DNA of 64,000 nt from Rhizobium sp. RU36D (GTDB lineage: Bacteria; Pseudomonadota; Alphaproteobacteria; Rhizobiales; Rhizobiaceae): NCBI RefSeq assembly GCF_900176345.1, contig NZ_FWXU01000016.1, forward strand, positions 62,001 through 126,000, in the 5' to 3' direction. The translations under genes and the position numbers were made by a program. The notes under the pieces are model-generated. The model was not told where the DNA came from. It searched no databases and worked only from the letters and a program-made list of their open reading frames with translations. Numbering within the stretch: position 1 is the stretch's first letter; the number at the start of each line of letters is the position of its first letter. This document shows positions 1-64,000 of the stretch, piece after piece.

Positions 1-870
1 TCTGACTGCGTGCTGAAGCCGGTCGCCGTCTATCCCGATCCAGCGCGCAAGAACGGCGTGCTGGTCATGTGCGAAGTCATGATGCCGGATGGTGTCACGC
101 CGCACTCGTCCAACAGCCGTGCGACCATCCTCGACGACGAAGATGCCTGGTTCGGCTTCGAACAGGAATACTTCTTCTACAAGGACGGCCGTCCGCTCGG
201 CTTCCCGGAATCCGGTTACCCGGCTCCGCAGGGTCCTTACTACACCGGCGTCGGCTACAAGAATGTCGGCTCGGTCGCTCGCCAGATCGTTGAAGAGCAT
301 CTGGAGCTTTGCCTGGAAGCTGGCATTAACCACGAAGGCATCAATGCCGAAGTGGCAAAGGGCCAGTGGGAATTCCAGATTTTCGGCAAGGGCTCCAAGA
401 AGGCCGCCGACCAGATCTGGGTCGCTCGCTACCTGCTGCTGCGCCTCTGCGAAAAGTACGGCATCGACATCGAATGGCACTGCAAGCCGCTCGGCGATAC
501 CGACTGGAACGGCTCGGGCATGCACTGCAACTTCTCCACCAAGTACATGCGCGAAGTCGGCGGCAAGGAGTATTTCGAAGCTCTCATGGCTGCCTTTGGC
601 AAGAACTGGAAAGAGCACATCGACGTTTACGGTCCGGACAACCATCTGCGCCTGACCGGCAAGCACGAAACCGCTCCGTGGAACAAGTTCTCCTACGGCG
701 TTGCCGACCGTGGCGCGTCGATCCGCGTTCCGCATTCCTTCGTGAACAACGGCTACAAGGGCTACCTGGAAGACCGTCGTCCGAACAGCCAGGGCGACCC
801 CTATGCGATCGCTTCCCAGGTTCTCAAGACCATTTCGGAAGTGCCGCTGGCAGCCTCTGCTGCAGCCTGA
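1..870 (+). CDS. glnII: Glutamine synthetase type II, 3' part (partial)
   Basis: Last 289 codons of a eukaryote-like (GSII) glutamine synthetase, the cytoplasmic enzyme that makes glutamine from glutamate, ammonia and ATP. The frame is open from base 1, so about 55 N-terminal residues lie outside the window (family length about 330-345). Visible signatures are FGFEQEYFFYKDG near base 155, KGQWEFQIFGKG near 360, NGSGMH near 510 and RVPHSFVNNGYKG near 730, which line the metal, ATP and glutamate sites. GSII is characteristic of Rhizobiaceae, where it coexists with GlnA. An intrinsic terminator follows the stop codon directly. No frame damage is seen. Confidence 0.97.
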   Translation, partial: SDCVLKPVAVYPDPARKNGVLVMCEVMMPDGVTPHSSNSRATILDDEDAWFGFEQEYFFYKDGRPLGFPESGYPAPQGPYYTGVGYKNVGSVARQIVEEHLELCLEAGINHEGINAEVAKGQWEFQIFGKGSKKAADQIWVARYLLLRLCEKYGIDIEWHCKPLGDTDWNGSGMHCNFSTKYMREVGGKEYFEALMAAFGKNWKEHIDVYGPDNHLRLTGKHETAPWNKFSYGVADRGASIRVPHSFVNNGYKGYLEDRRPNSQGDPYAIASQVLKTISEVPLAASAAA

Positions 871-894
871 TCGGCAACCGATATCAAATGACTT

Positions 895-922
895 GGCGCC
901 GGCGAAAGCCGGCGTCTTTTTT
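895..922 (+). terminator. Intrinsic terminator of glnII
   Basis: The arms 895-903 and 908-916 form a 9-bp stem (one G-T pair) around a GAAA tetraloop, followed by six T at 917-922. It lies 25 bases after the glnII stop and ends that transcript before the toxin-antitoxin pair. Confidence 0.88.
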
Positions 923-1017
923 ATGTCTGCTGGCGGTCGCAGGTTTGCCCCTCCTGCATTGGCCGCTTCCTTCCTGCCGACTGCTCGCTTATATTCATGG
1001 GGGGAGCAAGGACAGCC

Positions 1018-1311
1018 ATGAGACCCTCGGAAGCGCTTGAGAAGAACCGTGAAGCCATCCGCGAAGCGACACAACGCTTCAACGCGGCCAATCCGCGTGT
1101 CTTTGGCTCGGTTGCCCGTGGCGAAGATGGTCCGGACAGCGATCTGGATATCCTGGTGGATGACTTGCCCGGTTCCACATTGTTTTCGCTGGGCGGCTTG
1201 CAGGACACGCTGGAACACATCATGCGCGGCGTTCCTGTTCATCTTCTGACACCCGGGGACATTCCGGACGAGTTGCGTAGCCGGATCATGGCTGAGGCCA
1301 AACCCATATGA
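1018..1311 (+). CDS. mntA: MNT-domain nucleotidyltransferase antitoxin (MntA-like)
   Basis: 97-residue minimal nucleotidyltransferase, the antitoxin half of a HEPN/MNT system. The hallmark GSX10DXD is complete: G30-S31, ten residues, then D42-L-D44, in the context VFGSVARGEDGPDSDLDIL. In studied systems MntA transfers AMP from ATP to a tyrosine of the partner HepT and so disarms it. I chose the ATG at 1018 because a purine-rich stretch (GGGGGAGCAAGG) lies just upstream; an in-frame ATG at 997 would add seven residues but has no ribosome binding site. The stop overlaps the start of the next gene in an ATGA arrangement, so the two are translationally coupled. Confidence 0.88.
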   Translation: MRPSEALEKNREAIREATQRFNAANPRVFGSVARGEDGPDSDLDILVDDLPGSTLFSLGGLQDTLEHIMRGVPVHLLTPGDIPDELRSRIMAEAKPI

Positions 1312-1673
1312 ACGAGTCGGAACGGCTGCCATATCTGCTCCGGCAGATGAGACAAGCTGCGCTTGAGGCAAATGAGATGGTAGCGTCGCACACGTTTGAA
1401 GAGTTCAGGAATGACATGGTCTTGCAAAGGGCTGTTGGCATGACCTTGCTGATCGTTGCGGAGACTGCGATGCAGGTCATGGCAAAGGCCCCTCACTTCG
1501 TGGCAGATCACCCTGAAATACCGTGGAGCAATATGCGAGGCATGCGCAACCGGCTGGCCCATGGCTATCTCAGCATGAACCTTCAAGTCGTTTACGAGAC
1601 TGCGAAAAGTGAAGTGTCGGATCTTGTCGCCTTGCTCGACACACTCCTCTCTCCCCACGCGCAAGGCGAATAG
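1308..1673 (+). CDS. hepT: HEPN-domain RNase toxin (HepT-like)
   Basis: 121-residue HEPN protein, partner of the MNT antitoxin just upstream (4-base overlap). The catalytic RX4-6H motif is R80-NRLA-H85 and is followed by G86-Y87, giving the full RX4HXY motif; the tyrosine is the residue AMPylated by MntA in characterised pairs. HEPN toxins of this type cut RNA and arrest growth. The rest is predicted all-helical, as the fold requires. The pair sits between glnII and allA, unrelated metabolic genes, which suggests it arrived as an inserted module. Both catalytic signatures are intact, so I expect an active pair. Confidence 0.88.
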
Positions 1674-1675
1674 AC

Positions 1676-2185
1676 ATGACCGAAATCCTCATACCCCAGC
1701 CCTTGACCGCCTCCGCCTTTGCGCCGTTCGGCGATGTCATCGAGGCTGATCCGGCGAGCATGCGGCTGATCAATGGCGGTACGACCGAGCGGTTTCATGC
1801 CCTTGCCGCGCCTGACGTCGTGGGCGAGGGCGCGCGGGTGATCATCAATATCTTTCGCGGCCAGCCACGCGCCTTCCCTTACCGGATCGACATGATGGAG
1901 CGCCATCCCCTTGGCAGCCAGAGCTTTTCGCCGTTGTCGTGCCGTCCGTTCCTGGTGGCAGTCTCGGCTGACGAGGCAGGGCGGCCGGGGCGCCCGCAGG
2001 TGTTTCTTGCCCGCGGCGACCAGGGCGTGAACTATGGGCGCAATGTCTGGCATCACCCGCTAATGGCTGTTGGCGGGGTTTGCGACTTCCTGATCGTGGA
2101 CCGGGATGGACCTGGCAACAATCTCGAGGAATTCTTTTTCGATCAGCCCTTTACCATTCTGCAGCCGGAGGCTGTTCGGGATTGA
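1676..2185 (+). CDS. allA: Ureidoglycolate lyase
   Basis: 169-residue AllA-family enzyme that splits ureidoglycolate into glyoxylate and urea, the last step of allantoate breakdown. The family pattern is clear: the N-terminal FAPFGDVIE, an [12 protein letters not shown] segment, [15 protein letters not shown] with the conserved metal-site histidine, and [13 protein letters not shown] toward the C-terminus. Length matches the family (about 160-175). It starts 2 bases after the hepT stop. In related genomes allA travels with uraH, and here uraH follows after 78 bases. The uraD, puuE and allantoicase genes that would feed it are not in the window. Confidence 0.9.
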
Positions 2186-2263
2186 TCTCGGCGTTTGCCC
2201 GTGCATTCTTGTGTTTGAGACAATCCAGGATCATTTCACCGCTTTCCGTCTGAAAGGCTCGCC

Positions 2264-2620
2264 ATGACAGGCCTCACCACCCACGTCCTCGATACCGCCC
2301 TCGGCAAGCCGGCAGCCGGGCTTCGCATCCAGTTGCTGCGTGTCAGCAGCGAAGCGGTGGAACTGATCAAGACCGTCTTCACCAATAGCGACGGACGCGT
2401 GGATGGCGGACCGATCCTGGATGGCGACGAGTTCACCGTGGGAAGCTATGAATTGCTGTTTCACGCCGGCGAATATCTGAAAGGGCAGGGCGCGCCGCTG
2501 ACCGATCCGCCCTTCCTCGACATCATCCCGATCCGCTTCGGCATCAGCGACCCCTCGGCGCATTATCACGTGCCGCTGCTGCTTTCGCCCTATGGCTATT
2601 CCACCTATCGGGGCAGCTGA
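2264..2620 (+). CDS. uraH: 5-Hydroxyisourate hydrolase (transthyretin-like)
   Basis: 118-residue hydrolase that converts 5-hydroxyisourate, the product of urate oxidase, to OHCU. The N-terminal [15 protein letters not shown] and the C-terminal tetrapeptide YRGS are the diagnostic transthyretin-related signatures, and the YRGS end lies exactly at the stop codon. Length is typical (110-120). It lacks any targeting extension, so it is cytoplasmic. The membrane urate oxidase that makes its substrate (puuD) is encoded about 5.4 kb away on the other strand. The next gene starts 3 bases later, so the two are probably co-transcribed. Confidence 0.95.
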
Positions 2621-2623
2621 GGC

Positions 2624-3364
2624 ATGCAGTTCGCCGCCATTGCCGACATTCACGGCAATCACCTTGCGCTTGAGGCGGTGCTGGACGACATCAAGCGGCT
2701 CGGCATCACCAGGATCGTCAATCTCGGCGATTGCTTTTCCGGCCCGCTGGAGGCGGGCAAGACGGCGGATCTTCTCCTGCCACTTGATGCGCTGACGGTG
2801 CGTGGCAATCATGACCGGGCGCTGACCGACCGGCCAGCCGTCGAGATGGGCGACTGGGAGCGGCCATCGATCGCACAGTTGAGCGAAGCACATCTCGACT
2901 GGATCCGCAACCTGCCGTTCAGCGCCGTGATGGAGGACGAGGCTTATCTCTGCCACGCGACGCCTCAGGACGACAACACCTATTGGACGGAGACCCTGTC
3001 GAAGGACGGCGTCCTTCATCTAAAGCCGCTGGAAGACATCGAGGCGCTTGCGGCGGGCATCGACTATCCGCTGATCCTCTGCGCCCACAGCCATATCGCC
3101 CGGTCCGTTCAGCTGTCCGACGGGCGGCTGATCGTCAATCCCGGTAGCGTCGGCTGCCCCGGCTTCGATTATGATGTGCCCTTCTACCACAAGGCCCAGG
3201 CCGGCACGCCCTTTGCGGCCTATGCGGTGCTGGAGAAGACCGCGCGCGGCTGGCAGCCGACATTCCGGCAGGTGCGCTACGACAATCTGGCGATGGCAAG
3301 ACTCGCACGCGAGCGCGGCATGGGGGACTGGGTGAGCGCCTTGTCAACCGGTTGGATCGGCTGA
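2624..3364 (+). CDS. Calcineurin-like metallophosphoesterase
   Basis: 246-residue cytoplasmic metallophosphoesterase. The two-metal motifs appear in order: ADIHGNHLAL (residues 7-16), NLGDCFSGP, VRGNHDRAL and CAHSHIARS followed by VNPGSVGCPG. This pattern is that of the small YfcE/MJ0936-like branch, whose members hydrolyse phosphodiesters or phosphomonoesters; the true substrate cannot be read from sequence. It starts 3 bases after uraH, and that tight linkage to a purine-degradation gene may be functional or only positional. No signal peptide or membrane segment is seen. Confidence 0.85.
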   Translation: MQFAAIADIHGNHLALEAVLDDIKRLGITRIVNLGDCFSGPLEAGKTADLLLPLDALTVRGNHDRALTDRPAVEMGDWERPSIAQLSEAHLDWIRNLPFSAVMEDEAYLCHATPQDDNTYWTETLSKDGVLHLKPLEDIEALAAGIDYPLILCAHSHIARSVQLSDGRLIVNPGSVGCPGFDYDVPFYHKAQAGTPFAAYAVLEKTARGWQPTFRQVRYDNLAMARLARERGMGDWVSALSTGWIG

Positions 3365-3562
3365 GGCGGCCGACAATTAACCCCTTAAAATTTGTCTTGG
3401 GAAGAGGCGGTCTGCGTTTGCCGCGACTCGATTCCGCCGCTAGTTTGCCCTCACCTCCGGAGGCGAGGGACGCAATGATCGGGCTCGCGACCCGGCGTCC
3501 TCAGACGTGAAACTGCAACCTTTATGCGGCGCCCAGGCGCAAATCCATACGGAGTCCATCCC

Positions 3563-3769
3563 ATGCTGGCTGAACGCAACAGCCCCACCATACAGCCCAG
3601 TTCTGTCGATGCCGCGCTTGCCTGGCACAATGGCGATGCCCGCGCAACGATCGAGACCCTGCTTAGGGATTGCGGCTATCTCCGCGAACAGATCGACCTC
3701 GCCCGCGGCTGCATCAGCAAGGGCCTGACTCGCGGTTGGTTGCCGGAGACGGAGCGGCGCGAGGACTGA
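3563..3769 (+). CDS. Small conserved rhizobial protein
   Basis: 68-residue soluble protein of unknown function. I placed the start at the ATG at 3563 because GGAG lies 8 bases before it; an upstream in-frame ATG at 3524 has no such site. The middle reads AALAWHNGDARATIETLL and the tail KGLTRGWLPETERRED, a pattern I recognise from short proteins common in Rhizobiaceae (often mislabelled as dehydrogenase), without a known role. It is preceded by about 200 bases without a gene. A strong hairpin follows 15 bases after the stop. Confidence 0.7.
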   Translation: MLAERNSPTIQPSSVDAALAWHNGDARATIETLLRDCGYLREQIDLARGCISKGLTRGWLPETERRED

Positions 3770-3784
3770 CGCCTAATGACAATG

Positions 3785-3820
3785 CACTGGCACGGCCTTT
3801 CTGTTGAAGCCGTGCCAGTG
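3785..3820. terminator. Perfect 12-bp hairpin between convergent genes
   Basis: CACTGGCACGGC at 3785-3796 pairs perfectly with GCCGTGCCAGTG at 3809-3820 around a 12-base loop. It lies between the stop of the small + strand gene and the stop of lldD on the - strand, so it probably ends transcription from one or both sides. There is no clear T-run on either side. Confidence 0.6.
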
Positions 3821-3836
3821 TCGTGTATATCGCAGA

Positions 3837-4982
3837 TCAGAACGGACTCTCGGCGATGATATCCCGGTCGATCTCGGTGATCCGCCGCTTTCCGCACAGC
3901 GCCATGGTGATGTCCAGTTCCTTGCGGATGATCTCTAGCGCCGTGGTCACGCCCTGCTTGCCGCCCGCGCCAAGCCCATAGAGGAAGGGCCGGCCTATAT
4001 AGGTGCCCTTGGCGCCGAGTGCCACCGCCTTCAAAACGTCACCGCCCGAGCGGATGCCGCCATCCATGTGGATCTCGACCTTGTCGCCCACGGCATCGAC
4101 GATGCGCGGCAGCATGGCGATGGAGGAATGGGCGCTGTCGAGTTGGCGGCCGCCATGGTTGGATACGATAATGGCATCAGCGCCGGTTTCAGCCGCCATG
4201 CGGGCGTCCTCGGGGTCCAGAATGCCCTTGATGATCAGCTTGCCGCCCCAGAGCTTCTTGACCCACTCTACGTCCTTCCAGGAGAGTTGCGGGTCGAACT
4301 GTTCCGCGGTCCAAGCGCCCAGCGAGGAGAGGTCGGAGACGTTCTTGGCGTGGCCATGGATGTTGCGGAAGGTCCGTCGCTGGGTGTGCAGCATGTCCCA
4401 GCACCAGCGGGGACGCATGGCCATCTGGAACAGGTGCTTCGGCGTCAGCTTCGGCGGCGCCGAGAGGCTGTTGCGCAGGTCCTTGTGGCGCTGGCCCAGG
4501 ATCTGAAGGTCGGCGGTCAATATCAGCGCCGAGCAGTTCGCCGCGCGCGCCCGCTCGATCAGGTTGGCGATGAAATCCCGGTCCTTCATGACATAGAGCT
4601 GGAACCAGAACGGCTTCTTGGTGGCCGAGGCGACATCCTCGATCGAGCAGATGCTCATGGTCGAGAGTGCGAAGGGCACGCCGAATTCTTCCGCCGCCTG
4701 CGCTGCCAGCATCTCGCCATCGGCATGCTGCATGCCGGTGAGTCCGGTCGGAGACAAGGCAACGGGCATGGACACGGGCTGCCCGATCATGGTTGTTGTC
4801 AGCGAGCGATTGGTCATGTCGACCATGACGCGCTGCCGGAGCTTGATCTTGGCAAAATCGCTCTCGTTTGCCCTGTAGGTGGATTCGGAATAGGCGCCGC
4901 TATCGGCATAGTCGAAAAACAGCTTCGGCACGCGCCGCCTTGCCATGCGCTTGAGATCGGAAATTTCCAGTGCCTTGCCCAT
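3837..4982 (-). CDS. lldD: FMN-dependent L-lactate dehydrogenase
   Basis: 381-residue alpha-hydroxy-acid oxidase family enzyme that oxidises L-lactate to pyruvate and passes electrons to the respiratory chain at the inner membrane face. Signatures are the active-site block SNHGGRQLD, MDGGIRSGGDVLKA with phosphate-binding glycines, LSPTGLTGMQHADGE and FALSTMSICSIEDVA near the N-terminus. The length fits LldD (about 380-396). The insert between the LTPKHL and KDVEW segments is typical of membrane-associated members. A 33-bp perfect palindrome lies about 70 bases upstream of the start and could be the binding site of a lactate-responsive repressor. No lldR or lldP gene is adjacent. Confidence 0.92.
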   Translation of the reverse strand: MGKALEISDLKRMARRRVPKLFFDYADSGAYSESTYRANESDFAKIKLRQRVMVDMTNRSLTTTMIGQPVSMPVALSPTGLTGMQHADGEMLAAQAAEEFGVPFALSTMSICSIEDVASATKKPFWFQLYVMKDRDFIANLIERARAANCSALILTADLQILGQRHKDLRNSLSAPPKLTPKHLFQMAMRPRWCWDMLHTQRRTFRNIHGHAKNVSDLSSLGAWTAEQFDPQLSWKDVEWVKKLWGGKLIIKGILDPEDARMAAETGADAIIVSNHGGRQLDSAHSSIAMLPRIVDAVGDKVEIHMDGGIRSGGDVLKAVALGAKGTYIGRPFLYGLGAGGKQGVTTALEIIRKELDITMALCGKRRITEIDRDIIAESPF

Positions 4983-5052
4983 GATCCTGCCCCTTGGATG
5001 ATCCTTTCCTTGGCAATATCACGGCTGGCAGAGGCATGTTAAGAGTGTGAAC

Positions 5053-5085
5053 GACTAACAGGTAAAATTTTTTTACCTGTTAGTC
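5053..5085. promoter_or_regulatory. 33-bp perfect palindrome upstream of lldD
   Basis: GACTAACAGGTAAAA at 5053-5067 and its exact complement at 5071-5085 are separated by TTT. It lies 13 bases beyond the 3' end of the RNA-ligase-like gene and 71 bases before the lldD start, both on the - strand. The position fits an operator or a terminator; the two AGGTAAAA half-sites and AT-rich centre favour a dimeric repressor site. There is no T-run after the stem on the - strand. Confidence 0.55.
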
Positions 5086-5098
5086 GGATTGGAGTGGA

Positions 5099-5722
5099 TC
5101 AGGCGAGGCCGTTTTTGACAATTTCGGCCTGCATCCAGTGGGTCTCGCTTTGCACATGATCCTGGCGAACATATTTGGCGAGAAGCCTTGGCATGTCGCT
5201 TTCATGGAACGCCTCGGCGCTGCGGACCACGAAGCCCTCCTGGGTCGCGAAGTTCATCCCTGCAATGATCTGCCGGATCGCGGTATTGGAAAATGCGCCG
5301 CGGTAAAGCAGGGGAACGCTGGTTATGCCAAGGTCTTCGAAGCGGTGCAGTGTGTCGTCCCAGGATTGAATTTCGTCTCCCACTATCCAAGCAAATCCCA
5401 AGAAATAGGAGGGCAGGGCGACGTATGCGATCGAGTGGCGCGCAAAGAGATATTCTCCCACAATGCGTTCGTCTTTCGCCAACATGGGCGATATGCCCGA
5501 GGCAAAGGCCTTCATCCAGTCGCGTGAGGGGTGGTAGCGCGCGTCCGGGCTGCGTGGATGACAGCCGCCTTGAAAGATCGTGGTGTTCTCGCCGTCCATC
5601 TTCTCGGTGATCACCACCTCTGTCAGGGAGTCGAGGGCTGCCGCGTCGTTCATGATCTTGTCATCGCTGGTGGCGCCTGGCGACATCGGCAAATGGAAGG
5701 TTCGACCGTATTTTTTCGACAT
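5099..5722 (-). CDS. RNA ligase family protein (Rnl2-like nucleotidyltransferase)
   Basis: 207-residue protein with the covalent nucleotidyltransferase motifs of ATP-dependent RNA/DNA ligases. Motif I is ITEKMDGENTTIF with the predicted AMP-accepting lysine K41; further motifs are GEYLFARHSI (motif III-like), QEGFVVRSA (motif IV) and LAKYVRQD (motif V). It is shorter than T4 Rnl2 (334 residues) and lacks a C-terminal domain, so it is a bare catalytic domain. I chose the ATG at 5722 (GGGAG five bases upstream) over an in-frame start at 5755. Likely activities are sealing of nicked or broken RNA; no kinase or RNA-repair partner is adjacent. Confidence 0.78.
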   Translation of the reverse strand: MSKKYGRTFHLPMSPGATSDDKIMNDAAALDSLTEVVITEKMDGENTTIFQGGCHPRSPDARYHPSRDWMKAFASGISPMLAKDERIVGEYLFARHSIAYVALPSYFLGFAWIVGDEIQSWDDTLHRFEDLGITSVPLLYRGAFSNTAIRQIIAGMNFATQEGFVVRSAEAFHESDMPRLLAKYVRQDHVQSETHWMQAEIVKNGLA

Positions 5723-5764
5723 ACTGGCTCCCAAGCTGCGCGCTCTCTTTGCCATGGCTTCGTA

Positions 5765-6205
5765 TCAGAAATGCTCGCCGGAGCGGAAGGGGCCGACGCG
5801 GATGCCGGCGGCGACGAGGTAGGCGGTGGACCATCCGATCAGGAGGAAGCCGTTGACGCCCTGCAGGGCCGATAGCATGCGCCAGTCCGGATCGGCGGTG
5901 ATGTCGCCGAAGCCGACGGTGGCAAAGGTGGTCGTGGAAAAGTAGAGCGCGGTCGGGAAGTCTGCGACGACGCGGAGCAGGTCGTAGCAGGCGGCCCATA
6001 GCCAGACCTCGGCGGTGAGGACGGCAAAAATGCCGATGACAACGCTGTTCATGGCGATCACGCGGCTGCGATGGCCGTCGATGCGCAAAGCTCCCGTGAT
6101 CCAGTTCATCGCATGGGTCACCGCCATCAGCCCGAAGGTGTGGATGACCACGGTGATGGAAATCATCAGCGTGCCGACTGCGAGGTTCAGCATCAGGTTC
6201 GTCAT
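5765..6205 (-). CDS. Two-TM potassium channel-like protein
   Basis: 146-residue inner-membrane protein with the potassium-channel selectivity filter TVGFGD at residues 96-101, preceded by the pore helix FPTALYFSTTTFA. Hydrophobic segments around 5-32 and 48-72 precede the pore, and one around 108-130 follows it. No cytoplasmic RCK/TrkA domain is attached, so gating is not evident. The start at 6205 was preferred over 6247 because GGGAG lies seven bases before it. Its stop is about 40 bases before the RNA-ligase-like gene on the same strand; the two may share a transcript, with no obvious functional link. Confidence 0.8.
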   Translation of the reverse strand: MTNLMLNLAVGTLMISITVVIHTFGLMAVTHAMNWITGALRIDGHRSRVIAMNSVVIGIFAVLTAEVWLWAACYDLLRVVADFPTALYFSTTTFATVGFGDITADPDWRMLSALQGVNGFLLIGWSTAYLVAAGIRVGPFRSGEHF

Positions 6206-6290
6206 GGGGTCTCCCAATCGTGCGCCTGACCATTTTGGCGGGAGCATCCGGCTTGTCCATGATCCAGGACAAATCGCCCGGACACTCGCA

Positions 6291-6725
6291 TCACGTCTCA
6301 GGCCAAGTGTTTCGCAAGTCCTTGCGCACGACGAATTTAAGGCCTGACCAGGTCTCGTCCACGGCGCAGACCTTCACGTCGACAAGGCCTGTTGGCAGGA
6401 AGATCTCCCGCAGCACATCCTCCGTGATGCTGGTCGGCACTTTCGATGCCCTTTTCGGCCAGGAAATCCAGATCATGCCGGCAGGCGCCACCAAGGCCAG
6501 GAGACGCGGCATCATGGTCTCGAGCGATCCGCGCCCCGTCTCGAAGACGTGGATATAGTCGAGGCGGGCGCCTGGCGTGCCGACCGGCCACTCCGTCAAC
6601 ACCTCGGCGAGCCCCTCGACGGCTTTCAGACCGGCGAGATGATCCGGCAGGCCGATGAACAAGACCCGCATTCCGGCCTTCAGGCCAAGTTTGCGGTCGA
6701 GCGGGGTGCCGGAATATCCGCTCAT
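6291..6725 (-). CDS. DUF3052-like protein
   Basis: 144-residue soluble protein. The opening SGYSGTPLDRKLGLKAGMRV and the segment MIWISWPKRASKV followed by ITEDVLREIFLPTGLVDVKV match what I recall of the DUF3052 family, a small uncharacterised family with a methyltransferase-like Rossmann half-fold. No catalytic residues are known. It starts 7 bases after guaD ends, in the same direction, so it is probably the last gene of the puuD-guaD transcript. Whether it has any part in purine breakdown is unknown. Confidence 0.7.
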   Translation of the reverse strand: MSGYSGTPLDRKLGLKAGMRVLFIGLPDHLAGLKAVEGLAEVLTEWPVGTPGARLDYIHVFETGRGSLETMMPRLLALVAPAGMIWISWPKRASKVPTSITEDVLREIFLPTGLVDVKVCAVDETWSGLKFVVRKDLRNTWPET

Positions 6726-6732
6726 ATCAGCC

Positions 6733-8043
6733 TCACATCGCCTGTGGTTTCATCGCCTTGCCGGCCACATAGGTCTCCACCACGGAGCGATCGTCGCCGA
6801 GCGTCTGAAGCAGGAAGAGTTCCTCGCCCAAGGTTTTCACCGTTTCCATGCGCAGTCGCATGGCGGGCGTTGCGGTAGCATCGAGCACGACCAGGTCGGC
6901 GTCCGTGCCCGGTTCCAGCGTGCCGATCCTGTCTGCAAGGGACAGGGCCTCGGCGTTGCCGAGTGTCATGTGATACCAACTTTCCAGCGGGTTCAGCCTC
7001 TCGCCCAGCAATTGCTGGATCTTGTAGGCCTCGTCCATGGTCTTCAGCATGGAATAGCTGGAACCGCCGCCGACATCGGTAGCAACGGCGATGCGAACAG
7101 GCTTTTCCCGGCGCTTGAAGGCCTTCAGCGGAAACAGGCCGGAGCCGAGGAAGAGGTTCGAGGTCGGGCAGTGAATGGCGATGCCGCCGGCTTCGCTGAT
7201 TGCATCCAGTTCCCGGTCGCTGAGGTGGATCGCATGACCCAGCAGGGTTTTAGGCCCGAGCAGGCCATAATGGGCGTAGATGTCGGTATAGTCCTTGGCG
7301 TCGGGATAGAGCGAGCAGGTATAGCTGATCTCGTCCTGGTTTTCCGACAGGTGTGTCTGGATATGCAGGTCCGGGAATTCGCGGGCCAGCGCCTGGGCGG
7401 CCTCCATCTGCTGCGGCGTCGATGTGATGGCAAAGCGCGGCGTGATGGCCACGTGGTTGCGACCCGTGCCGTGCCACTGCTGGATCACGGCCCTTGTCTC
7501 GTCATAGCCGAGCGCGGCCGTATCCAGCAGGCCCTGGGGCGCGTTTCGGTCCATCATCACCTTGCCGGCGATCATGCGGGTGCCGCGCTTCAGGCTTTCG
7601 GCAAAGAAGGCGTCGGCTGAGGTCTTGTGCACCGAGCAATAGGCAACCGCCGTCGTCGTGCCGTTGCGCAGCAATTCATCGAAGAACAGGCCTGCGATGC
7701 GCTGCGCATGGTCGGTCTCGACAAAGCGGCATTCCTCCGGGAAGGTATAGGTGTTCAGCCATTCCAGGAGGTTGGCGGCATAGGAGGCGATCACCTGCAT
7801 CTGCGGGAAATGCACGTGGCAATCGATCAGGCCGGGCAGGATGAGATACGGGCGGTGGTCGATCTCCGTGACATCGGCGGGGGCAGCCGCCTTGATCTCG
7901 GCATAGGAGCCGACGGCCCGGATGATCCCATCCTCGACCAGCAGCCCGCCGTCGTCTTCATAGAGATAGCTGCCCGTATCGGAGGCATTGTCCGGCGCGC
8001 GGCGAAAGCTCATCAGCCGCCCGCGGAGAAGCGTGGCGCTCAT
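6733..8043 (-). CDS. guaD: Guanine deaminase
   Basis: 436-residue amidohydrolase that deaminates guanine to xanthine. Metal-site motifs are DCHVHFPQMQ, HLSENQDEI, LLGHAIHLSDRELD and ATDVGGGSSYSML, in the order and spacing of GuaD. The family length is about 430-450. The ATG at 8043 is used because it overlaps the puuD stop (ATGA), indicating translational coupling; the longer open frame upstream is an overlap with puuD in another frame. Together with xdhABC it supplies urate for puuD. The enzyme is cytoplasmic. Confidence 0.94.
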   Translation of the reverse strand: MSATLLRGRLMSFRRAPDNASDTGSYLYEDDGGLLVEDGIIRAVGSYAEIKAAAPADVTEIDHRPYLILPGLIDCHVHFPQMQVIASYAANLLEWLNTYTFPEECRFVETDHAQRIAGLFFDELLRNGTTTAVAYCSVHKTSADAFFAESLKRGTRMIAGKVMMDRNAPQGLLDTAALGYDETRAVIQQWHGTGRNHVAITPRFAITSTPQQMEAAQALAREFPDLHIQTHLSENQDEISYTCSLYPDAKDYTDIYAHYGLLGPKTLLGHAIHLSDRELDAISEAGGIAIHCPTSNLFLGSGLFPLKAFKRREKPVRIAVATDVGGGSSYSMLKTMDEAYKIQQLLGERLNPLESWYHMTLGNAEALSLADRIGTLEPGTDADLVVLDATATPAMRLRMETVKTLGEELFLLQTLGDDRSVVETYVAGKAMKPQAM

Positions 8044-9275
8044 TGGCTCGTGCCTTTTTCGACAGAGCTTTCGAACCAGGCGACGAGCAGCGCGCGTTCC
8101 TGCGGGCTGACATCGGTGATATTGCCGGGCGGCATGGCGTGGCTGCGGCCGGCCTGGAGATAGATCTCCCGGGCATGGGCCGCGATTTCGGCATCGGTCT
8201 CCAGCTTCACGTTTTTCGGCGGGCGGACCACGCCCTCCCAGACCGGTTCTGCCGCATGGCACATGGAACAGCGCGACTGGATGACATCCCGTGCGGCGCC
8301 GAAATGCTCGTTCTGGGCAAAGCGCTGGTCGAAGGGTGCGACCGCCAGTTCACCCTCCGGCGCCGGCTTTTGCACTGTTGAGAGCCACATGATGACGATG
8401 AAGATCAGCAGCGTGACGATCCAGGTCCAGGTGGGCCTGCCCTTGCGGGCATGGGTGGTGTTGAACCAGTGGCGGATGGTGACGCCCATCAGGAAGACGA
8501 GTGCTGCGATGACCCAGTTGAACTCCGTGGCAAAGGCCAAGGGATAGTGGTTCGACAGCATGAAGAAGATGACGGGCAGCGTCAGGTAGTTGTTGTGGAG
8601 GGAGCGCTGCTTGGCGATCATGCCATATTTCGGATCGGGCGTGCGGCCAGCAATCAGGTCGGCGACGACGATCTTCTGGTTGGGAATGATGATGAAGAAG
8701 ACATTCGCCGACATGATCGTGGCGGTGAAGGCGCCCAGGTGCAGGAAGGCGGCGCGGCCGGTGAAGATCTGGGTATAACCCCAGCCCATGAGGACAAGCA
8801 CGATGTAGAGGAAGGCCATCAGGCCCCAGGTGTTCTTGCCGAGTGGCGACTTGCAAAGCAGGTCATAAAGAACCCAGCCCACGGCCAGCGAAGCAAGCGA
8901 CAGGCCGATCGCCTGCCATTGGGTGAGATCCAGCACGTGGCGGTCGATGAGGAAGAGATCGGCGCCGCCGTAGTAGACGATACAGAGCAGAGCAAAGCCA
9001 GAGAGCCAGGTGGTATAGGCTTCCCACTTGAACCATGTCAGGTGCTCGGGCATCTGCGCCGGCGCCACGAGATATTTCTGGATATGGTAGAAGCCGCCGC
9101 CATGGACCTGCCACTCCTCGCCATAGGCGCCGACCGGCAGATGCGGGCGTTTGACCAGGCCGAGGTCGAGCGCGATGAAGTAGAATGACGAGCCGATCCA
9201 GGCCACGGCCGTGATCACATGCAGCCAGCGGACCGCAAAGGCCAGCCATTCCCAGGCGATGGCAAATTCATACAT
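8040..9275 (-). CDS. puuD: Membrane urate oxidase with cytochrome c domain
   Basis: 411-residue PuuD-type urate oxidase (urate hydroxylase). The N-terminal 300 residues have about eight membrane helices with conserved patterns such as WLHVITAVAWIGSSFYFIAL and HGGGFYHIQKYLVAPAQMP. The C-terminal 110 residues form a cytochrome c domain with the haem motif CSMCH and a later methionine in HAMPPGNI as probable axial ligand. It oxidises urate to 5-hydroxyisourate and passes electrons to the respiratory chain. Start at 9275 has AGGGA upstream; an open frame continues to 9392 but without a ribosome site. First gene of puuD-guaD; the LysR gene 600 bases upstream is a likely regulator. Confidence 0.93.
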   Translation of the reverse strand: MYEFAIAWEWLAFAVRWLHVITAVAWIGSSFYFIALDLGLVKRPHLPVGAYGEEWQVHGGGFYHIQKYLVAPAQMPEHLTWFKWEAYTTWLSGFALLCIVYYGGADLFLIDRHVLDLTQWQAIGLSLASLAVGWVLYDLLCKSPLGKNTWGLMAFLYIVLVLMGWGYTQIFTGRAAFLHLGAFTATIMSANVFFIIIPNQKIVVADLIAGRTPDPKYGMIAKQRSLHNNYLTLPVIFFMLSNHYPLAFATEFNWVIAALVFLMGVTIRHWFNTTHARKGRPTWTWIVTLLIFIVIMWLSTVQKPAPEGELAVAPFDQRFAQNEHFGAARDVIQSRCSMCHAAEPVWEGVVRPPKNVKLETDAEIAAHAREIYLQAGRSHAMPPGNITDVSPQERALLVAWFESSVEKGTSQ

Positions 9276-9448
9276 GGATGTCCCTTTCTTCCCCCCAACG
9301 CCGTACCTTGCAAAAACTTTGAACGGAAGGAAAGGGGACTTTGAGCCCATGCGGAAATTTGTGCGAGGCTTGTGTGCGCTGCAAAAGACCACCCCTCATT
9401 TCCTGCATTGGTGCTAATATGACGGTTCTGTTACATTTCGTCTGCAAT

Positions 9449-9491
9449 GCCGCCGGAAGTGGTGGTCAGCGTCGAAACCGGCGGCTTTTTT
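9449..9491 (+). terminator. Intrinsic terminator in the leader of a small exported-protein gene
   Basis: GCCGCCGG (9449-9456) pairs with CCGGCGGC (9478-9485) around a 21-base loop, followed by TTTTTT (9486-9491). No + strand gene ends upstream; the nearest + gene starts 19 bases later. It is therefore either a leader attenuator or the 3' end of a small RNA that would start in 9280-9440. Confidence 0.72.
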
Positions 9492-9509
9492 CCCACTGGA
9501 GATCAGCCG

Positions 9510-9842
9510 ATGCGCATTTTCCTCACAGGCGTTCTGGTTGCGTATGCGTCTTATGCTCATGCCCATGATGCTCACAGTGGTTGGCGCTACGAGGCCTTCT
9601 GCTGCAATGGCGACGATCATACTGGTGACTGCCAGATGATTCCCGCGGATAGTGTTAAGATCATTCAGGGCGGCTACCAGCTCTCGCTCGGGCCCGGCGA
9701 CCACCGGCTGGTCACCAAGGATCATGTCTTCAGTTTCCCGCAAAGCAATGCGCGCCGTTCGCAGGACAGCGAGTATCACCTCTGCCTGTTTCCCGATGAA
9801 AACACCCCGCGCTGCTTCTACGCGCCGGATATGTCCTTCTGA
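9510..9842 (+). CDS. Small exported protein with conserved cysteines
   Basis: 110-residue protein with an N-terminal signal peptide (MRIFLTGVLVAYASYAHAH, cleavage likely after AHA). The mature part holds CCNGDDHTGDCQMIP near its start and a CLFP/RCFY pair near its end, suggesting disulfides in the periplasm. I recognise the CCNGDDHTGDC pattern from small hypothetical proteins of Rhizobiales; no function is known to me. The ATG at 9510 has GGAG 8 bases before it; an upstream in-frame start would place the terminator hairpin inside the coding region. The gene converges with the LysR gene. Confidence 0.75.
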   Translation: MRIFLTGVLVAYASYAHAHDAHSGWRYEAFCCNGDDHTGDCQMIPADSVKIIQGGYQLSLGPGDHRLVTKDHVFSFPQSNARRSQDSEYHLCLFPDENTPRCFYAPDMSF

Positions 9843-9874
9843 CACGTCGGCCGCCTTGATCAGGGCATGATGTC

Positions 9875-10783
9875 TTAGCCTGTATTTTGACGGTTCAGCG
9901 GTGGCAGCGTGTCGAGCAGCCATTGACGGAATGCCCTGATCTTCGGGGCGTTTCGCCGGGACTGAGGATAGACAAGCCAATAGGTGTTTTCGTCCGTCCA
10001 GCTCAAATCGAAGGGCTGGATCAGCCGGCCCGATGCCAGTTCGTCCTGGACAAAGAAGGGGCTGAGCATGGCCACGCCATGGCCCGACAGGGCCGTTGCC
10101 GCCTCCATATCCAGCGCGCCGCCCGCATCGAGCCGACGGGCCGTGTGGCTTGATGCATCGACGCCCGCCGCCTCGAACCATACGCGCCAGCGGTCGTCGT
10201 CGGTGATCCATGGCAGCTTCAGCAGGTCGGCAGGCTCGCGCACGCCGCCGATACTCTCTGCCAGGACAGGGCTCAGCATCGGCGTGTAGGCAAGCCGCAG
10301 GATCGGATGGCTTTCCAGTCCCGGCCAGGTCGGGCCGACGCCAATGCGGATGGCGACGTCTGCCGGCTCCCGGGCAAAGTCGGTCAGCTTCGTGCCGCGC
10401 AGCAGCCTCACAGCGATATGGGGATGCTTGAGCTGGAAGGCGCCGAGATGTCGCGCCAGCCAATGTGAAGCGAAGGTCGGCGTCGAATGCACCTCCAGCA
10501 CCTCGTCGGCATTGCGCCGCGCCAACGCGACCGCCTCGCGCAGCAGTTCGAAGCCTTCCGTCGTCTTGGGCAGCATGCGCTCCCCGGTCTCCGTCAGCAA
10601 GATCTGGCGCGTCTGGCGCAGGAACAGCGGCTCGCCGATATTCTCTTCCAGCAGCTTCAACTGATAGCTCACCGCCGTCTGGGTCATGCCCAGCTCTTCA
10701 CCGGCGCGGGTGAAGCTGCCATTGCGTGCCACGGCCTCGAACACCCGGAGCGCATTCAACGGGAACTGTTTCGCCAGCTTCAT
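9875..10783 (-). CDS. LysR-family regulator (GcvA-like)
   Basis: 302-residue LysR-type transcriptional regulator. The N-terminal helix-turn-helix covers about residues 7-66 (LNALRVFEAVARNGSFTRAG, then EELGMTQTAVSYQLKLLEE), followed by a periplasmic-binding-like effector domain. The wording PLNALRVFEA and the TQTAVSYQ helix place it in the GcvA/AmpR branch. It lies between puuD-guaD and xdhABC, all on the - strand, so control of purine oxidation is plausible, with an unknown ligand. The start at 10783 was chosen over 10858 because it fits the family N-terminus. Confidence 0.88.
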   Translation of the reverse strand: MKLAKQFPLNALRVFEAVARNGSFTRAGEELGMTQTAVSYQLKLLEENIGEPLFLRQTRQILLTETGERMLPKTTEGFELLREAVALARRNADEVLEVHSTPTFASHWLARHLGAFQLKHPHIAVRLLRGTKLTDFAREPADVAIRIGVGPTWPGLESHPILRLAYTPMLSPVLAESIGGVREPADLLKLPWITDDDRWRVWFEAAGVDASSHTARRLDAGGALDMEAATALSGHGVAMLSPFFVQDELASGRLIQPFDLSWTDENTYWLVYPQSRRNAPKIRAFRQWLLDTLPPLNRQNTG

Positions 10784-10881
10784 ACATAAGCTCTCTTTAT
10801 GGGTGCAGACGGATATTCCGTTGGAACGCCGCGGGGTTTGACGGCATTCTAGCCTCAAAGAATACGGCAGGAAACACCCAA

Positions 10882-11142
10882 ATGAACCAGATATTAACCA
10901 TTCCGGACGCCCCGCCGGTGCGGCGGGGACGGCTGCCGCAACATTTGCGGTCTTTATTGCAGGCGCTGATCTCGCGGCTCGGTTCAGCGCGTTTTGGCGG
11001 AGATGTATACGCCCCCAGCCTGCCGGATGACCTCAAGCGGGATGTCGGTTTGGAGGGAGACGGTCCACGGCGCGGCGGTGGCGCGCTCAGCGCGTCGTGG
11101 CCTGAAGGCAAAGAAGTTCGGCGGCTACGAGGGCTGCTATAA
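10882..11142 (+). CDS. Small DUF1127-like protein
   Basis: 86-residue basic protein divergent from the LysR gene. The segment HLRSLLQALISRLGSARFGG and the end-domain LPDDLKRDVGLEGDG resemble the DUF1127 pattern (an Arg-rich helix then a D-L-x-R-D-x-G-L motif), a family that in rhizobia includes small RNA-binding regulators of phosphate and stress responses. The last 56 bases overlap the 3' end of xdhC on the opposite strand. AGG followed by AAACACCCAA precedes the ATG, a weak ribosome site. I am moderately sure it is a real gene. Confidence 0.5.
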   Translation: MNQILTIPDAPPVRRGRLPQHLRSLLQALISRLGSARFGGDVYAPSLPDDLKRDVGLEGDGPRRGGGALSASWPEGKEVRRLRGLL

Positions 11143-11884
11143 CCTCGGGTCGCTTGTCCCGAAGCAGCGATCCGCCGATGGGCAGCACCAGCCTGTTGAT
11201 CATCAAGGCGTCATGCCCCTCGCGCGCCAGCCAGTGGGCAAAGGTGGCGCGCTTGGTGGCCGAACCGATCATGCCGACATAGGCGAGATCGTCGCGCAGC
11301 AGCGCCCGCTCGGCGATCAGGAAATCCAGCGCGTGGTCATGGGTAAGGATGACAACCGCGCCGCCCGAGGCGATGCCTGCCACCTCCGCCTCTGGCATGG
11401 CGACGTGGCGAAAGCTGATGGTGTCGGGCAGCTGCGAGAGGTCGATCTCCCGGCTTTCGATCAGTGTGACCCTGAATGGCAGTGGAGACAGCGCCCTGGC
11501 CAGCGCCAGGCCCACATGCCCCCCGCCGAAAAGCACCACCTCGCGAAACCCCTCCCGTTCCCCGGCTTCGCGGCTCACAAGATGCTGGGCGAGATCAGCG
11601 TCGACGGTGGCAAAGCGCAGGACGGTGCGACCGCCGCAACACTGGCCAATCTCGGGACCGAGCGGGATGTCGAGTTCGTCGGCCAGCACCTCGCCCCGCA
11701 GCATGCCCCGTGCGTGGTCGATGGCCATGAACTCCAACTGCCCACCCCCGATCGTGCCCCAGATGGCCTCGTCAGCGACAATCATCACCGTCCCGGCGTC
11801 CCGCGGGGTGGAGCCCCGGGCGGCGGTGACTTCGACTGACACCGAGGTTGGGTGGGTGGCGAGGAATTGGGCTAGGGTGGTCAT
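11087..11884 (-). CDS. xdhC: Xanthine dehydrogenase accessory protein
   Basis: 265-residue XdhC, which inserts the sulfurated molybdenum cofactor into XdhB. Family motifs are VEVTAARGSTPRDAGT near the N-terminus, IWGTIGGGQLEF, GPEIGQCCGGR with the paired cysteines, a Rossmann segment EVVLFGGGHVGLALARAL, and YVGMIGSATKRATF. Length is standard (about 250-330). In the usual rhizobial order xdhC follows xdhB directly, but here a mosaic repeat and a DUF559 gene lie between them. Start at 11884; no other plausible start. Confidence 0.93.
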   Translation of the reverse strand: MTTLAQFLATHPTSVSVEVTAARGSTPRDAGTVMIVADEAIWGTIGGGQLEFMAIDHARGMLRGEVLADELDIPLGPEIGQCCGGRTVLRFATVDADLAQHLVSREAGEREGFREVVLFGGGHVGLALARALSPLPFRVTLIESREIDLSQLPDTISFRHVAMPEAEVAGIASGGAVVILTHDHALDFLIAERALLRDDLAYVGMIGSATKRATFAHWLAREGHDALMINRLVLPIGGSLLRDKRPEVIAALVAAELLCLQATTR

Positions 11885-11918
11885 GACGGGATGCTCCCCA
11901 CAACTCTTCGGTGCGGAG

Positions 11919-12133
11919 TACCCCCCTCTGTCCTGCCGGACATCTCCCCCTCAAGGGGGGAGATCGGATTGCCGCACCGCCTCTGCCACACATAGATGTC
12001 TTTCAAGCCGAAGCGAGGCTGCGCAGGAGACACGGTTTCAGGGTAGGCGAGCGCTATCGGCTGAGTCGATCTCCCCCCTTGGGGGGGAGATGTCCGCGTT
12101 TCGATGTAATCGAAAGAGGACAGAGGGGGGTAT
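11919..12133. repeat. Rhizobial mosaic repeat with inverted ends, copy 1
   Basis: The left end reads TACCCCCCTCTGTCCTGCCG and continues with a CTCCCCCTCAAGGGGGGAG hairpin to 11970. The right end (12068-12133) carries the same parts inverted and ends AGGACAGAGGGGGGTA. In the right half the palindrome is interrupted by about 15 unrelated bases before AGGACAG. It sits upstream of xdhC, between it and the DUF559 gene, and has no coding capacity. The layout resembles RIME-type intergenic elements of rhizobia. Confidence 0.85.
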
Positions 12134-12167
12134 CCGGTCCTGAGCACGAGAGTATGGCAGGCGCCGT

Positions 12168-12536
12168 TCACGGATGTGACTCCCCAATCAACCGCAGTAT
12201 ATGCGTACAAACCTCATCCAGACGATGTAAAACGTCCTCATTGGTGATCCGCAAAACCGTCCAGCCTAGCTCTGTCAGTTTCCTATCCCGCAAGCCGTCC
12301 CGTTCTATCTGCTGGTCATGGCTATGGCTTTCGCCGTCAATCTCCACGACAAGCTGATGTTGCTGGCACGCGAAATCAACGATGTAGCCCGCAATCGGCA
12401 TCTGCCGGCGGAAGCTAAGTCCCTGCAACCGATGCGCACGGACCGCATTCCAGAACCGCAATTCCGATTCGGGCAGCGCGTTGCGCATCCGCCTGGCATG
12501 TCCACGATTGCGTTCGGGCACCTCGAAATGCGGCAT
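12168..12536 (-). CDS. DUF559 endonuclease-domain protein
   Basis: 122-residue protein of the DUF559/Vsr-like restriction-endonuclease fold. It shows RNALPESELRFWNAVR, then GLSFRRQMPIAGYIVDFACQ (the catalytic IVDF acidic residue), LVVEIDGESH (second acidic residue, E-x-DG) and GWTVLRITNEDV. Members are small nicking-type or repair endonucleases of mostly unknown role. GGGAG lies nine bases before the start. It lies in the xdh operon, 15 bases after xdhB and 35 bases before a mosaic repeat, so it is an intruder between xdhB and xdhC. It is intact by eye. Confidence 0.85.
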   Translation of the reverse strand: MPHFEVPERNRGHARRMRNALPESELRFWNAVRAHRLQGLSFRRQMPIAGYIVDFACQQHQLVVEIDGESHSHDQQIERDGLRDRKLTELGWTVLRITNEDVLHRLDEVCTHILRLIGESHP

Positions 12537-12551
12537 GAAGGCGCTCCCGGT

Positions 12552-14891
12552 TCAAACATCTCCCTTCAACCGCTCCACCGCCATCAGCACCCGTTCGGGC
12601 GTGGCCGGTGCGTCGAGCCTGGGGCAGATCTTGTAGTCGGCGACGGAGGCGACGGCCATGGAGAGGGCTTCCAGCACCGAGATCGCCAGCATGAAGGGTG
12701 GTTCGCCGACGGCCTTGGAGCGGCCGATGGTGGGTTCGGCATTGCTGGACCAGTCCACCAGGCGCGTGTTGAAGATCTTCGGCCGGTCTGACGCGAGCGG
12801 GATCTTGTAGGTGGAGGGCGCGTGCGTGCGCAGCCGGCCCTTGGTATCCCACCACAATTCTTCGGTGGTCAGCCAGCCCATGCCCTGGACGAAGCCGCCT
12901 TCGATCTGGCCGATATCGATGGCCGGGTTGAGCGAGCGGCCAACATCGTGGAGGATGTCGGTGCGGTCCATCAGATATTCGCCGGTCAGCGTGTCGATCG
13001 AGACTTCCGAGCAGGCCGCGCCATAGGCGTAATAGTAGAAGGGCGTGCCGCGGCCGGCGGCGCGATCCCAATGGATCTTCGGCGTCTTGTAGAAGCCAGC
13101 GGCCGAGAGCTGCACGCGGCCGAAATAGGCGTGGCGCACGAATTCCGGGAAGGGCATTTCGTCCGCCCCGATCCGTACCCGGTTCGGCAGGAATTCGATC
13201 TCTGAGGCTGGGACGCCGTAGCGTTCGGCGGCCCACGCCATCAGCCGCTCCTTGATCTGGCGGGCAGCATCGAAAGCGGCCATGCCGTTCAGGTCGGTGC
13301 CGGAGGAGGCGGCCGTTGCCGAGGTGTTCGGTACCTTGCCGGTCGTGGTGGCGGTGATCTTGACCTTCTCGACATCCACCTGGAAGCAATCGGCAATGAC
13401 CTGCGCCACCTTGGTGTAGAGGCCCTGGCCCATTTCCGTGCCGCCATGGTTCAGGTGGATGGAGCCGTCCTGGTAGACATGGACCAGTGCACCGGCCTGG
13501 TTGAAGGCGGTCAGCGTGAAGGATATGCCGAACTTCACCGGCGTGAGCGCGATGCCCTTCTTGATCACCCGGCTATTGGCATTGAAATCGATGATGGCGC
13601 GGCGACGGGCTTGGTAGTCGCAGGAGCTTTCCAACTCCTCCACCACCCGGGCGATGATGTTGTCCTCCACCTGCTGGTGATAGGGGGTCACATCCCGGCC
13701 GGAGCCTTTTTCGCCGTAGAAATTGGCCTTGCGGATCTCAAGGGGATCCTTGCCCAAGGCATAGGCAATGTCTTCGATGATCCGTTCAGCACCCAGCATG
13801 CCCTGGGGACCGCCAAAGCCACGATAAGCTGTATTGGAAACCGTGTGGGTCTTCAGCGGCTGGGAGGTCAGCTTCACATGCGGGTAGAAATAGCTCGAAT
13901 CCGCATGAAACAGGGCGCGGTCGGTGACCGGGCCGGACAGATCGGCCGAATAGCCGCAGCGGGCGGCGAAATTGGCCTTGACCGCATGAATACGGCCATC
14001 AGCCTCGTAGGCGACGTCGTAATCGACAACGAAATCATGGCGCTTGCCGGTCGCCACCATGTCCTCGTCCCGGTCGGGGCGGAATTTCACGGCGCGGTTC
14101 AGCTTCTTGGCGGCCAGTGCGGCCAGCGCCGCGAACTGATTGCCCTGGGTTTCCTTGCCGCCGAAGCCGCCGCCCATGCGCCGCACATTGACGGTGATGG
14201 CATGGCTTGGCGTGTTGAGCACATGGCCAACGATATGCTGCACTTCCGATGGGTGCTGGGTGGAGGACCAGACAGCCACGTCGTCGTCCTCGCCGGGAAT
14301 GGCAAGCGCGATATGGCTTTCGAGATAAAAATGCTCTTGCCCGCCGATACGCATGCGACCCGTCAGCCGGTGCGCGGCCTTGTCGAGTTCCGACTCCGGC
14401 TCGCCGCGCTCCAACTTCATGCCGGAGGTGACCAGGGGCGCGCCGTTTTCCAGCGCGCCATCGACGTCGAGCCAGTGCGGCAGGTCGGCGTATTCTATCT
14501 TTGCCAGCCGGGCGGCCTTGCGCGCAATCTCGCGGGTCTCGGCGATCACGGCAAAGATCGGTTGGCCGTGGAACTGCATCTTTTTGTCGGCTAACAATGG
14601 CTCGTCGTGGTGACCGCCTGAGGAAACGTCATTGACGCCCGGAACATCCGCGCCTGTCAACACGCAGACCACGCCGGGATAGGCGCGGACGGCTGAGAGA
14701 TCGATCGAGACGATATCGGCATGGGCGCGCTCCGAAAGACCGAGCGCGCCATGCAGCAGGCCCGCGGGCTCCGGCATGTCGTCGATATATTCGGCCGAGC
14801 CCGCCACATGCTTGTGCGCGGAATCATGCTTCAGCGAGGCATGCATGGGACCATTGATGTATTTGTAGAGTTCGTAGCTGGCCTTATCCAT
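12552..14891 (-). CDS. xdhB: Xanthine dehydrogenase molybdopterin-binding subunit
   Basis: 779-residue large subunit that binds the molybdenum cofactor and oxidises hypoxanthine and xanthine to urate. Seen motifs: RMGGGFGGKETQ (Mo-cofactor binding, about residues 240-251), NTAYRGFGGPQGML, LNHGGTEMGQGLYTKVAQVI, and GRSKAVGEPPFML with the catalytic glutamate near the C-terminus. Length is that of bacterial XdhB (about 770-790). It is preceded by a 267-base mosaic repeat separating it from xdhA, and followed by the DUF559 gene. Cytoplasmic; partner of XdhA. Confidence 0.96.
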   Translation of the reverse strand: MDKASYELYKYINGPMHASLKHDSAHKHVAGSAEYIDDMPEPAGLLHGALGLSERAHADIVSIDLSAVRAYPGVVCVLTGADVPGVNDVSSGGHHDEPLLADKKMQFHGQPIFAVIAETREIARKAARLAKIEYADLPHWLDVDGALENGAPLVTSGMKLERGEPESELDKAAHRLTGRMRIGGQEHFYLESHIALAIPGEDDDVAVWSSTQHPSEVQHIVGHVLNTPSHAITVNVRRMGGGFGGKETQGNQFAALAALAAKKLNRAVKFRPDRDEDMVATGKRHDFVVDYDVAYEADGRIHAVKANFAARCGYSADLSGPVTDRALFHADSSYFYPHVKLTSQPLKTHTVSNTAYRGFGGPQGMLGAERIIEDIAYALGKDPLEIRKANFYGEKGSGRDVTPYHQQVEDNIIARVVEELESSCDYQARRRAIIDFNANSRVIKKGIALTPVKFGISFTLTAFNQAGALVHVYQDGSIHLNHGGTEMGQGLYTKVAQVIADCFQVDVEKVKITATTTGKVPNTSATAASSGTDLNGMAAFDAARQIKERLMAWAAERYGVPASEIEFLPNRVRIGADEMPFPEFVRHAYFGRVQLSAAGFYKTPKIHWDRAAGRGTPFYYYAYGAACSEVSIDTLTGEYLMDRTDILHDVGRSLNPAIDIGQIEGGFVQGMGWLTTEELWWDTKGRLRTHAPSTYKIPLASDRPKIFNTRLVDWSSNAEPTIGRSKAVGEPPFMLAISVLEALSMAVASVADYKICPRLDAPATPERVLMAVERLKGDV

Positions 14892-14913
14892 GGTTCACGC
14901 TCCGGGTGTCGTT

Positions 14914-15180
14914 TACCCCCCTCTGTCCTGCCGGCGTTCGGCACTGCAATCGATTCACTGGATCGATTGCTCGGCTTCGCCGACCGTGTCTCACCCCCCA
15001 CAAGGGGGGAGATCGATCCGCGGATCGCGCTCGCTTCTCCCTCATTTGAAAGAGTTGTCGGTCATCTCGTTCGGTGAAGACATGAGACGCGATCCCGACC
15101 CCGAGGATATAGATTGAGCGGGCGCGCCCATCCGATCTCCCCCCTTGAGGGGGAGATGTCCGGCAGGACAGAGGGGGGTA
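14914..15180. repeat. Rhizobial mosaic repeat, copy 2
   Basis: Starts TTACCCCCCTCTGTCCTGCC at 14914 and ends CGGCAGGACAGAGGGGGGTA at 15180, so the ends are inverted repeats. Inside are two CCCCCTTGAGGGGG-type hairpins (about 14995-15015 and 15137-15155) and an ATCGATT-containing filler. It fills nearly all the space between xdhA and xdhB; no gene is visible here. Confidence 0.85.
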
Positions 15181-15212
15181 TGCCTGTGTGAGCGCTTGAA
15201 TATCTACCACCA

Positions 15213-16682
15213 TCATGCCTCCTCCAGCGCAAAACGCTTCAGTTCCTGCGGATTGCCGGATGTCTCCAGGAAGAACCGGGTGAGCAGGTTCTTGGCGGTG
15301 AGCGAGCGATACTCCGCCGTCGCGCGCCAGTCGGTGAGAGGGGTGAAATCCCGGTCGAAGGCGTCGCGGACCTCGGTTACGGTCGCCTCGGTCCAGGGCT
15401 TGCCATAGAGCGCTGCCTCGACTTCCCGGGCACGCTTGGGTGTCGCCGCCATACCGCCGAAGGCGATGTGGATGGTTTCGACACGGTTGTCCTGGTCGAG
15501 ACCCAGCAGGAACGCGCCGCACAGGGCGGAAATATCCTCGTCCCGCCGTTTGGAGATCTTGTAGACCTGAAAATGCTGGCCGTCTTCTGGCCGCGGCACG
15601 AAGATGCTCTCGACGAATTCGCCTTCGCGGCGGTCCTGCTTGCCATAGGCAATGAAGTAGTCCTGCAAGGGCAGGGTGCGCGGCCCCTCGACGGAGCGCA
15701 GCGTCAGGCCGGCGCCAAGCGCGATCAGCGCCGGCGGCATGTCGCCGATGGGGGAGCCGTTGGCGATATTGCCGCCGATCGTGCCCATGTTGCGCACCTG
15801 CTGGCCGCCGATGCGGGTGATCAGGCGCCCCAAGGCCGGAATTTCCTGGCGAAGCACATCGAATGCGGCGGCATAGCTGACGCCCGCGCCGATCGTGATG
15901 CCGTCTTCCGTGACCGTGATGCGCTGCAATTCGCTGAGATGGTTGATGAACACGACCGGGTTCAACTCGCGCATCTGCTTCGTGACCCACAGGCCTACGT
16001 CTGTTGCGCCGGCGACGACGGTCGCGTTGGGTTCTTCGGCCAGCACATCCGCGAGTGCTGCAACGGTGCCCGGAATGATCAGCCGCTGCTCGCCCTTGGA
16101 GATGACGATCGTGTCGCCGCCCTGCATGGCAAACAGTTTTGCGGAGATCTCACCGCGTTCGCGCTCCAGCGGATCGAACAGGGCGGACGGCCTGATGGCG
16201 CCCACCTGTTCGGCGGCCTTAACGATAGGCTCATAGCCGGTGCAGCGACAGAGATTACCTTGAAGCGCGCGCTCGATTTTCGCGCGGCTGGGCCTCTCGC
16301 TGGTGAGCCAAAGCCCGTAGAGCGACATGACGAAACCCGGCGTGCAGAAGCCGCATTGCGAGCCGTGACAGTCCACCATCGCCTGTTGCACTGGATGCAG
16401 GCTGCCATCCTTGGCGGCCAGATGCTCGACGGTGACGATATGGGTGGCGTTCAGCGAGCCAAGGAAACGGATACAGGCGTTTACGGTCTCATAGGCCAGC
16501 TTGCCATCCACCAGACGCCCGACCAGCACCGTGCAGGCGCCGCAGTCTCCCTCGGCACAGCCTTCCTTGGTGCCGACAAGCCGGCGGCGCAGGCGCAGGA
16601 AGTCCAGCAGCGTTTCGGTCGGTCCGACATCCCCAAGCACGACGTCTTCGCCATTCAGGATGAAACGGATGCGGTCAGTCAT
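15213..16682 (-). CDS. xdhA: Xanthine dehydrogenase FAD/iron-sulfur subunit
   Basis: 489-residue small subunit of xanthine dehydrogenase. The N-terminal [2Fe-2S] domain has CAEGDCGACTVL and the helical second cluster domain has QCGFCTPGFVMSLYGL and GNLCRCTGYEPI. The FAD domain follows, with VVAGATDVGLWVTKQ and GTIGGNIANGSPIGDMPPAL. It moves electrons from the Mo centre in XdhB through two iron-sulfur clusters to FAD and NAD. The start at 16682 gives the canonical N-terminus and has GAAGAAGG upstream; the open frame extends to 16760. First gene of the xdh operon, 62 bases after the 3-hydroxybutyrate dehydrogenase gene. Confidence 0.96.
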   Translation of the reverse strand: MTDRIRFILNGEDVVLGDVGPTETLLDFLRLRRRLVGTKEGCAEGDCGACTVLVGRLVDGKLAYETVNACIRFLGSLNATHIVTVEHLAAKDGSLHPVQQAMVDCHGSQCGFCTPGFVMSLYGLWLTSERPSRAKIERALQGNLCRCTGYEPIVKAAEQVGAIRPSALFDPLERERGEISAKLFAMQGGDTIVISKGEQRLIIPGTVAALADVLAEEPNATVVAGATDVGLWVTKQMRELNPVVFINHLSELQRITVTEDGITIGAGVSYAAAFDVLRQEIPALGRLITRIGGQQVRNMGTIGGNIANGSPIGDMPPALIALGAGLTLRSVEGPRTLPLQDYFIAYGKQDRREGEFVESIFVPRPEDGQHFQVYKISKRRDEDISALCGAFLLGLDQDNRVETIHIAFGGMAATPKRAREVEAALYGKPWTEATVTEVRDAFDRDFTPLTDWRATAEYRSLTAKNLLTRFFLETSGNPQELKRFALEEA

Positions 16683-16744
16683 CTCGGGCCTTCTTCTTGC
16701 TTTTGTGCGGCATGCCGCATCAGGTTCTTCTTCGGCTAAAGAGT

Positions 16745-17518
16745 TTATTGGGCCGTCCAACCGCCATCAACAGAGATATGCGTGCCGGTGATCTGCTTTG
16801 CCGCGTCGCTGGCCAGAAACAGCGCGATGGCTGCCACTTCGTCGATGGCCACGAATTCCTTGGTGGCCTGCAGCCGCAGCATCACGTCGGTCTTGACCTG
16901 TTCTTCCGAAATGCCGCGGGCCTTGGCCGTATCGGGTATCTGCTGCTCGACCAGCGGCGTCAGCACATAGCCCGGGCAGATCGCGTTCACCGTCACGCCG
17001 AATTCCGCCAGTTCCAGCGCCGCGGATTTCGTCAGGCCCATGATGCCATGCTTGGCCGCGACATAGGCCGCCTTGAAGGGCGAGGCGACCAGCGCATGGG
17101 CCGAGGCGACATTGATGATCCGGCCTGCCTTTTTGGCCTTCATCGCCGGGATTGCTGCCTTCATGGTATGAAAGGAACTGGTCAGATTGATGGCGATGAT
17201 CCGGTCCCATTTGTCGGTCGGGAAATCTTCCACGGGCGAGACATGCTGGATGCCGGCATTGTTGACCAGCACGTCGACCATGCCGAATTCGCGCGCGGCG
17301 GTTGCCATAAGGTCAGCGATCTCGTCCGGCTTGGTCATGTCGGCGCCGTGATAGATTGACCGGCCGCCATGGCTCGACAATTCCTTGGTGATCGCCTCGA
17401 TCTCGTCAAGCGGTCCGAAGCCGTTGATGACGACATTGGCGCCATCGGCGGCAAAGGCTTTCGCAATGCCGAGCCCGATGCCCGATGTGGAACCGGTGAC
17501 GACGACTGTTCTTGGCAT
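16745..17518 (-). CDS. bdhA: D-3-hydroxybutyrate dehydrogenase
   Basis: 257-residue short-chain dehydrogenase that interconverts 3-hydroxybutyrate and acetoacetate, used in poly-3-hydroxybutyrate turnover. The NAD site TGSTSGIGLGIA (residues 8-19), NNAG in VLVNNAGIQHV and the catalytic YVAAKHG tyrosine-lysine pair are present, and the HVSPVEDFP and ICPGYVLTPLVEQQI blocks are typical of BdhA. The start at 17518 is preceded by GGGAGAG; the frame extends to 17662 without support. Divergent from glpK, with a pair of palindromes between them. Cytoplasmic tetramer in known homologues. Confidence 0.92.
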   Translation of the reverse strand: MPRTVVVTGSTSGIGLGIAKAFAADGANVVINGFGPLDEIEAITKELSSHGGRSIYHGADMTKPDEIADLMATAAREFGMVDVLVNNAGIQHVSPVEDFPTDKWDRIIAINLTSSFHTMKAAIPAMKAKKAGRIINVASAHALVASPFKAAYVAAKHGIMGLTKSAALELAEFGVTVNAICPGYVLTPLVEQQIPDTAKARGISEEQVKTDVMLRLQATKEFVAIDEVAAIALFLASDAAKQITGTHISVDGGWTAQ

Positions 17519-17626
17519 GATGCATCTCTCCCGCATGAAAGGCCGACGTTCTGCTGCGTCGCAATAGATAGCGCAGGTTATGCCCAAAGAAGCTGATGTG
17601 GCAATCGGCATTTTGGTGTCCGCCCT

Positions 17627-17660
17627 GTTGCCTTGAAGGCAACCCCGGAGGCTTGAAGCC
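17627..17660. promoter_or_regulatory. Two related palindromes, centres 20 bp apart
   Basis: GTTGCCTTGAAGGCAAC (17627-17643, perfect) and GGCTTGAAGCC (17650-17660, perfect) share the core GCyTTGAArGC. Their centres are 20 bases apart, about two helical turns, in the bdhA-glpK divergent space. This is the layout expected for cooperative binding of a dimeric regulator; which one is unknown. Confidence 0.5.
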
Positions 17661-17696
17661 AACGGTTGACACCTCAGGCAGACGCCTGATTTCCTT

Positions 17697-17723
17697 TTGA
17701 CAAAGCTTTTCGGCTTGTATTGA
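17697..17723 (+). promoter_or_regulatory. Possible glpK promoter
   Basis: A perfect TTGACA (17697-17702) lies 73 bases before the glpK start, with TATTGA at 17718-17723 as a poor -10 (15-base spacer). Another TTGACA is at 17666-17671. Only the -35 match is good, so this is tentative. Confidence 0.3.
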
Positions 17724-17769
17724 ACTTCAGCCTAACGAAAAGACACTGAACGCTTCGGGAGGATTTGCG

Positions 17770-19263
17770 ATGGGTGGATATGTGCTGGCCATCGACCAGG
17801 GAACGACGTCGAGCCGGGCGATCGTGTTTGACGCCAAGATGCGCGTCGCTGGCTCCGGCCAGAAGGAGTTTCCGCAGATCTTCCCCAAATCCGGCTGGGT
17901 GGAGCATGATCCCGAGGCCATCTGGGAAAGCGTGGTCTGGTCGATCAAGGAAGCGCTGAAGAAGGCCGGTATCGAAGCATCGGAGCTGTCGGCCATCGGC
18001 ATCACCAACCAGCGGGAAACCGTCGTGGTCTGGGAGCGCGAGAGCGGCAAGGCGATCCAGAATGCCATCGTCTGGCAGGACCGCCGCACGGCTTCCTATT
18101 GCGAGAAGCTGAAGCGCCAGAATCTCGAGCGCATCTTCACCAAGAAGACCGGCCTGTTGCTCGATCCCTATTTCTCCGGCACCAAGCTGTCCTGGATGCT
18201 GGCCAATGTGAAGGGGGCCCGCGCCCGCGCGGCCAAGGGTGAACTCTGCTTCGGCACCATCGACAGCTTCCTGATCTGGCGCCTGACCGGCGGCAAGAGC
18301 TTCGTGACCGACGCCACCAATGCCTCGCGCACGCTGCTGTTCAACATCTCGACGCAGGAATGGGATGACGAACTGCTGGAGATCTTGCGCGTGCCCGCAA
18401 CCATGCTGCCGGAGGTCAAGGATTGCTCCGCTGATTTCGGCGTGACGGACGCGTCAGTGCTTGGCGCCGAAGTGCCGATCCTCGGTGTGGCCGGCGACCA
18501 GCAGGCAGCGACCATCGGCCAGGCCTGCTTCCAGCCCGGCATGCTGAAATCCACTTATGGTACCGGCTGCTTTGCGCTCCTCAATACCGGCGAGGACATG
18601 GTGCGGTCCAAGAACCGGCTGCTGACGACCATCGCCTACCGGCTGGATGGCAAGGTGACCTATGCGCTTGAGGGATCGATCTTCATTGCCGGCGCTGCCG
18701 TCCAATGGCTGCGTGATGGCTTGAAGGTTATCTCCAGTGCGTCGGAAACCGGGAAGCTGGCTGCATCGGCCGATCCCAACCAGGAGGTCTATATGGTGCC
18801 GGCCTTTACCGGGCTTGGCGCGCCCTGGTGGGATCCGGAAGCGCGGGGCGCCATCTATGGCCTGACCCGCAGCTCCGGCCCGGCGGAATTCGCCCGCGCG
18901 GCGCTCGAAGCCGTGTGCTACCAGACGCGCGACCTGCTCGATGCCATGCACAAGGACTGGAAGAACGACGGCGAGGACACGGTGCTACGCGTCGATGGCG
19001 GCATGGTTGCCTCGGACTGGACCATGCAGCGGCTCGCCGACCTGATCGATGCGCCTGTCGACCGGCCTGAGATTCTCGAGACCACCGCGCTTGGTGCCGC
19101 CTGGCTGGCGGGCAGCCGTGCCGGTGTGTGGCCCAACATGCAGGGCTTCGCCGATGCCTGGGCGCGCGACCGCCGCTTTGAGCCCGAGATGGACTACAAA
19201 ACACGGGCCAACAAGATCAAGGGCTGGAAGGACGCAGTCCGCCGGACTTTGACGACCGGGTGA
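17770..19263 (+). CDS. glpK: Glycerol kinase
   Basis: 497-residue FGGY-family kinase that phosphorylates glycerol to glycerol-3-phosphate. Signatures: [19 protein letters not shown] at the N-terminus, [23 protein letters not shown], and the second family signature [17 protein letters not shown], followed by [17 protein letters not shown] and [10 protein letters not shown]. Length is standard (about 497-505). GGGAGG lies seven bases before the ATG. No glpF, glpD or glpR is adjacent in the window, so glycerol uptake must be encoded elsewhere. Cytoplasmic, likely inducible. Confidence 0.97.
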
Positions 19264-19321
19264 TGCCGATTGGCGGTGTCGTCCCTATGGTGTAGTATTG
19301 CTGCGACATGGAGGGATGCCG

Positions 19322-19630
19322 ATGACAGTCATGACCTCACGCGAGTTCAGCGAAGACGTGGAAAAAGCCAAGGATGCCGCCCTTGACGGCCCTGTTATCA
19401 TCGTGGACCGGGGCCGGGAAGCCTATGTGTTGATGACGGCGGAGGAGTTTCGCCAGGGGCGGCATGTTGGGGGTCCGAGGCCATCTGGAGCGGCGTCTTC
19501 TGTGGCTGGAAGACGAAAGACAATTGCCGAGTTGCTCAGTTCCCCCGAGATCGCCGAGATTGAGTTCGACCTGCCGGAGCGCACAATGGACAATCAGCGC
19601 CCCCTTCCTGATTTCTCCGATGACACCTGA
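19322..19630 (+). CDS. Phd/YefM-type antitoxin
   Basis: 102-residue antitoxin. The N-terminal half (MTSREFSEDVEKAKDAALDG, then PVIIVDRGREAYVLMTAEEF) is the DNA-binding Phd/YefM fold; the C-terminal part (KTIAELLSSPEIAEIEFDLP) is the acidic toxin-binding tail. GGAGG lies seven bases before the ATG chosen; two other in-frame ATGs lie upstream. Its stop overlaps the ATG of a broken vapC (TGATG), so it was coupled to that toxin. With the toxin lost, the antitoxin may survive as a repressor or an anti-addiction factor. Confidence 0.8.
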   Translation: MTVMTSREFSEDVEKAKDAALDGPVIIVDRGREAYVLMTAEEFRQGRHVGGPRPSGAASSVAGRRKTIAELLSSPEIAEIEFDLPERTMDNQRPLPDFSDDT

Positions 19631-19843
19631 TGTACCTGGTGGATACCAACGTCATTTCCGACATCAGGAAGGTCACGCGGGGGACCTGCGACCCTTCACG
19701 TCCCAAACCCGATGCAGCACATTGATGCGTGGATTGCCGCGACCGCGCTTGTGCATGACCTTGTTGTCGTGACCCGCAACATCAAGGATTTTCAGCAGAG
19801 CGGTGTGAAGTTGCTCAACCCCTGGGATTTCACGCGCCAATAG
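19630..19843 (+). pseudogene. vapC-like PIN toxin, internally deleted and frameshifted
   Basis: The first frame gives MYLVDTNVISDIRK with the first catalytic Asp of a PIN domain, then stops after 31 codons. From about 19711 another frame reads IDAWIAATALVHDLVVVTRN and ends VKLLNPWDFTRQ at 19843, the normal C-terminus of this VapC type. About 65 central residues, including further acidic residues, are missing and the halves are out of frame, so the toxin is dead. It overlaps the antitoxin stop, showing the original operon structure. Confidence 0.85.
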
Positions 19844-19936
19844 GAAACACACTGTTCCACTGTCACCGATAGGCTTTCCGGCCCTGGCGCATTATGTGTC
19901 TTCCTGACTGGAACACATCCCCGACAGGAAGCCACA

Positions 19937-20971
19937 ATGGAACTTGGTCTTTACACATTCGCCGATATCGATCCTGCCTCCACCAACAAGGGGGCGGCGG
20001 GCGCGCAGCGTATGCGCGAGCTGATTGCCGAGATCGAATTGGCCGACCAGGTCGGGCTCGATGTCTTCGGGCTGGGCGAGCATCACCGCCCAGACTATAT
20101 CGCCTCGTCGCCGGCGACGATCCTGGCGGCAGCGGCGGTCAAGACCAAGAATATCAGGCTCACCAGCGCCGTTTCGGTGTTGAGTTCTGATGATCCGGTG
20201 AGGGTGTTCCAGCAGTATTCCACGCTCGATCTTCTCTCCAACGGGCGGGCCGAGATCATGGCCGGGCGCGGGTCGTTCATCGAGAGTTTCCCGCTGTTTG
20301 GCTATGATCTCGATGACTATGACAAGCTGTTCGACGAGAAGCTGCAGCTGTTGATGGCCCTGCGGGACAATGAAAAAGTCACGTGGTCGGGCGAGACGCG
20401 GGCGGCCATTCCGGGTCTTCCCGTTTATCCGCGTCCGCTGCAGGATCCGCTGCCGCTGTGGATCGCCGTTGGCGGCACGCCGAATTCGGTGGCGCGGGCG
20501 GCCTATTTCGGGCTGCCGCTGGCACTTGCGATCATCGGTGGCGAGCCGCGCCGGTTCGCCCCGCTGTTCCAGCTTTATCGTGATACGGCTAAGAAGGTGG
20601 GCCGCGATCCGGCGACGCTGAAGACCTCCATCAATGTGCATGGTTTCGTCTCCGACACTACCGAAAAGGCCGCCGACATCTTCTACGGTCCGCAGGCCGA
20701 GGTGATGAACCGCATCGGCCGGGAGCGCGGCTGGGGGCCGACGAACCGCGGCCAGTTCGACGCCTCGCGCGGTCCGACCGGCGCCATCTTCCTTGGCGAC
20801 CCGGAAACGCTGGCGGAAAAGATCGTGGCGCATCACCAGATCTTCAAGAATGATCGCTTCCTGATCCAGATGGCGATCGGTCTCGTGCCGCATCTGGAAC
20901 TGATGCGCGCCATCGAGCTTTACGGTACGAAAGTCGCGCCCTTGGTCAGAAAGGCGTTGACGGCGGCCTGA
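19937..20971 (+). CDS. LLM-class flavin-dependent oxidoreductase
   Basis: 344-residue luciferase-like monooxygenase. The TIM-barrel pattern is evident: MELGLYTFADID, a long first helix, then LDVFGLGEHHRPDYIASSPA with the conserved EHH, SAVSVLSSDDPVRVFQQYST, and NGRAEIMAGRGSFIESFPLFG. The end domain includes LGDPETLAEKIVAHHQ. Such proteins use reduced FMN or F420-like flavin to oxidise varied substrates; many in proteobacteria are of unknown substrate. It stands alone between the broken TA locus and map, with 93 bases upstream. No signal peptide. Confidence 0.87.
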   Translation: MELGLYTFADIDPASTNKGAAGAQRMRELIAEIELADQVGLDVFGLGEHHRPDYIASSPATILAAAAVKTKNIRLTSAVSVLSSDDPVRVFQQYSTLDLLSNGRAEIMAGRGSFIESFPLFGYDLDDYDKLFDEKLQLLMALRDNEKVTWSGETRAAIPGLPVYPRPLQDPLPLWIAVGGTPNSVARAAYFGLPLALAIIGGEPRRFAPLFQLYRDTAKKVGRDPATLKTSINVHGFVSDTTEKAADIFYGPQAEVMNRIGRERGWGPTNRGQFDASRGPTGAIFLGDPETLAEKIVAHHQIFKNDRFLIQMAIGLVPHLELMRAIELYGTKVAPLVRKALTAA

Positions 20972-21054
20972 AACGGGGCGAAAGCGGGCAAACACAAGAG
21001 ATACGGCAATGCAGGACCCTGTCCACGGTTCGGCTTCAGCCTGATGGGACAGAC

Positions 21055-21804
21055 ATGGTCATTTCCAACGACGACGAACTGACGAAGCTGAAGGAGATCG
21101 GCCGGATCTGCGCTCGGGCGCTGGACCGCATGGCCGCCTCCCTTGAGCCCGGGATCACCACCCGCGAGCTCGACATGATCGGACGCAAGATGCTGGAAGA
21201 TGCTGGCGCCCGCTCGGCACCCGAGCTTTGCTACCAGTTTCCCGGCGCGACCTGCATCAGCGTCAACGAAGAAGTGGCCCATGGCATCCCCGGCGATCGG
21301 GTGATCGGCGCGGGCGATCTCGTCAATATCGACGTATCGGCGGAGAAGGACGGTTTCTTCTCCGACATGGGTGCCTCATTCACCGTGCCGCCGGTCACGC
21401 CGAAGCTTGCAAAGCTCACTCGCGACGGCAAGCGGGCGCTGTGGGTGGGGCTGAACCAGGTGAAGGCCGGCCAGCCGCTGGCCGGCATCGGCAATGCCAT
21501 CGGCGCCTTTGCCCGGAAAAACCGCTATACGCTGATCACCAATCTCGCCAGCCACGGTGTCGGACGATCCCTGCATGAGGAACCGACCGAGCTTTCGACC
21601 TGGCCTGATCCGGAAGAGGATCGCATCATGCAGGATGGTCTCGTCTTCACAATCGAGCCATTCCTGTCACTTGGCGGACATTTCGCCGAAGATGGTGACG
21701 ACCCGTGGACGCTTTACAGCGAGCCGCGGGCGCCGACCGTGCAGTTCGAACATACCGTTGTCGCGACCCGCAACGGACCGCTGGTGCTGACGCTGGCCGA
21801 TTGA
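21055..21804 (+). CDS. map: Methionine aminopeptidase, type I
   Basis: 249-residue Map that removes the initiator methionine from new proteins. The metal ligands appear in order: NIDVSAEKDGFFSDMGASF (two aspartates), SHGVGRSLHEEP (histidine), FTIEPFLS (glutamate) and TVQFEHTVVAT (glutamate). The family length is about 250-275. Its wording (for example LCYQFPGATCISVNEEVAHG) differs from the usual chromosomal MAP next to radC in rhizobia, so it may be a second copy; this cannot be tested here. The start is at 21055, with no strong ribosome site. Confidence 0.93.
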   Translation: MVISNDDELTKLKEIGRICARALDRMAASLEPGITTRELDMIGRKMLEDAGARSAPELCYQFPGATCISVNEEVAHGIPGDRVIGAGDLVNIDVSAEKDGFFSDMGASFTVPPVTPKLAKLTRDGKRALWVGLNQVKAGQPLAGIGNAIGAFARKNRYTLITNLASHGVGRSLHEEPTELSTWPDPEEDRIMQDGLVFTIEPFLSLGGHFAEDGDDPWTLYSEPRAPTVQFEHTVVATRNGPLVLTLAD

Positions 21805-21827
21805 GGCAAGTTCAGCTGGCCACCTGC

Positions 21828-22058
21828 TTATGCCGAGAAGCTGACGGCCACGCCGCGCTTCTTGAAATAGGACTGCATCATCTTGCGGCCCTGGCGGTTG
21901 GACTGGGCGAGCTTGGACGGCTCGAACACGGCCTCCTTCACGCCTTCCCGAGCCATGGCTGCCTTCAGCGCGGCGATATGGCGGTCAATCTCTTCGTTGT
22001 CGTTGTTGATCGACGCATAGATGTTGTCGATGGCCTGGGCCAGGGTGAGGTCGCTCAT
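21828..22058 (-). CDS. Small conserved protein of unknown function
   Basis: 76-residue soluble, charged protein. It reads MSDLTLAQAIDNIYASIN, then helical IDRHIAALKAAMAREG and QSNRQGRKMMQSYFKKRGV, with no known catalytic motif. A strong ribosome site (AAGGAG) precedes the ATG at 22058; the open frame upstream to 22277 has none. I recognise it only as a small rhizobial hypothetical protein. It converges with map, 23 bases apart, with no terminator visible between them. Confidence 0.68.
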   Translation of the reverse strand: MSDLTLAQAIDNIYASINNDNEEIDRHIAALKAAMAREGVKEAVFEPSKLAQSNRQGRKMMQSYFKKRGVAVSFSA

Positions 22059-22267
22059 GGGGCACTCCTTGAAATTGTCTCCTTCCACTAGCGATTTTTG
22101 CCGCGGGGGCAAGCGGTCGATTGGCTGCTGTAGTCGATGACAACAGCGATCGTGGGTGCGGCGGCGCCATGATTGCCGGCCACTGAGCAGCGCGCATTCC
22201 GTTTTGTGAAGCCTGCCATCAGAATAACTTGTTTGCTGGGATCCTTTTGCAATGCGATAAGCCCCGG

Positions 22268-23455
22268 ATGAATGCAAAGCCTGCCACTGATGTCAGACTG
22301 CTGCCTACGGCGATTGCAGGTGCCATCGCCATGGCGTCGGCCATGGGGTTTGGGCGCTTCTCATTTACGCCGATCCTGCCGGGCATGATGGATGGGTTGC
22401 CGCTGTCGTCTTCGGATGCAGGTCTGATCGCGGCGGGCAATTTCGCGGGCTATCTCGCCGGTGCAGTGCTCGGTGCTTATGGCTGGGCCACCGGGCGGGA
22501 GCGGCTTGTCGGGCTTGCGGCGCTGCTGGCCACGGCGCTCCTGCAATTGGCCATGGGGGTGACATCGACCGTCTGGCTGTTCATCGCCATCCGGTTTCTG
22601 GCCGGTGTCGCCAGTGCCTTTGCCATGATCTTCATCTCATCCATCGTGCTGGGTCATGCCAGCGCGCGCGGCCGGGCCGGGGATGATGCTCAGTCCACCC
22701 ATTTTGGCGGCGTCGGGCTCGGCATAGCGCTGTCTGCGCTCGTGGTCGTCACGCTCGGTTCGATCCTGGGTCCTGGGGATTCGACCTGGCGGACGGAATG
22801 GTTTGCCGGCGGTCTGGTCAGTCTGGTCATGCTCGTGGTCGTATGGTGGCTTCTGCCCCCTTCGCCGCCTCGGTCCTCCCAGCCCACCCGGGAGCCGCCG
22901 CTCGAGTGGGGACGTCCGGTGGTGTTGACCACCTTGTCCTACGGCTTGTTCGGCTTCGGCTATGTCATCACTGCTACCTTTGTTGTGACCATGGCGCGCA
23001 TGGGCAATGCCGGTCCCTGGGTCGAATTCCTCACCTGGTTCCTGGCGGGATTGGCCGCCTCCGTGTCGATCTTCGCCTGGCGGCCGCTGATGCTGCGGTT
23101 CGGTCTTCAGGGCGTCTTCGTGGCGGGTCTCCTGGTCGAGGCGGCCGGTGTGCTGGCCTCTGCGGTTCTGCCGCTGCCCTATGCGCCACTGGTGGGCGGT
23201 GTTTTGCTCGGCGCGACCTTCATGATGATCACCGCCTATGGCCTCAGGATCGGCCGGGCGCTGTCGCCGGCAAGCCCGCGGCGGGCACTGGCCTTCATGA
23301 CAGCGGCTTTCGGGCTGGGGCAGATCCTCGGCCCGTTGGTGGCTGGCGCTCTTGCCGAGACCACCGGCAGCTTCGCGCTTCCCTCCGTGGTCGCGGCATT
23401 GGTTCTTCTTGCCGCTGTCGTGGTGTTTCTGCCCGTCTATCGGCGCATCCCTTGA
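22268..23455 (+). CDS. YbfB/YjiJ-family MFS transporter
   Basis: 395-residue inner-membrane transporter of the major facilitator superfamily with about twelve helices. The N-terminal AGAIAMASAMGFGRFSFTPI (first helix with GxGRF motif) and GLIAAGNFAGYLAGAVLG are typical of the YbfB/YjiJ group. The loop after helix six contains a proline-rich linker (PPSPPRSSQPTREPP). Substrate is unknown; relatives export sugars, drugs or metabolites. The ATG at 22268 starts the family-like sequence; an in-frame ATG at 22229 is possible. No regulator is adjacent. Confidence 0.82.
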   Translation: MNAKPATDVRLLPTAIAGAIAMASAMGFGRFSFTPILPGMMDGLPLSSSDAGLIAAGNFAGYLAGAVLGAYGWATGRERLVGLAALLATALLQLAMGVTSTVWLFIAIRFLAGVASAFAMIFISSIVLGHASARGRAGDDAQSTHFGGVGLGIALSALVVVTLGSILGPGDSTWRTEWFAGGLVSLVMLVVVWWLLPPSPPRSSQPTREPPLEWGRPVVLTTLSYGLFGFGYVITATFVVTMARMGNAGPWVEFLTWFLAGLAASVSIFAWRPLMLRFGLQGVFVAGLLVEAAGVLASAVLPLPYAPLVGGVLLGATFMMITAYGLRIGRALSPASPRRALAFMTAAFGLGQILGPLVAGALAETTGSFALPSVVAALVLLAAVVVFLPVYRRIP

Positions 23456-23505
23456 AATCCCCTGATATTGCCGCGGCGCAGCAACTTGCCTGTGCGTAGA
23501 CCATT

Positions 23506-23525
23506 ACAATCCCGTAACAATCCCG
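23506..23525 (+). promoter_or_regulatory. 11-bp-phased direct repeat upstream of bacA
   Basis: ACAATCCCG occurs at 23506-23514 and 23517-23525, start to start 11 bases. Such phasing is the usual layout of OmpR/PhoB-type response-regulator sites. It lies about 150 bases before bacA and is not part of the MFS gene. Confidence 0.3.
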
Positions 23526-23669
23526 CAGGGGCATTGCTGGCCACACAGTTCTGCCCTAGTTTCGCGTCAACACGGCCTGCGTCGAACACTCATCAGCATT
23601 TTGCTCGCGCAAATCTGATGGGGCGTCGACCCCCATAAAACAGGTTACCCTGCCAAGAAAGTTGACCCG

Positions 23670-24950
23670 GTGTTCCATTCTTTCTTCCCCCGACCCAAAC
23701 TGTTCTTCATTTCAGCCTTCGTCTGGAGCGCCATCTGCATCCTTGTCTGGTATAGCGTCGGTCCTGAACTGGGGGCGGCTGTCGGCCTGCCACCGCTTGC
23801 CGAGGGCGAACAGCCGCCACTCGGTCTGGCCTTCTTCGTGTCGCCAGACAACATCTGGTTCTATCTTTACTTCACAATCTTCGTTCTGATCTTCGGTGGC
23901 GTCTGGAAGCTGCTCGACCGAAACCATCCCTGGTCGAATTGGTCGATCTGGGGCTCGGCCTTCATCATCTTCATCGCCTATTTTTCGGTGCAGATTTCCG
24001 TGGCGGTCAACAATTGGCGCGGGCCGTTCTTCGACCTGTTTCAGAATGCGCTGGCCAAGCAGCCGGGCATCACGGCAGATCAGTTCTACTCTCTCCAGCT
24101 TCGGTTTCTTGAGATCGGCCTGGTGTCCGTTGCGCTCAACGTCATCATCGCCTTCTTCACCAGCCACTACGTGTTTCGCTGGCGCACGGCGATGAACGAC
24201 TTCTACCTGTCGAACTGGAGCAAGCTGCGCCATATCGAAGGTGCCTCGCAGCGTGTGCAGGAAGACACGATGCGCTTCGCCTCCATCGTCGAAAGCCTGG
24301 CCGTGGTGCTGATCAATTCGATCATGACGCTGGTGGTGTTCTTGCCGCTTCTGTTCCGGATGTCTGCGAATATTACAGAACTGCCAATCCTCGGCGCCAT
24401 TCCGCACTCGCTGTTCTGGCTCGCTTTGCTCTGGTCGCTGTTCGGCACGGTGCTTCTCGCAGTCGTCGGCATCAAGCTGCCCGGCCTGCAGTTCCGCAAC
24501 CAGCGCGTCGAGGCCGCCTTCCGTAAAGAACTGGTCTATGGCGAGGACAATGCCGATCGCGCCAAGCCGCTCACGATGGCGGAGTTGTTCAGCAATGTGC
24601 GGAAGAACTATTTCCGCATGTATTGGCACTACTGCTATTTCAACGTCGCTCGCTACACCTTCGGCCAGCTGGACGCACTCATCCTGACCTTCATGCTGAT
24701 CCCCACGATCGTCGCCGCCAAGATCACCATGGGCATCTGGCAACAGATCGCCACCGCCTTCGGCCAGGTCAGCGACAGCTTGCAGTATCTCGTCAACTCC
24801 TGGTCGACGATCATCGAGCTCCTGTCGATCCGCAAGCGTCTGGTGGCCTTCGAAGCCGCCATTGATGATGAGCCGCTGCCGGAGATCGACCAGCGCTATC
24901 TTGAGCGCGAAGCCGCCGGTGGCGAGCTTGAGGCGGACCGCCCTTACTAA
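23670..24950 (+). CDS. bacA: BacA/SbmA peptide transporter
   Basis: 426-residue inner-membrane SbmA/BacA protein that imports antimicrobial and nodule-specific peptides and affects the lipid envelope. Opening SFFPRPKLFFISAFVW and the conserved segments YFSVQISVAVNNWRGPFFDL, WRTAMNDFYLSNWSKLRHIE, RVQEDTMRFASIVE and LEFRNQ-like LQFRNQRVEAAFRKELVYGE match rhizobial BacA. About six to eight membrane helices are present. The start is GTG at 23670, giving the same N-terminus as known BacA. A terminator follows at 24984. BacA is needed for symbiosis or persistence in related species. Confidence 0.93.
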   Translation: MFHSFFPRPKLFFISAFVWSAICILVWYSVGPELGAAVGLPPLAEGEQPPLGLAFFVSPDNIWFYLYFTIFVLIFGGVWKLLDRNHPWSNWSIWGSAFIIFIAYFSVQISVAVNNWRGPFFDLFQNALAKQPGITADQFYSLQLRFLEIGLVSVALNVIIAFFTSHYVFRWRTAMNDFYLSNWSKLRHIEGASQRVQEDTMRFASIVESLAVVLINSIMTLVVFLPLLFRMSANITELPILGAIPHSLFWLALLWSLFGTVLLAVVGIKLPGLQFRNQRVEAAFRKELVYGEDNADRAKPLTMAELFSNVRKNYFRMYWHYCYFNVARYTFGQLDALILTFMLIPTIVAAKITMGIWQQIATAFGQVSDSLQYLVNSWSTIIELLSIRKRLVAFEAAIDDEPLPEIDQRYLEREAAGGELEADRPY

Positions 24951-24983
24951 GGGTTGCGGCTGACCATCGATGGGCAGAAACAG

Positions 24984-25013
24984 ATGCCGAGGACATGAAG
25001 CCTCGGCATTTTC
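24984..25013 (+). terminator. Intrinsic terminator of bacA
   Basis: ATGCCGAGG (24984-24992) pairs perfectly with CCTCGGCAT (25001-25009) around an 8-base loop, followed by TTTTCTTTATT. It lies 34 bases after the bacA stop, before a convergent gene. Confidence 0.85.
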
Positions 25014-25046
25014 TTTATTCGCTAGCCAGATAGCTTTTCGATGAGG

Positions 25047-26081
25047 TCAAAGACCCGAAGACTGCTGCTCCCGATCGTCGGGGCGCAGCCGGTTCAACGC
25101 CTCGGCATAGCTGACGCAGGCAACGTCGGGCTTGTGGCAGACCTCGTCCAGCAGGCGCTCCATCGCCCGCCAATAGGCGCCGCCGTTCATTTCCACGAAG
25201 TGAAAACCGAGTTGCAGCGGCACGCGGCTGCCGTCATACTCCCGGTCGAAGGCCTGGCGGAAGGCGTCGTAGCTGCGGGCTTCGAATTCCGCGCTGCGCG
25301 AGGGGTTTTCGACGGCGAGGGAATGGCGGACGAACAGGTTATAGTCCATGGCGATGATCGGGCGGTTCTTCGGCCCCTCAGGGATCAGCGGCAGGCCGAA
25401 GCTGGCGATCTTGCCGCTGGTATCGACCGGCGTGGGTCCGCGCACCACCTGGCTTGCGTCATAGGCCAACCCCTTGGCCCGCTGCGCCGTCGACAGCGCC
25501 TGGCTTTGCGAGAGATAGGGCGCGCGGAAACCGGAAATCCCGTTATCCACCAGGTCCGCCCAGCCTTGCGGCTCCTGGTCTGCCACGCCGTTTGCCGCCC
25601 AGGCACCCTTCAACACCCGGTCGAAGTTTTGGAACTCCTGCAGCCAGTCGGCGCTGGTCCAGTCCTTGCCGTCAAAATGGCCGCAACCGTGATTGGCGAT
25701 TTCGTGGCCTTCCAGATGGGCCTGCCAGATGTGGTTGAGGCGGATGGCGGCGTCCTCGGCCGTGGGCGCAAATCCGACATTGGAACGACCCGTTTTGACA
25801 CCCGGCCCCTTGTAGCTGTCGCGGGCGGCACGTTCGATCAGATGGGTGCAGGAGAGAAAATAGGTGAACCGGGCGCCCGTGCGCTTGGCTATCTCGCGGC
25901 TTCTTTCCCACAGCCGGTTGTCAGCGGCGCCATCAAAGGAGACGATCACGAGCTGTTTCGCGCGGTCGGCTGCCTCTCCTGCCTGCGGCTCCTCGGCAAG
26001 GCTCTGTGCCGCTGGTGCGAGATGAGCGAGGAGCGCAAACGGCAACACCGCGCGACGGGACAAAAAACAAGAACGCAACAT
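25047..26081 (-). CDS. Exported polysaccharide deacetylase-like protein
   Basis: 344-residue NodB-type carbohydrate esterase with a signal peptide (MLRSCFLSRRAVLPFALLAH, ending near AQSLAEEP). The catalytic Asp lies in VIVSFDGAADN, and the histidine metal pair in HEIANHGCGHFDG. The divergence of the first motif (SFDGA in place of SFDDG) makes activity uncertain but the fold is clear. Likely periplasmic, acting on a glycan such as peptidoglycan or surface polysaccharide. Converges with bacA and diverges from nnrU. Confidence 0.82.
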   Translation of the reverse strand: MLRSCFLSRRAVLPFALLAHLAPAAQSLAEEPQAGEAADRAKQLVIVSFDGAADNRLWERSREIAKRTGARFTYFLSCTHLIERAARDSYKGPGVKTGRSNVGFAPTAEDAAIRLNHIWQAHLEGHEIANHGCGHFDGKDWTSADWLQEFQNFDRVLKGAWAANGVADQEPQGWADLVDNGISGFRAPYLSQSQALSTAQRAKGLAYDASQVVRGPTPVDTSGKIASFGLPLIPEGPKNRPIIAMDYNLFVRHSLAVENPSRSAEFEARSYDAFRQAFDREYDGSRVPLQLGFHFVEMNGGAYWRAMERLLDEVCHKPDVACVSYAEALNRLRPDDREQQSSGL

Positions 26082-26261
26082 GACTTTCCTTCAGATTCCG
26101 TCAGGACATGCCACCAAAATGCGGCGAAGCTTTGGAACCAGCTTCGCTTCCGTCTGGGGCAACAGATGGAAATCGGGAAGCCGCGACATCGGGAATGGTT
26201 CCCATAAGCGGTCGCTTGCTTTAATCCATCGTTAGCAATTCTCTTTCATGGGACCCACGAC

Positions 26262-26849
26262 ATGACCATCCTGATCATTGGGATCATTCTTTTTCTCGGC
26301 ACGCATCTCCTGCGCGTGTTCGTTCCTGGCCTGCGTGACGCCATGGTGGCGCGGCTGGGGCTTGGCGGCTGGCGCGGCTTGCATTCGGTGCTGAGCCTCG
26401 TCACGCTTGCCATCCTGATCTATGGCTATTCGGTTGCCCCCGTCATCAATCTCTATTTTCCGCCCGTCTGGACGGCGCATCTGGCATTGACCCTGATGCT
26501 GCTGGCGATGATCTGTCTTGTGGCGGCCCTGATTCCGGCGGGCCATATCGCTACCAAGACCAAGCATCCCATGGTGTTGTCGGTGAAGATCTGGGCGCTG
26601 GCGCATCTGCTCGCCAATGGCGACCTGGCCTCGGTCATCCTGTTCGTGGCATTCCTGGCCTGGGGCGTGGTGCTCAGGATTTCGCTGAAGCGGCGCCAGC
26701 GCACGGGCGAGGTGACGCTCCGTCCCTTCGTTTCGGCGCGCTATGATATCGCCGCGATCGGCCTCGGCGTCATCGTCTGGTTGGCCTTCATCCTCAAGCT
26801 GCACGAACTTTTGATCGGCGTCGCACCGCTGCCGGCGATGAGCATGTAA
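26262..26849 (+). CDS. nnrU: NnrU-family membrane protein
   Basis: 195-residue inner-membrane protein with five to six hydrophobic segments. The pattern GTHLLRVFVPGLRDAM, WRGLHSVLSLVTLAILIYGY and PAGHIATKTKHPMVLSVKIW is typical of NnrU, a protein first linked to nitric oxide and nitrite metabolism and now known as a widespread heme/isoprenoid-related membrane family. The HPM and histidines in helices may bind heme or a quinone. No denitrification genes are adjacent. The start is at 26262 and is the only reasonable choice. Confidence 0.85.
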   Translation: MTILIIGIILFLGTHLLRVFVPGLRDAMVARLGLGGWRGLHSVLSLVTLAILIYGYSVAPVINLYFPPVWTAHLALTLMLLAMICLVAALIPAGHIATKTKHPMVLSVKIWALAHLLANGDLASVILFVAFLAWGVVLRISLKRRQRTGEVTLRPFVSARYDIAAIGLGVIVWLAFILKLHELLIGVAPLPAMSM

Positions 26850-26988
26850 GCCCTTCAAGGGACTGAAATCGCGAAATAGCGCGTGGACGGCAAAGGAGTC
26901 GATAGAACCGGTTCCATTTCAGCGCAAAAGGCTCTAGAAGGCCGCTCACGCAATTGCCGCAGACGGGCCGTCCGGGCCGGAGATGGAC

Positions 26989-27660
26989 ATGGTAGACGAA
27001 AACGACAGCTTTATCCGCGAAGTCAACGAAGAACTCAGGTCCGACCAGCTCAAGAGCGTGTGGAAGCGCTTTGGCCGCCTGGTGATTGCGCTGGCGGTTC
27101 TGGTCGTCGTGGGAACCGTGGCGCATCGCGGCTATGTCTACTGGCGTGAAGATTCGGCCTCTCAGTCCGGCGACCAGTTCCTGGCGGCGCTGAAGCTGTC
27201 TGACGAGGGCAAACAGGACGAGGCGATTGCCGCCCTTGCCCAGCTGGAAAAGGAAGGCCATGGCGCCTATCCGGTGCTCGCCCGGCTTCGCACCGCCACG
27301 GCCCAGGCCGAGAAGGGCGAGACGCAGGCTGCCATCGACGGCTTCACCGCCGTCGGCGCCGATACCAAGGTTCCCTCGGTGTTGCGCGACGTGGCGCGGA
27401 TGCGGGCGGGATGGCTGCTGATCGACGCCGGTACCTATGAGCAGGTTTCCGCCCAGGTGGAAGTCCTGACCGTGCCGGCCTCCAGCCTGCGCCATTCGGC
27501 CCGCGAGGCGCTGGGTCTCGCCGCCTACAAGGCCGGCGATATGGCGAAGGCCCGCGGCTGGTTTACCCAGATCACCGAGGATGCCGAAGCGCCCCGCAAT
27601 GTGACCAACCGCGCGCAGATGATGCTCGACAACATCGCCGCCACCGGCAAGGCGCCCTGA
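26989..27660 (+). CDS. YfgM-like membrane-anchored TPR protein
   Basis: 223-residue protein with one N-terminal membrane anchor (VIALAVLVVVGTVAHRGYVYW, about residues 36-56) and tetratricopeptide-like helices after it, facing the periplasm. The architecture and position just upstream of der match the YfgM/DUF2133 family, which partners with BamB and chaperones in outer-membrane protein biogenesis. GGAG lies six bases before the ATG at 26989; an in-frame ATG at 26983 is also possible. It probably shares a transcript with der, 51 bases downstream. Confidence 0.85.
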   Translation: MVDENDSFIREVNEELRSDQLKSVWKRFGRLVIALAVLVVVGTVAHRGYVYWREDSASQSGDQFLAALKLSDEGKQDEAIAALAQLEKEGHGAYPVLARLRTATAQAEKGETQAAIDGFTAVGADTKVPSVLRDVARMRAGWLLIDAGTYEQVSAQVEVLTVPASSLRHSAREALGLAAYKAGDMAKARGWFTQITEDAEAPRNVTNRAQMMLDNIAATGKAP

Positions 27661-27711
27661 GCGCCCTGAACCAAGCGCGCAAAGACGCGCAGAACAAGAA
27701 AGCAGGAGCCT

Positions 27712-29133
27712 ATGAGCTTCACCGTTGCCATAGTCGGACGCCCCAATGTGGGCAAATCGACGCTTTTCAACCGGCTTGTCGGCAAGAAGCTGGCGCTTGT
27801 CGATGACACGCCGGGCGTGACGCGCGACCGCCGTCCGGGCGAGGCGAAGCTCATCGACCTGCGCTTCACCATCATCGATACTGCCGGCCTCGAAGAGGCG
27901 GGTCCCGACACGCTGGAAGGCCGGATGCGCGCGCAGACGGAAGCGGCGATCGACGAGGCCGACCTGACGCTCTTCGTGGTCGATGCCAAATTCGGCCTGA
28001 CGCCGCTCGACAAGACCTTTGGCGAATTGCTCCGCCGCAGCGGCAAGCCTGTCGTGCTCGTGGCCAACAAGTCCGAGGCGCGCGGCTCCGACGGCGGTTT
28101 CTACGATGCTTTCACCCTTGGCCTGGGCGAACCGGTGCCGATCTCCGCCGAACATGGTGGCGGCATGCTAGACCTGCGCGATGCGATCGTCGCGGCGATC
28201 GGCGAGGAGCGTGCCTTTCCGGAACCCGATGATGTCGCCGAGACGGATGTATCCGTCTCCTTCGACGGCGAGATGGAAGACGACGAGGCCGAGCCCGCCT
28301 ATGACGAGACCAAGCCCCTGCGCGTGGCAATCGTCGGGCGACCCAATGCCGGCAAGTCGACGCTGATCAACCGCTTCCTTGGCGAAGACCGGCTGCTGAC
28401 CGGCCCGGAGGCGGGGATTACCCGCGATTCCATCTCCGTCGAATGGGACTGGCGCGGTCGTACCATCAAGATGTTCGATACGGCTGGCATGCGCCGCAAG
28501 GCCAAGGTGACCGAGAAGCTGGAAAAGCTCTCTGTTGCCGATGGCTTGCGCGCCATCCGCTTCGCCGAAACCGTTGTTATCGTTTTCGATGCGACGATCC
28601 CGTTCGAGAAGCAGGACCTGCAGATCGTCGATCTCGTGCTGCGTGAAGGCCGCGCGGCGGTGCTCGCCTTCAACAAGTGGGATCTGGTCGAGGATGCCCA
28701 GGCCTTCCTCGCGGATCTCCGGGAAAAGACCGAGCGGCTTCTGCCCCAGGCGCGCGGCATCCGCGCCGTGCCGATTTCCGGCCAGACCGGCTACGGCCTG
28801 GACAAGCTTATGCAGTCGATCATCGATACGGATCGGGTCTGGAACAAGCGCATCTCGACCGCCCGTCTCAATCGCTGGCTCGATTCGGCGACGACACAGC
28901 ATCCGCCACCGGCCGCATCTGGCCGTCGCGTGAAGCTCAAATATATGACGCAGGTCAAGGCCCGTCCTCCGGCCTTCATGATTTCCTGCACCCGTCCGGA
29001 TGCTCTGCCGGAATCCTATATCCGCTATCTGACGAACGGCTTGCGCAGCGATTTCGACATGCCGGGCGTGCCGATCCGCATCCACTTCAAGGCGGGCGAA
29101 AACCCGTTTGAAGGACGCAAGCGCAACCGCTGA
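27712..29133 (+). CDS. der: Ribosome-assembly GTPase Der (EngA)
   Basis: 473-residue double GTPase needed for 50S ribosomal subunit assembly. The first G domain shows [33 protein letters not shown] and NKSE; the second [23 protein letters not shown] and NKWD. A KH-like C-terminal domain ends with [20 protein letters not shown]. The length is normal (about 470). AGGAG lies five bases before the ATG. The stop is two bases from the convergent glycosyltransferase gene. Confidence 0.97.
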
Positions 29134-29135
29134 GT

Positions 29136-30227
29136 TCAGGTCTCAGTCTTCGGTTTGCGCCGCAGCCGATAGCGCAGGGAGCGGCGCTTTTCGGCGCGTG
29201 CCTCTACCACATTATTGAGGAACTGCTGGGTCGCGGCGCGCCAGGAATAGGTTTCAGCCAGCGTCCTTGCGGCTTGAGGCGAGGCATCAAGCGCCTGCAG
29301 GCAGGCCTGGCGCAGGTCTTCATGCAAGGCGCCGGCCTTGCCGTCCGCCGGCAAAATGTCGACCGGTCCCGTGACCGGAAACGCGGCGACCGGAACGCCT
29401 GATGCGAGCGCTTCCAGGATCGTGTTTCCGAATGTATCCGTCTTCGACGGGAAGACGAAGACATCGGCTTGCGCATAGGCGTTTGCCAGATCCTCGCCGA
29501 GCTTCAGGCCCGTAAAGTGCACATCCGGGTAGCGCGCCTGCAACTCGGCACGGTCGGGGCCATCGCCGACGACGACCTTGGATCCGGGAAGATCAAGGTC
29601 GAGGAAGGCGGGCAGGTTCTTCTCCACCGCCACGCGCCCGACTGTCATGAAGATCGGACGCGGAAGTCCGAAAGGCTTGTCTTCCTTCAGACGGGGCCGG
29701 AAGTGGCTGACATCGATCCCGCGGCTCCAGAGCCGGAGATTTTTCAGGCCGACAGCCTGGAGTTCCCGCCGCAGGCTTTCTGTTGCCACCATGCAGGTGC
29801 CACCGCGGTTGTGGAACCAGCGGACATAGGCATAGAGCCAGGACAGCGGCACCGGCATGCGGGCCGCGACATATTCGGGAAAGCGGGTGTGATAGGTGGT
29901 CGAGAAGGGCATGCCCTTCTTCAGGCACCAGCGGCGTGCCATCAGGCCGAGTGGACCTTCGGTCGCGATATGCACATAGTCCGGCTTCTGCTGTTCGATC
30001 ATCCGCCCGACCTGCCAGGGCATGGCGAGCGAGAGGCGGATTTCCGGATAGGTCGGCATGGGGATGCTGGCAAAGGGGGCGGGCGTCACCATCGACACCT
30101 CCACGCCCATCGCCGCCAATTCCCGGTTGGTGTTCTCGATGGAGCGCACCACGCCGTTCACCTGGGGATGCCAGGCATCGGTAATGACGGTAAGCCGCTG
30201 AGCCCGGTGTGAGGCTCCCTGTGCCAC
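29136..30227 (-). CDS. Glycosyltransferase family 4 protein
   Basis: 363-residue GT4 glycosyltransferase. The acceptor domain starts RLTVITDAWHPQVNGVVRS, and the donor domain shows GRVAVEKNLPAFLDLDLPGS, VVVGDGPDRAEL and the catalytic segment FVFPSKTDTFGNTILEALAS with the conserved E-x7-E pattern. It resembles the alpha-mannosyl/lipid glycosyltransferase branch seen in rhizobia (glycolipid or LPS assembly). I chose the GTG at 30227 as the start because the extension up to a GTG at 30365 is arginine-rich and atypical. The donor sugar is unknown. Confidence 0.8.
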   Translation of the reverse strand: MAQGASHRAQRLTVITDAWHPQVNGVVRSIENTNRELAAMGVEVSMVTPAPFASIPMPTYPEIRLSLAMPWQVGRMIEQQKPDYVHIATEGPLGLMARRWCLKKGMPFSTTYHTRFPEYVAARMPVPLSWLYAYVRWFHNRGGTCMVATESLRRELQAVGLKNLRLWSRGIDVSHFRPRLKEDKPFGLPRPIFMTVGRVAVEKNLPAFLDLDLPGSKVVVGDGPDRAELQARYPDVHFTGLKLGEDLANAYAQADVFVFPSKTDTFGNTILEALASGVPVAAFPVTGPVDILPADGKAGALHEDLRQACLQALDASPQAARTLAETYSWRAATQQFLNNVVEARAEKRRSLRYRLRRKPKTET

Positions 30228-30425
30228 ATGCGCAGATTCCAGCGGGCGCAGCCGGCGACGCAGATCCGGAAACAGCCGCCGTACGCCTTCGTTCCTGGTT
30301 CGACAATCGAAGATGACCGCCACGCTATTCTTCCCGGCCCCATGAAGATGCCGGTCGAGTCTCACCGGCGCCTCCGGTCTTATGTGGTGGGTCTATGACA
30401 GCGTGATGTCAAACCGGGCAAAACC

Positions 30426-31430
30426 TCAGGAACCCGCCGCAGCAACGATCCGGGCGATGGTTTCGGGCGCGATGTTGATCCCCGACCGGCTGGCGGCGCG
30501 GGCGGCGTTGCCCTTGGCCTCGCCGGGGATGTGGAGCCCGTTGCTGGCGAGGCGGCGCAGATGCCGGTCCAGCCTTGGGGCAAAATCCTGGTCGAGCAAA
30601 GCGGGGGTGATGGCGATGACGATCATGCCGACGGCCGGTCGTGCCGATCCCTGCACCTGGCTTTCGACATCGGCCGACCAATTGGCCTTGCCGAGACCGG
30701 CGGCCATGACTTCGACCATCAAGGCGATATTGGCGCCACGATTGCCGCCAAAGGCCAGGAGAGCGCCTTTCAGCGCCTTGGCCGCATCTGTGGTCGGCTT
30801 GCCGTCGGCATCGACGGCCCATCCCGGCGGCAATGCCTCGCCGCGTTCGGCGGCGCGCCGCACCGAGACCGGGCTCGTGCGGCTGCTTGCCTGGTCGATC
30901 AGGAGTGGTGGCCCGCTGCCGCGCGGTGCTGCGAATGCAATGGGGTTTGCTCCGAAGACCGGCCCGCGGGCGCTGCCGGCCGTCATCAGCCCAGCGCCGT
31001 TGGCCGCGGCAAAGGCTGCAAATCCGGCCTTGGCCAGTCGAAGCGGATAATAGCCCAGTTCGCCGGCACTGAAGGCGCCGTGCAGCGACAGCAGCGCGAT
31101 GCCAAAGGTGGCCGCGCGCGTCGTGAGTTCGTCGAAGGCGCGGTCGAAGCCCAGTTGCGCAATGCCGCCGCGTGCATCCACCTGCAGCAGGGCCGGTGCG
31201 GGGAAGCTGAGCTCGGGCTGCGCATAGCCGTTGAGGCGTCCTTCGCGCAGCGCCATCAGATAATCCGGCAAGTGGTCCAGCCCGACGGCCTTGTTGCCAG
31301 AGCCTTCTGCAGACAGAATGGCGCGAACAAGGGAATGACAGGTGTCGAGACTTGCGCCAGCCGAGAAGCATGCATCGAACACAAGCTTTTCGACTTCGTC
31401 CATTTCCATGCGCACGGTGGGATCGCTCAT
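30426..31430 (-). CDS. Ldh-family (malate/lactate/ureidoglycolate type) dehydrogenase
   Basis: 334-residue NAD(P)-dependent 2-hydroxyacid dehydrogenase of the Ldh_2 family (malate, sulfolactate, delta-1-piperideine-2-carboxylate or ureidoglycolate dehydrogenases). Conserved blocks are VGLDHLPDYLMALREG, GAFSAGELGYYPLRLA, the GANPIAFAAPRG nucleotide site and LLIDQASS. The substrate cannot be decided from sequence, but members near purine clusters oxidise ureidoglycolate and others act in amino-acid catabolism. No partner is adjacent. The start at 31430 is supported by the family N-terminus. Confidence 0.82.
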   Translation of the reverse strand: MSDPTVRMEMDEVEKLVFDACFSAGASLDTCHSLVRAILSAEGSGNKAVGLDHLPDYLMALREGRLNGYAQPELSFPAPALLQVDARGGIAQLGFDRAFDELTTRAATFGIALLSLHGAFSAGELGYYPLRLAKAGFAAFAAANGAGLMTAGSARGPVFGANPIAFAAPRGSGPPLLIDQASSRTSPVSVRRAAERGEALPPGWAVDADGKPTTDAAKALKGALLAFGGNRGANIALMVEVMAAGLGKANWSADVESQVQGSARPAVGMIVIAITPALLDQDFAPRLDRHLRRLASNGLHIPGEAKGNAARAASRSGINIAPETIARIVAAAGS

Positions 31431-31746
31431 CCGATCACTCCGCTCATGCAGTCAGGGCAGATTGTGGAGAGGCGCATGGGCATGCCGGGTCAAGGACACA
31501 GAGCGCGTGTAGGACGGGCATTCCAAGGCATGCACAATTCCTCCGATGGCCGATGCTCGTTACCCGTCTGACTTTGTCAGATCAGGCTTGCTGAATGCGG
31601 CATCGCTATGACCATAGTCATCTATGTATAGCCGCGCTTTTGTGGACGTCAACGTCAACGTCAATCTGGCAACCGCCGCGGAACGCGCGTTTACTGACTT
31701 CAGCAACAAAGCTAAACAATGATTCTGATCTCAGAAGGAGTTGATG
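31431..31746. other. Gene-free divergent promoter region (316 bases)
   Basis: The stretch between the Ldh-type gene and the alpha-glucosidase gene carries no ORF with support. It holds a triple AACGTC motif at about 31647-31662 and AT-rich sequence near 31690-31730 before the AAGGAG site of the glucosidase gene. Confidence 0.5.
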
Positions 31747-33411
31747 ATGGCCAGCAAACGCCCCTCTCAGCCGCAAGCCAAGGCAACAAGCGGAGAATGG
31801 TGGCGCGGCGCCGTCATTTATCAAGTCTATCCACGATCATTTCAGGACACTGATGGCGACGGCATCGGCGATCTCAAGGGGATCACCGAGCGGCTGCCCT
31901 ATATCGCCTCGCTGGGCGTCGATGCCATCTGGTTATCGCCGTTTTTCACATCGCCCATGGCCGACATGGGTTACGACGTTTCCGACTATTGCAATGTCGA
32001 TCCGATGTTCGGCAGCCTTGCCGATTTCGACGAGATGCTCGCTGCCGCCCACAAGCTCGGCCTCAAGATCATCATCGACCAGGTGATTTCCCATACCTCC
32101 GACCAGCATCCCTGGTTCAAGGAATCCCGCTCGAGCCGCAACAATGACAAGGCGGACTGGTATGTCTGGGCTGCACCAAAGCCCGATGGCAACGCGCCTA
32201 ACAACTGGCTCTCGGTGTTCGGCGGCCCCGCCTGGGAATGGGACGGGGTGCGCAAGCAGTATTACATGCACAACTTCCTGGCATCTCAGCCCGATCTCAA
32301 CTTCCACAATCCGCAGGTTCAGGCTGCCTTGCTGGACAGCGTGAAGTTCTGGTTGGATCGCGGCGTGGACGGTTTCCGGCTCGATACCGTCAACTATTAT
32401 TTTCACGACAAGGAGTTGCGGGACAATCCCCCGCAATTGCGGGACGACGATGCGCCGGGCCTCGACGCGCCCGACGTCAATCCCTACGGCATGCAGCATC
32501 ACCTCTATGACAAGACCCAGCCGGAAAATATCGGCTTCCTCAAGCGGTTCCGGGCACTGCTCGACAGCTATGAGGGGCGCACGACCGTGGGCGAGGTCGG
32601 CGACGGAGCCCGGTCGCTGAAGACAACAGCGGAATATACCAGCGGCGGCGACAAGCTGCATATGTGCTATACTTTCGACCTGCTCGGTCCGCTGTTTACC
32701 CCCACCCATATCCGCAGCTGCGTCACGGCATTCCAGAAGATGGTTACCGATGGCTGGGTGTGCTGGGCATTTTCCAATCACGACGTGGTGCGTCATGTCA
32801 GCCGCTTCATCGAGGGGGAGGAGGAGCGCGAAGAGGTGGCAAAGCTCGCCGTGACCGTGCTTGCCACCCTCAGGGGATCGATCTGCCTCTATCAGGGCGA
32901 AGAACTGGGTCTGCCCGAGGCGGATCTCGCCTTCGAAGACCTGCGCGATCCCTATGGCATTCGCTTCTGGCCGGCCTTCAAGGGGCGAGACGGATGCCGC
33001 ACGCCGATGGTGTGGAGCGAGGGCTTGGACCATGCCGGCTTTACCACCGGCAAACCCTGGCTGCCGGTCCAGCCTCTGCACCGCGCCTTGTCGGTGGACG
33101 GGCAGGAAGCAAGCGGGCAGTCGGTTCTTGCCCATTACCGCGCGGTGCTGGCCTTCCGCGCCGGCCATGCATGCCTGCGGGACGGCGACATGACCTTCAT
33201 CGACACCAATGAGGATGTCCTGGCCTTCATCCGGCAGAAGGGGGAGGAAAGGCTGTTGTTCGTGTTCAATCTCCGGCGCGGTCCGCAATCCCTCGATCTG
33301 CCGACCCATCTCGTCGTCAAGGAACAGCTTGAGCTACCGGGCTGCAAGGGCGCGCTGGACGATGGTACGATCCGCCTTGAGGCTCTCGACGGGTTCTGCG
33401 GCAGGCTGTGA
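31747..33411 (+). CDS. aglA: GH13 alpha-glucosidase
   Basis: 554-residue (beta/alpha)8 enzyme that hydrolyses alpha-1,4 or alpha-1,6 glucosides. The catalytic nucleophile is in GFRLDTVNYY, the acid/base in RTTVGEVGDGARS, and the third acid in WAFSNHDVVRHVSRF; the N-terminus reads WWRGAVIYQVYPRSF. The family is like AglA of the rhizobial aglEFGAK operon, but the transporter genes are not in the window. AAGGAG lies six bases before the ATG at 31747; ATG 31744 and TTG 31741 are close alternatives. Cytoplasmic, no signal peptide. Confidence 0.9.
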   Translation: MASKRPSQPQAKATSGEWWRGAVIYQVYPRSFQDTDGDGIGDLKGITERLPYIASLGVDAIWLSPFFTSPMADMGYDVSDYCNVDPMFGSLADFDEMLAAAHKLGLKIIIDQVISHTSDQHPWFKESRSSRNNDKADWYVWAAPKPDGNAPNNWLSVFGGPAWEWDGVRKQYYMHNFLASQPDLNFHNPQVQAALLDSVKFWLDRGVDGFRLDTVNYYFHDKELRDNPPQLRDDDAPGLDAPDVNPYGMQHHLYDKTQPENIGFLKRFRALLDSYEGRTTVGEVGDGARSLKTTAEYTSGGDKLHMCYTFDLLGPLFTPTHIRSCVTAFQKMVTDGWVCWAFSNHDVVRHVSRFIEGEEEREEVAKLAVTVLATLRGSICLYQGEELGLPEADLAFEDLRDPYGIRFWPAFKGRDGCRTPMVWSEGLDHAGFTTGKPWLPVQPLHRALSVDGQEASGQSVLAHYRAVLAFRAGHACLRDGDMTFIDTNEDVLAFIRQKGEERLLFVFNLRRGPQSLDLPTHLVVKEQLELPGCKGALDDGTIRLEALDGFCGRL

Positions 33412-33415
33412 GACT

Positions 33416-33871
33416 ATGACCACGGTGACTATGATCATGATGGCGCGCAAACCGCATGTCGACGGCTGGTGTCGGCTGCGGGCGCAGCTATGGCCAGAGA
33501 CGTCGGAGGCTGACCACCGACGCGAAATCGGCGAGATGCTGCTGGCGCCCGATCGGCTCGCCGGCTTCGTGGCGCTCGCGCCGAACGGCTCTGTTGCGGG
33601 TTTCGCCGAGGCAAGCCTGCGCCATGACTATGTCAACGGCTGCGACACCTCGCCGGTCGCCTTCCTGGAAGGCATCTTCGTGGAAGAAGACTACCGGCGA
33701 AACGGCATCGCCCGCGACCTCGTGCATGCGGTGCAGGACTGGGGGAGGGCCCACGGCGTGACCGAACTCGCCTCCGATGCCGACATCATGAACGACGCCT
33801 CGATCACCATGCACGGCGCGCTGGGCTTTGAGGAAACGGAGCGTGTCGTCTATTTCCGGAAAGCCATATAG
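33416..33871 (+). CDS. GNAT acetyltransferase, AAC(6')-like
   Basis: 151-residue GNAT enzyme. The acetyl-CoA site EDYRRNGIARDLVHAVQDW and the surrounding FLEGIFVEEDYR and HGALGFEETERVVYFRK are close to the wording of aminoglycoside 6'-N-acetyltransferases (AAC(6')). The head PHVDGWCRLRAQLWPETS is typical of that group. Relatives may act on other amines, so resistance is not proven. It starts 4 bases after the alpha-glucosidase stop and is probably on the same transcript. Several in-frame ATGs lie near the start; I took the first. Confidence 0.8.
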   Translation: MTTVTMIMMARKPHVDGWCRLRAQLWPETSEADHRREIGEMLLAPDRLAGFVALAPNGSVAGFAEASLRHDYVNGCDTSPVAFLEGIFVEEDYRRNGIARDLVHAVQDWGRAHGVTELASDADIMNDASITMHGALGFEETERVVYFRKAI

Positions 33872-33883
33872 AGCGCGCGGGCT

Positions 33884-34783
33884 TCAGGCCTCGGCAAAGC
33901 GGTCCGGATCGGCGCGCAGGCGGCTGACGTCCTTCAGCGGCGGTGCGCCGAATTGGCGGCGGTATTCCCGGCTGAACTGCGAGGGGCTGTCGTAGCCCAC
34001 GCGATGGCCTGCTGTGGCCGCGTCCATGGCCTGGGTCAGGATCAGCCGCCGCGCCTCCTGCAGCCGCAACTGCTTCTGATATTGCAGCGGGCTCATATTG
34101 GTGATGTCGCGGAAATGTTCGTGCAGGGATGAGGTGCTCATGCGCGCTTCCTCGGCAATGCGCTCGATGCTGAAGGGCTTGCGGTAGTTTTCCTTGATCC
34201 AGTTGATCGCGCGGTTGACGTTCTGCAGCCGGTTGTTAGGGGTAAGGATCTGGTGCAAGATGCCGGCCTGCTCGCCGCACAGAAGATGGTACAGGATCTC
34301 CCGCTCGATCAACGGCGCAAGGAATGGCACGTCGTCGGGGCGGTTCAACAGGCGTACCAGCCTGAGCGCCGCATCCAGCAGGTGATCGGGCGTTTCGCCG
34401 ATCCCGAGCGCCTTGCAGGTCGGCTTGCGCTCTATCACACGGTTCATGCCGAGCACGAGATCACCAAGAGCGGCGAGGTCGAGATCCAGCTTCAGGCAGA
34501 GATAGGGCGTGTCCTGCGTTGCGCCGATGATCTGGCCGACGATCGGGACATCCACCGAGACGACCAAATGGCGGCCGGCACCGTAGTCGATGACCTGCTC
34601 GCACAGCATGACCTGCTTTTGCCCCTGGACCACGATGCACAAGGCCGGCTGGTGGACCGAATGGATCGGCTCCGTGGGCTGGGACATGCGCACCAGCGAA
34701 AGCCGCGGGATGGGTGTGGTGTGCACACCATCCTCGCCGGTGTGTTGTGCAATAAGGTCGATCAATTCCTGTTGGTGCGACAT
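33884..34783 (-). CDS. AraC-family regulator
   Basis: 299-residue regulator with an N-terminal effector domain of the AraC_N type (about residues 20-170) and a C-terminal double helix-turn-helix (FSIERIAEEARMSTSSLHEH, then AGHRVGYDSPSQFSREYRR). I chose the ATG at 34783 over one at 34822 because a GGGA lies seven bases before it. Such regulators respond to small aromatic or amphipathic molecules and usually control a divergent gene. The divergent neighbour is a tiny protein gene (34983). Confidence 0.88.
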   Translation of the reverse strand: MSHQQELIDLIAQHTGEDGVHTTPIPRLSLVRMSQPTEPIHSVHQPALCIVVQGQKQVMLCEQVIDYGAGRHLVVSVDVPIVGQIIGATQDTPYLCLKLDLDLAALGDLVLGMNRVIERKPTCKALGIGETPDHLLDAALRLVRLLNRPDDVPFLAPLIEREILYHLLCGEQAGILHQILTPNNRLQNVNRAINWIKENYRKPFSIERIAEEARMSTSSLHEHFRDITNMSPLQYQKQLRLQEARRLILTQAMDAATAGHRVGYDSPSQFSREYRRQFGAPPLKDVSRLRADPDRFAEA

Positions 34784-34982
34784 TGACGATCCCGGTAGTC
34801 TATTGAATTCAGGTGCTTGCATAGTGATCTACAGGTAAGCGGTACGGTTGGGAATTCAAGCGCTGGCACTTTCGGATTATTGTGCAATCCTGCCGGCCAT
34901 CTGTTCTATCGGATTTTCGATCCGCCCCCCATATCTCCGCTGTCCGGCTTTTCCAGCCAATGATGAAAAACGGAGATTGGCG

Positions 34983-35120
34983 ATGGCAAATTTACAAGCA
35001 GCTTTAGAGGCCCCGTTGCGGTGGCCGTTCAGGGCCGCCTCGGCATTGCGCAGGGGCGTGGCCAGCTATCAGCATCGCAGGCGCGTGGCGCTTGCCCGCA
35101 GGTATGGGCTCAATGGGTAG
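34983..35120 (+). CDS. Tiny Arg-rich protein
   Basis: 45-residue protein, MANLQAALEAPLRWPF then RRGVASYQHRRRVALARRYG. Its Arg-rich helix and ending resemble the DUF1127 pattern only loosely, so I leave it unnamed. GGAG stands nine bases before the ATG. It is divergent from the AraC gene with 199 bases between, and 145 bases before the next gene. Too short to be sure it is translated. Confidence 0.45.
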   Translation: MANLQAALEAPLRWPFRAASALRRGVASYQHRRRVALARRYGLNG

Positions 35121-35265
35121 GGGCCTGATGGGGCTCATTCTGGAGGCGGGCACGACAGCCGCCGCCTTCGTGTTCGTGGCCGTATCGCTATTCGTACCGT
35201 CGGCCCTTTCGCCGACGCTCAGGATCGGCCGCAGCGAATTTCAGGATTTACAGGAGAAAAACGAT

Positions 35266-35502
35266 ATGACCAGCAATCACTATGTGGGACTTTGGGTGAC
35301 GGGTGACGGCCATATTCGCCACGAATTGCTGCCCAACGGCCGCTATATCGAAGCGCGCGGCAACAAGGAACGTGCCTATCAGGGGCGCTATCAGGTGAAG
35401 GGCGATCACATCGACTATGTCGATGATACCGGCTTCACCGCCGACGGCGATTTCCGCCAGGGCATTCTCTACCACGCAGGCATGGTGCTCTACCGCGATT
35501 GA
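35266..35502 (+). CDS. Atu4866-domain protein
   Basis: 78-residue beta-rich protein of the Atu4866 family: HYVGLWVTGDGHIRHELLPN, YQGRYQVKGDHIDYVDD and TGFTADGDFRQGILYHAGM. Function is unknown. AGGAG stands ten bases before the ATG at 35266. The same frame is open back to 35092 and includes a possible membrane segment (AAAFVFVAVSLFVPSALS), so a membrane-anchored longer form starting at 35104, 35113 or 35128 is possible. A terminator follows 23 bases after the stop. Confidence 0.75.
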   Translation: MTSNHYVGLWVTGDGHIRHELLPNGRYIEARGNKERAYQGRYQVKGDHIDYVDDTGFTADGDFRQGILYHAGMVLYRD

Positions 35503-35525
35503 TGCGGTAGCCGAATTCATCTCAT

Positions 35526-35564
35526 GACGGGGCGCAGTGCAGGCTGCGCCCCGTCTGCTGTTTT
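35526..35564 (+). terminator. Strong intrinsic terminator
   Basis: GACGGGGCGCAG (35526-35537) pairs with CTGCGCCCCGTC (35544-35555), 12 bp perfect around a 6-base loop, followed by TGCTGTTTT. It ends the Atu4866-domain gene and lies just before the convergent channel gene, so it may act on both. Confidence 0.82.
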
Positions 35565-36332
35565 CTAAAGTCCCTCATCGGGGATATTGAGAACATGGCC
35601 GCAGGCTTTGCAGTGTACGGCATCCGCATCATGCCGTTGCAGGCCGCATTGCGGGCAGGGGAAGGTGACCTTGTAGGGACGTACGACGGCCTGGGCGAGC
35701 CGCACGAACAGCGAGATGCCGATGATCATGGTCACGATGGAGGTCAGCTTTCCGAAATGACCGGGTAGCGTGATATCGCCGAAGCCTGTCGTCGTGACGG
35801 TCGCGACGGTAAAATACAGCGCGTCTATGAAACCCGCGCTGCCCTCCAGATGAGAAAAGAAGAAGGTGTAGACGAAGCCTGTCACCAGAAACAGGAACAC
35901 CAGGAAATTGATGAAAGCGGTGACAACGTCGATCTGCTGCCGCAGCCCTAGCCGCCGCAACATCAGCGTGAAGATCGGCCGCTGTGCCAGGGCCCAGATG
36001 CGGGCCACCCGCAGGAAGGCGAAATTGAACAGGAATTGCGGAAAGAGCAGGGTGCAGAGTACGAACAGGTCGAGCCAGGTCATCGGCTTGCCGAGGAAGC
36101 GCCTGACGCTGGGCGCCACCACGGCCTGTGCCGCAAGCTCCGCCGCGATCCAGACCGCGATCAGATAATCGAGCACCAGATAGCTTGGACGATCGCGAAT
36201 ATAGGGGCCGGCCAGAAAGAAGGCGATGATGGCGAGATCCACCAGCATCAACGCCGCCTGAAACCTGATCGCCGCCGTGTCTCGTCCGGAATAGAGGCGC
36301 TGGAGCCGCTGTCGAAGGGTGGAAACGGTCAT
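35565..36332 (-). CDS. Six-TM potassium channel with C-terminal zinc ribbon
   Basis: 255-residue inner-membrane channel. It has S1-S4-like helices (about 25-45, 52-72, 84-103 and others), then a pore with FIDALYFTVATVTTTGFGD, where the filter is TTGFGD, and a last helix (SIVTMIIGISLFVRLAQAV). The C-terminus carries a zinc ribbon: CPQCGLQRHD and CKACGHVLN (CxxC-x15-CxxC). No RCK domain is attached. The arginine pattern LRVARIWALAQRP in the S4 position suggests voltage sensing. The ribbon after a pore is unusual; I know no function. Confidence 0.82.
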   Translation of the reverse strand: MTVSTLRQRLQRLYSGRDTAAIRFQAALMLVDLAIIAFFLAGPYIRDRPSYLVLDYLIAVWIAAELAAQAVVAPSVRRFLGKPMTWLDLFVLCTLLFPQFLFNFAFLRVARIWALAQRPIFTLMLRRLGLRQQIDVVTAFINFLVFLFLVTGFVYTFFFSHLEGSAGFIDALYFTVATVTTTGFGDITLPGHFGKLTSIVTMIIGISLFVRLAQAVVRPYKVTFPCPQCGLQRHDADAVHCKACGHVLNIPDEGL

Positions 36333-36402
36333 GGGATGGGTTCCGGTTGACGCTGGGCTGCCCCGCCATTGCTCAGCGGCATAGACACGGATTTAATGCC
36401 GT

Positions 36403-36669
36403 TCAATAGTGGTAGCGACATTGGGCGATCACCACCGTCTGCTCTTGGCCGGTGCCGACAACCTCATAGACAAGTCGATGTTCTTGATTGATTCGACGTG
36501 ACCAGAAGCCTCTCAGTTTGCCTTTCAAAGGTTCAGGCTTGCCGATTCCCTCGAAGGGATGCCGCAATACGTCGCTAATAAGATCATTGATGCGCTCCAA
36601 TGTCTTGCGATCGACCGATTGCCAGTAAAGATAATCCTCCCAACCGCTTGCGCTAAAGGCCAGTCGCAT
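36403..36669 (-). CDS. yoeB: YoeB-type RNase toxin
   Basis: 88-residue RelE-superfamily toxin that cleaves mRNA in the ribosome. The family wording WEDYLYWQSVDRKTLERIN, FEGIGKPEPLKGKLRGFWSR and INQEHRLVYEVV is typical of YoeB, with the C-terminal CRYHY holding the catalytic His/Tyr. The ATG at 36669 lies two bases after the antitoxin stop; an in-frame TTG at 36675 would overlap it. It is transcribed after its antitoxin on the - strand. GC content here is lower than in the neighbours, consistent with mobility. Confidence 0.93.
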   Translation of the reverse strand: MRLAFSASGWEDYLYWQSVDRKTLERINDLISDVLRHPFEGIGKPEPLKGKLRGFWSRRINQEHRLVYEVVGTGQEQTVVIAQCRYHY

Positions 36670-36671
36670 GA

Positions 36672-36935
36672 TCAAGAGCCTAGCAGATCAGCGATATCCT
36701 TGACCTCAAATCGACCGTCGTTGATCTCGGCCTTGGCCTTCAACAATCGGGCCGCATTGGCGGGTGACGACAGAAGATGGATCGTCTCCATCATGCCCTC
36801 ATATTCCTCCTTGCCGATCAACACGGCAGAGGGTTTGTCACGGCGGACGATCTCAATCGCGCTCGCATCCTCGTTGACCCTGTCAAGCAGTCCTGCGAGT
36901 TCGGCGCGGGCTTTGGAAAAGAATATGGTGTCCAT
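36672..36935 (-). CDS. yefM: YefM-type antitoxin
   Basis: 87-residue Phd/YefM antitoxin of the adjacent YoeB. N-terminal DTIFFSKARAELAGLLDRV and EIVRRDKPSAVLIGKEEYEG form the DNA-binding dimer fold; the C-terminal part (INDGRFEVKDIADLLGS) binds the toxin. It is the first gene of the pair. The start at 36935 is the only reasonable choice. The pair stands between the zinc-ribbon channel and adenine deaminase, both on the - strand. Confidence 0.9.
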   Translation of the reverse strand: MDTIFFSKARAELAGLLDRVNEDASAIEIVRRDKPSAVLIGKEEYEGMMETIHLLSSPANAARLLKAKAEINDGRFEVKDIADLLGS

Positions 36936-36992
36936 GCGACCGATCTCCTACTTGTCCCTAATATGGTACAAGTTCCTGGTTTTGCCAACCCG

Positions 36993-38687
36993 TCACCCGA
37001 TCAGCGCAAACTTGTCGACATCCACCATGCCCTTGTCCGAGATTTTCAGGTGCGGGATGACGGGAAGCGGCAGGAAGGCGACCTGGAGGAAGGGTTCCTG
37101 CAGGGTGGTGCCGAGGGCATAGGCGGCGTGGCGCAGCGTATGCAGCGTGTCGCGCACGCTTTCATACGGCTCAAGGCTCATCAGCCCGGCCACCGGCAGT
37201 GCTATCTCACCCGTCACCTTGCCATCTTCCACGACGACGAAGCCGCCCTTGATCTCGGAAAGCCTGTTGGCGGCCAGCGCCATGTCCTCCTCCGATACGC
37301 CCACCACGCAGATATTGTGGCTGTCATGGCCGACGGTCGAGGCGATGGCACCCTTCTTCAGGCCGAAACCCTGGACGAAGCCGTTGGCATGGTTGCCGTT
37401 CTTACCATGGCGCTCGATCACGGCGACCTTGATGATGTCGTGGGCGAGATCGACGGTGGACTGGTTGCCTTGGACCGGCAGACGGTAGCGACGGTGTTCC
37501 GTGATGATCTTGCCGGGCAGCACGCCGATCACAGGCGTTTCGCCTTCGGCCACCGGAACGGCAAAATCAGCCGCCTTCACCGTTCGTGCCCTGACGCTAT
37601 CGAGGCCGACGGCCGCGACCGGCTTGCGGGTGGAAAACAGCTCCGGCGTCACCCGGCGCCCGGCGGCAAACACCATCTGCGCCTTGCAGTTTTCCAGGCT
37701 GTCGACCACCACGAGATCCGCCCGCCAACCCGGCGCCACCAGGCCGCGATCCCTCAGCCCAAAGGCGCGGGCGGCGGAGATGGATGCCGCGCGGTAGATG
37801 GCGATCGGTTCCACGCCCTCGGCAATCGCCGTGCGGATCATGTAGTCGAGATGGCCCTGTTCGGCGATATCAAGCGGGTTGCGGTCGTCGGTGCACAGCG
37901 CCAGGAAAGGCGAGAGCCGCTCGGTGATGATCGGCATCAGGGCATGCAGGTCCTTGGACACGGAGCCCTCGCGCACCAGGATATGCATGCCCTTGCGGAT
38001 CTTCTCCATCGCCTCGGCGGCCGAGGTCGCCTCGTGTTCGGTGCGGATGCCAGCGGCGAGATAGCCGTTGAGATCATTGCCGAGCAGCAGCGGCGCATGA
38101 CCATCGATGTGGCCGCCTTCAAAGGCTTCGAGCTTGGCCATGCAGACCGGATCCTTGTGGATCACGCCCGGGAAATTCATGAATTCGGCAAGGCCGATCA
38201 CCTTGGGGTGGCTGCGGAACGGCAGCAGCCGTTCGATCGGCAGGTCGGCGCCCGATGTCTCCAGATGGGTTGCCGGCACGCAGGAGGAGAGCTGTACCCG
38301 GATATCCATGATCGTCTCCTCGGCCGAGTCGAGGAAGAACTGGATGCCCTCGGTGCCGAGCACATTGGCGATCTCATGGGGATCGCAGATCACGGTGGTC
38401 ACGCCATAGGGGAGGACGCAGCGATCGAATTCATGCGGCGTCACCAGCGAGCTTTCAATATGCAGATGCGTATCGATGAAGCCCGGTACGACGATGCGTC
38501 CGGATATGTCGATTTCCGTCTTGCCCTGGTAGCTGCCACAGGTGCCGACGATGCGGTCGCCAGCGATGGCGATATCGGAGGCGACGAGTTCCCCGTTGAC
38601 CAGGTCGAAGAAACTGCCGCCCTTCAGCACGATATCGGCGGGCTCGCGGCCCACGCCCTGGTCGATGCGGCTTTCCAATGTGCTCAT
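36993..38687 (-). CDS. ade: Adenine deaminase
   Basis: 564-residue amidohydrolase (Ade type) that converts adenine to hypoxanthine, which xanthine dehydrogenase can then oxidise. The metal motif [31 protein letters not shown] and the C-terminal INVVG-like [18 protein letters not shown] mark the family. Length is typical (about 560-600). AAGGAG precedes the ATG at 38687 by six bases. It completes the link from adenine to the purine catabolic genes at 6.7-17 kb, although it is 20 kb away. Cytoplasmic. Confidence 0.95.
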
Positions 38688-38827
38688 CACGGTCTCCTTA
38701 TCCTGCAGTGCGGCAAGCTTAGCGGGCGAGGCGGGGTAGGGGAAGCGTCTTCACCGCCCCTGCCATCTCCGGAACAAAAGCCGGCGGGCGCGCTTATCGA
38801 AGCGTGTCGAAAACGCGGGAGAAACAC

Positions 38828-39268
38828 ATGTCGTCCAAAACCTTCGAAGACCTGGCAAAAAGCATGAAGGACATCGATTTCTGCATGCTGTGCACGAACG
38901 GTGGCGGCGGGGTCATTTCCACCAGGCCCATGAGCAACAACCGGGATGTGGAGTACGACGGCGATTCCTACTTCTTCTCCTATGAAGAGACCCGCAAAGT
39001 AGAGGAGATCGCCGGTAATCCCTCAACGACCCTGACCTTCACCGCGCCGCCGAGCCTGTTTGGCAAGCCCGGTATCTTCATCGCGGTCCAGGGCGATGCG
39101 AGCGTGATCAAGGACCGGGCCGCGATGGAAAAGCACTGGGTCGCCGATCTCGACCGCTGGTTTCCCGAGGGGTTGGATACGCCAGGCATCGTGATGATCC
39201 GGGTTCGCGCCGCAGAAATCAGCTATTGGGATGGCGAGGAGAACGGCAGCTTCAGCCGCCCATTCTAA
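38828..39268 (+). CDS. Pyridoxamine-5'-phosphate-oxidase-fold protein (general stress type)
   Basis: 146-residue PNPOx-like split-barrel protein. The pattern FCMLCTNGGGGVISTRPMS, SYFFSYEETRKVEEI and WFPEGLDTPGIVMIRVRA matches the general-stress protein 26 (YdaG-like) group, which bind FMN or FAD and protect against stress in related organisms. No heme signature. GGGAG stands before the ATG at 38828. It is divergent from adenine deaminase and convergent with a PLP enzyme gene. Confidence 0.86.
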   Translation: MSSKTFEDLAKSMKDIDFCMLCTNGGGGVISTRPMSNNRDVEYDGDSYFFSYEETRKVEEIAGNPSTTLTFTAPPSLFGKPGIFIAVQGDASVIKDRAAMEKHWVADLDRWFPEGLDTPGIVMIRVRAAEISYWDGEENGSFSRPF

Positions 39269-39274
39269 CCCGAA

Positions 39275-40234
39275 CTAGTCGAGAGACCTTACATTGCCGC
39301 CGCAGAAGATGGTTGCCACCGTCAGCCCGGCAAGGTCAGACTTGCGCGCCAGGATGCCGGCCAGTCCTGCGGCACCGGCTTCCTCCACCACCAGCCCGTA
39401 ATGCTGCAGGCACAGCCTGCGGGCTGCGGTGATGGTCTCCTCGTCCACCTGCCAGACCTCGTCCACTGTCGTCTTCATGCTGTCGAGCGCATAGGGCACG
39501 CATTCGCGCACGGCGACGCCGTCGGCTGCTGTGATGGCCGTGGCGGTGGAGACGGGAGTGCCGGTCTCGAACGAGGTCTTCATGGCCGGCGCCGAGGCGG
39601 CGACCACTCCGATCACCCGGCAATTCGGCGCCTCGGACTTGATCCAGCTGCCGATGCCGGTCAGCAGCGCGCCATTGCCGAGCGGCACGACGATGGCGTC
39701 AAGGCTGAGCCCGCGGGTCGTCAGTTCTTCCGTGAGTTCCAATGCGATGGTGCCGGCCCCCTCGGCGATTTCCTTCAGCGCGCCGTCCTCGACAAAGGCA
39801 TAGCCATGGGTCTCGGCAAAGGCGCGGCCGGCGCCCTTGGCGGCGTCGAAATCCGCGCCTTCCAGCCGCACCTCGGCACCCAGCCGGCGCATGGCCTCGA
39901 TCTTTCCCGGATTGGCGGATGTTGCGGCATAGATGATCACCGGGCGTCCATGCTTGGCGCCGGCATAGGCCAGCCCCTGGCCGAAATTGCCGGCGGAGGC
40001 GGAGACGATTGGATCTGGGCTCGGTGGCTGGTTCATCAGCCACCAGTCGGTGCCGCGGCCCTTGAAGGAGCGGATCGGATTGAGCGTTTCGACCTTCGCA
40101 AGCAGGCGAAGCCCGAGCGTGTCATTGGCGGCCCGCTGTTCGACCAGGGGGCTTTGGGTGAAGATGCGGTCGATGCGGGTTGCAGCGGCGGCGATGGAAT
40201 GGGCGGAGGGAAGAGCTTGTGTCATGGCGTGCAT
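39275..40234 (-). CDS. PLP-dependent enzyme, threonine dehydratase-like
   Basis: 319-residue fold-type II PLP enzyme. The cofactor lysine lies in NPIRSFKGRGTDWW; SASAGNFGQGLAYAGAKHG (the substrate SxGN loop), VVPLGNGALLTGIGSW (phosphate-binding loop) and ATIFCGGNVRS complete the family. Likely acts on L-threonine or L-serine to give 2-oxobutyrate or pyruvate, but racemase or other lyase activity cannot be excluded. It lies divergent from an Lrp-type regulator gene, which may control it. Another start at 40225 (MTQALPS) is possible. Confidence 0.85.
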   Translation of the reverse strand: MHAMTQALPSAHSIAAAATRIDRIFTQSPLVEQRAANDTLGLRLLAKVETLNPIRSFKGRGTDWWLMNQPPSPDPIVSASAGNFGQGLAYAGAKHGRPVIIYAATSANPGKIEAMRRLGAEVRLEGADFDAAKGAGRAFAETHGYAFVEDGALKEIAEGAGTIALELTEELTTRGLSLDAIVVPLGNGALLTGIGSWIKSEAPNCRVIGVVAASAPAMKTSFETGTPVSTATAITAADGVAVRECVPYALDSMKTTVDEVWQVDEETITAARRLCLQHYGLVVEEAGAAGLAGILARKSDLAGLTVATIFCGGNVRSLD

Positions 40235-40256
40235 GATGCCTGTGATTTCCTGATTG

Positions 40257-40320
40257 AAAATCCCGAACTTTGGCTCAGGATGAGAGATAATCCCACCAGA
40301 TAGAGAAAGTCGGGAATTTT
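40257..40320. promoter_or_regulatory. Inverted half-sites between the PLP enzyme and lrp genes
   Basis: AAAATCCCGAACTTT at 40257-40271 and AAAGTCGGGAATTTT at 40306-40320 are nearly inverted copies (one base shifted in the middle), about 49 bases apart, in the divergent promoter space. Candidate site for the Lrp-type regulator at 40324. Confidence 0.42.
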
Positions 40321-40323
40321 GCC

Positions 40324-40785
40324 ATGACCCTGGATAAATCCGATCGTGCCATCCTTCGGGAGATGCAGAAGGACGCGACGCTGACGCTGGCGGAGCTTGC
40401 CCATCGGGTGGGGCTGTCCCAGTCCGCGACCCAGCGGCGTCTGCAGAAGCTGCGGGAAGACAAGGTGATCCTGCGCGACATCTCTGTTGTTGACGGCCGC
40501 AAGCTCGGCCCGAGCGTCGCCATGCTGGTGGAGCTGGAATTGGAGCGCGACCGCCCGGAATTGCTGCCGCCGCTACTGCGCTGGATTGCCGACACGCCTG
40601 AGGTGCAGCAGGCCTGGTGTGTCACGGGGCGCGGGGATTACACGCTTGTCGTCGTCGCCGGCTCCGTAGAGCACTTCGATGCCTTTGCCGACCGCATGAT
40701 GGAGCTTCACCCGAATATCCGCAAATTCACCACCAGCGTGGTGCTGAAGACGCTGAAGCAGACACTGGCGGTGCATTTGGAGTGA
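40324..40785 (+). CDS. Lrp/AsnC-family regulator
   Basis: 153-residue regulator with a helix-turn-helix (residues 1-60, LDKSDRAILREMQKDATLTL and VGLSQSATQRRLQKLREDK) and a RAM ligand-binding domain (from about 70, including GRGDYTLVVVAGSVEHFDAF). It is divergent from the threonine-dehydratase-like gene, so a feedback role in its amino acid's catabolism is likely, as for other Lrp proteins paired with their target. Standard length (about 150-160). Start at 40324. Confidence 0.92.
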   Translation: MTLDKSDRAILREMQKDATLTLAELAHRVGLSQSATQRRLQKLREDKVILRDISVVDGRKLGPSVAMLVELELERDRPELLPPLLRWIADTPEVQQAWCVTGRGDYTLVVVAGSVEHFDAFADRMMELHPNIRKFTTSVVLKTLKQTLAVHLE

Positions 40786-40899
40786 GGAAGGGGGCGGAGG
40801 TCGAGGTATCCTCTCCGAGGCCGCCGTCCGATGGCACCCCTTGTCGGCTTCGGTCGAGGAGCAACCTGCGGGCGAATCCTCTCGGCCGCGTGATGGGAC

Positions 40900-41071
40900 T
40901 ACCCCCCTCTGCCCTGCCGGGCATCTCCCCCTCAAGGGGGGAGATCGGCTGGCTGAGATCGCCTGTTCCCCCTTCAAGCAACCCGTGCAGCGATCGATTT
41001 TGGTGAGGCAGCGGCCGCGGGTCGATCTCCCCCCTTGAGGGGGAGATGCCCGGCAGGGCAGAGGGGGGGTA
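40900..41071. repeat. Rhizobial mosaic repeat, copy 3
   Basis: Starts TACCCCCCTCTGCCCTGCCG at 40900 and ends CGGCAGGGCAGAGGGGGGGT at 41070 with a following A. Both halves carry the CTCCCCCTCAAGGGGG-type hairpin (about 40926-40951 and 41027-41050). It lies between the Lrp gene and a convergent hypothetical gene. Confidence 0.85.
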
Positions 41072-41197
41072 CCATCCACAGCGTCTATTGGTGGGCACAG
41101 CGGGGCGAGGCTCCACTGCTATCAGAGGGCGGCATCCGCAATGCCTGGGGAGCCGCAAAGTGTGGAGGGAAGTACGAGCCACCCGCACCCCCACCCC

Positions 41198-41563
41198 TCA
41201 CAAGATCGCCACCCGCGTCCCGAAAGGCGTGTATTCGTCAAAATTCTGGGTGCCGATGCGGTCGCTTTCGCCTGAGAGCGTCGGTTCGGGCTCCGGTGCC
41301 TCTGCCTCATCCGCGTCGCCATAGGGCGCGCCCCATTGGCGGGCCTGGGCGCTGTTGCCTTGCTCCTTGGCTTCGTCTTCGGCCTTGCGGCGGACGAGCT
41401 CTTCCTTTGCGGCCTGTTCCAGGTCATCAAGGGCGGCGTTGATTTCGGATTGGCGCGCGGCAATCCAGGCATTGTTGGCGTCGGAGCCGATGGAGAGCGT
41501 GCTGTCGACCTGGCTCGCCAGCGACGGTTCCGTTCGGGAGATGCGCTTTATCGGGTCGACCAT
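41198..41563 (-). CDS. Hypothetical protein, coiled-coil-like
   Basis: 121-residue soluble protein with a helical middle (ARQSEINAALDDLEQAAKEE and following charged residues) and an acidic, proline-rich tail (ADEAEAPEPEP). No family is recognised. GAGGAACG precedes the ATG at 41563. It follows the AhpD-like gene's 3' end by 180 bases on the same strand and is separated from the Lrp gene by a mosaic repeat. Function unknown. Confidence 0.62.
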   Translation of the reverse strand: MVDPIKRISRTEPSLASQVDSTLSIGSDANNAWIAARQSEINAALDDLEQAAKEELVRRKAEDEAKEQGNSAQARQWGAPYGDADEAEAPEPEPTLSGESDRIGTQNFDEYTPFGTRVAIL

Positions 41564-41742
41564 GGATCGTTCCTCATGGGACCTGCCGTCCGACCCGATG
41601 CCGCAAACCTCATGCCGGCGCCATCACGTGTCAGGCTGTTTCGCTGTGCGGCAAACCTAGTGCTGACATCCGCACCTCAAATCCTGCCGCGCTCATGGCT
41701 TCAAAGATAGGGCGGAACCTCCGGTCCTGCAAGGCGGCCGGA

Positions 41743-42159
41743 TCACGCCTGTTTATCCGCGCTGCCAAGATCAAACCGCGCGTCGACCGGCACGCCCATG
41801 GCGGTGGCCAGCGCATTGGTCTGGCTGGCGAGCGCGATGACCTGCAGCAGCTCGGCATGCATGGCCGGCGTCATGCCCTTGGCCTTGGCCGAGGCGGTGT
41901 GCGAATGGACGCAGTAACCGCAACCATTGGCAGTGGAGACCGCGATATAGATCAGCTCCTTCACCAGCGGGTCGAGCGCACCGGGCGCCATGACCGTCTG
42001 GATCCGGTCCCAGACCGCGCGCAGCTGGTCGGGATCATTGGCCAGCAGGCGCCAGAAATTGTTGACGTAATCGGTACCGCGCCGCTCGCGGATCTCGTTG
42101 AAGACGGCGAGCGCTTCCGCGCCCGCCTCCTCATCGCCAAGCAGGGGAAGAACGGCCAT
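41743..42159 (-). CDS. Carboxymuconolactone decarboxylase/AhpD-like protein
   Basis: 138-residue all-helical protein with the AhpD-type redox motif in TANGCGYCVHSHTASAKA: CxxC with the downstream histidine, in the helix that in AhpD and peroxidase relatives carries the reactive disulfide. The rest fits the CMD fold (YVNNFWRLLANDPDQLRAV and LSQTNALATAMG-like). Likely an alkylhydroperoxidase-like reductant. It starts 9 bases after the end of the cyclase gene on the same strand, so the two are one operon. Confidence 0.86.
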   Translation of the reverse strand: MAVLPLLGDEEAGAEALAVFNEIRERRGTDYVNNFWRLLANDPDQLRAVWDRIQTVMAPGALDPLVKELIYIAVSTANGCGYCVHSHTASAKAKGMTPAMHAELLQVIALASQTNALATAMGVPVDARFDLGSADKQA

Positions 42160-42168
42160 ATCCGCGCC

Positions 42169-42993
42169 TCAGACCAAGGCCAGCACGCGGGCCGGGCCAC
42201 CGGTGCCGCCGCGATGTTTTGGCGCGCCGACCACGACGGTGGCGCCTTTCACCGGCAGTTCCTCGAGATTGTTCATGCATTCTATGCCGTAGCGGCCGGC
42301 CGGCAGCCAGGAATTATGCACGGCGAAATCCGCCGAATTGCCGGGATCGAGCGAGAGCGTGTCGACGCCGATCGCCACCACGTCAAGCGTCTGCAGGAGG
42401 TCGGTGGCCGATTTCGCAAAGCCCGGAAAGGCGAATTTTCCGGCGCCATCGTTGCGGAAGGCGGCTTCTTTCACCTTTTTCGCCCAGCCGGAGCGCAGTG
42501 CGACCACGGCGCCTGCGGGAATGGCGCCATTGGCGCTGGTCCAGGCCTCGATATCGGCGGCCTCGACCATGGCATTGGCGTCTTCCTTTGCCCTGTTGGT
42601 GATGTCGACGATCACGAGCGGGGCGACCAGTTTCTGCGGCTCGATCTGGTCGACGCTGGTGCCATCGGCGCTGAAGTGGAAGGGCGCATCGATATGGGTG
42701 CCGGTATGCTCGAAGATCGTCAGCTTGTGCAGCTGGTAGCCGCTTTTGGCAAATTCCACCGCCCATTCATAGGTAATGCCGGGCGTCCCGTCGAAGGTCG
42801 GGAAGCTGCTGTCATAGGCATGGGTCAGGTCCACGACCTTGCTGGGTGCCGCCTGCGCCATCACGGGAGAGGTCAGCCCGCCCGCCACGACCGCAGCCCC
42901 CGCTGCAGCAACGCCGCCCGCCACGCCTCTAAACAGCGAGCGCCGCGAGAGCATGTTCTGTTTCACATTCTCGATCACACAATGATTGCACAT
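42169..42993 (-). CDS. Cyclase-family hydrolase with N-terminal Cys pair and Tat-like signal
   Basis: 274-residue protein of the cyclase (kynurenine-formamidase-like) fold. It shows VVDLTHAYDSSFPTFDG and the metal motif EHTGTHIDAPFHFSADG (HxGTHxDxPxH). N-terminally MCNHCVIENVKQ precedes a twin-arginine-like signal SRRSLFRGVAGGVAAAGAAV. The CNHC pair before the signal is conserved-looking and unusual. Likely exported or membrane-tethered; substrate unknown. Precedes the AhpD-like gene. Confidence 0.84.
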   Translation of the reverse strand: MCNHCVIENVKQNMLSRRSLFRGVAGGVAAAGAAVVAGGLTSPVMAQAAPSKVVDLTHAYDSSFPTFDGTPGITYEWAVEFAKSGYQLHKLTIFEHTGTHIDAPFHFSADGTSVDQIEPQKLVAPLVIVDITNRAKEDANAMVEAADIEAWTSANGAIPAGAVVALRSGWAKKVKEAAFRNDGAGKFAFPGFAKSATDLLQTLDVVAIGVDTLSLDPGNSADFAVHNSWLPAGRYGIECMNNLEELPVKGATVVVGAPKHRGGTGGPARVLALV

Positions 42994-43200
42994 TCCGTTC
43001 GCCCTCTCTCTTTATTGTTGTGAGAGCAGCAGTCTATCCCAGACTTCGGTCCGGGCAAGAGCAGGACGATGCGAGAGGAATGGCAAAGCGGAAATGTATT
43101 TTCCGGCCGCCTTTCGGCCCTCTAGGAGCAGGCGGCCTGAACGTCAGGTAACGGCAACCGGCAGGGCATGTCGCCCCGCCGGCTGCCTTGTCCGTGTGCC

Positions 43201-44307
43201 TTACTCGGCGGCGACCGTCTTGCCGGCGTCCCACTTGTACATGGAGAAGCTCTGCGAGGTCAGGTCGCCGGTTTCGCCATAGGTGAGCGTGCCGATGACG
43301 GTCTGGATGCCTTCGCCGGACTTCAGCGCGGTCGCGACGGCTTCGGCGTCATCGGTGCTGCCGGCTTTGGCGATGCCGGCAGCGATGACTTCGACGGCTG
43401 CATAGGCGTTCAGCGTGAATGCTTCGGCCGGAATGCCCTTGGCGGCCAGCGCATCAGCGGCAACCTTGCTTTCCGGGTTCTTCAGCGCGTCTGAGGCATT
43501 GGTGTAGAGCGTGCCATTGGCTGCGTCACCGCCGGTTGAGATGTATTCACTGTTGGACAGGCCGTCACCAGCGATCAGCTGCACCTTCATGCCGGCATCC
43601 TGCATCTGGCGCATCAGAAGGCCGGCTTCCGGGTGATAGCCGCCGAAATAGAGAACCTCGACACCCTCAGACTTGAGGCGGGTCACCACCGCGCTGAAAT
43701 CCTTGTCGCCGGCGGTCAGGGCGTCGTTGAAGACTTCGGTGATGCCGGCAGCATTCAACGAGGCCTTGAAGGCATCGGCGAGACCCTTGCCATACTGGCC
43801 CTTGTCGTTGAGGATCGCGATCTTCTTGTCCTTGAACTTTTCAACGACATATTTCGCGGCGACTTCTGCCTGCTGGTCGTCGCGACCGCAGGTGCGGAAC
43901 ACGGTGGTGAGGCCGCGCGCGGTCAGCTCCGGCGAAGTGGCAGTCGGCGTTACCATCAGCGCGCCGTTTTCGGCAAAGACGGCGGAGGCCGGAACCGACA
44001 CGCCCGAGGTGACCGGGCCGACGACGAAGCGGATGTCTTCGCTGATCAACTGGTTGGCGGCAGATACGCCCTGCTTGGGTTCGCCGGCATCGTCGGCCAC
44101 CTTGAGCACCAGCTTTTCGCCGTTGATGCCGCCCTTCTTGTTGATTTCCTCGATGGCGGTCTCGGTGCCGTTCTTGATCTGGGCGCCGATGGCGGCGAGC
44201 GGGCCGGTGAGCGGCGCCATCATGCCGATGGTGATATCCGCATGGGCGGCAGGGGTCGATGCGATGAGCGCTGCAAAGGCGGCGCCGGCGAGAAGTTGAA
44301 ACTTCAT
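43201..44307 (-). CDS. Branched-chain amino acid ABC transporter substrate-binding protein (LivK-like)
   Basis: 368-residue periplasmic binding protein with signal peptide ([20 protein letters not shown], cleaved after AHA). The family I fold shows [30 protein letters not shown] [13 protein letters not shown], and [20 protein letters not shown]. Homologues bind leucine, isoleucine or valine, and some in rhizobia bind other small amino acids. A strong ribosome site (AAGGAG) precedes the start at 44307. No permease or ATPase genes are adjacent, so it is an orphan binding protein in this window. Confidence 0.9.
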
Positions 44308-44639
44308 GTCGGTCTCCTTGGTCCCGGCATCCGATCTGCGTCGGTTTTGCTTGCCGTGGTGTGATAATGTTTCGTCCCAGTCGTGCCTGTTTTAGAGGCA
44401 AATGCACTGACAAGGAAGGGCGCGAAAGCAGTCTCCTTGACGCGCCTGGGTGTGCCGGCGCCTTCGACTGCCTATTCGGGCGGCAAAGGTGCTGATATCC
44501 GCCGGTTTCACGCTGCCCGGCGGAAGCAGAAATGTTTGCCGTCGCTGGTCCCCGATTGTGATCTGGCTGGGGGAGTGGAGGTGCAACGGCGGTAGAGTAG
44601 ATGGGGTGGCTTGAGACAGCTTACTCAAAAGCGCGCGCG
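44308..44639. other. Gene-free region upstream of livK-like gene
   Basis: About 330 bases with no supported gene. It contains the probable promoter of the binding-protein gene in its first 150 bases and otherwise nothing recognisable. It ends where the next mosaic repeat begins. Confidence 0.5.
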
Positions 44640-44825
44640 TACCCCCTCTGTCCTGCCGGACATCTCCCCCACAAGGGGGGAGATCGACTCGCGGCGCCGT
44701 CGCGATACCCGCAAACCATTCAAGCTATTGAAAAGGCAGGGGGTGCGGCATTCCGATCTCCCCCCCCCCCCCCCCCCCCTGGGGGGGGGGTTCCCGGCGG
44801 GAAAGGGGGGGGGCCCCCCCCACAA
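44640..44825. repeat. Rhizobial mosaic repeat, copy 4, with suspicious homopolymers
   Basis: Starts TACCCCCTCTGTCCTGCCGG at 44640 with a normal first hairpin (44665-44683). The second half begins as GATCTCC and then runs into some 20 C, about 10 G, TTCCCGGCGGGAAA, ten G and about nine C, where the other copies have a clean hairpin and CGGCAGGACAG. It does not match any other copy and is likely damaged sequence. Confidence 0.8.
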
Positions 44826-44879
44826 AGGGAAGCGTTTAGGAGCGTGGGACCATCTCCACCTCTCCCCCGTGTGTCAGAG

Positions 44880-44916
44880 CAGCATCTTAGCGTAGCTCAA
44901 GTGCTAGATTTTTCAG
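44880..44916. repeat. 37-bp direct repeat, left copy
   Basis: CAGCATCTTAGCGTAGCTCA and 17 further bases to TTTTTCAG are identical to the copy at 46384-46420 on the other side of the IS481 element. Both lie next to CTCTCCCC-type sequences, so they are parts of a second intergenic repeat family. Confidence 0.8.
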
Positions 44917-45032
44917 ATCAGGGGATGATCTTTTTCCAGGTTTCTTCACCTCACCAACAAAATCTGAGGTTTAGCCTTCGGCTAAGCCCTCGATTTTGTA
45001 ACCTCTCCCACAGCGGGGAGAGGTAGGACGTC

Positions 45033-46344
45033 TGTCCAGACCGGTTAGGTTGCTGACAGAACAGACCGGATAGGGTGTTTACATTCCGACATTGGCAGGA
45101 GGGTCTGCGATGTCCTGGAATGCAAGCAATGTGATGGATCAGCGGGTTTCGTTTATCAGTGACTGTCTTGCCGGCGAGATGTCGATGTCAAAGCTGTGCG
45201 TGCACTATGCGATCAGCCGTGTCACCGGCTACAAGTGGCTTGGCCGCTATCGTGAAGGCGGTGTGGCGGCTTTGGAGGATCGCTCCAGTGCGCCGCATGT
45301 GCATGGGCGTCAGACGGCGGATGTGATTGCCGAGGCGCTGATATCGCTGCGTGAGCGGCGACCGAACTGGGGGCCGAAGAAGCTCGTGGCCTTTCTTTCG
45401 AACCGACAGCCGGGTGTCGTCTGGCCGGCTGCGTCGACGGCCGGCGAGATCCTGAAGCGGGCGGGTCTGGTGAAGGGGCGCTCACGACGGCGGCGTGTTC
45501 CGGTGACAGGAATGTCGCCGACCGAGCCGCTCTATCCCAACCATGTCTGGTCGGCCGATCACAAGGGCTGGGTGGCAACCCCTTACGGGGCAAGGCTGGA
45601 ACCGCTCACCGTGACCGATGGCTTCAGCCGCTATCTCGTGTCGCTGTCGGCAACGCAGACGACCAGCGCCAACGAAGCCCATCCGCTGTTTCGCCAGGCT
45701 TTCGAGGAGCATGGCCTGCCCGAAGTGATCCTCACCGACAATGGCAGCCCGTTTGCATCTGCTTCCGTCACCGGGCTCACGAGCCTCTCGGCCCACTGGA
45801 CGAGGCTGGGCATTCGTCATGACCGCATCGCCCCCGGCAAGCCGCAGCAGAACGGCCGGCACGAGCGCTTTCACCTCACCCTGAAGGAGGCGATGATGCC
45901 GCCCGAGGAGAGCCGCGCCGCGCAGCAGGAGCGCTTCGATCGCTTCCGGCGCGACTACAACGAGGAGCGCCCGCACGAGGCGCTCGCCCAGAAACCGCCG
46001 GCCAGCCTCTACCGGGCGAGCCCGCGGGCTATGCCGCAGAAGATCCCCGAACCGGATTATCCCGACGGCGCCGTGGTCCGGCGAGTGCGCTCCAATGGCG
46101 AGATCAAATGGAAAGGCGGCTTCGTCTATATCTCCACCGCCATCATCGCCGACCGGATCGGCATCATCGAGATCGACGACGACGTGTTCGAGGTCCGCTT
46201 CTACGACCGACCGATCGGACGCATCGAGAGGAGCAAGGAAAAACTCCAACCCATTCCCAAACAAACAGAGAGAAAGGGCGATTCCAGTCAAAAACTGTAA
46301 ACCACCTATCCGGTCTGTTTTGTAAATGACCTATCGGCTGGACA
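45033..46344 (+). mobile_element. IS481-family insertion sequence, complete
   Basis: 1312 bases with TGTCCAG at the left end (45033) and CTGGACA at the right (46344), plus a second, inner inverted repeat block: GACAGAACAGACCGGATAGG from 45055 to 45083 against TGTAAACCACCTATCCGGTC from 46296 to 46324 (25 of 29 match). It holds one transposase gene. Flanking bases show no obvious target duplication. Confidence 0.85.
45110..46300 (+). CDS. IS481-family transposase
   Basis: 396-residue DDE transposase. An N-terminal helix-turn-helix (SMSKLCVHYAISRVTGYKWL) is followed by the catalytic core: VWSADHKGWV (first Asp), VILTDNGSPF (second Asp) and PQQNGRHERFHLTLKEA (Glu). The C-terminal part has a strand-rich domain (GGFVYISTAI) typical of IS481. 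AGGAGGG precedes the ATG at 45110. The frame is intact, so the element may be active. Confidence 0.94.
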   Translation: MSWNASNVMDQRVSFISDCLAGEMSMSKLCVHYAISRVTGYKWLGRYREGGVAALEDRSSAPHVHGRQTADVIAEALISLRERRPNWGPKKLVAFLSNRQPGVVWPAASTAGEILKRAGLVKGRSRRRRVPVTGMSPTEPLYPNHVWSADHKGWVATPYGARLEPLTVTDGFSRYLVSLSATQTTSANEAHPLFRQAFEEHGLPEVILTDNGSPFASASVTGLTSLSAHWTRLGIRHDRIAPGKPQQNGRHERFHLTLKEAMMPPEESRAAQQERFDRFRRDYNEERPHEALAQKPPASLYRASPRAMPQKIPEPDYPDGAVVRRVRSNGEIKWKGGFVYISTAIIADRIGIIEIDDDVFEVRFYDRPIGRIERSKEKLQPIPKQTERKGDSSQKL

Positions 46345-46383
46345 CCATCTTCGCCTCTCCCCTTGTGGGAGAGGAAGAAAAAT

Positions 46384-46420
46384 CAGCATCTTAGCGTAGC
46401 TCAAGTGCTAGATTTTTCAG
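46384..46420. repeat. 37-bp direct repeat, right copy
   Basis: Identical to 44880-44916. It stands 40 bases beyond the right end of the IS481 element and is followed by GTGAGGGG. The two copies are 1504 bases apart. Confidence 0.8.
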
Positions 46421-46444
46421 GTGAGGGGATTTTATCCCTCGTCC

Positions 46445-47770
46445 TCAAATGTTCTTCATCAGCACCTTGCGCAGCTTGTCGAAGAGTTCGTCGATCTGGT
46501 CCTTGCTGATGATCAGCGGTGGCGAGAGCGCGATGATGTCGCCGGTCGTGCGGATCAGCAGGCCGTCTTCATAGGCCTTCAGGAAGGCGGAGAAGGCGCG
46601 CTTGGTCGGTTCGCCGGCGATAGGGTCGAGCTCGATGGCGCCGATCAGGCCGGTGTTGCGGATGTCGATGACATGGGGGCAGTCGCGCAGTGAATGCAAC
46701 TGCTCTTCCCAATAGGGCGCGATGTCCAGGGCGCGGGTCAGCAGGCCCTCTTCCTTGTAGGTGTCGAGCGTGGCGAGTGCGGCGGCCGAGGCGATCGGGT
46801 TGCCCGAATAGGTGTAGCCGTGGAAAAACTCGATCATGTGCTCGGGGCCGCTCATGAAGGCGTCGTGGATTTCCGAGGTCACGAACACCGCACCCATCGG
46901 GATGACGCCATTGGTCAGGCCTTTGGCGGTGACGATCATGTCAGGCATCACGTCGTAGTACTGGGCGGCAAAGGGGGCGCCCAGGCGGCCATAGCCAGTG
47001 ATGACCTCGTCGAAGATCAAGAGGATGCCGTGCTTGGTGCAGATCTCGCGCAGCTTGGCCAGGTAGCCCTTCGGCGGGATCAGCACGCCGGTGGAGCCTG
47101 CCACCGGCTCGACGATGACGGCCGCAACCGTCGAGGCGTCATGCAGGGTGACGATACGCTCCAGTTCAGCCGCCAGGTCGCCGCCATGTTCCGGCTGGCC
47201 CCTGGTGAAGGCGTTCTTGCCCGGCTGATGGGTATGCGGCATGTGGTCGACGCCGGTCAGCAGCGTGCCGAACATCTTGCGGTTGGCGACGATGCCACCG
47301 ACCGAGATGCCGCCGAAATTGACGCCGTGATAGCCGCGCTCGCGACCGATGAGGCGGAAGCGGGAGCCGTTGCCCTTCACCCGGTGATAGGCCAGCGCCA
47401 CCTTCAGCGCCGTTTCCACCGATTCCGAGCCGGAATTGGTGTAGAGCACGTGGTTCATGCCCTCGGGCGCGATGTCAACCAAGCGGTTGGCCAGTTCGAA
47501 GGCCTTGGGATGGCCGAGCTGGAAGGCCGGCGCATAGTCAAGCTCGCCCGCCTGTTCGCGGATCGCCTCGGTGATCTTCGGGCGACAATGGCCGGCATTG
47601 ACGCACCACAGGCCCGCCGTGCCGTCCAGCACCTGGCGGCCGTCATGGGTGGTGTAATGCATATCCTGGGCGGCAACGAACATGCGCGGCGCCTGCTTGA
47701 ACTGCCGGTTCGCGGTGAACGGCATCCAGAAGGCCCTGAGGTCGTTGGGCGTGTTTTGGCGGTTGGACAT
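46445..47770 (-). CDS. Omega-amino acid:pyruvate-type aminotransferase (class III)
   Basis: 441-residue PLP enzyme. The lysine that holds PLP is in IVTAKGLTNGVIP, with LLIFDEVITGYGRLG (PLP-binding aspartate), RGYHGVNFGGISVGG and the N-terminal FWMPFTANRQFKQAPRM typical of beta-alanine or omega-amino-acid:pyruvate transaminases. Substrate may be beta-alanine or putrescine-derived amines. The ATG at 47770 has GGAG six bases upstream; the frame continues to 47839. It stands just after the IS481-flanked repeat. Confidence 0.92.
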   Translation of the reverse strand: MSNRQNTPNDLRAFWMPFTANRQFKQAPRMFVAAQDMHYTTHDGRQVLDGTAGLWCVNAGHCRPKITEAIREQAGELDYAPAFQLGHPKAFELANRLVDIAPEGMNHVLYTNSGSESVETALKVALAYHRVKGNGSRFRLIGRERGYHGVNFGGISVGGIVANRKMFGTLLTGVDHMPHTHQPGKNAFTRGQPEHGGDLAAELERIVTLHDASTVAAVIVEPVAGSTGVLIPPKGYLAKLREICTKHGILLIFDEVITGYGRLGAPFAAQYYDVMPDMIVTAKGLTNGVIPMGAVFVTSEIHDAFMSGPEHMIEFFHGYTYSGNPIASAAALATLDTYKEEGLLTRALDIAPYWEEQLHSLRDCPHVIDIRNTGLIGAIELDPIAGEPTKRAFSAFLKAYEDGLLIRTTGDIIALSPPLIISKDQIDELFDKLRKVLMKNI

Positions 47771-48357
47771 TGTTTTCTCCATGGCCCTGTCTCGGCCCTT
47801 GTCTTTTCGGGCGGCCATCTGCCCCCTGGCGGCTGGCATGCCGGAATCTTTACTGTCCGGTCAAATTATCAGGGCGCTAGGCAGCGTCAACTGCATTCGG
47901 GTGGCCGTCAGCTGCGTCGGTGCGCGGATCGCCCTTCGCAACTGCGGAAGGATCAGTTTAAGGCAAGGCAAGGCTGGCACTGTGCCGGCGGCTGGATAGT
48001 CGCGATCGTGCGATTGCGCTCAACCGGGCGCAACCTCGCGATCGACGGGGGTTCAAAGCTTGCGGGTATCTCTGTCTGCAATCGTCTGCAGGGTCCCGCC
48101 GAAAAGGGCAGTTTTCGATGCTTTCCGCCTGACCAGCGGCAGCCCATAACAGGCTTCAGTCCGGCAGCGGGCTGAAGCCTGAATTCTTTCAGGCATAGAG
48201 CTTAGGCCCAGCCGCCAAAGCACAAGGCCGGCAAATCGAGATGATCTGCCGGCCCTGCCAGTTTCAAAAAATTGGTTACGCTAACATTGTGCCGACAAGG
48301 CCGAAATGTCGTTTTATCCGTTCTGACTGTCAGGCCGCCGTCATGGCAGCGCTGTCA
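47771..48357. other. Gene-free region of 587 bases with two hairpins
   Basis: No supported gene. Two perfect hairpins are visible: AGGCTTCAG (48151-48159) with CTGAAGCCT (48172-48180), and GGCCGGCA (48226-48233) with TGCCGGCC (48247-48254). They lie 100-200 bases downstream of the ArsR gene's 3' end and may be its terminators, though without T-runs. The aminotransferase promoter is expected near 47800-47900. Confidence 0.45.
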
Positions 48358-48675
48358 TCAGGCGGCGGACTTGCTGGCAGTGGGCTGGCAATAAATGTCT
48401 TCCAGCGTCTGTAGAACCTTGATGACCTGTTCCGAGCTGCTGGAATAATAAATCGTCTGCGCGTCGCGGCGGGTTTTCACCAGCTTCTGTGCGCGCAATT
48501 TCGACAGATGCTGCGAGAGAGCGGATTGGCTGAGGCCCACCTGCGATGCGAGAACACCCACCGGCACCTCGCCTTCCACCAGGCTGCAAAGAATCATGAG
48601 GCGCTTGGGATTGGCCATTGCCGAGAGAAGGCCGGCAGCGATGTTCGACTGATCCGACAATAACTTCGTTTTCAT
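48358..48675 (-). CDS. nolR: ArsR-family regulator, NolR-like
   Basis: 105-residue winged-helix regulator. The wording AGLLSAMANPKRLMILCSLV, LASQVGLSQSALSQHLSKLR and RRDAQTIYYSSSSE is very close to what I recall of NolR, the rhizobial regulator that represses nodulation and quorum-related genes and lacks metal-binding cysteines. No metal-binding site is seen. The name is tentative; a paralogue is possible. The upstream region is AT-rich (48680-48785), as expected for NolR autoregulation. Confidence 0.8.
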   Translation of the reverse strand: MKTKLLSDQSNIAAGLLSAMANPKRLMILCSLVEGEVPVGVLASQVGLSQSALSQHLSKLRAQKLVKTRRDAQTIYYSSSSEQVIKVLQTLEDIYCQPTASKSAA

Positions 48676-48785
48676 GGTTGGCTTACTTTCCTAAATTCCG
48701 AGGCCATTGGCGGCCACAGTTTTGCAATTCGTGAAAACTTATTTCAGCAATTTACCAATGTCAGGACAATTGTATATGCCTAAAA

Positions 48786-49535
48786 TTAAGGTATCGGGTA
48801 TGCTGTTTTAGTAATCTCTTTAATGATCCCGGCTAGGTCCGTGAGGGTGTCGTCGAATTCGTGGCGCAGCAAATTATCTCCTGAAATCAAGTCGATACCG
48901 CCTGAATCGATGCCGCAGAGCTGCCACTTCCCGTGGTTTGCCTTGCCCGGTCCGCGCGCAATGCGATCGGCGATATCCGGAAAATCGATCACTAAATTTC
49001 GCAGTAGGCCAGCCTCGCCATCGACTATTTCTGGGAAGGATATCGGCGGCAGCCGGAAGTCCGCGGCCTCAAGCAGGAACGCCCGTCCAAAGCCGCCATT
49101 GAGACTCGCATGCTGCGGGATCATGCGGAAGAAGCGGAAATCGGGGAAATCCGCATAGAGTTTTGCCTTGGGATGGCGGGCAAGAAATCGTGACCGCAGC
49201 CGTCCATGATCGGCGCTGTCCCGGTCGACCGGTTCGGCAAGGCATTGCAGGGTCAGGCGCGGATGGGCCAGCGGATCACCCTTGCCGGGCTCCCCGGCCA
49301 GGATGGAGGCGCGCGGATCCTTGTCGAGCGCGCGGGTATGGGCGGAAAGGCGGGACACGAGGATCACGCCTGCGCCGTCAATGTCGGCTCCCATCAGCAC
49401 GCGGCTGGCAAAGGGAAAGCTGGTCTCGGGATCGATCACCGCCAGCGCCACATGGCGGGCGCCGCGGTAGAGGGTGCGGGCCAGGCGGCGCGCATCCTCG
49501 TCGGTTTCGCGGATAACCGAGGATTTGTCGGCCAT
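48786..49535 (-). CDS. HugZ-family heme-utilisation protein
   Basis: 249-residue split-barrel protein of the HugZ/pyridoxamine-oxidase fold with a C-terminal DUF2470-like domain. Signatures: RTLYRGARHVALAVIDPETS near the N-terminus, LSAHTRALDKDPRASILAGE, and HPRLTLQCLAEPVDR. HugZ relatives bind and degrade heme, releasing iron; others act as heme-binding or FMN proteins. No heme uptake genes are adjacent. The gene is 110 bases upstream of the NolR-like gene and follows choVWX on the - strand. Confidence 0.85.
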   Translation of the reverse strand: MADKSSVIRETDEDARRLARTLYRGARHVALAVIDPETSFPFASRVLMGADIDGAGVILVSRLSAHTRALDKDPRASILAGEPGKGDPLAHPRLTLQCLAEPVDRDSADHGRLRSRFLARHPKAKLYADFPDFRFFRMIPQHASLNGGFGRAFLLEAADFRLPPISFPEIVDGEAGLLRNLVIDFPDIADRIARGPGKANHGKWQLCGIDSGGIDLISGDNLLRHEFDDTLTDLAGIIKEITKTAYPIP

Positions 49536-49593
49536 CTCCAGTGTCTCCCATCGGGCAGGTCAGGCGCGCGGCGGGATGACCGCCGCATCGCAG

Positions 49594-50640
49594 TTACCGG
49601 CGGCGATGGCGAGTCAGCCCCGCCACGACGTCCTGCGCCGAGATGGAGCCGATGACTGAGCCGTTGTCAACAACGCCGATATTGCCCGGCTGGCGCGAAA
49701 GCGCATCAAGGATTTCGATGAGCGGCGTTTCCGGCTTTGCGGTTCCCGTCACGCCGACCTGTGTGCCATCCGTCTCCACGCCGTCCCGCATCACGTCGCG
49801 GGCCGTCAGCATGTTGATCGGATTCATGTTCTGCACGAAATCCGCAACATATTGGTTGGTCGGGTTCTGGACGATCTCCTGCGGCGTGCCGCACTGGATG
49901 ATCCGGCCGCCTTCCATAATGGCGATGCGGTTGCCGATGCGGAAGGCCTCGTCCAGGTCGTGGCTGACGAAGAGGATCGTCTTCTTCAGGCGCGCCTGGA
50001 ATTCCAGCAACTCATCCTGCAATCGAGTGCGGATCAGCGGATCGAGCGCGGAGAAGGGCTCGTCCATCAACAGGATCGGCGCGCCGGTGGCAAAGGCACG
50101 GGCAAGGCCGACGCGCTGCTGCATGCCGCCCGAAAGTTCGCCCACGCGACGGTCCGCCCATTTGGCCAGATTCACCAGTTCGAGTTGCTGGGAGACTCTC
50201 TGCTTGCGCTCGGCATCCGGCACGCCGGCGAGTTCCAGACCGAAGCCGACATTTTCCGCTACCGTGCGCCAGGGCAGCAGCGCGAATTGCTGGAACACCA
50301 TGGAGACGGTGTGCATGCGCAGGTCCCGCAGCGCCTTGGCGCTGGCCTTGTAGGGGTCGACGCTGCCGGTTGCGGTATTGACGCTGACATTGCCGCGCAC
50401 GACCGGTGCGAGGCCGTTTACGGCCCGCAGCAGGGTCGACTTGCCGGAGCCAGAGAGGCCCATCAGCACCAGGATCTCGCCTTCCTTGACCGCCAGCGAT
50501 GCACCGGCGACGCCGAGCACCAGGCCTGTCTCGGCGCTGATCTCATCGCGCGTTCTGCCCTGGTCGACCATGGCCAGCGCCTTGTCGGGGTGGTCACCGA
50601 AGATGATGTCGACATTTCCGAAGATGACTGCGTCGGTCAT
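49594..50640 (-). CDS. choV: Choline ABC transporter ATP-binding protein
   Basis: 348-residue ATPase of a choline importer (ChoV type). Walker A GLSGSGKSTLLRAVNG, signature LSGGMQQRVGLARAFATGAP, Walker B ILLMDEPFSALDPL and the switch histidine FVSHDLDEA are all intact. The C-terminal part from RDVMRDGVETDG is a CBS-like regulatory domain of the ProV/OpuA branch. It overlaps choW by four bases, so both are coupled. Drives uptake of choline, which rhizobia convert to the osmoprotectant glycine betaine. Confidence 0.93.
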   Translation of the reverse strand: MTDAVIFGNVDIIFGDHPDKALAMVDQGRTRDEISAETGLVLGVAGASLAVKEGEILVLMGLSGSGKSTLLRAVNGLAPVVRGNVSVNTATGSVDPYKASAKALRDLRMHTVSMVFQQFALLPWRTVAENVGFGLELAGVPDAERKQRVSQQLELVNLAKWADRRVGELSGGMQQRVGLARAFATGAPILLMDEPFSALDPLIRTRLQDELLEFQARLKKTILFVSHDLDEAFRIGNRIAIMEGGRIIQCGTPQEIVQNPTNQYVADFVQNMNPINMLTARDVMRDGVETDGTQVGVTGTAKPETPLIEILDALSRQPGNIGVVDNGSVIGSISAQDVVAGLTRHRRR

Positions 50641-51500
50641 GCCCCGTCCTCCGCATTCTCAGTTCTAAACATCCGGTCGAGGATGATGGCGAGGATGACG
50701 ATGCAAAGGCCCGCCTCGAAACCGCGGGCAATGTTGACGGTGTTGAGTGCGCGCACGACGGGCACGCCGAGGCCGCTGGCGCCGACAAGCGCGGCGATGA
50801 CGACCATCGACAGCGACAGCATGATGGTCTGGGTGAGTCCGGCCATGATCTGCGGCATGGCGAAGGGAAGCTCGACCTTGCGCAGCACCTGGGTGGGGGT
50901 GGCGCCGAAGGCGACCGCAGCCTCCACCAGGGAGGGCGGTGTGGAGACGACGCCGAGCCGGGTCATGCGGATCGGCGCGGGAATGGCGAAGATGACGGTG
51001 GCGATGAGGCCGGGGACCATGCCGAGACCGAACAGGATGAGCGCCGGGATCAGGTAGACGAAGGTCGGAATGGTCTGCATCAGGTCGAGCGCGGGCCGCA
51101 TGAAGGCATAGAACCAGGGACGGCGGGCGGCAGCAATGCCGAGAGGCACGCCGATGAGCATGCTCACGCCGGCCGATGCCAGCACCAAGGCGAGCGTCTC
51201 CGTCGTTTCCTTCCAGTAGCCCTGGTTATAGATCAGGAGCAGCCCAAGACAGGTGAAGAGTGCGGCCCCGACGGACCGGCGCAGCCACCAGGAAAGACCG
51301 GTGAACAGCGCGATCAGCACGAAGGCGTTCGGCCATTGCAGGACGAAAAGCAGCGCGTCGATGGAGATCGAAAGTATGGAAGACAGCCAGTCGAAAAACC
51401 AGTCGGCATTCGCCGTCAGCCAATCGACAAAGGATTTTGCCCATATGCCGATCTTCAGCTTGCCGCTGGAGTCGATGAGCCATTCGGGGAGGAAATTCAC
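50637..51500 (-). CDS. choW: Choline ABC transporter permease
   Basis: 287-residue inner-membrane permease of the ProW/ChoW type. An N-terminal amphipathic part (PEWLIDSSGKLKIG) and six to seven helices; the conserved cytoplasmic loop with EAAVAFGATPTQVLRKVELP is the ATPase-contact (EAA) motif. It pairs with choV and choX. Start at 51500; choX ends 79 bases earlier in the transcript. Transports choline from the binding protein. Confidence 0.93.
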   Translation of the reverse strand: MNFLPEWLIDSSGKLKIGIWAKSFVDWLTANADWFFDWLSSILSISIDALLFVLQWPNAFVLIALFTGLSWWLRRSVGAALFTCLGLLLIYNQGYWKETTETLALVLASAGVSMLIGVPLGIAAARRPWFYAFMRPALDLMQTIPTFVYLIPALILFGLGMVPGLIATVIFAIPAPIRMTRLGVVSTPPSLVEAAVAFGATPTQVLRKVELPFAMPQIMAGLTQTIMLSLSMVVIAALVGASGLGVPVVRALNTVNIARGFEAGLCIVILAIILDRMFRTENAEDGA

Positions 51501-51578
51501 GTCCTGACACCTGCCTGATCAATAAAGGATATGGCGGAAATGAATGCGGGCCGGAGTGACCGGCCCGCTGGCATCAGA

Positions 51579-52535
51579 CTACAGTCCGAGGGCTGCCTTG
51601 ACAGCCTCGAGGCCCGGTTTCCCGTCCTTGGTGGTGACACCGGCAACCCAGGGCTCAACAGCCGCGCCATTGGCCTTCAGCCAGTCGGTTGCTGCCTTTT
51701 CCGGATCCTCGCCATCGTTGAGGATCTTGCCCATGATCTCGTTCTCCATGTCGAGCGAGAACTTCAGGTTGCTGATGAACTTGCCGGCATTGGGGCATTC
51801 GGCGACATAGCCGGCGCGGGTGTTGGTGTAGACGGTGGCGCCGCCGAAGTTCGGGCCGAAGGTGGAATCGCCGCCGGTGAGGTAGGTCAGCTTGAAGGTG
51901 GAGTTCATCGGGTGCGGCGCCCAGCCGAGGAAGACGACCGGCTTGCCATCCTTTTCAGCGCGGGCAACCTGCGCCAGCATGCCCTGCTCGGAGGATTCGA
52001 CCACTTCGAGGCCGCCCATGCCCATCTCGTTCTTCTCGATCAGGGTCATGACGAGGCGGTTGCCGTCATTGCCCGGCTCGATGCCGTAGATCTTTCCATC
52101 AAGCGCATCCTTGTGCTTGCCGATGTCGGAAAAATCCTTGATGCCGAGTTCAGCACCCTTGGCATTGGTAGCGAGCGTGTACTTCGCGCCTTCCAGGTTC
52201 GCGCCGAGCGATTCGACGGTCTTGTCGTCGAGATAAGGCTTCACGTCCTTTTCCTGGGCCGGCATCCAGTTGCCGAGGAAGACGTCAATGTCCTTGTTCT
52301 TCAGGGACTGATAGGTCACCGGGACCGACAGGACCGTGACTTCCGGCTCGTAGCCGAGGGCCTTAAGAACGACGGAAGCGGTTGCCGTCGTGGCGGTGAT
52401 GTCCGTCCAGCCGACATCGGAGAACCGCACCTTGGAGCAGCTTTCCGGTTCAGCGGCAGCGGCCGGCGTCAGGCCGAGCGCCATGATCGACACGGTAGCG
52501 GCGAGCGCAGTGCGATAGAGGTTGGATTTGGTCAT
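51579..52535 (-). CDS. choX: Choline-binding periplasmic protein
   Basis: 318-residue periplasmic binding protein with signal peptide (MTKSNLYRTALAATVSIMAL, cleaved after AAA). The fold-II pattern SCSKVRFSDVGWTDITATTA, LGNWMPAQEKDVKPYLDD and VVFLGWAPHPMN contains the aromatic residues and acidic positions used by ChoX to hold the quaternary amine. GGGAG precedes the ATG at 52535. First gene of choXWV; the divergent cytochrome gene starts 279 bases away. Confidence 0.93.
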   Translation of the reverse strand: MTKSNLYRTALAATVSIMALGLTPAAAAEPESCSKVRFSDVGWTDITATTATASVVLKALGYEPEVTVLSVPVTYQSLKNKDIDVFLGNWMPAQEKDVKPYLDDKTVESLGANLEGAKYTLATNAKGAELGIKDFSDIGKHKDALDGKIYGIEPGNDGNRLVMTLIEKNEMGMGGLEVVESSEQGMLAQVARAEKDGKPVVFLGWAPHPMNSTFKLTYLTGGDSTFGPNFGGATVYTNTRAGYVAECPNAGKFISNLKFSLDMENEIMGKILNDGEDPEKAATDWLKANGAAVEPWVAGVTTKDGKPGLEAVKAALGL

Positions 52536-52814
52536 GTGTATGCTCCCGGTTTTTTTGTAATGTTCCCAAGTCAACAGTTATTAAACCACATTTGCAAGCG
52601 TGCCCTGCGCGTTTGCGGCGAATGCACCTCCCTGTTTGCGACTCCTGCATTTTTATTTCGCGTCGCAGCACGGGGTGAAAACGGATCTGGCGGTCAGCGA
52701 ATTGACAAACATCAAGATCGCGACGTTCTGCACGATGGCAGAGCCCGGGGCAGGGGATTACACTTCCAAGATGGCGGCCGGGGAGAAGCGGCCTGCCGAT
52801 CAAAGGAAAGGTCC

Positions 52815-53201
52815 ATGATGAAACTGAACTGTCTTATACTGGCTGTGTGCCTCGTCGTTCCGGCCGGGTCCGTGCTTGCCGAGGGCGATCCCGTCGCCGG
52901 AGCCAACACGTTCAAGCTCTGTGCCGCCTGTCACAACGCCACCGATGCCAAGAACAAGGTCGGCCCATCGCTGATGGGTGTCGTCGGCCGTCCGGTAGCC
53001 TCGGTGGAAGGCTTCAAATATTCCAAGGCGATGACCGAATTCGGCGCCGACGGCAAGGTCTGGACGGAAGAACTGCTTGCGCAGTACCTGCCAAAGCCGC
53101 GGGAACTGGTGAAGGGCACGACGATGTCGTTTGCCGGCGTCAAGAAGCCCGAAGACGTCGCCAACCTCATCGCCTATCTGAAGAACCCGCCGGCGAATTG
53201 A
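52815..53201 (+). CDS. Class I cytochrome c
   Basis: 128-residue periplasmic cytochrome c with a signal peptide (MMKLNCLILAVCLVVPAGSV, cleaved after VLA). The haem motif is CAACH in FKLCAACHNATDAKNKVGPS, and the axial methionine is in KGTTMSFAGVK; the middle reads GPSLMGVVGRPVASVEGFKY, which is typical of cytochrome c2/c550 of Alphaproteobacteria. It acts as soluble electron carrier to oxidases. AAAGG precedes the ATG at 52815. A strong hairpin follows the stop. Confidence 0.94.
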   Translation: MMKLNCLILAVCLVVPAGSVLAEGDPVAGANTFKLCAACHNATDAKNKVGPSLMGVVGRPVASVEGFKYSKAMTEFGADGKVWTEELLAQYLPKPRELVKGTTMSFAGVKKPEDVANLIAYLKNPPAN

Positions 53202-53239
53202 GTAAGGCTGCCTTGCATGTAGCCTCCTTTGAAGGGGGA

Positions 53240-53273
53240 GCGCGGACGGTTGGCCTGGCCGATCCGTCCGCGC
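53240..53273 (+). terminator. 10-bp hairpin after the cytochrome c gene
   Basis: GCGCGGACGG (53240-53249) pairs perfectly with CCGTCCGCGC (53264-53273) around a 14-base loop that itself contains GGCCTGGCC. No T-run follows, so termination would be weak or factor-assisted. Confidence 0.5.
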
Positions 53274-53444
53274 GGCAACGCCTGCTTGCAACGTTCGATC
53301 CCGTCTCCATATAAATGCTGAGTTTTTTCCGCTTGACCCGGCGGCGACCGTTTTCACGTTGCGGTTTTCGTATAAGGTCGCGGTCGAAATGCCTCCCGGT
53401 CTGCCGGGGCTGCTTGACGACAATTGCAAAGGGAGATCACCGGC

Positions 53445-54533
53445 ATGGCCACGCTTCAATCCTTCGACAGCGAAATCGAGAAGACCCGCGGCATCGTCAA
53501 CGAGATGCGCGGCAAGATGGAACAGTCAGGCGCGGTGCTGGACCAGTTCGCCAAGGCCGACACCAAGCTGGGCGACGCCAATTTCGACATCGAAAATGCC
53601 CGCATCCAGGATGTCATCAAGCAGCAGAAGGTGATGGAGGCGAATATCGCCGACCTTATCATCGGGCTCGAGGATGCGACCAACGTGTTCGGCTCCGAAT
53701 TCGAGAGCATGAAGAGCTATTCCGGCTATGAAAAATTCATCGGCATCTTCTCCAAGCAGAAGGCGCAGCGCATGCGCACCGAGCGTGTGCGCAACATGTC
53801 GCTGGCCGGCAACCTGCAGGAGCTCTTGGCCAAGTCCGACAGCATCGTCGGCATCCTGAAGGAGCAGCGCACGGTTCTCGACCAGCGCTACAAGAGCTCC
53901 GAACAGAGCCTCATCCAGGTCATCGAGCGCCGCAAGGGCACGGTGGCGAGCCTGGAAGCGACGCAGAAGCGCATTGAGGAATTGAACCCGATGCTGCTCG
54001 ATATCGAGAACAAGATCGCGGCCTCCACCGACCAGACGGCCCGCACCGAGCTGGAGGGCGAGCGTTCCAGGCTCGCGACGGAATACAACCAGGCCCAGGC
54101 CAAGGAACAGGAGCTTCTGGCCGAGAGCCAGACGCTGGAGCGCTACACCTCGATGTTCCAGACCTTCGTCGACAGCCTGAACAACCAGATCGCGGCGCAG
54201 AACACGCTGATCAACAAGCTGACCATCGATACCGAGCAGCGCATCGTGCTCTACAAGGCGCTCGAGGACTCGTTGAAGACGGCCGCCCAGCAGGATGTCG
54301 CCCACAAGATCAACACGCTGGGCAGCCAGGTCGATACGGCCGCAGAGGAAACCATGGCCGGCATCGGCTCGGCCGCGCAGCGCCATATCGGCGACCTGCT
54401 GGAACTGCACGAGAAGAACATGCTCGCGACCCAGGACATCCAGCGCCGCAAGAAGCTCGCCGACGACGCCTTCGCCCGGCGTTTCCAGACGGTGCTGGAG
54501 AAGCACAATTCGGCCAATTACGTGAAGCCGTGA
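53445..54533 (+). CDS. Long coiled-coil protein, remotely TelA-like
   Basis: 362-residue soluble, helical protein with almost continuous coiled coil. No signal peptide or membrane segment is seen. Its layout (a basic patch IFSKQKAQRMRTERVRNMSL, a long middle, and the end YKALEDSLKTAAQQDVAH and NTLGSQVDTAAEETM) recalls the TelA/KlaA toxic-anion-resistance proteins, but I cannot call the family with confidence. GGGAG precedes the ATG at 53445. It is the first gene of a group that continues with an AAA+ ATPase; a composite mosaic repeat separates it from the next gene. Confidence 0.72.
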   Translation: MATLQSFDSEIEKTRGIVNEMRGKMEQSGAVLDQFAKADTKLGDANFDIENARIQDVIKQQKVMEANIADLIIGLEDATNVFGSEFESMKSYSGYEKFIGIFSKQKAQRMRTERVRNMSLAGNLQELLAKSDSIVGILKEQRTVLDQRYKSSEQSLIQVIERRKGTVASLEATQKRIEELNPMLLDIENKIAASTDQTARTELEGERSRLATEYNQAQAKEQELLAESQTLERYTSMFQTFVDSLNNQIAAQNTLINKLTIDTEQRIVLYKALEDSLKTAAQQDVAHKINTLGSQVDTAAEETMAGIGSAAQRHIGDLLELHEKNMLATQDIQRRKKLADDAFARRFQTVLEKHNSANYVKP

Positions 54534-54575
54534 GTGGCGGTTGGCTATCTATGAGCCGTGTATCGGTGAGCAAGG

Positions 54576-54832
54576 TACCCCCCTCTGCCCTGCCGGGCAT
54601 CTCCCCCTCAAGGGGGGAGATCGGCAAGGTGCCCCGCCCGCATTCCCTCGCCACGGTTGATGTTTTGCAAGACGTCGCCGCGGGTCGCTCTCCCCCCTTG
54701 AGGGGGAGATGTGCGGCAGCACAGAGGGGGGTATGGCCAATCTCCACTTCAGAGGTTGATGTTTGGCAAGACGCTGCCGCGATTCGATCTCCCCCCTTGA
54801 GGGGGAGATGCCCGGCAGGGCAGAGGGGGGTA
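54576..54832. repeat. Composite rhizobial mosaic repeat with internal tandem copy
   Basis: Starts TACCCCCCTCTGCCCTGCCG at 54576; outward ends GGGGGGTA occur at 54732 and 54832. The stretch GTTGATGTTTTGCAAGACG at about 54657 recurs as GTTGATGTTTGGCAAGACG near 54757, so a unit of about 100 bases is duplicated. The last end lies against an ATG (54832) in the frame of the next gene. Confidence 0.83.
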
Positions 54833-54894
54833 TGTCATCGCGCAACGTCAGACGGCGAGGTAGCCGAAACTTCATCGCTTTGTGGGATGCCTTC

Positions 54895-56043
54895 ATGCTG
54901 AACGCCACCGAAGGGCCGGTGTCCCAATATTTCCGCTCCATTCAGGCGGCGCTGGGCGGGTTGGAGATCTATCTCTCCAATCCCGACGTCAAGCTTGGCG
55001 GCAGCATGGCGGCTGGCGGTATTCTGCTGCGCTATCTCGACCGGCTGAAGAACTCGTTTTCCTGCTGGCAGAACCGCATCGGATTTACGGAGCAGTTCCG
55101 CATCTCCCGCGCTGAAAGCGGTTTTCCTGTCTTCCAGAACGTGCTGGAACTGGAAAACGACCGCGGCAGCGCCGAAAAGCGGCTGGCCGCCATTCCCGAT
55201 GGCGCGGCGATCCGCTCGGAGATGGCCGATTTCATCCTGCGTAACCGGGAGTTCCCGACCGCCTTGCAGACGCAGATGGCCGAGCGGCTTTACCTGGAGC
55301 AGATTGGAAAGGGCGAGATCTTCTCGCCACTGGTGCTGCCCGAAACCATCCATGTGAGCGTGAACGAGAAGTCCGGCCGTCCGCTATGCATCGTCACCTG
55401 GGCGGTGTTCGATGGCGCCAATACCCTGCCGATGGTCTATGTCGCCGGCATCGAGGACAGTTCTGATAACATGACGCGGCTCCTGGTCGGGCGCGACGGC
55501 AAGCTCAATCCTGAGGTCGAGATTCCCTTGCCGGTGGGCGGGCTGCTGAACCCGGAACTCGCCGCCGCCTTCGATGATTTTGTCGGCAAGAACGGGGCCT
55601 ATTCCCTGACGCCGGCGACCATCGCCACCAATATGGACAAGGATTTCCCCACCCTGCATCCCAAGGTGTTGCGCCGCGTCGTGCTGGGACCATTCTATTC
55701 CGCCGGCATTACCGAGAACAACGCGCGTATCAACGAGATACTGTCGCGGGTCCGCAAGCCTGACAATGCCTGGCTCTTGACCTGGACGGTGCAGGAGGTG
55801 TTTTCCAAGGCCGAGCGGCCGGCGGTCAAAGGCTTTTTCTCATCGACACCGGCCATGCAGGAATTCCATATTGAGACCAATGATCTGGAAGCCGCGCGCA
55901 TGGGCGTATCCGCCTATGAAAAGCATGCGCTGGTGCCGCACGATGCCTATCAGGCGCTTTATGCCTCCGGAGAGGCGGCCGCGATCTTCGGCAATTACAA
56001 GGTCCATGTGATCTCAGGAAACAACGTCGTCAGCGAGGTCTAA
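54895..56043 (+). CDS. Unknown protein of the AAA+ gene cluster
   Basis: 382-residue soluble protein, no family known to me. The start is tentative: ATG 54895 is preceded by GTGGGA, while an in-frame ATG at 54832 abuts the mosaic repeat and would add 21 residues. Recognisable blocks are GGLEIYLSNPDVKLGGSMAA and RYLDRLKNSFSCWQNRIGF near the N-terminus; a beta-rich middle (HVSVNEKSGRPLCIVTWAVF); and IEDSSDNMTRLLVG. No catalytic motif or signal peptide is seen. It ends 3 bases before the ATPase gene, so the two are co-translated. Confidence 0.75.
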   Translation: MLNATEGPVSQYFRSIQAALGGLEIYLSNPDVKLGGSMAAGGILLRYLDRLKNSFSCWQNRIGFTEQFRISRAESGFPVFQNVLELENDRGSAEKRLAAIPDGAAIRSEMADFILRNREFPTALQTQMAERLYLEQIGKGEIFSPLVLPETIHVSVNEKSGRPLCIVTWAVFDGANTLPMVYVAGIEDSSDNMTRLLVGRDGKLNPEVEIPLPVGGLLNPELAAAFDDFVGKNGAYSLTPATIATNMDKDFPTLHPKVLRRVVLGPFYSAGITENNARINEILSRVRKPDNAWLLTWTVQEVFSKAERPAVKGFFSSTPAMQEFHIETNDLEAARMGVSAYEKHALVPHDAYQALYASGEAAAIFGNYKVHVISGNNVVSEV

Positions 56044-56046
56044 GCG

Positions 56047-57960
56047 ATGAGCGGATTGAATGCCGGCCTGACCACCATCCACGAGGACGATATTGCCAAG
56101 CATCTGGCGGTGGCGCAGGGGCTGGTGACACGCGTTATCGTGCTCGATCCCGGCGATGGGGCCTCAGGGACCGCGCTTGCCGGAACCGGTCGCCGCTTCG
56201 TCTCGACGGTGTCGACCACGTCCGTCCGGCGCACGCGCGAGGTGGAGCTGGAAAAGACAATCCGTGCGGTGAAGCCCGGCGATCCGCTGCTGTCGCCGCA
56301 GGCGCATACGCTGCTCTATCGCGCGCGGCGGGGCGCGCAGGTGGCGCTTGCCATCGGCGAGGTCTTTGCCCGGCAGAGCGACCTGGAATCGCTGCAGGCG
56401 CGCAATCTGTCGGCGCCGCTGCAGGGGGCTGATGCCGAGCGCTTCAAGGCGCTGCTGTCGGCCTCCGCCTATGTCGCTGCCTTTTCCTTTTGCGCCTATA
56501 TGCTGGCCATGTTGGCCGGCGAGAGCGAGCCGGTTGAGGATGGGCGGGAGCCGGATTACCTGTTCGATACGCCGCAGGATGCGCTGAAAAGCCTGGTCGC
56601 CGGTCTGGATGAGGCCTTGGCGGGTGCACCGGATGAACTCGCGCAGGTGGCCCGCGCCCGTGCCTTCCTTCGGGATGCCGTCGAAGGGCTGATCTCGCGC
56701 AAGGCCCGCTTTACCGGACTTGCAAGTTTCGAAAATGTGCATATCCGCATCGACCAGGACGATTTCTCGCTGGATGGTTTCGATGTTGCGCCCGGCGCCA
56801 AGCGCAAGCCGCTGGTCATGACCTTCAAGAAGCCGGAGGAGATCGTCGGCAACCATATCGCCAAGTATCAGGGCATGAAGCTGGCCAAGATGCTGATGGC
56901 CTATGATTTCGACCGGCAGATGAACCCCTTTGTCGAACTGGGTGGCTTTCTCTTCACCTTCATCGGCGATGGCATGCCGGGCACGGGCAAGACCATCCTG
57001 ATCCAGATGATCGCCGGCCTGCTCAATGATTACTGCCAGGTCGCGGGCTATGCCTTCCACTATGAGAACTTCGGCGTCGACCAGATCTCGTCCTACCAGG
57101 GCAAGTCGGGGCAGAACTGCAAGCAGTTCGTAAACAATGTTACGAACCCGCGCGCGATCGGTTTCGGCACCATTGACGATGTCGACCAGGTGACGGCCAA
57201 GCGCTCCGACGACCGGGCCTCGGCCGGCCAGCATGAAGTGACTGCCGTGCTGATGGAGAGCTTCGCCGGCGCCTCCACCGTCGTGCGCGGCAATGCCACC
57301 TTCGGCATGTTCTCTAACTATCCCGAGAATGTCGATGACGCGCTGCGTCAACGGGCCGGTGCCCGCTGGCTCGTGGACGGGCCGCAGACCGAGGCCGATT
57401 ACATCGACATCTTCGCGCTGCTCATCGGCAAGAACCACAAGATACCGCTCGGCGATCACCAGCTTTACGCCAACCAGGAGATCAAGCGGGCGGTGACGAC
57501 CTCCTATGCCGAGCACTCCCGCCCGAAGGAAGACGGGCTGGTCGCCGTGTGGGATCGATATGAGAAGACAAGGGGCCCCATCAAGTCGCTCGCTGATGTC
57601 GGCGCCTATCTGCACGAGATCAAGCTCGCCGAGCCTAGGTTTACCGGCCGTGCCATCAAGAACATCACCGATGCCGTGAAGATGCGGGCGATGGATGTCG
57701 AGCTGCCGGACGACTGGTTCGCCACGCCAGGCGCCTTCCTGCACAGGAGCTACGACGAAAAGAAAGCGATGATCGAGGAGCTGCGCGGCCCCATCACCAT
57801 GGAGATGATCCTGCAGGAGGTAAACCGCTACGCCGACAGCGAATTCCGCTACGCCGACAAATCTGATGATGCGGCCATCGCCGAGATCATCAGGCGCGAA
57901 AAGCAGCGGGAACGAGCGATTGGCGGGATCGAGGCGCTGAAAAGGGAGGGCAAGTGGTGA
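56047..57960 (+). CDS. AAA+ family ATPase of unknown system
   Basis: 637-residue ATPase. The N-terminal 290 residues are of unknown fold, with a hydrophobic stretch at 138-157 (SASAYVAAFSFCAYMLAMLA). The AAA+ core has Walker A GDGMPGTGKT (residues 307-316), Walker B FGTIDDVDQV (D377-D378) and a sensor-like SNYPENVDDALRQRAGAR with a candidate arginine finger. The C-terminal 100 residues are helical and charged. The single ATPase domain and its context fit a remodelling machine. It starts 3 bases after the unknown gene; a RelE/XRE pair follows. Confidence 0.85.
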   Translation: MSGLNAGLTTIHEDDIAKHLAVAQGLVTRVIVLDPGDGASGTALAGTGRRFVSTVSTTSVRRTREVELEKTIRAVKPGDPLLSPQAHTLLYRARRGAQVALAIGEVFARQSDLESLQARNLSAPLQGADAERFKALLSASAYVAAFSFCAYMLAMLAGESEPVEDGREPDYLFDTPQDALKSLVAGLDEALAGAPDELAQVARARAFLRDAVEGLISRKARFTGLASFENVHIRIDQDDFSLDGFDVAPGAKRKPLVMTFKKPEEIVGNHIAKYQGMKLAKMLMAYDFDRQMNPFVELGGFLFTFIGDGMPGTGKTILIQMIAGLLNDYCQVAGYAFHYENFGVDQISSYQGKSGQNCKQFVNNVTNPRAIGFGTIDDVDQVTAKRSDDRASAGQHEVTAVLMESFAGASTVVRGNATFGMFSNYPENVDDALRQRAGARWLVDGPQTEADYIDIFALLIGKNHKIPLGDHQLYANQEIKRAVTTSYAEHSRPKEDGLVAVWDRYEKTRGPIKSLADVGAYLHEIKLAEPRFTGRAIKNITDAVKMRAMDVELPDDWFATPGAFLHRSYDEKKAMIEELRGPITMEMILQEVNRYADSEFRYADKSDDAAIAEIIRREKQRERAIGGIEALKREGKW

Positions 57961-58036
57961 AGTCTGGATCGGTGTAACTGTTTGTATTCGCTGTCGGCGA
58001 ATTTCTGTTGTCGAGATGCTTGGGGAGCTATAGACT

Positions 58037-58285
58037 GTGAAGCAGATCATCTACAGCAAGCAGGCAGCCCGGACCCTGGCACGGATTCCCGCCAATGACA
58101 GCCAACGTATTCTCAAGAAAGTTCGGCAATATGCTGCAGATCCGAATTCGCAGATCAACAATGTGAAAAAGCTTCAAGATCGGCCCGGCTATCGTCTACG
58201 CGTTGGTGACTGGAGAGTGATCTTCGACGAATATGACAACGTTCTGGATGTCGAAAAGATTGCCAGCCGTGGCAGCGTTTATTAG
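58037..58285 (+). CDS. RelE/ParE-family toxin
   Basis: 82-residue RelE-type toxin: KQIIYSKQAARTLARIPAND, KKVRQYAADPNSQINNVKK and the core RLRVGDWRVIFDEYDNVLDV with the basic residues that contact mRNA. It starts with GTG, preceded by GGGGAG, and lies 12 bases before its antitoxin gene. The toxin-first order and the XRE antitoxin fit the HigBA layout. The pair interrupts the AAA+ cluster. Base composition here looks less GC-rich than in the neighbours. Confidence 0.88.
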   Translation: MKQIIYSKQAARTLARIPANDSQRILKKVRQYAADPNSQINNVKKLQDRPGYRLRVGDWRVIFDEYDNVLDVEKIASRGSVY

Positions 58286-58297
58286 CGAGGCAGGGAT

Positions 58298-58711
58298 ATG
58301 GGAATTGCAACACGTTTCAAGACGCCTAACGGCGAGGACATGGTGGTTCTTTCGCAAGCCGACTACGACGCGCTGGTCGAGGCTGCTGAGATGCTAGAGG
58401 ACGTCGCTGCCTACGATCTTTTCAAGGAGCGGCTCGCGCGGGGCGAGGAGGAGTTCATTCCCGGCGAATTCGTCCATCGAATGGTTGATGGGGAGAGCCC
58501 AGTCAGGGTCTGGCGCGAGTTTCGCGGTTTGTCCGCGAAGGATTTGGCCGCCGCTGCCGGCATCAGCCCCGCCTATCTGTCCGAAATAGAATCCCGCAAG
58601 AAGGAGGGCAGCGTTTCCGTTCTGAAGAAGATCGCGAAGGCGCTCAAGGTCGATATCGAAGACCTGATTGCCTGGGGCGGAGACGAGGCCGAAGCCGGCG
58701 CCGATGTCTAG
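58298..58711 (+). CDS. XRE-family antitoxin (HigA-like)
   Basis: 137-residue protein. The N-terminal part (VVLSQADYDALVEAAEMLED) resembles a Phd-like toxin-binding segment; the C-terminal helix-turn-helix (RGLSAKDLAAAAGISPAYLS, then SEIESRKKEGSVSVLKKIAK) binds DNA. It follows the RelE toxin by 12 bases and a GGCAGGG site precedes its ATG. It would autoregulate the pair. The next gene of the cluster begins 15 bases after its stop, so transcripts may read through. Confidence 0.86.
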   Translation: MGIATRFKTPNGEDMVVLSQADYDALVEAAEMLEDVAAYDLFKERLARGEEEFIPGEFVHRMVDGESPVRVWREFRGLSAKDLAAAAGISPAYLSEIESRKKEGSVSVLKKIAKALKVDIEDLIAWGGDEAEAGADV

Positions 58712-58726
58712 CAGAAGCCTGATTGC

Positions 58727-60025
58727 ATGAACCGCCTCCTCGAAGCCGAGCTCATCTATGGTCGTCTGCTGACGATCGCAGAGCCGCATCTCATTGCCCG
58801 CTACAACAAGGCGCTGACCGGTTTTGGCCTGAAGCCAACGGCGCTTGAGACATTCGATATCGACATGACCGGCTTCTCGCCCGAGATTGCCGCCGAGTTG
58901 AACGACTGGGACTATCTCGACCCGAATAGGGTGAACCGGCGTTTCATCATCATGACCCCGGAGCAGGAGAACCTGCCGGTGGTCCATACAAGCTTTTCCA
59001 ATACCGCCGGGCTGATGCATGAATTCTTCGGCGCCAATGCTCGCGCCATCAATGCCGTCACCATCAAGGATGCGCTGTACGGCGAGATCGAGGACAGCGT
59101 CGCCACCGTCGAAAGCCTTGAGGATCTGCTGTCGATCAACGAGGTACGGTTCCGCGTCCTGTCCGCCGAAGACCTCCTGGGCAAGGCGGCCGAACTGCGG
59201 CAGTTGTCCGACCGGTTGCAGACGGACCCCGATGCCTGGCGGGATGATGCCATGCTGAACCGGATGGTGGAGCTTGCAAAGCTCACCGGTGATATCCGGC
59301 AGAACGTGCTGGTGCCCGACAAGCTCGTCTTCCGCCACGATGCCTTCTGGGCCAACCATTTCGGTGGTGTCTACATCTTCGTCGACGACAAGGCGACGAC
59401 GGTCATCTGCGATCCGAAGGCGCCGGGCTTTCGGCGTTCGCGGCCCTGGCAGGTCAGCTATATCGGCCTCAACGATCCCGCCCGCATTTTCGATTTCCTG
59501 GCCAAGACCGGGCGGATCGAATTGCCGCGAGCAAGCTGGGTGGAGGCTTCGGGCCTTTATGCCCACCGCGCCGACATGGCCATCGCCGCGCTGATGGGGA
59601 AGGCAACGGATATTCCCGATCTGTCCAAGGCCGACAGCGTCTGGATCCAGACCTGGATGCATCGCAACAGTGCTGCGATCACGGCCGACGGAACCTATCC
59701 CTTCCTGCAGGAGATGCTGCGGCTGATCACCAGCCGGGGCAGCATCCGCCTTGAAGACATCGAGCCTGCGCGCCGCTTCCTTCTCATTCGCGCGCGGCCC
59801 GACCATCCCGACCAGTGGCTCACAAACCGGTTGATCGCGCAGTTCAATCCCACGGACTTCGTCTCCCGTTTTATTTTCGACAAGCAGGGCTTTTACGATG
59901 CCTATGAGGCTTTTTCGGAAAGCTACCGGGATTACGTTGTATCGCGGCTGACCAGCACTTATTTGCGTGACAAGAAGATTTTCCGTAAGCGGCTTTACGG
60001 CATAGGAGACGAAGACAATGCTTGA
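58727..60025 (+). CDS. DUF6638-like protein of the AAA+ gene cluster
   Basis: 432-residue soluble protein. I recall the DUF6638 family as matching this layout (RLLEAELIYGRLLTIAEPHLI at the start), but cannot verify it. Later blocks read FRHDAFWANHFGGVYIFVDD and KKIFRKRLYGIGDEDNA at the end. No catalytic motif is visible. It overlaps the next gene by 8 bases, so both are co-translated. Position after the ATPase gene, beyond the inserted toxin-antitoxin pair, suggests it belongs to the same machine. Confidence 0.72.
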   Translation: MNRLLEAELIYGRLLTIAEPHLIARYNKALTGFGLKPTALETFDIDMTGFSPEIAAELNDWDYLDPNRVNRRFIIMTPEQENLPVVHTSFSNTAGLMHEFFGANARAINAVTIKDALYGEIEDSVATVESLEDLLSINEVRFRVLSAEDLLGKAAELRQLSDRLQTDPDAWRDDAMLNRMVELAKLTGDIRQNVLVPDKLVFRHDAFWANHFGGVYIFVDDKATTVICDPKAPGFRRSRPWQVSYIGLNDPARIFDFLAKTGRIELPRASWVEASGLYAHRADMAIAALMGKATDIPDLSKADSVWIQTWMHRNSAAITADGTYPFLQEMLRLITSRGSIRLEDIEPARRFLLIRARPDHPDQWLTNRLIAQFNPTDFVSRFIFDKQGFYDAYEAFSESYRDYVVSRLTSTYLRDKKIFRKRLYGIGDEDNA

Positions 60026-61127
60026 CCCGATCATCGCTTTCTTCGAGCGGGTGTTTCGTGCCATCGGCCGAGGGCTGGGCATGGCCGTCGCCTGGCTGGT
60101 CTGGCCCTTCATGGCCGCCCATGGCTGGTATCAGCGGCGGAACTGGCTGATCAAGGCGCCGATCCTCGTTGTCTTGCTCGTCATTATCGGCTTTTACGGC
60201 CAGTTTTTCTGGCGCACGCAGTTCTGGTATCATTTCGATCCGGAATTCGTGCAGGCCTACAAGTTTTCCGAGCGCACAACGCCGGCGGGCCAGCCGGTTG
60301 CGGCCACGCCTGGCAAGTGCCAGCCGTCCGGCATTGTCTCGGTGGCCGCCGATCTGACGGATGCGAACGTCAACCAGAATATCTGGATTTCGTCGACGCT
60401 GATCTACAAGCTCGGGTTTTTCGGTCTCGACTGGGATCACACGCCGTTCTTCGACAACAAGGCCTCGTTCCAGCGCGGGGTGAACCAGGTGGTCCGCCGC
60501 GTCGGTGTGGAGCTTGCGGACAATTTGGGCCGCGTGCGTGGCACGTCCGGCATCAATAACGACCTGCAGGATGCGCGCGGCAAGATCCAGTATGACGAGT
60601 ATACCTGGTATTTCGGGCTCAATCCCCTGGGCTTCAAGACGCCGACGCCGAGCTTCTATCGCTCCGCCATCACCGGCTGGCAGAAGTTCAACACGGACCT
60701 GGAAAACTGCAACGCGGTGTTCGATGCCCGCGCGGACAATCTGCTGCAACTGATCGACCGCACGGCAAACGACCTTGGAAACACCTCGGATATCCTCCGG
60801 CGCCGGTCGGAAGATTTCAACGCCGGATGGTTCGATACCCGTGCCGATGACCGCTACTGGTTCGCCTATGGCCAGCTCTATGGGCTCTATGCCGTGATGT
60901 CGGCGGCCAAGGCGGATTTCTCTGACGTCATCCGCGAGCGCAACCTCACATCGATCTGGGCGGAAATGGAGCGGCAATTGCAGGCTGCCTTGCGCATTCA
61001 GCCGGCGATCATTTCAAACGGCAGCGAGGATGGCTGGATCATGCCGACGCATCTGGCCACCATGGGCTTTTACATTCTCCGTGTACGCTCCAACTTGGTG
61101 GAACTGCGCGCCGTCCTCGACCGCTGA
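60018..61127 (+). CDS. DUF2333-like membrane-anchored protein
   Basis: 369-residue protein with a membrane anchor near residues 46-65 (KAPILVVLLVIIGFYGQFFW), a weaker hydrophobic segment at 18-34, and a large soluble part, probably periplasmic. The pattern QFWYHFDPEFVQAYKF, SSTLIYKLGFFGLDWDHTPFF and DARGKIQYDEYTWYFGLNP matches what I recall of DUF2333 (uncharacterised). Two cysteines (GKCQPSG and LENCNAVF) could be paired. It is the last gene of the cluster and is followed by a hairpin. Confidence 0.82.
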   Translation: MLDPIIAFFERVFRAIGRGLGMAVAWLVWPFMAAHGWYQRRNWLIKAPILVVLLVIIGFYGQFFWRTQFWYHFDPEFVQAYKFSERTTPAGQPVAATPGKCQPSGIVSVAADLTDANVNQNIWISSTLIYKLGFFGLDWDHTPFFDNKASFQRGVNQVVRRVGVELADNLGRVRGTSGINNDLQDARGKIQYDEYTWYFGLNPLGFKTPTPSFYRSAITGWQKFNTDLENCNAVFDARADNLLQLIDRTANDLGNTSDILRRRSEDFNAGWFDTRADDRYWFAYGQLYGLYAVMSAAKADFSDVIRERNLTSIWAEMERQLQAALRIQPAIISNGSEDGWIMPTHLATMGFYILRVRSNLVELRAVLDR

Positions 61128-61145
61128 TCATGACGTGACTTAGAG

Positions 61146-61175
61146 CTCCGCCATGGCCGCCGTGGCGGAGATTTG
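61146..61175 (+). terminator. Hairpin after the DUF2333-like gene
   Basis: CTCCGCCA (61146-61153) pairs with TGGCGGAG (61163-61170) around a 9-base loop, followed by ATTTG. Only three T follow, so it is a weak intrinsic terminator, but its place after the last cluster gene supports the assignment. Confidence 0.55.
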
Positions 61176-61241
61176 CACTGCTAATGGGGCTGGCTGCGCA
61201 CAGCCTTTCCCGAACATGCCTTTGGTGAAAGCGGCTGTAGA

Positions 61242-61727
61242 TTAGTTTTCGGTGGCCTGACTGCTAGCCGTCAACTCCGTGTCTTCGCAGAAGGCCGCGG
61301 TGCGCAGCCGCTCGAAGAATTCGTAGGTGACGCCGATGATCTCGCCCGACGTGCCTTCCTTCTCGCGGAACTTGCCGATGGTTCGCACGAATTTGTATTC
61401 GCCGCATGGCTTGATGACCCGGTAGATGTTGTGATGCATCTGTTTCTGGGTGCTGGTCTGCTCGAAGCTTTCCATCAGCATCGGCAGATCTTCCGGATGC
61501 AGGTGATCGCGAAATTCCACGAGATTGATCGGCCCTTCACGGTACTCCATGTCGAAGATGCCGTAGATGTCGCGCGTTCCGTAAAACAGACCTGTGTCCA
61601 GGTCGATACGCCACAGACCAAAGGGGCGGAAGGCGGAAACCAGTTGCACGATCTCGCGGTCGGAGATGCCGACGTCTCCTCCGTCGCCACGCGATGGCCG
61701 TTGAGTGTCGTCGAATCTGATGGGCAC
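61242..61727 (-). CDS. PAS-domain protein
   Basis: 161-residue protein with a PAS-3-like sensor domain (about residues 25-145): FGLWRIDLDTGLFYGTRDIY, DHLHPEDLPMLMESFEQ and CGEYKFVRTIGKFREKEG. No output domain is attached, so it may sense redox, light or a ligand and act through a partner. I used the GTG at 61727 because GGAGAGG stands five bases before it; an in-frame ATG at 61742 would lack such a site. It follows the LuxR-type gene by 59 bases on the same strand. Confidence 0.8.
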   Translation of the reverse strand: MPIRFDDTQRPSRGDGGDVGISDREIVQLVSAFRPFGLWRIDLDTGLFYGTRDIYGIFDMEYREGPINLVEFRDHLHPEDLPMLMESFEQTSTQKQMHHNIYRVIKPCGEYKFVRTIGKFREKEGTSGEIIGVTYEFFERLRTAAFCEDTELTASSQATEN

Positions 61728-61785
61728 GCAAGCCTCTCCCATGGCTATGGCATGAAGTCGGGCTTTGCTAGTTTTACGTGAGCTA

Positions 61786-62508
61786 TCAGTTGATTAGCTT
61801 AAGCCTTATCGCTTTAGCTACCAATTGCGTTCTGTTAACGCAATCCAATTTCTTAATGGCATTATTCATGTACGCGTTGACCGTGTGGTCCGACAGCGAC
61901 AGGATCCGGCCGATCTCCACGGAGGTCTTGCCTTGGGATGTCCAGCGGAGAACCTCAAGTTCCCGGGCCGACAATGCATTGCCGGCGGTCTGGCCCGCGC
62001 GGCGCATGCGATCGAACACGTCGAAGGCGTGGATCGAAATCATGCCGAGTTCGTTCAGTTCCACCTGGCTCAGCATGTCGCGCTTGCCGTCGAAGCGTAC
62101 AAAGAAACGGGTCGAATCCACCGAGTTCACCGGGAATATCGTGCCCATGTAGAGGCCGAATCGCATCAGTAGTTCATGCATTTCTTCCGGACAGGAGAAA
62201 TCCACCGAAGGGCCGCTTTCGTGCAGAGACCAGCTTTGCGGCAGGATCGAATCCACCATGCGCGGCAGGATCGGGCAGTCGCGCAGGAAATGCCTGCGGT
62301 CGAATTCCTTCACGAATTGGGCCGGGATCGTGCTTTCCTGGACCAGAGGTGCCAGAAAAATGTCATTGGCCCCCGGTGCTGCTATGATTGACACGTGGTC
62401 GAACCGAAACTCCTGCGCGACCCGAATCATGGTCTGCATGAAGCGGGGGCGTGTTTCCGCAAGCGTGATTTCGCTGCTCAGGAGCGACTGGCGTTCTGCA
62501 ATGACCAT
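61786..62508 (-). CDS. LuxR-family regulator with autoinducer-binding-like domain
   Basis: 240-residue regulator. The N-terminal part (about 15-160) has the autoinducer-binding fold pattern (FDHVSIIAAPGANDIFLAPL, with LYMGTIFPVNSVD), and the C-terminal helix-turn-helix is NALSARELEVLRWTSQGKTS followed by IGRILSLSDHTVNAYMNN. No luxI-type synthase is in the window, so it would be a solo regulator. The ATG at 62508 is preferred; an in-frame TTG at 62526 would place a palindrome inside the leader. Co-oriented with the PAS gene. Confidence 0.86.
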   Translation of the reverse strand: MVIAERQSLLSSEITLAETRPRFMQTMIRVAQEFRFDHVSIIAAPGANDIFLAPLVQESTIPAQFVKEFDRRHFLRDCPILPRMVDSILPQSWSLHESGPSVDFSCPEEMHELLMRFGLYMGTIFPVNSVDSTRFFVRFDGKRDMLSQVELNELGMISIHAFDVFDRMRRAGQTAGNALSARELEVLRWTSQGKTSVEIGRILSLSDHTVNAYMNNAIKKLDCVNRTQLVAKAIRLKLIN

Positions 62509-62532
62509 AGTTCTGGAAGTGACCAATGACGG

Positions 62533-62550
62533 TATGTTAACGTTAACAGA
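62533..62550. promoter_or_regulatory. 18-bp near-palindrome upstream of the LuxR gene
   Basis: The sequence TATGTTAACGTTAACAGA (62533-62550) is palindromic except for one base pair, with the perfect core GTTAACGTTAAC at 62536-62547. It lies 25 bases upstream of the LuxR ATG, where autoregulatory sites usually lie. Confidence 0.5.
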
Positions 62551-63169
62551 TAAACAATGTTGACCAAAAGGGAAGCCATTTTCTGCCCTGCCTCATGTAA
62601 TCCTGTGTACATGACAACAGGGGGCAACTTTGGCCACATTCTGGCCGCCGTTTCAAGCGGACTTTACCGGCAAGCCCTGCTTAAAGCCCGGATTGCCAAC
62701 ATTTCTTGCTGCTCAATGTGATCAAAGTCATAATCACATGGGAGAAATGCAAGCAACAAGAGAGGGCACGGCCATTGCACTCGCGGGCCAAGACTTGCGA
62801 TGCTCGGTATACGTGCAAGATTCGACCTTGCCATTGTGAACAAGGTGTTTTCTTCAAAGCCTTCTGCTTGCGAGCTTCACATCACTGTTGATAGTCTCCT
62901 GATGTCTGCGACCGGATCGACAGATTTTGCGTGCTCGTGCCTCATCCCCGTTGTCGTTGCGGCATGGCACCGAAGCCACCGGCTTTGGCGGCTGTGTTCC
63001 GTATGGCGCTTCTACGGAGACAGACCGAGGCTGAAGGCGGGCGGCGGCGGAGATCGCGCTCGCTGAGGCCAATTTCGTTTCTTGGGTTTTGCTGAGTTCG
63101 CCACTTAAAGGAAACATCGCCGGGCGAGCCAAACCGCCGCCCGGTTCGGTTCGCAGGGGGGAAGCGCCG
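62551..63169. other. Gene-free leader region before fhs (about 620 bases)
   Basis: No supported gene. The last 25 bases before 63145 form a perfect hairpin: CCGGGCG (63120-63126) with CGCCCGG (63138-63144). An imperfect structured stretch lies at about 62960-63065 (GCACCGAAGCCACCGGCTTT and following). A long 5' leader of fhs is possible; I recognise no known riboswitch family. Confidence 0.45.
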
Positions 63170-64000
63170 ATGCATATGAAGGTGGTCAAATCCGATATCG
63201 AAATTGCCCGCGCCGCGCGCAAGAAGCCGATCGTTGAGATCGGCGCCAAGCTCGGCATCGATAGTGCCGATCTCGTGCCCTATGGCCATGACAAGGCCAA
63301 GATCGGCGCGGACTTCATTGCCCGGCAGCGCGGCCGACCCGATGGCAAGCTGATCCTGGTCACGGCCATTAACCCAACGCCGGCGGGCGAGGGCAAGACC
63401 ACGACGACGGTCGGCCTTGGGGACGGGCTGAACCGGATCGGCAAACGCGCCATCGTCTGCATCCGCGAGGCGTCTCTTGGGCCATGCTTCGGCGTCAAAG
63501 GCGGGGCGGCTGGCGGCGGCCACGCGCAGGTGGTGCCGATGGAGGACATCAACCTGCATTTCACTGGCGATTTCCACGCCATCACCTCGGCACATAACCT
63601 GCTGGCAGCGCTGATCGACAACCACATCTACTGGGGCAACGAGCAGAACATCGATGTGAGGCGCGTCACCTGGCGACGGGTTATGGACATGAACGACCGG
63701 GCGCTGCGCGAGATCGTCTCGTCTCTCGGCGGTGTCGCCAATGGCTATCCGCGGGAGACAGGCTTCGACATCACGGTCGCATCCGAGGTCATGGCGATCC
63801 TGTGCCTGGCGCGCGACCTTGCGGATCTTGAATCCCGGTTGGGGTCGATCATCATCGGCTACCGGCGGGACAAGACCCCGGTCTTCGCCCGCGATCTCAA
63901 GGCCGACGGCGCCATGGCGGTGTTGCTGAAGGATGCCTTGCAGCCCAATCTGGTACAGACGCTGGAGAACAATCCGGCCTTCGTTCATGGCGGTCCCTTC
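63170..64000 (+). CDS. fhs: Formate-tetrahydrofolate ligase, 5' part (partial)
   Basis: First 277 codons of formyltetrahydrofolate synthetase, running off the window end. It ligates formate to tetrahydrofolate with ATP in one-carbon metabolism. Signatures: the P-loop [40 protein letters not shown], the histidine-rich [17 protein letters not shown] and the end [17 protein letters not shown]. Full length would be about 555-560. The ATG at 63170 has GGGGGGAAG upstream; an ATG at 63176 is an alternative. The frame has no stop up to base 64000. Confidence 0.96.

Follow-up and report, generated by a model that had tools for sequence, protein, structure and literature searches.

In the NSF/SNARE and Vps4/ESCRT-III systems, an AAA ring acts on a long helical partner, and the classical AAA ATPases (PF00004), such as the ATPase domain of the i-AAA protease, the proteasomal regulatory subunits and TRIP13, carry Walker A, an aromatic-x-Gly pore loop and SRH arginines. 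Two further groups are relevant for comparison: the TelA/toxic anion resistance family (PF05816), consisting of long helical proteins, and uricase, dihydroneopterin aldolase, GTP cyclohydrolase IB and QueF-like enzymes, which we take to belong together as tunnelling-fold (T-fold) enzymes. The locus considered here lies in a window (the whole stretch of DNA analysed) of 64,000 nucleotides from Rhizobium sp. RU36D, and four of its genes, encoding a coiled coil, a 382-aa protein, an AAA+ ATPase and a DUF6638 protein, appear from sequence comparison to form a genuine unit, with the gene of a membrane protein at the fifth position.

All five open reading frames of the preliminary description proved to be real, with unchanged coordinates, and all lie on the plus strand. 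Gene 1 (53445..54533) encodes the all-helical, coiled-coil protein of 362 aa, with an alternative longer TTG-started frame at 53424-54533; gene 2 (54895..56043) encodes the protein of 382 aa and could be read longer from an upstream TTG at 54763; gene 3 (56047..57960) encodes the AAA ATPase of 637 aa. These are followed by gene 4 (58727..60025), encoding the DUF6638 protein of 432 aa (PF20343, 246.4 bits, cut-off 27), and gene 5 (60018..61127), encoding a DUF2333 protein of 369 aa (PF10095, 74.7 bits, cut-off 22). The statement that all but the ATPase are without assigned function holds; genes 1 and 2 match no Pfam family above its cut-off, and genes 4 and 5 belong to the two DUF families. The tight packing claimed for the cluster stands for only part of it: the gap from gene 2 to gene 3 measures three bases and gene 5 shares its first eight with gene 4, but wide gaps of 361 bp and 766 bp follow gene 1 and gene 3, respectively. 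The first of these wide gaps (54534..54894, without strand) is occupied by copies of a dispersed palindromic repeat and contains 48-nt inverted arms and a 99-nt direct repeat at 82%; the 21-nt core of the repeat has ten matches in the window at three mismatches or fewer, two of them overlapping, with 0.00 expected. The second gap encloses a type II toxin-antitoxin pair, with a ParE/RelE-like toxin gene (58037..58285, plus strand; PF05016, 27.6 bits, cut-off 23) and its HTH (Cro/C1 type) antitoxin partner (58298..58711, plus strand; PF01381, 49.1 bits, cut-off 23). This pair was seen in only one of 20 other Rhizobiaceae loci and is read as an insertion that is no part of the module. Upstream, on the minus strand, lie choline-type ABC transporter genes (49594..52574; open reading frames and flank comparison), which we provisionally call choV, choW and choX. 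No tRNA or Rfam genes were found in the window, and a promoter/terminator scan gave no excess (one promoter-like site against 2.2 expected, and eight terminator-like sites against 6.3).

Gene 3 meets the PF00004 model of Pfam with 41.4 bits (cut-off 21.2), and classical AAA ATPases are the best sequence matches of its AAA core, with which it shares Walker A (residues 307-316, GDGMPGTGKT), the pore loop (residues 349-357, SYQGKSGQN) and the SRH (residues 422-436, FSNYPENVDDALRQR). The Y-Q-G of the pore loop aligns with the Y-x-G loop of 5ubv and 6ef2. At the same time, the matches are weak, with a best PDB E-value of 2.6e-4, and cover the core alone (286-432 in the profile), the N-terminal part is without a match, no protease domain was found, and Asp occupies the position of the catalytic Glu in Walker B (residues 375-381, TIDDVDQ), as set by alignment to the i-AAA protease and the 26S regulatory subunit 4 homolog. 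Among 102 ATPase copies, Walker A is kept in every one, the SRH string and the arginine motif after it in 101 each, and the nine-residue pore-loop string exactly in 89; four of the inspected copies among the other 13 read SYQGKSAQN. The Asp likewise replaces Glu in 102 of 102 copies (101 by pattern and the last one, L094, by eye), and D-E occurs in none; of the Walker A and B motifs previously described as intact, only the former is so in the strict sense. No match was obtained to the MoxR or type IV secretion systems, the two known identities against which the preliminary description had set its proposal: in profile searches at E ≤ 1, all seven proteins of the locus were free of matches to MoxR-type AAA or von Willebrand A partner families, and no VirB4, VirB11 or VirD4-type ATPase was matched.

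For gene 1, no Pfam match better than E 0.0013 was obtained over 17 family members and none above the cut-off with the single sequence, and no solved relative was found by sequence below E 0.2 for genes 1, 4 and 5. Its AF2 model, of modest quality (mean pLDDT 73.8, pTM 0.58), consists entirely of helices. The top Foldseek rows are chains of alpha-pore-forming toxins at E about 1e-3 (query-normalised TM ≤ 0.43), which we take as a likeness of long helices in general; ESCRT-III and PspA were absent among the fold matches listed. The protein is the best kept module member among Rhizobiaceae, with a median identity to the window's copy of 83% across 20 loci. The model of gene 2 is confident, and its residues 157-344, with a strand-strand-helices-strand-strand arrangement, may weakly resemble tunnelling-fold enzymes, several different ones of which are among the weak fold matches listed, with no clear PDB match. 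Comparison of gene 2 with DUF6638 gave no support for a shared ancestry.

The gene-neighbourhood comparison confirmed the co-occurrence expected in the preliminary description for genes 1-4, but not for the fifth gene. The four genes are nearly all-or-none and keep their order and strand, and a distant host has them as one block too. One and the same set of seven among 289 alphaproteobacterial genomes carries gene 1 and gene 3; the chance probability that two random sets of this size coincide is 3e-14 if relatedness is ignored (four of the seven genomes are of one family). DUF6638 was found in five of 241 genomes of the class, all five with the ATPase. Of 80 named loci, 74 preserve the order and strand of genes 1-4 (72 when DUF1523 is included), and the five-gene order ending in DUF2333 is seen in 19 of 20 Rhizobiaceae loci. 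At least 495 confirmed ATPase stretches are present in a collection where each species is represented by a single genome. Within Rhizobiaceae the distribution of the ATPase is patchy (90 of 151 genomes), and the DUF2333 tree requires at least six switches between presence and absence of the module. Genes 1-4 with DUF1523 were also found in two Halomonas records, and the one Halomonas ATPase placed in the tree falls inside Rhodobacterales; the module there is a transferred copy. Genes 2, 3 and 4 were absent from all 19 module-free Rhizobiaceae stretches examined (from 25 such genomes); at three of these sites a divergent copy of gene 1, with 23-31% identity, stands next to DUF2333, so gene 1 may act without the ATPase. 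Exceptions or possible exceptions are L068, a 21.9-kb MAG stretch with the ATPase alone; L091, where gene 1 is absent in the 8.8 kb upstream and an N run lies inside gene 2; and L139, an 11-kb MAG contig with DUF6638 absent in the 4.7 kb downstream. A link to phospholipid genes, considered since pssA and pmtA lie upstream in L009, was dropped because pmtA was matched in only three and pssA in only six of the 80 named loci.

The N-terminal anchor ascribed to the last gene was recovered as a single strong hydrophobic stretch at residues 43-61 (hydropathy), but the idea of DUF2333 as a fixed fifth partner has to be given up, because DUF2333 is also present in 25 ATPase-free genomes of the Rhizobiaceae sample and DUF1523, another membrane protein, replaces it elsewhere. 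Outside Rhizobiaceae, DUF1523, usually accompanied by a small two-helix membrane protein, takes the fifth position in 75 of 80 named loci and was found in 15 of 15 module-bearing genomes, against none of 22 Rhizobiaceae. In 16 of the 19 module-free stretches DUF2333 lies beside choXWV at the same site (in two of the others choXWV is on the other side, and one ends with its contig), and 15 of 20 module-bearing Rhizobiaceae loci share this chromosomal position. DUF2333 is thus a resident membrane gene that adjoins the module in this family. A four-gene module with a function of its own and a host gene that is merely its neighbour would explain these module-free sites and ATPase-free genomes, and the place of DUF2333 in any machine may then be only positional. 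Such an arrangement is nevertheless rather unlikely in our estimate, as 89 of 90 ATPase-bearing Rhizobiaceae genomes have DUF2333, the exception being a fragmented assembly, and the gene directly follows DUF6638, often with a short gap or overlap, while DUF1523 fills the same slot elsewhere and is not found where DUF2333 fills it. (A fusion of DUF6638 with DUF2333, considered for L060, was rejected because a stop codon separates the two genes.)

The patchy distribution, the repeated changes of module state and the position of the Halomonas copy would also suit a defence or conflict system against phages or plasmids that moves by transfer and gathers toxin-antitoxin or nuclease-like genes, and the contents of the ATPase-DUF6638 slot do vary from locus to locus (ParE/RelE pair, PIN, HicB-like, DUF559, DUF2513). 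We consider this improbable: the most frequent slot gene is common to only 10 of 77 named loci, the choXWV-flanked site is constant in most Rhizobiaceae loci, and neither a nuclease nor an effector domain was found in the four core proteins. PADLOC gave no system-specific match for the core genes, with weak AAA matches for the ATPase (TRIP13 at 8e-5, IetA at 0.007), coiled-coil matches at only E 0.02-0.07 for gene 1 and nothing up to E 1 for the products of genes 2, 4 and 5; PHROGs gave weak ATPase matches only. Least probable is a tellurite or envelope-stress system of the Ter/TelA type with gene 1 as a distant TelA, for which a general likeness of long helical proteins speaks. Neither the single sequence nor the 17 family members of gene 1 matched TelA in Pfam, and the remote similarity suggested earlier was contradicted by hhalign, with a probability of 0.2-0.3% against TelA (2.1% for the diverged copies) where two parts of the TelA family used as control reached 96.3%. 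Moreover, the genome of the window has no TelA gene above the cut-off (one match below it lies on another contig), and two module-bearing organisms have a true TelA gene elsewhere in their genomes. As for the ATPase itself, the invariant Walker B Asp would be compatible with an enzyme that hardly hydrolyses, and the block could then be a static, ATP-gated assembly around a scaffold rather than a motor; we regard this as unlikely, because Walker A, the pore loop and the SRH are all kept and a pure scaffold would need less than the full set.

The reading that we prefer, although it falls somewhat short of being probable, is that genes 1-4 encode an undescribed, conserved alphaproteobacterial AAA+ remodelling machine that a replaceable partner brings to the inner membrane. 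Gene 3 would form a ring whose YQG loops pull on a protein, at a slow pace on account of the Asp at the catalytic Glu position; the long-helix gene 1 product would be the main partner or substrate of this ring, gene 2 and DUF6638 could serve as adaptors, and the membrane protein, DUF2333 in Rhizobiaceae and DUF1523 elsewhere, would position the ring at the envelope. A more specific version, in which the slow ring loads or strips gene 1 at the inner membrane via the T-fold-like gene 2 and DUF6638, and DUF1523 was exchanged for DUF2333 as receptor when the resident host gene took over, would amount to a new class of AAA+ machine of the cell and is more doubtful still. The ATP-driven assembly originally proposed keeps its conserved AAA+ set adjoining a membrane protein and loses its fixed DUF2333 and its uninterrupted cluster, and the coiled coil may be linked to the envelope by the cluster as then supposed.

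SMc02733, a locus that appears in PMC3687685, may be a member of the module. Among the papers searched, DUF6638 is mentioned in none, DUF1523 in four and DUF2333 in one (PMC5256989), which calls it uncharacterised. Nothing on the module was found in the passages covered, those of PMC3687685, PMC5256989 and PMC11373665 included. Rhizobia and marine roseobacters carry a four-gene unit without assigned function, two of whose four proteins are without a Pfam family. Its function can be tested directly, given that its genes occur together, that sites lacking it exist and that either of two membrane proteins can stand beside it.

ORF calling bore out the five plus-strand reading frames of the preliminary description, namely a coiled-coil protein (gene 1, 53445–54533), a 382-aa protein (gene 2, 54895–56043), an AAA+ ATPase (gene 3, 56047–57960), a DUF6638 protein (gene 4, 58727–60025) and a DUF2333 protein (gene 5, 60018–61127). 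The calls for genes 1 and 2 begin at TTG codons further upstream; the ATG positions given here are those described earlier. The 3-base spacing of genes 2 and 3 and the 8-base overlap of genes 4 and 5 were both correct; the account of five packed genes overlooked two interruptions, since genes 1 and 2 stand 361 bp apart and a toxin–antitoxin pair separates gene 3 from gene 4. The 361-bp gap holds a dispersed palindromic repeat (54576–54832; core CTCCCCCTCAAGGGGGGAGAT) with 48-nt arms that are 100% complementary. The repeat recurs at 11944, 12069, 15135, 40925, 41025 and 44664, and its core has 10 matches in the window at up to three mismatches, two of them overlapping, where none was expected.

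A Pfam search of the window's proteins assigned AAA, DUF6638 and DUF2333 above the cut-off and gave no family for genes 1 and 2; the best match of the 17 aligned gene-1 members to Pfam reached only E 0.0013. The remote likeness of gene 1 to TelA proposed earlier was not sustained, since profile comparison gave 0.3% probability over 28 columns, and 2.1% for diverged gene-1 copies. The controls gave 100.0% for rhizobial versus other gene 1, 99.9% for gene 1 versus its diverged copies and 96.3% for two parts of TelA. A true TelA gene is located elsewhere in two module-bearing genomes.

Genes 1–4 (the module) very probably form one unit. The ATPase, single-copy in the window's genome (6.08 Mb, 77 contigs), was found in 90 of 151 genomes sampled from the family. 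Its nearest named relatives among the matches listed are from Agrobacterium (84%), Allorhizobium (83%), and Rhizobium and Ensifer (81%), on which basis the host was assigned to Rhizobiaceae. Among the 20 loci fetched out of 89 other family matches, genes 1–3 are kept in all, and genes 1–4 with DUF2333 stand in order on one strand in 19; the twentieth genome has gene 4 and DUF2333 at another place on that contig. Across the class, the ATPase occurs in 7/289 genomes and the gene-1 profile in exactly the same seven, four of them from one family; all five DUF6638-bearing genomes (of 241) carry the ATPase. A one-genome-per-species scan matched at least 591 stretches, of which at least 495 were confirmed. 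In the best 80 of these by likeness to the Aestuariispira protein (the named loci), gene 3 was present in 80, gene 2 in 78, gene 4 in 77, gene 1 in 76 and DUF1523 in 75, with genes 1–4 in the same strand and order in 74. Eight of the 80 miss something, and five of these (L069, L075, L081, L089, L110) seem cut off by contig ends. Contig ends do not explain the other three: L068, where 21.9 kb of a MAG hold the ATPase but no other module gene; L091, which lacks gene 1 in 8.8 kb upstream and has a run of N within gene 2; and L139, on an 11-kb MAG contig, which lacks DUF6638 in 4.7 kb downstream.

The fifth gene differs between lineages. In lineages other than Rhizobiaceae, DUF6638 is followed by the membrane gene DUF1523 (238.6 and 151.5 bits in Pfam for two examples), with hydrophobic stretches at residues 3–27 and 152–175 of its product. 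Genome-wide, DUF1523 was found in 15/15 module-bearing genomes outside the family, the positive control, and in 0/22 from Rhizobiaceae. DUF2333 occurs in 2 of the 15, on other contigs, and in 114 of the 151 Rhizobiaceae, where 89 genomes have both ATPase and DUF2333, 25 have DUF2333 only and one, a fragmented assembly, has the ATPase only.

Stretches fetched from 19 of the 25 DUF2333-only genomes contained no detectable gene 2, 3 or 4, and three retained a diverged gene 1. In these three (L187, at 6123–7100; L188; L197), the gene-1 relative (23–31%) precedes DUF2333. The putative choline-type ABC transporter genes choXWV lie directly before DUF2333 in 16/19 of the module-free stretches (two carry them on the opposite flank, and one stops at a contig end) and directly before gene 1 in 15/20 module-bearing loci, so the module-free genomes display an empty site. 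On the 40-row DUF2333 tree, module state must change 10 times, at least six of them on starred branches, against 13.5 times with shuffled states (25/500 shuffles were as low as 10), which argues that the block switched state repeatedly, as a whole.

Two Halomonas (Gammaproteobacteria) records, L090 and L092, carry genes 1–4 with DUF1523, which we read as a transferred copy. The ATPase was also found in a single-contig, 5.0-Mb genome from another class of the phylum, probably the same as one of these two. In a quick tree with one Halomonas ATPase and a long-branch warning for Aestuariispira, that of L090 groups with the copies of Leisingera and of two further members of Rhodobacteraceae, at an SH-aLRT support of 100%. 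Among the named loci (best 80 of at least 495), 64 encode a small two-helix membrane protein between DUF6638 and DUF1523; all 64 have a C-terminal GPWG tail on DUF6638, as do 71/74 DUF6638 proteins accompanied by DUF1523. Both Halomonas records lack the small gene and the tail; the tail is also missing in Aestuariispira, and none was seen in the Rhizobiaceae rows of the DUF6638 alignment.

The slot between ATPase and DUF6638 gathers unrelated small genes, much as an insertion hot spot would. It measures 6 to 1443 bp in 19 Rhizobiaceae loci and 0 to 2386 bp in the named loci (best 80 of at least 495), where the commonest slot gene is common to only 10/77. Six of the larger Rhizobiaceae gaps (L043, L044, L052, L054, L056, L060) contain between them a ParE-type pair and PIN, HicB-like antitoxin, DUF559 (twice) and DUF2513 genes. 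The window's ParE/RelE-like toxin and HTH antitoxin (58037–58711; ORF calling and Pfam), shared in this slot by L043 only (60%) among 20 other Rhizobiaceae loci, are best read as one such insertion.

The cores of an i-AAA protease (E 2.6e-4) and a 26S regulatory subunit (E 2.9e-3) align with the gene-3 profile. We read 102 different ATPase copies: the window's, 77 of the 80 named loci (without L089, L092 and L110, which yielded no clean frame) and 24 of 26 fetched family and class loci (without L055, and L012, identical to L063). Walker A is present in 102/102, the SRH string in 101 and the exact pore-loop string in 89; Walker B reads Asp-Asp in all 102 (101 by pattern, L094 by eye) and D-E in none. 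Because Asp occupies the Glu position, the sequence suggests weak hydrolysis; NSF D2 has a similar D-D. The ATPase profile match of genome G674 (L161) was reported to contain one TGA, as was, in G179 (L167, L207), each of the matches to DUF6638 and gene 1; these may be only frame ends.

As for mechanism, membrane-recruited remodelling is proposed tentatively, at slightly less than even confidence. The block itself is a real, conserved, undescribed four-gene AAA+ unit with an exchangeable membrane neighbour.
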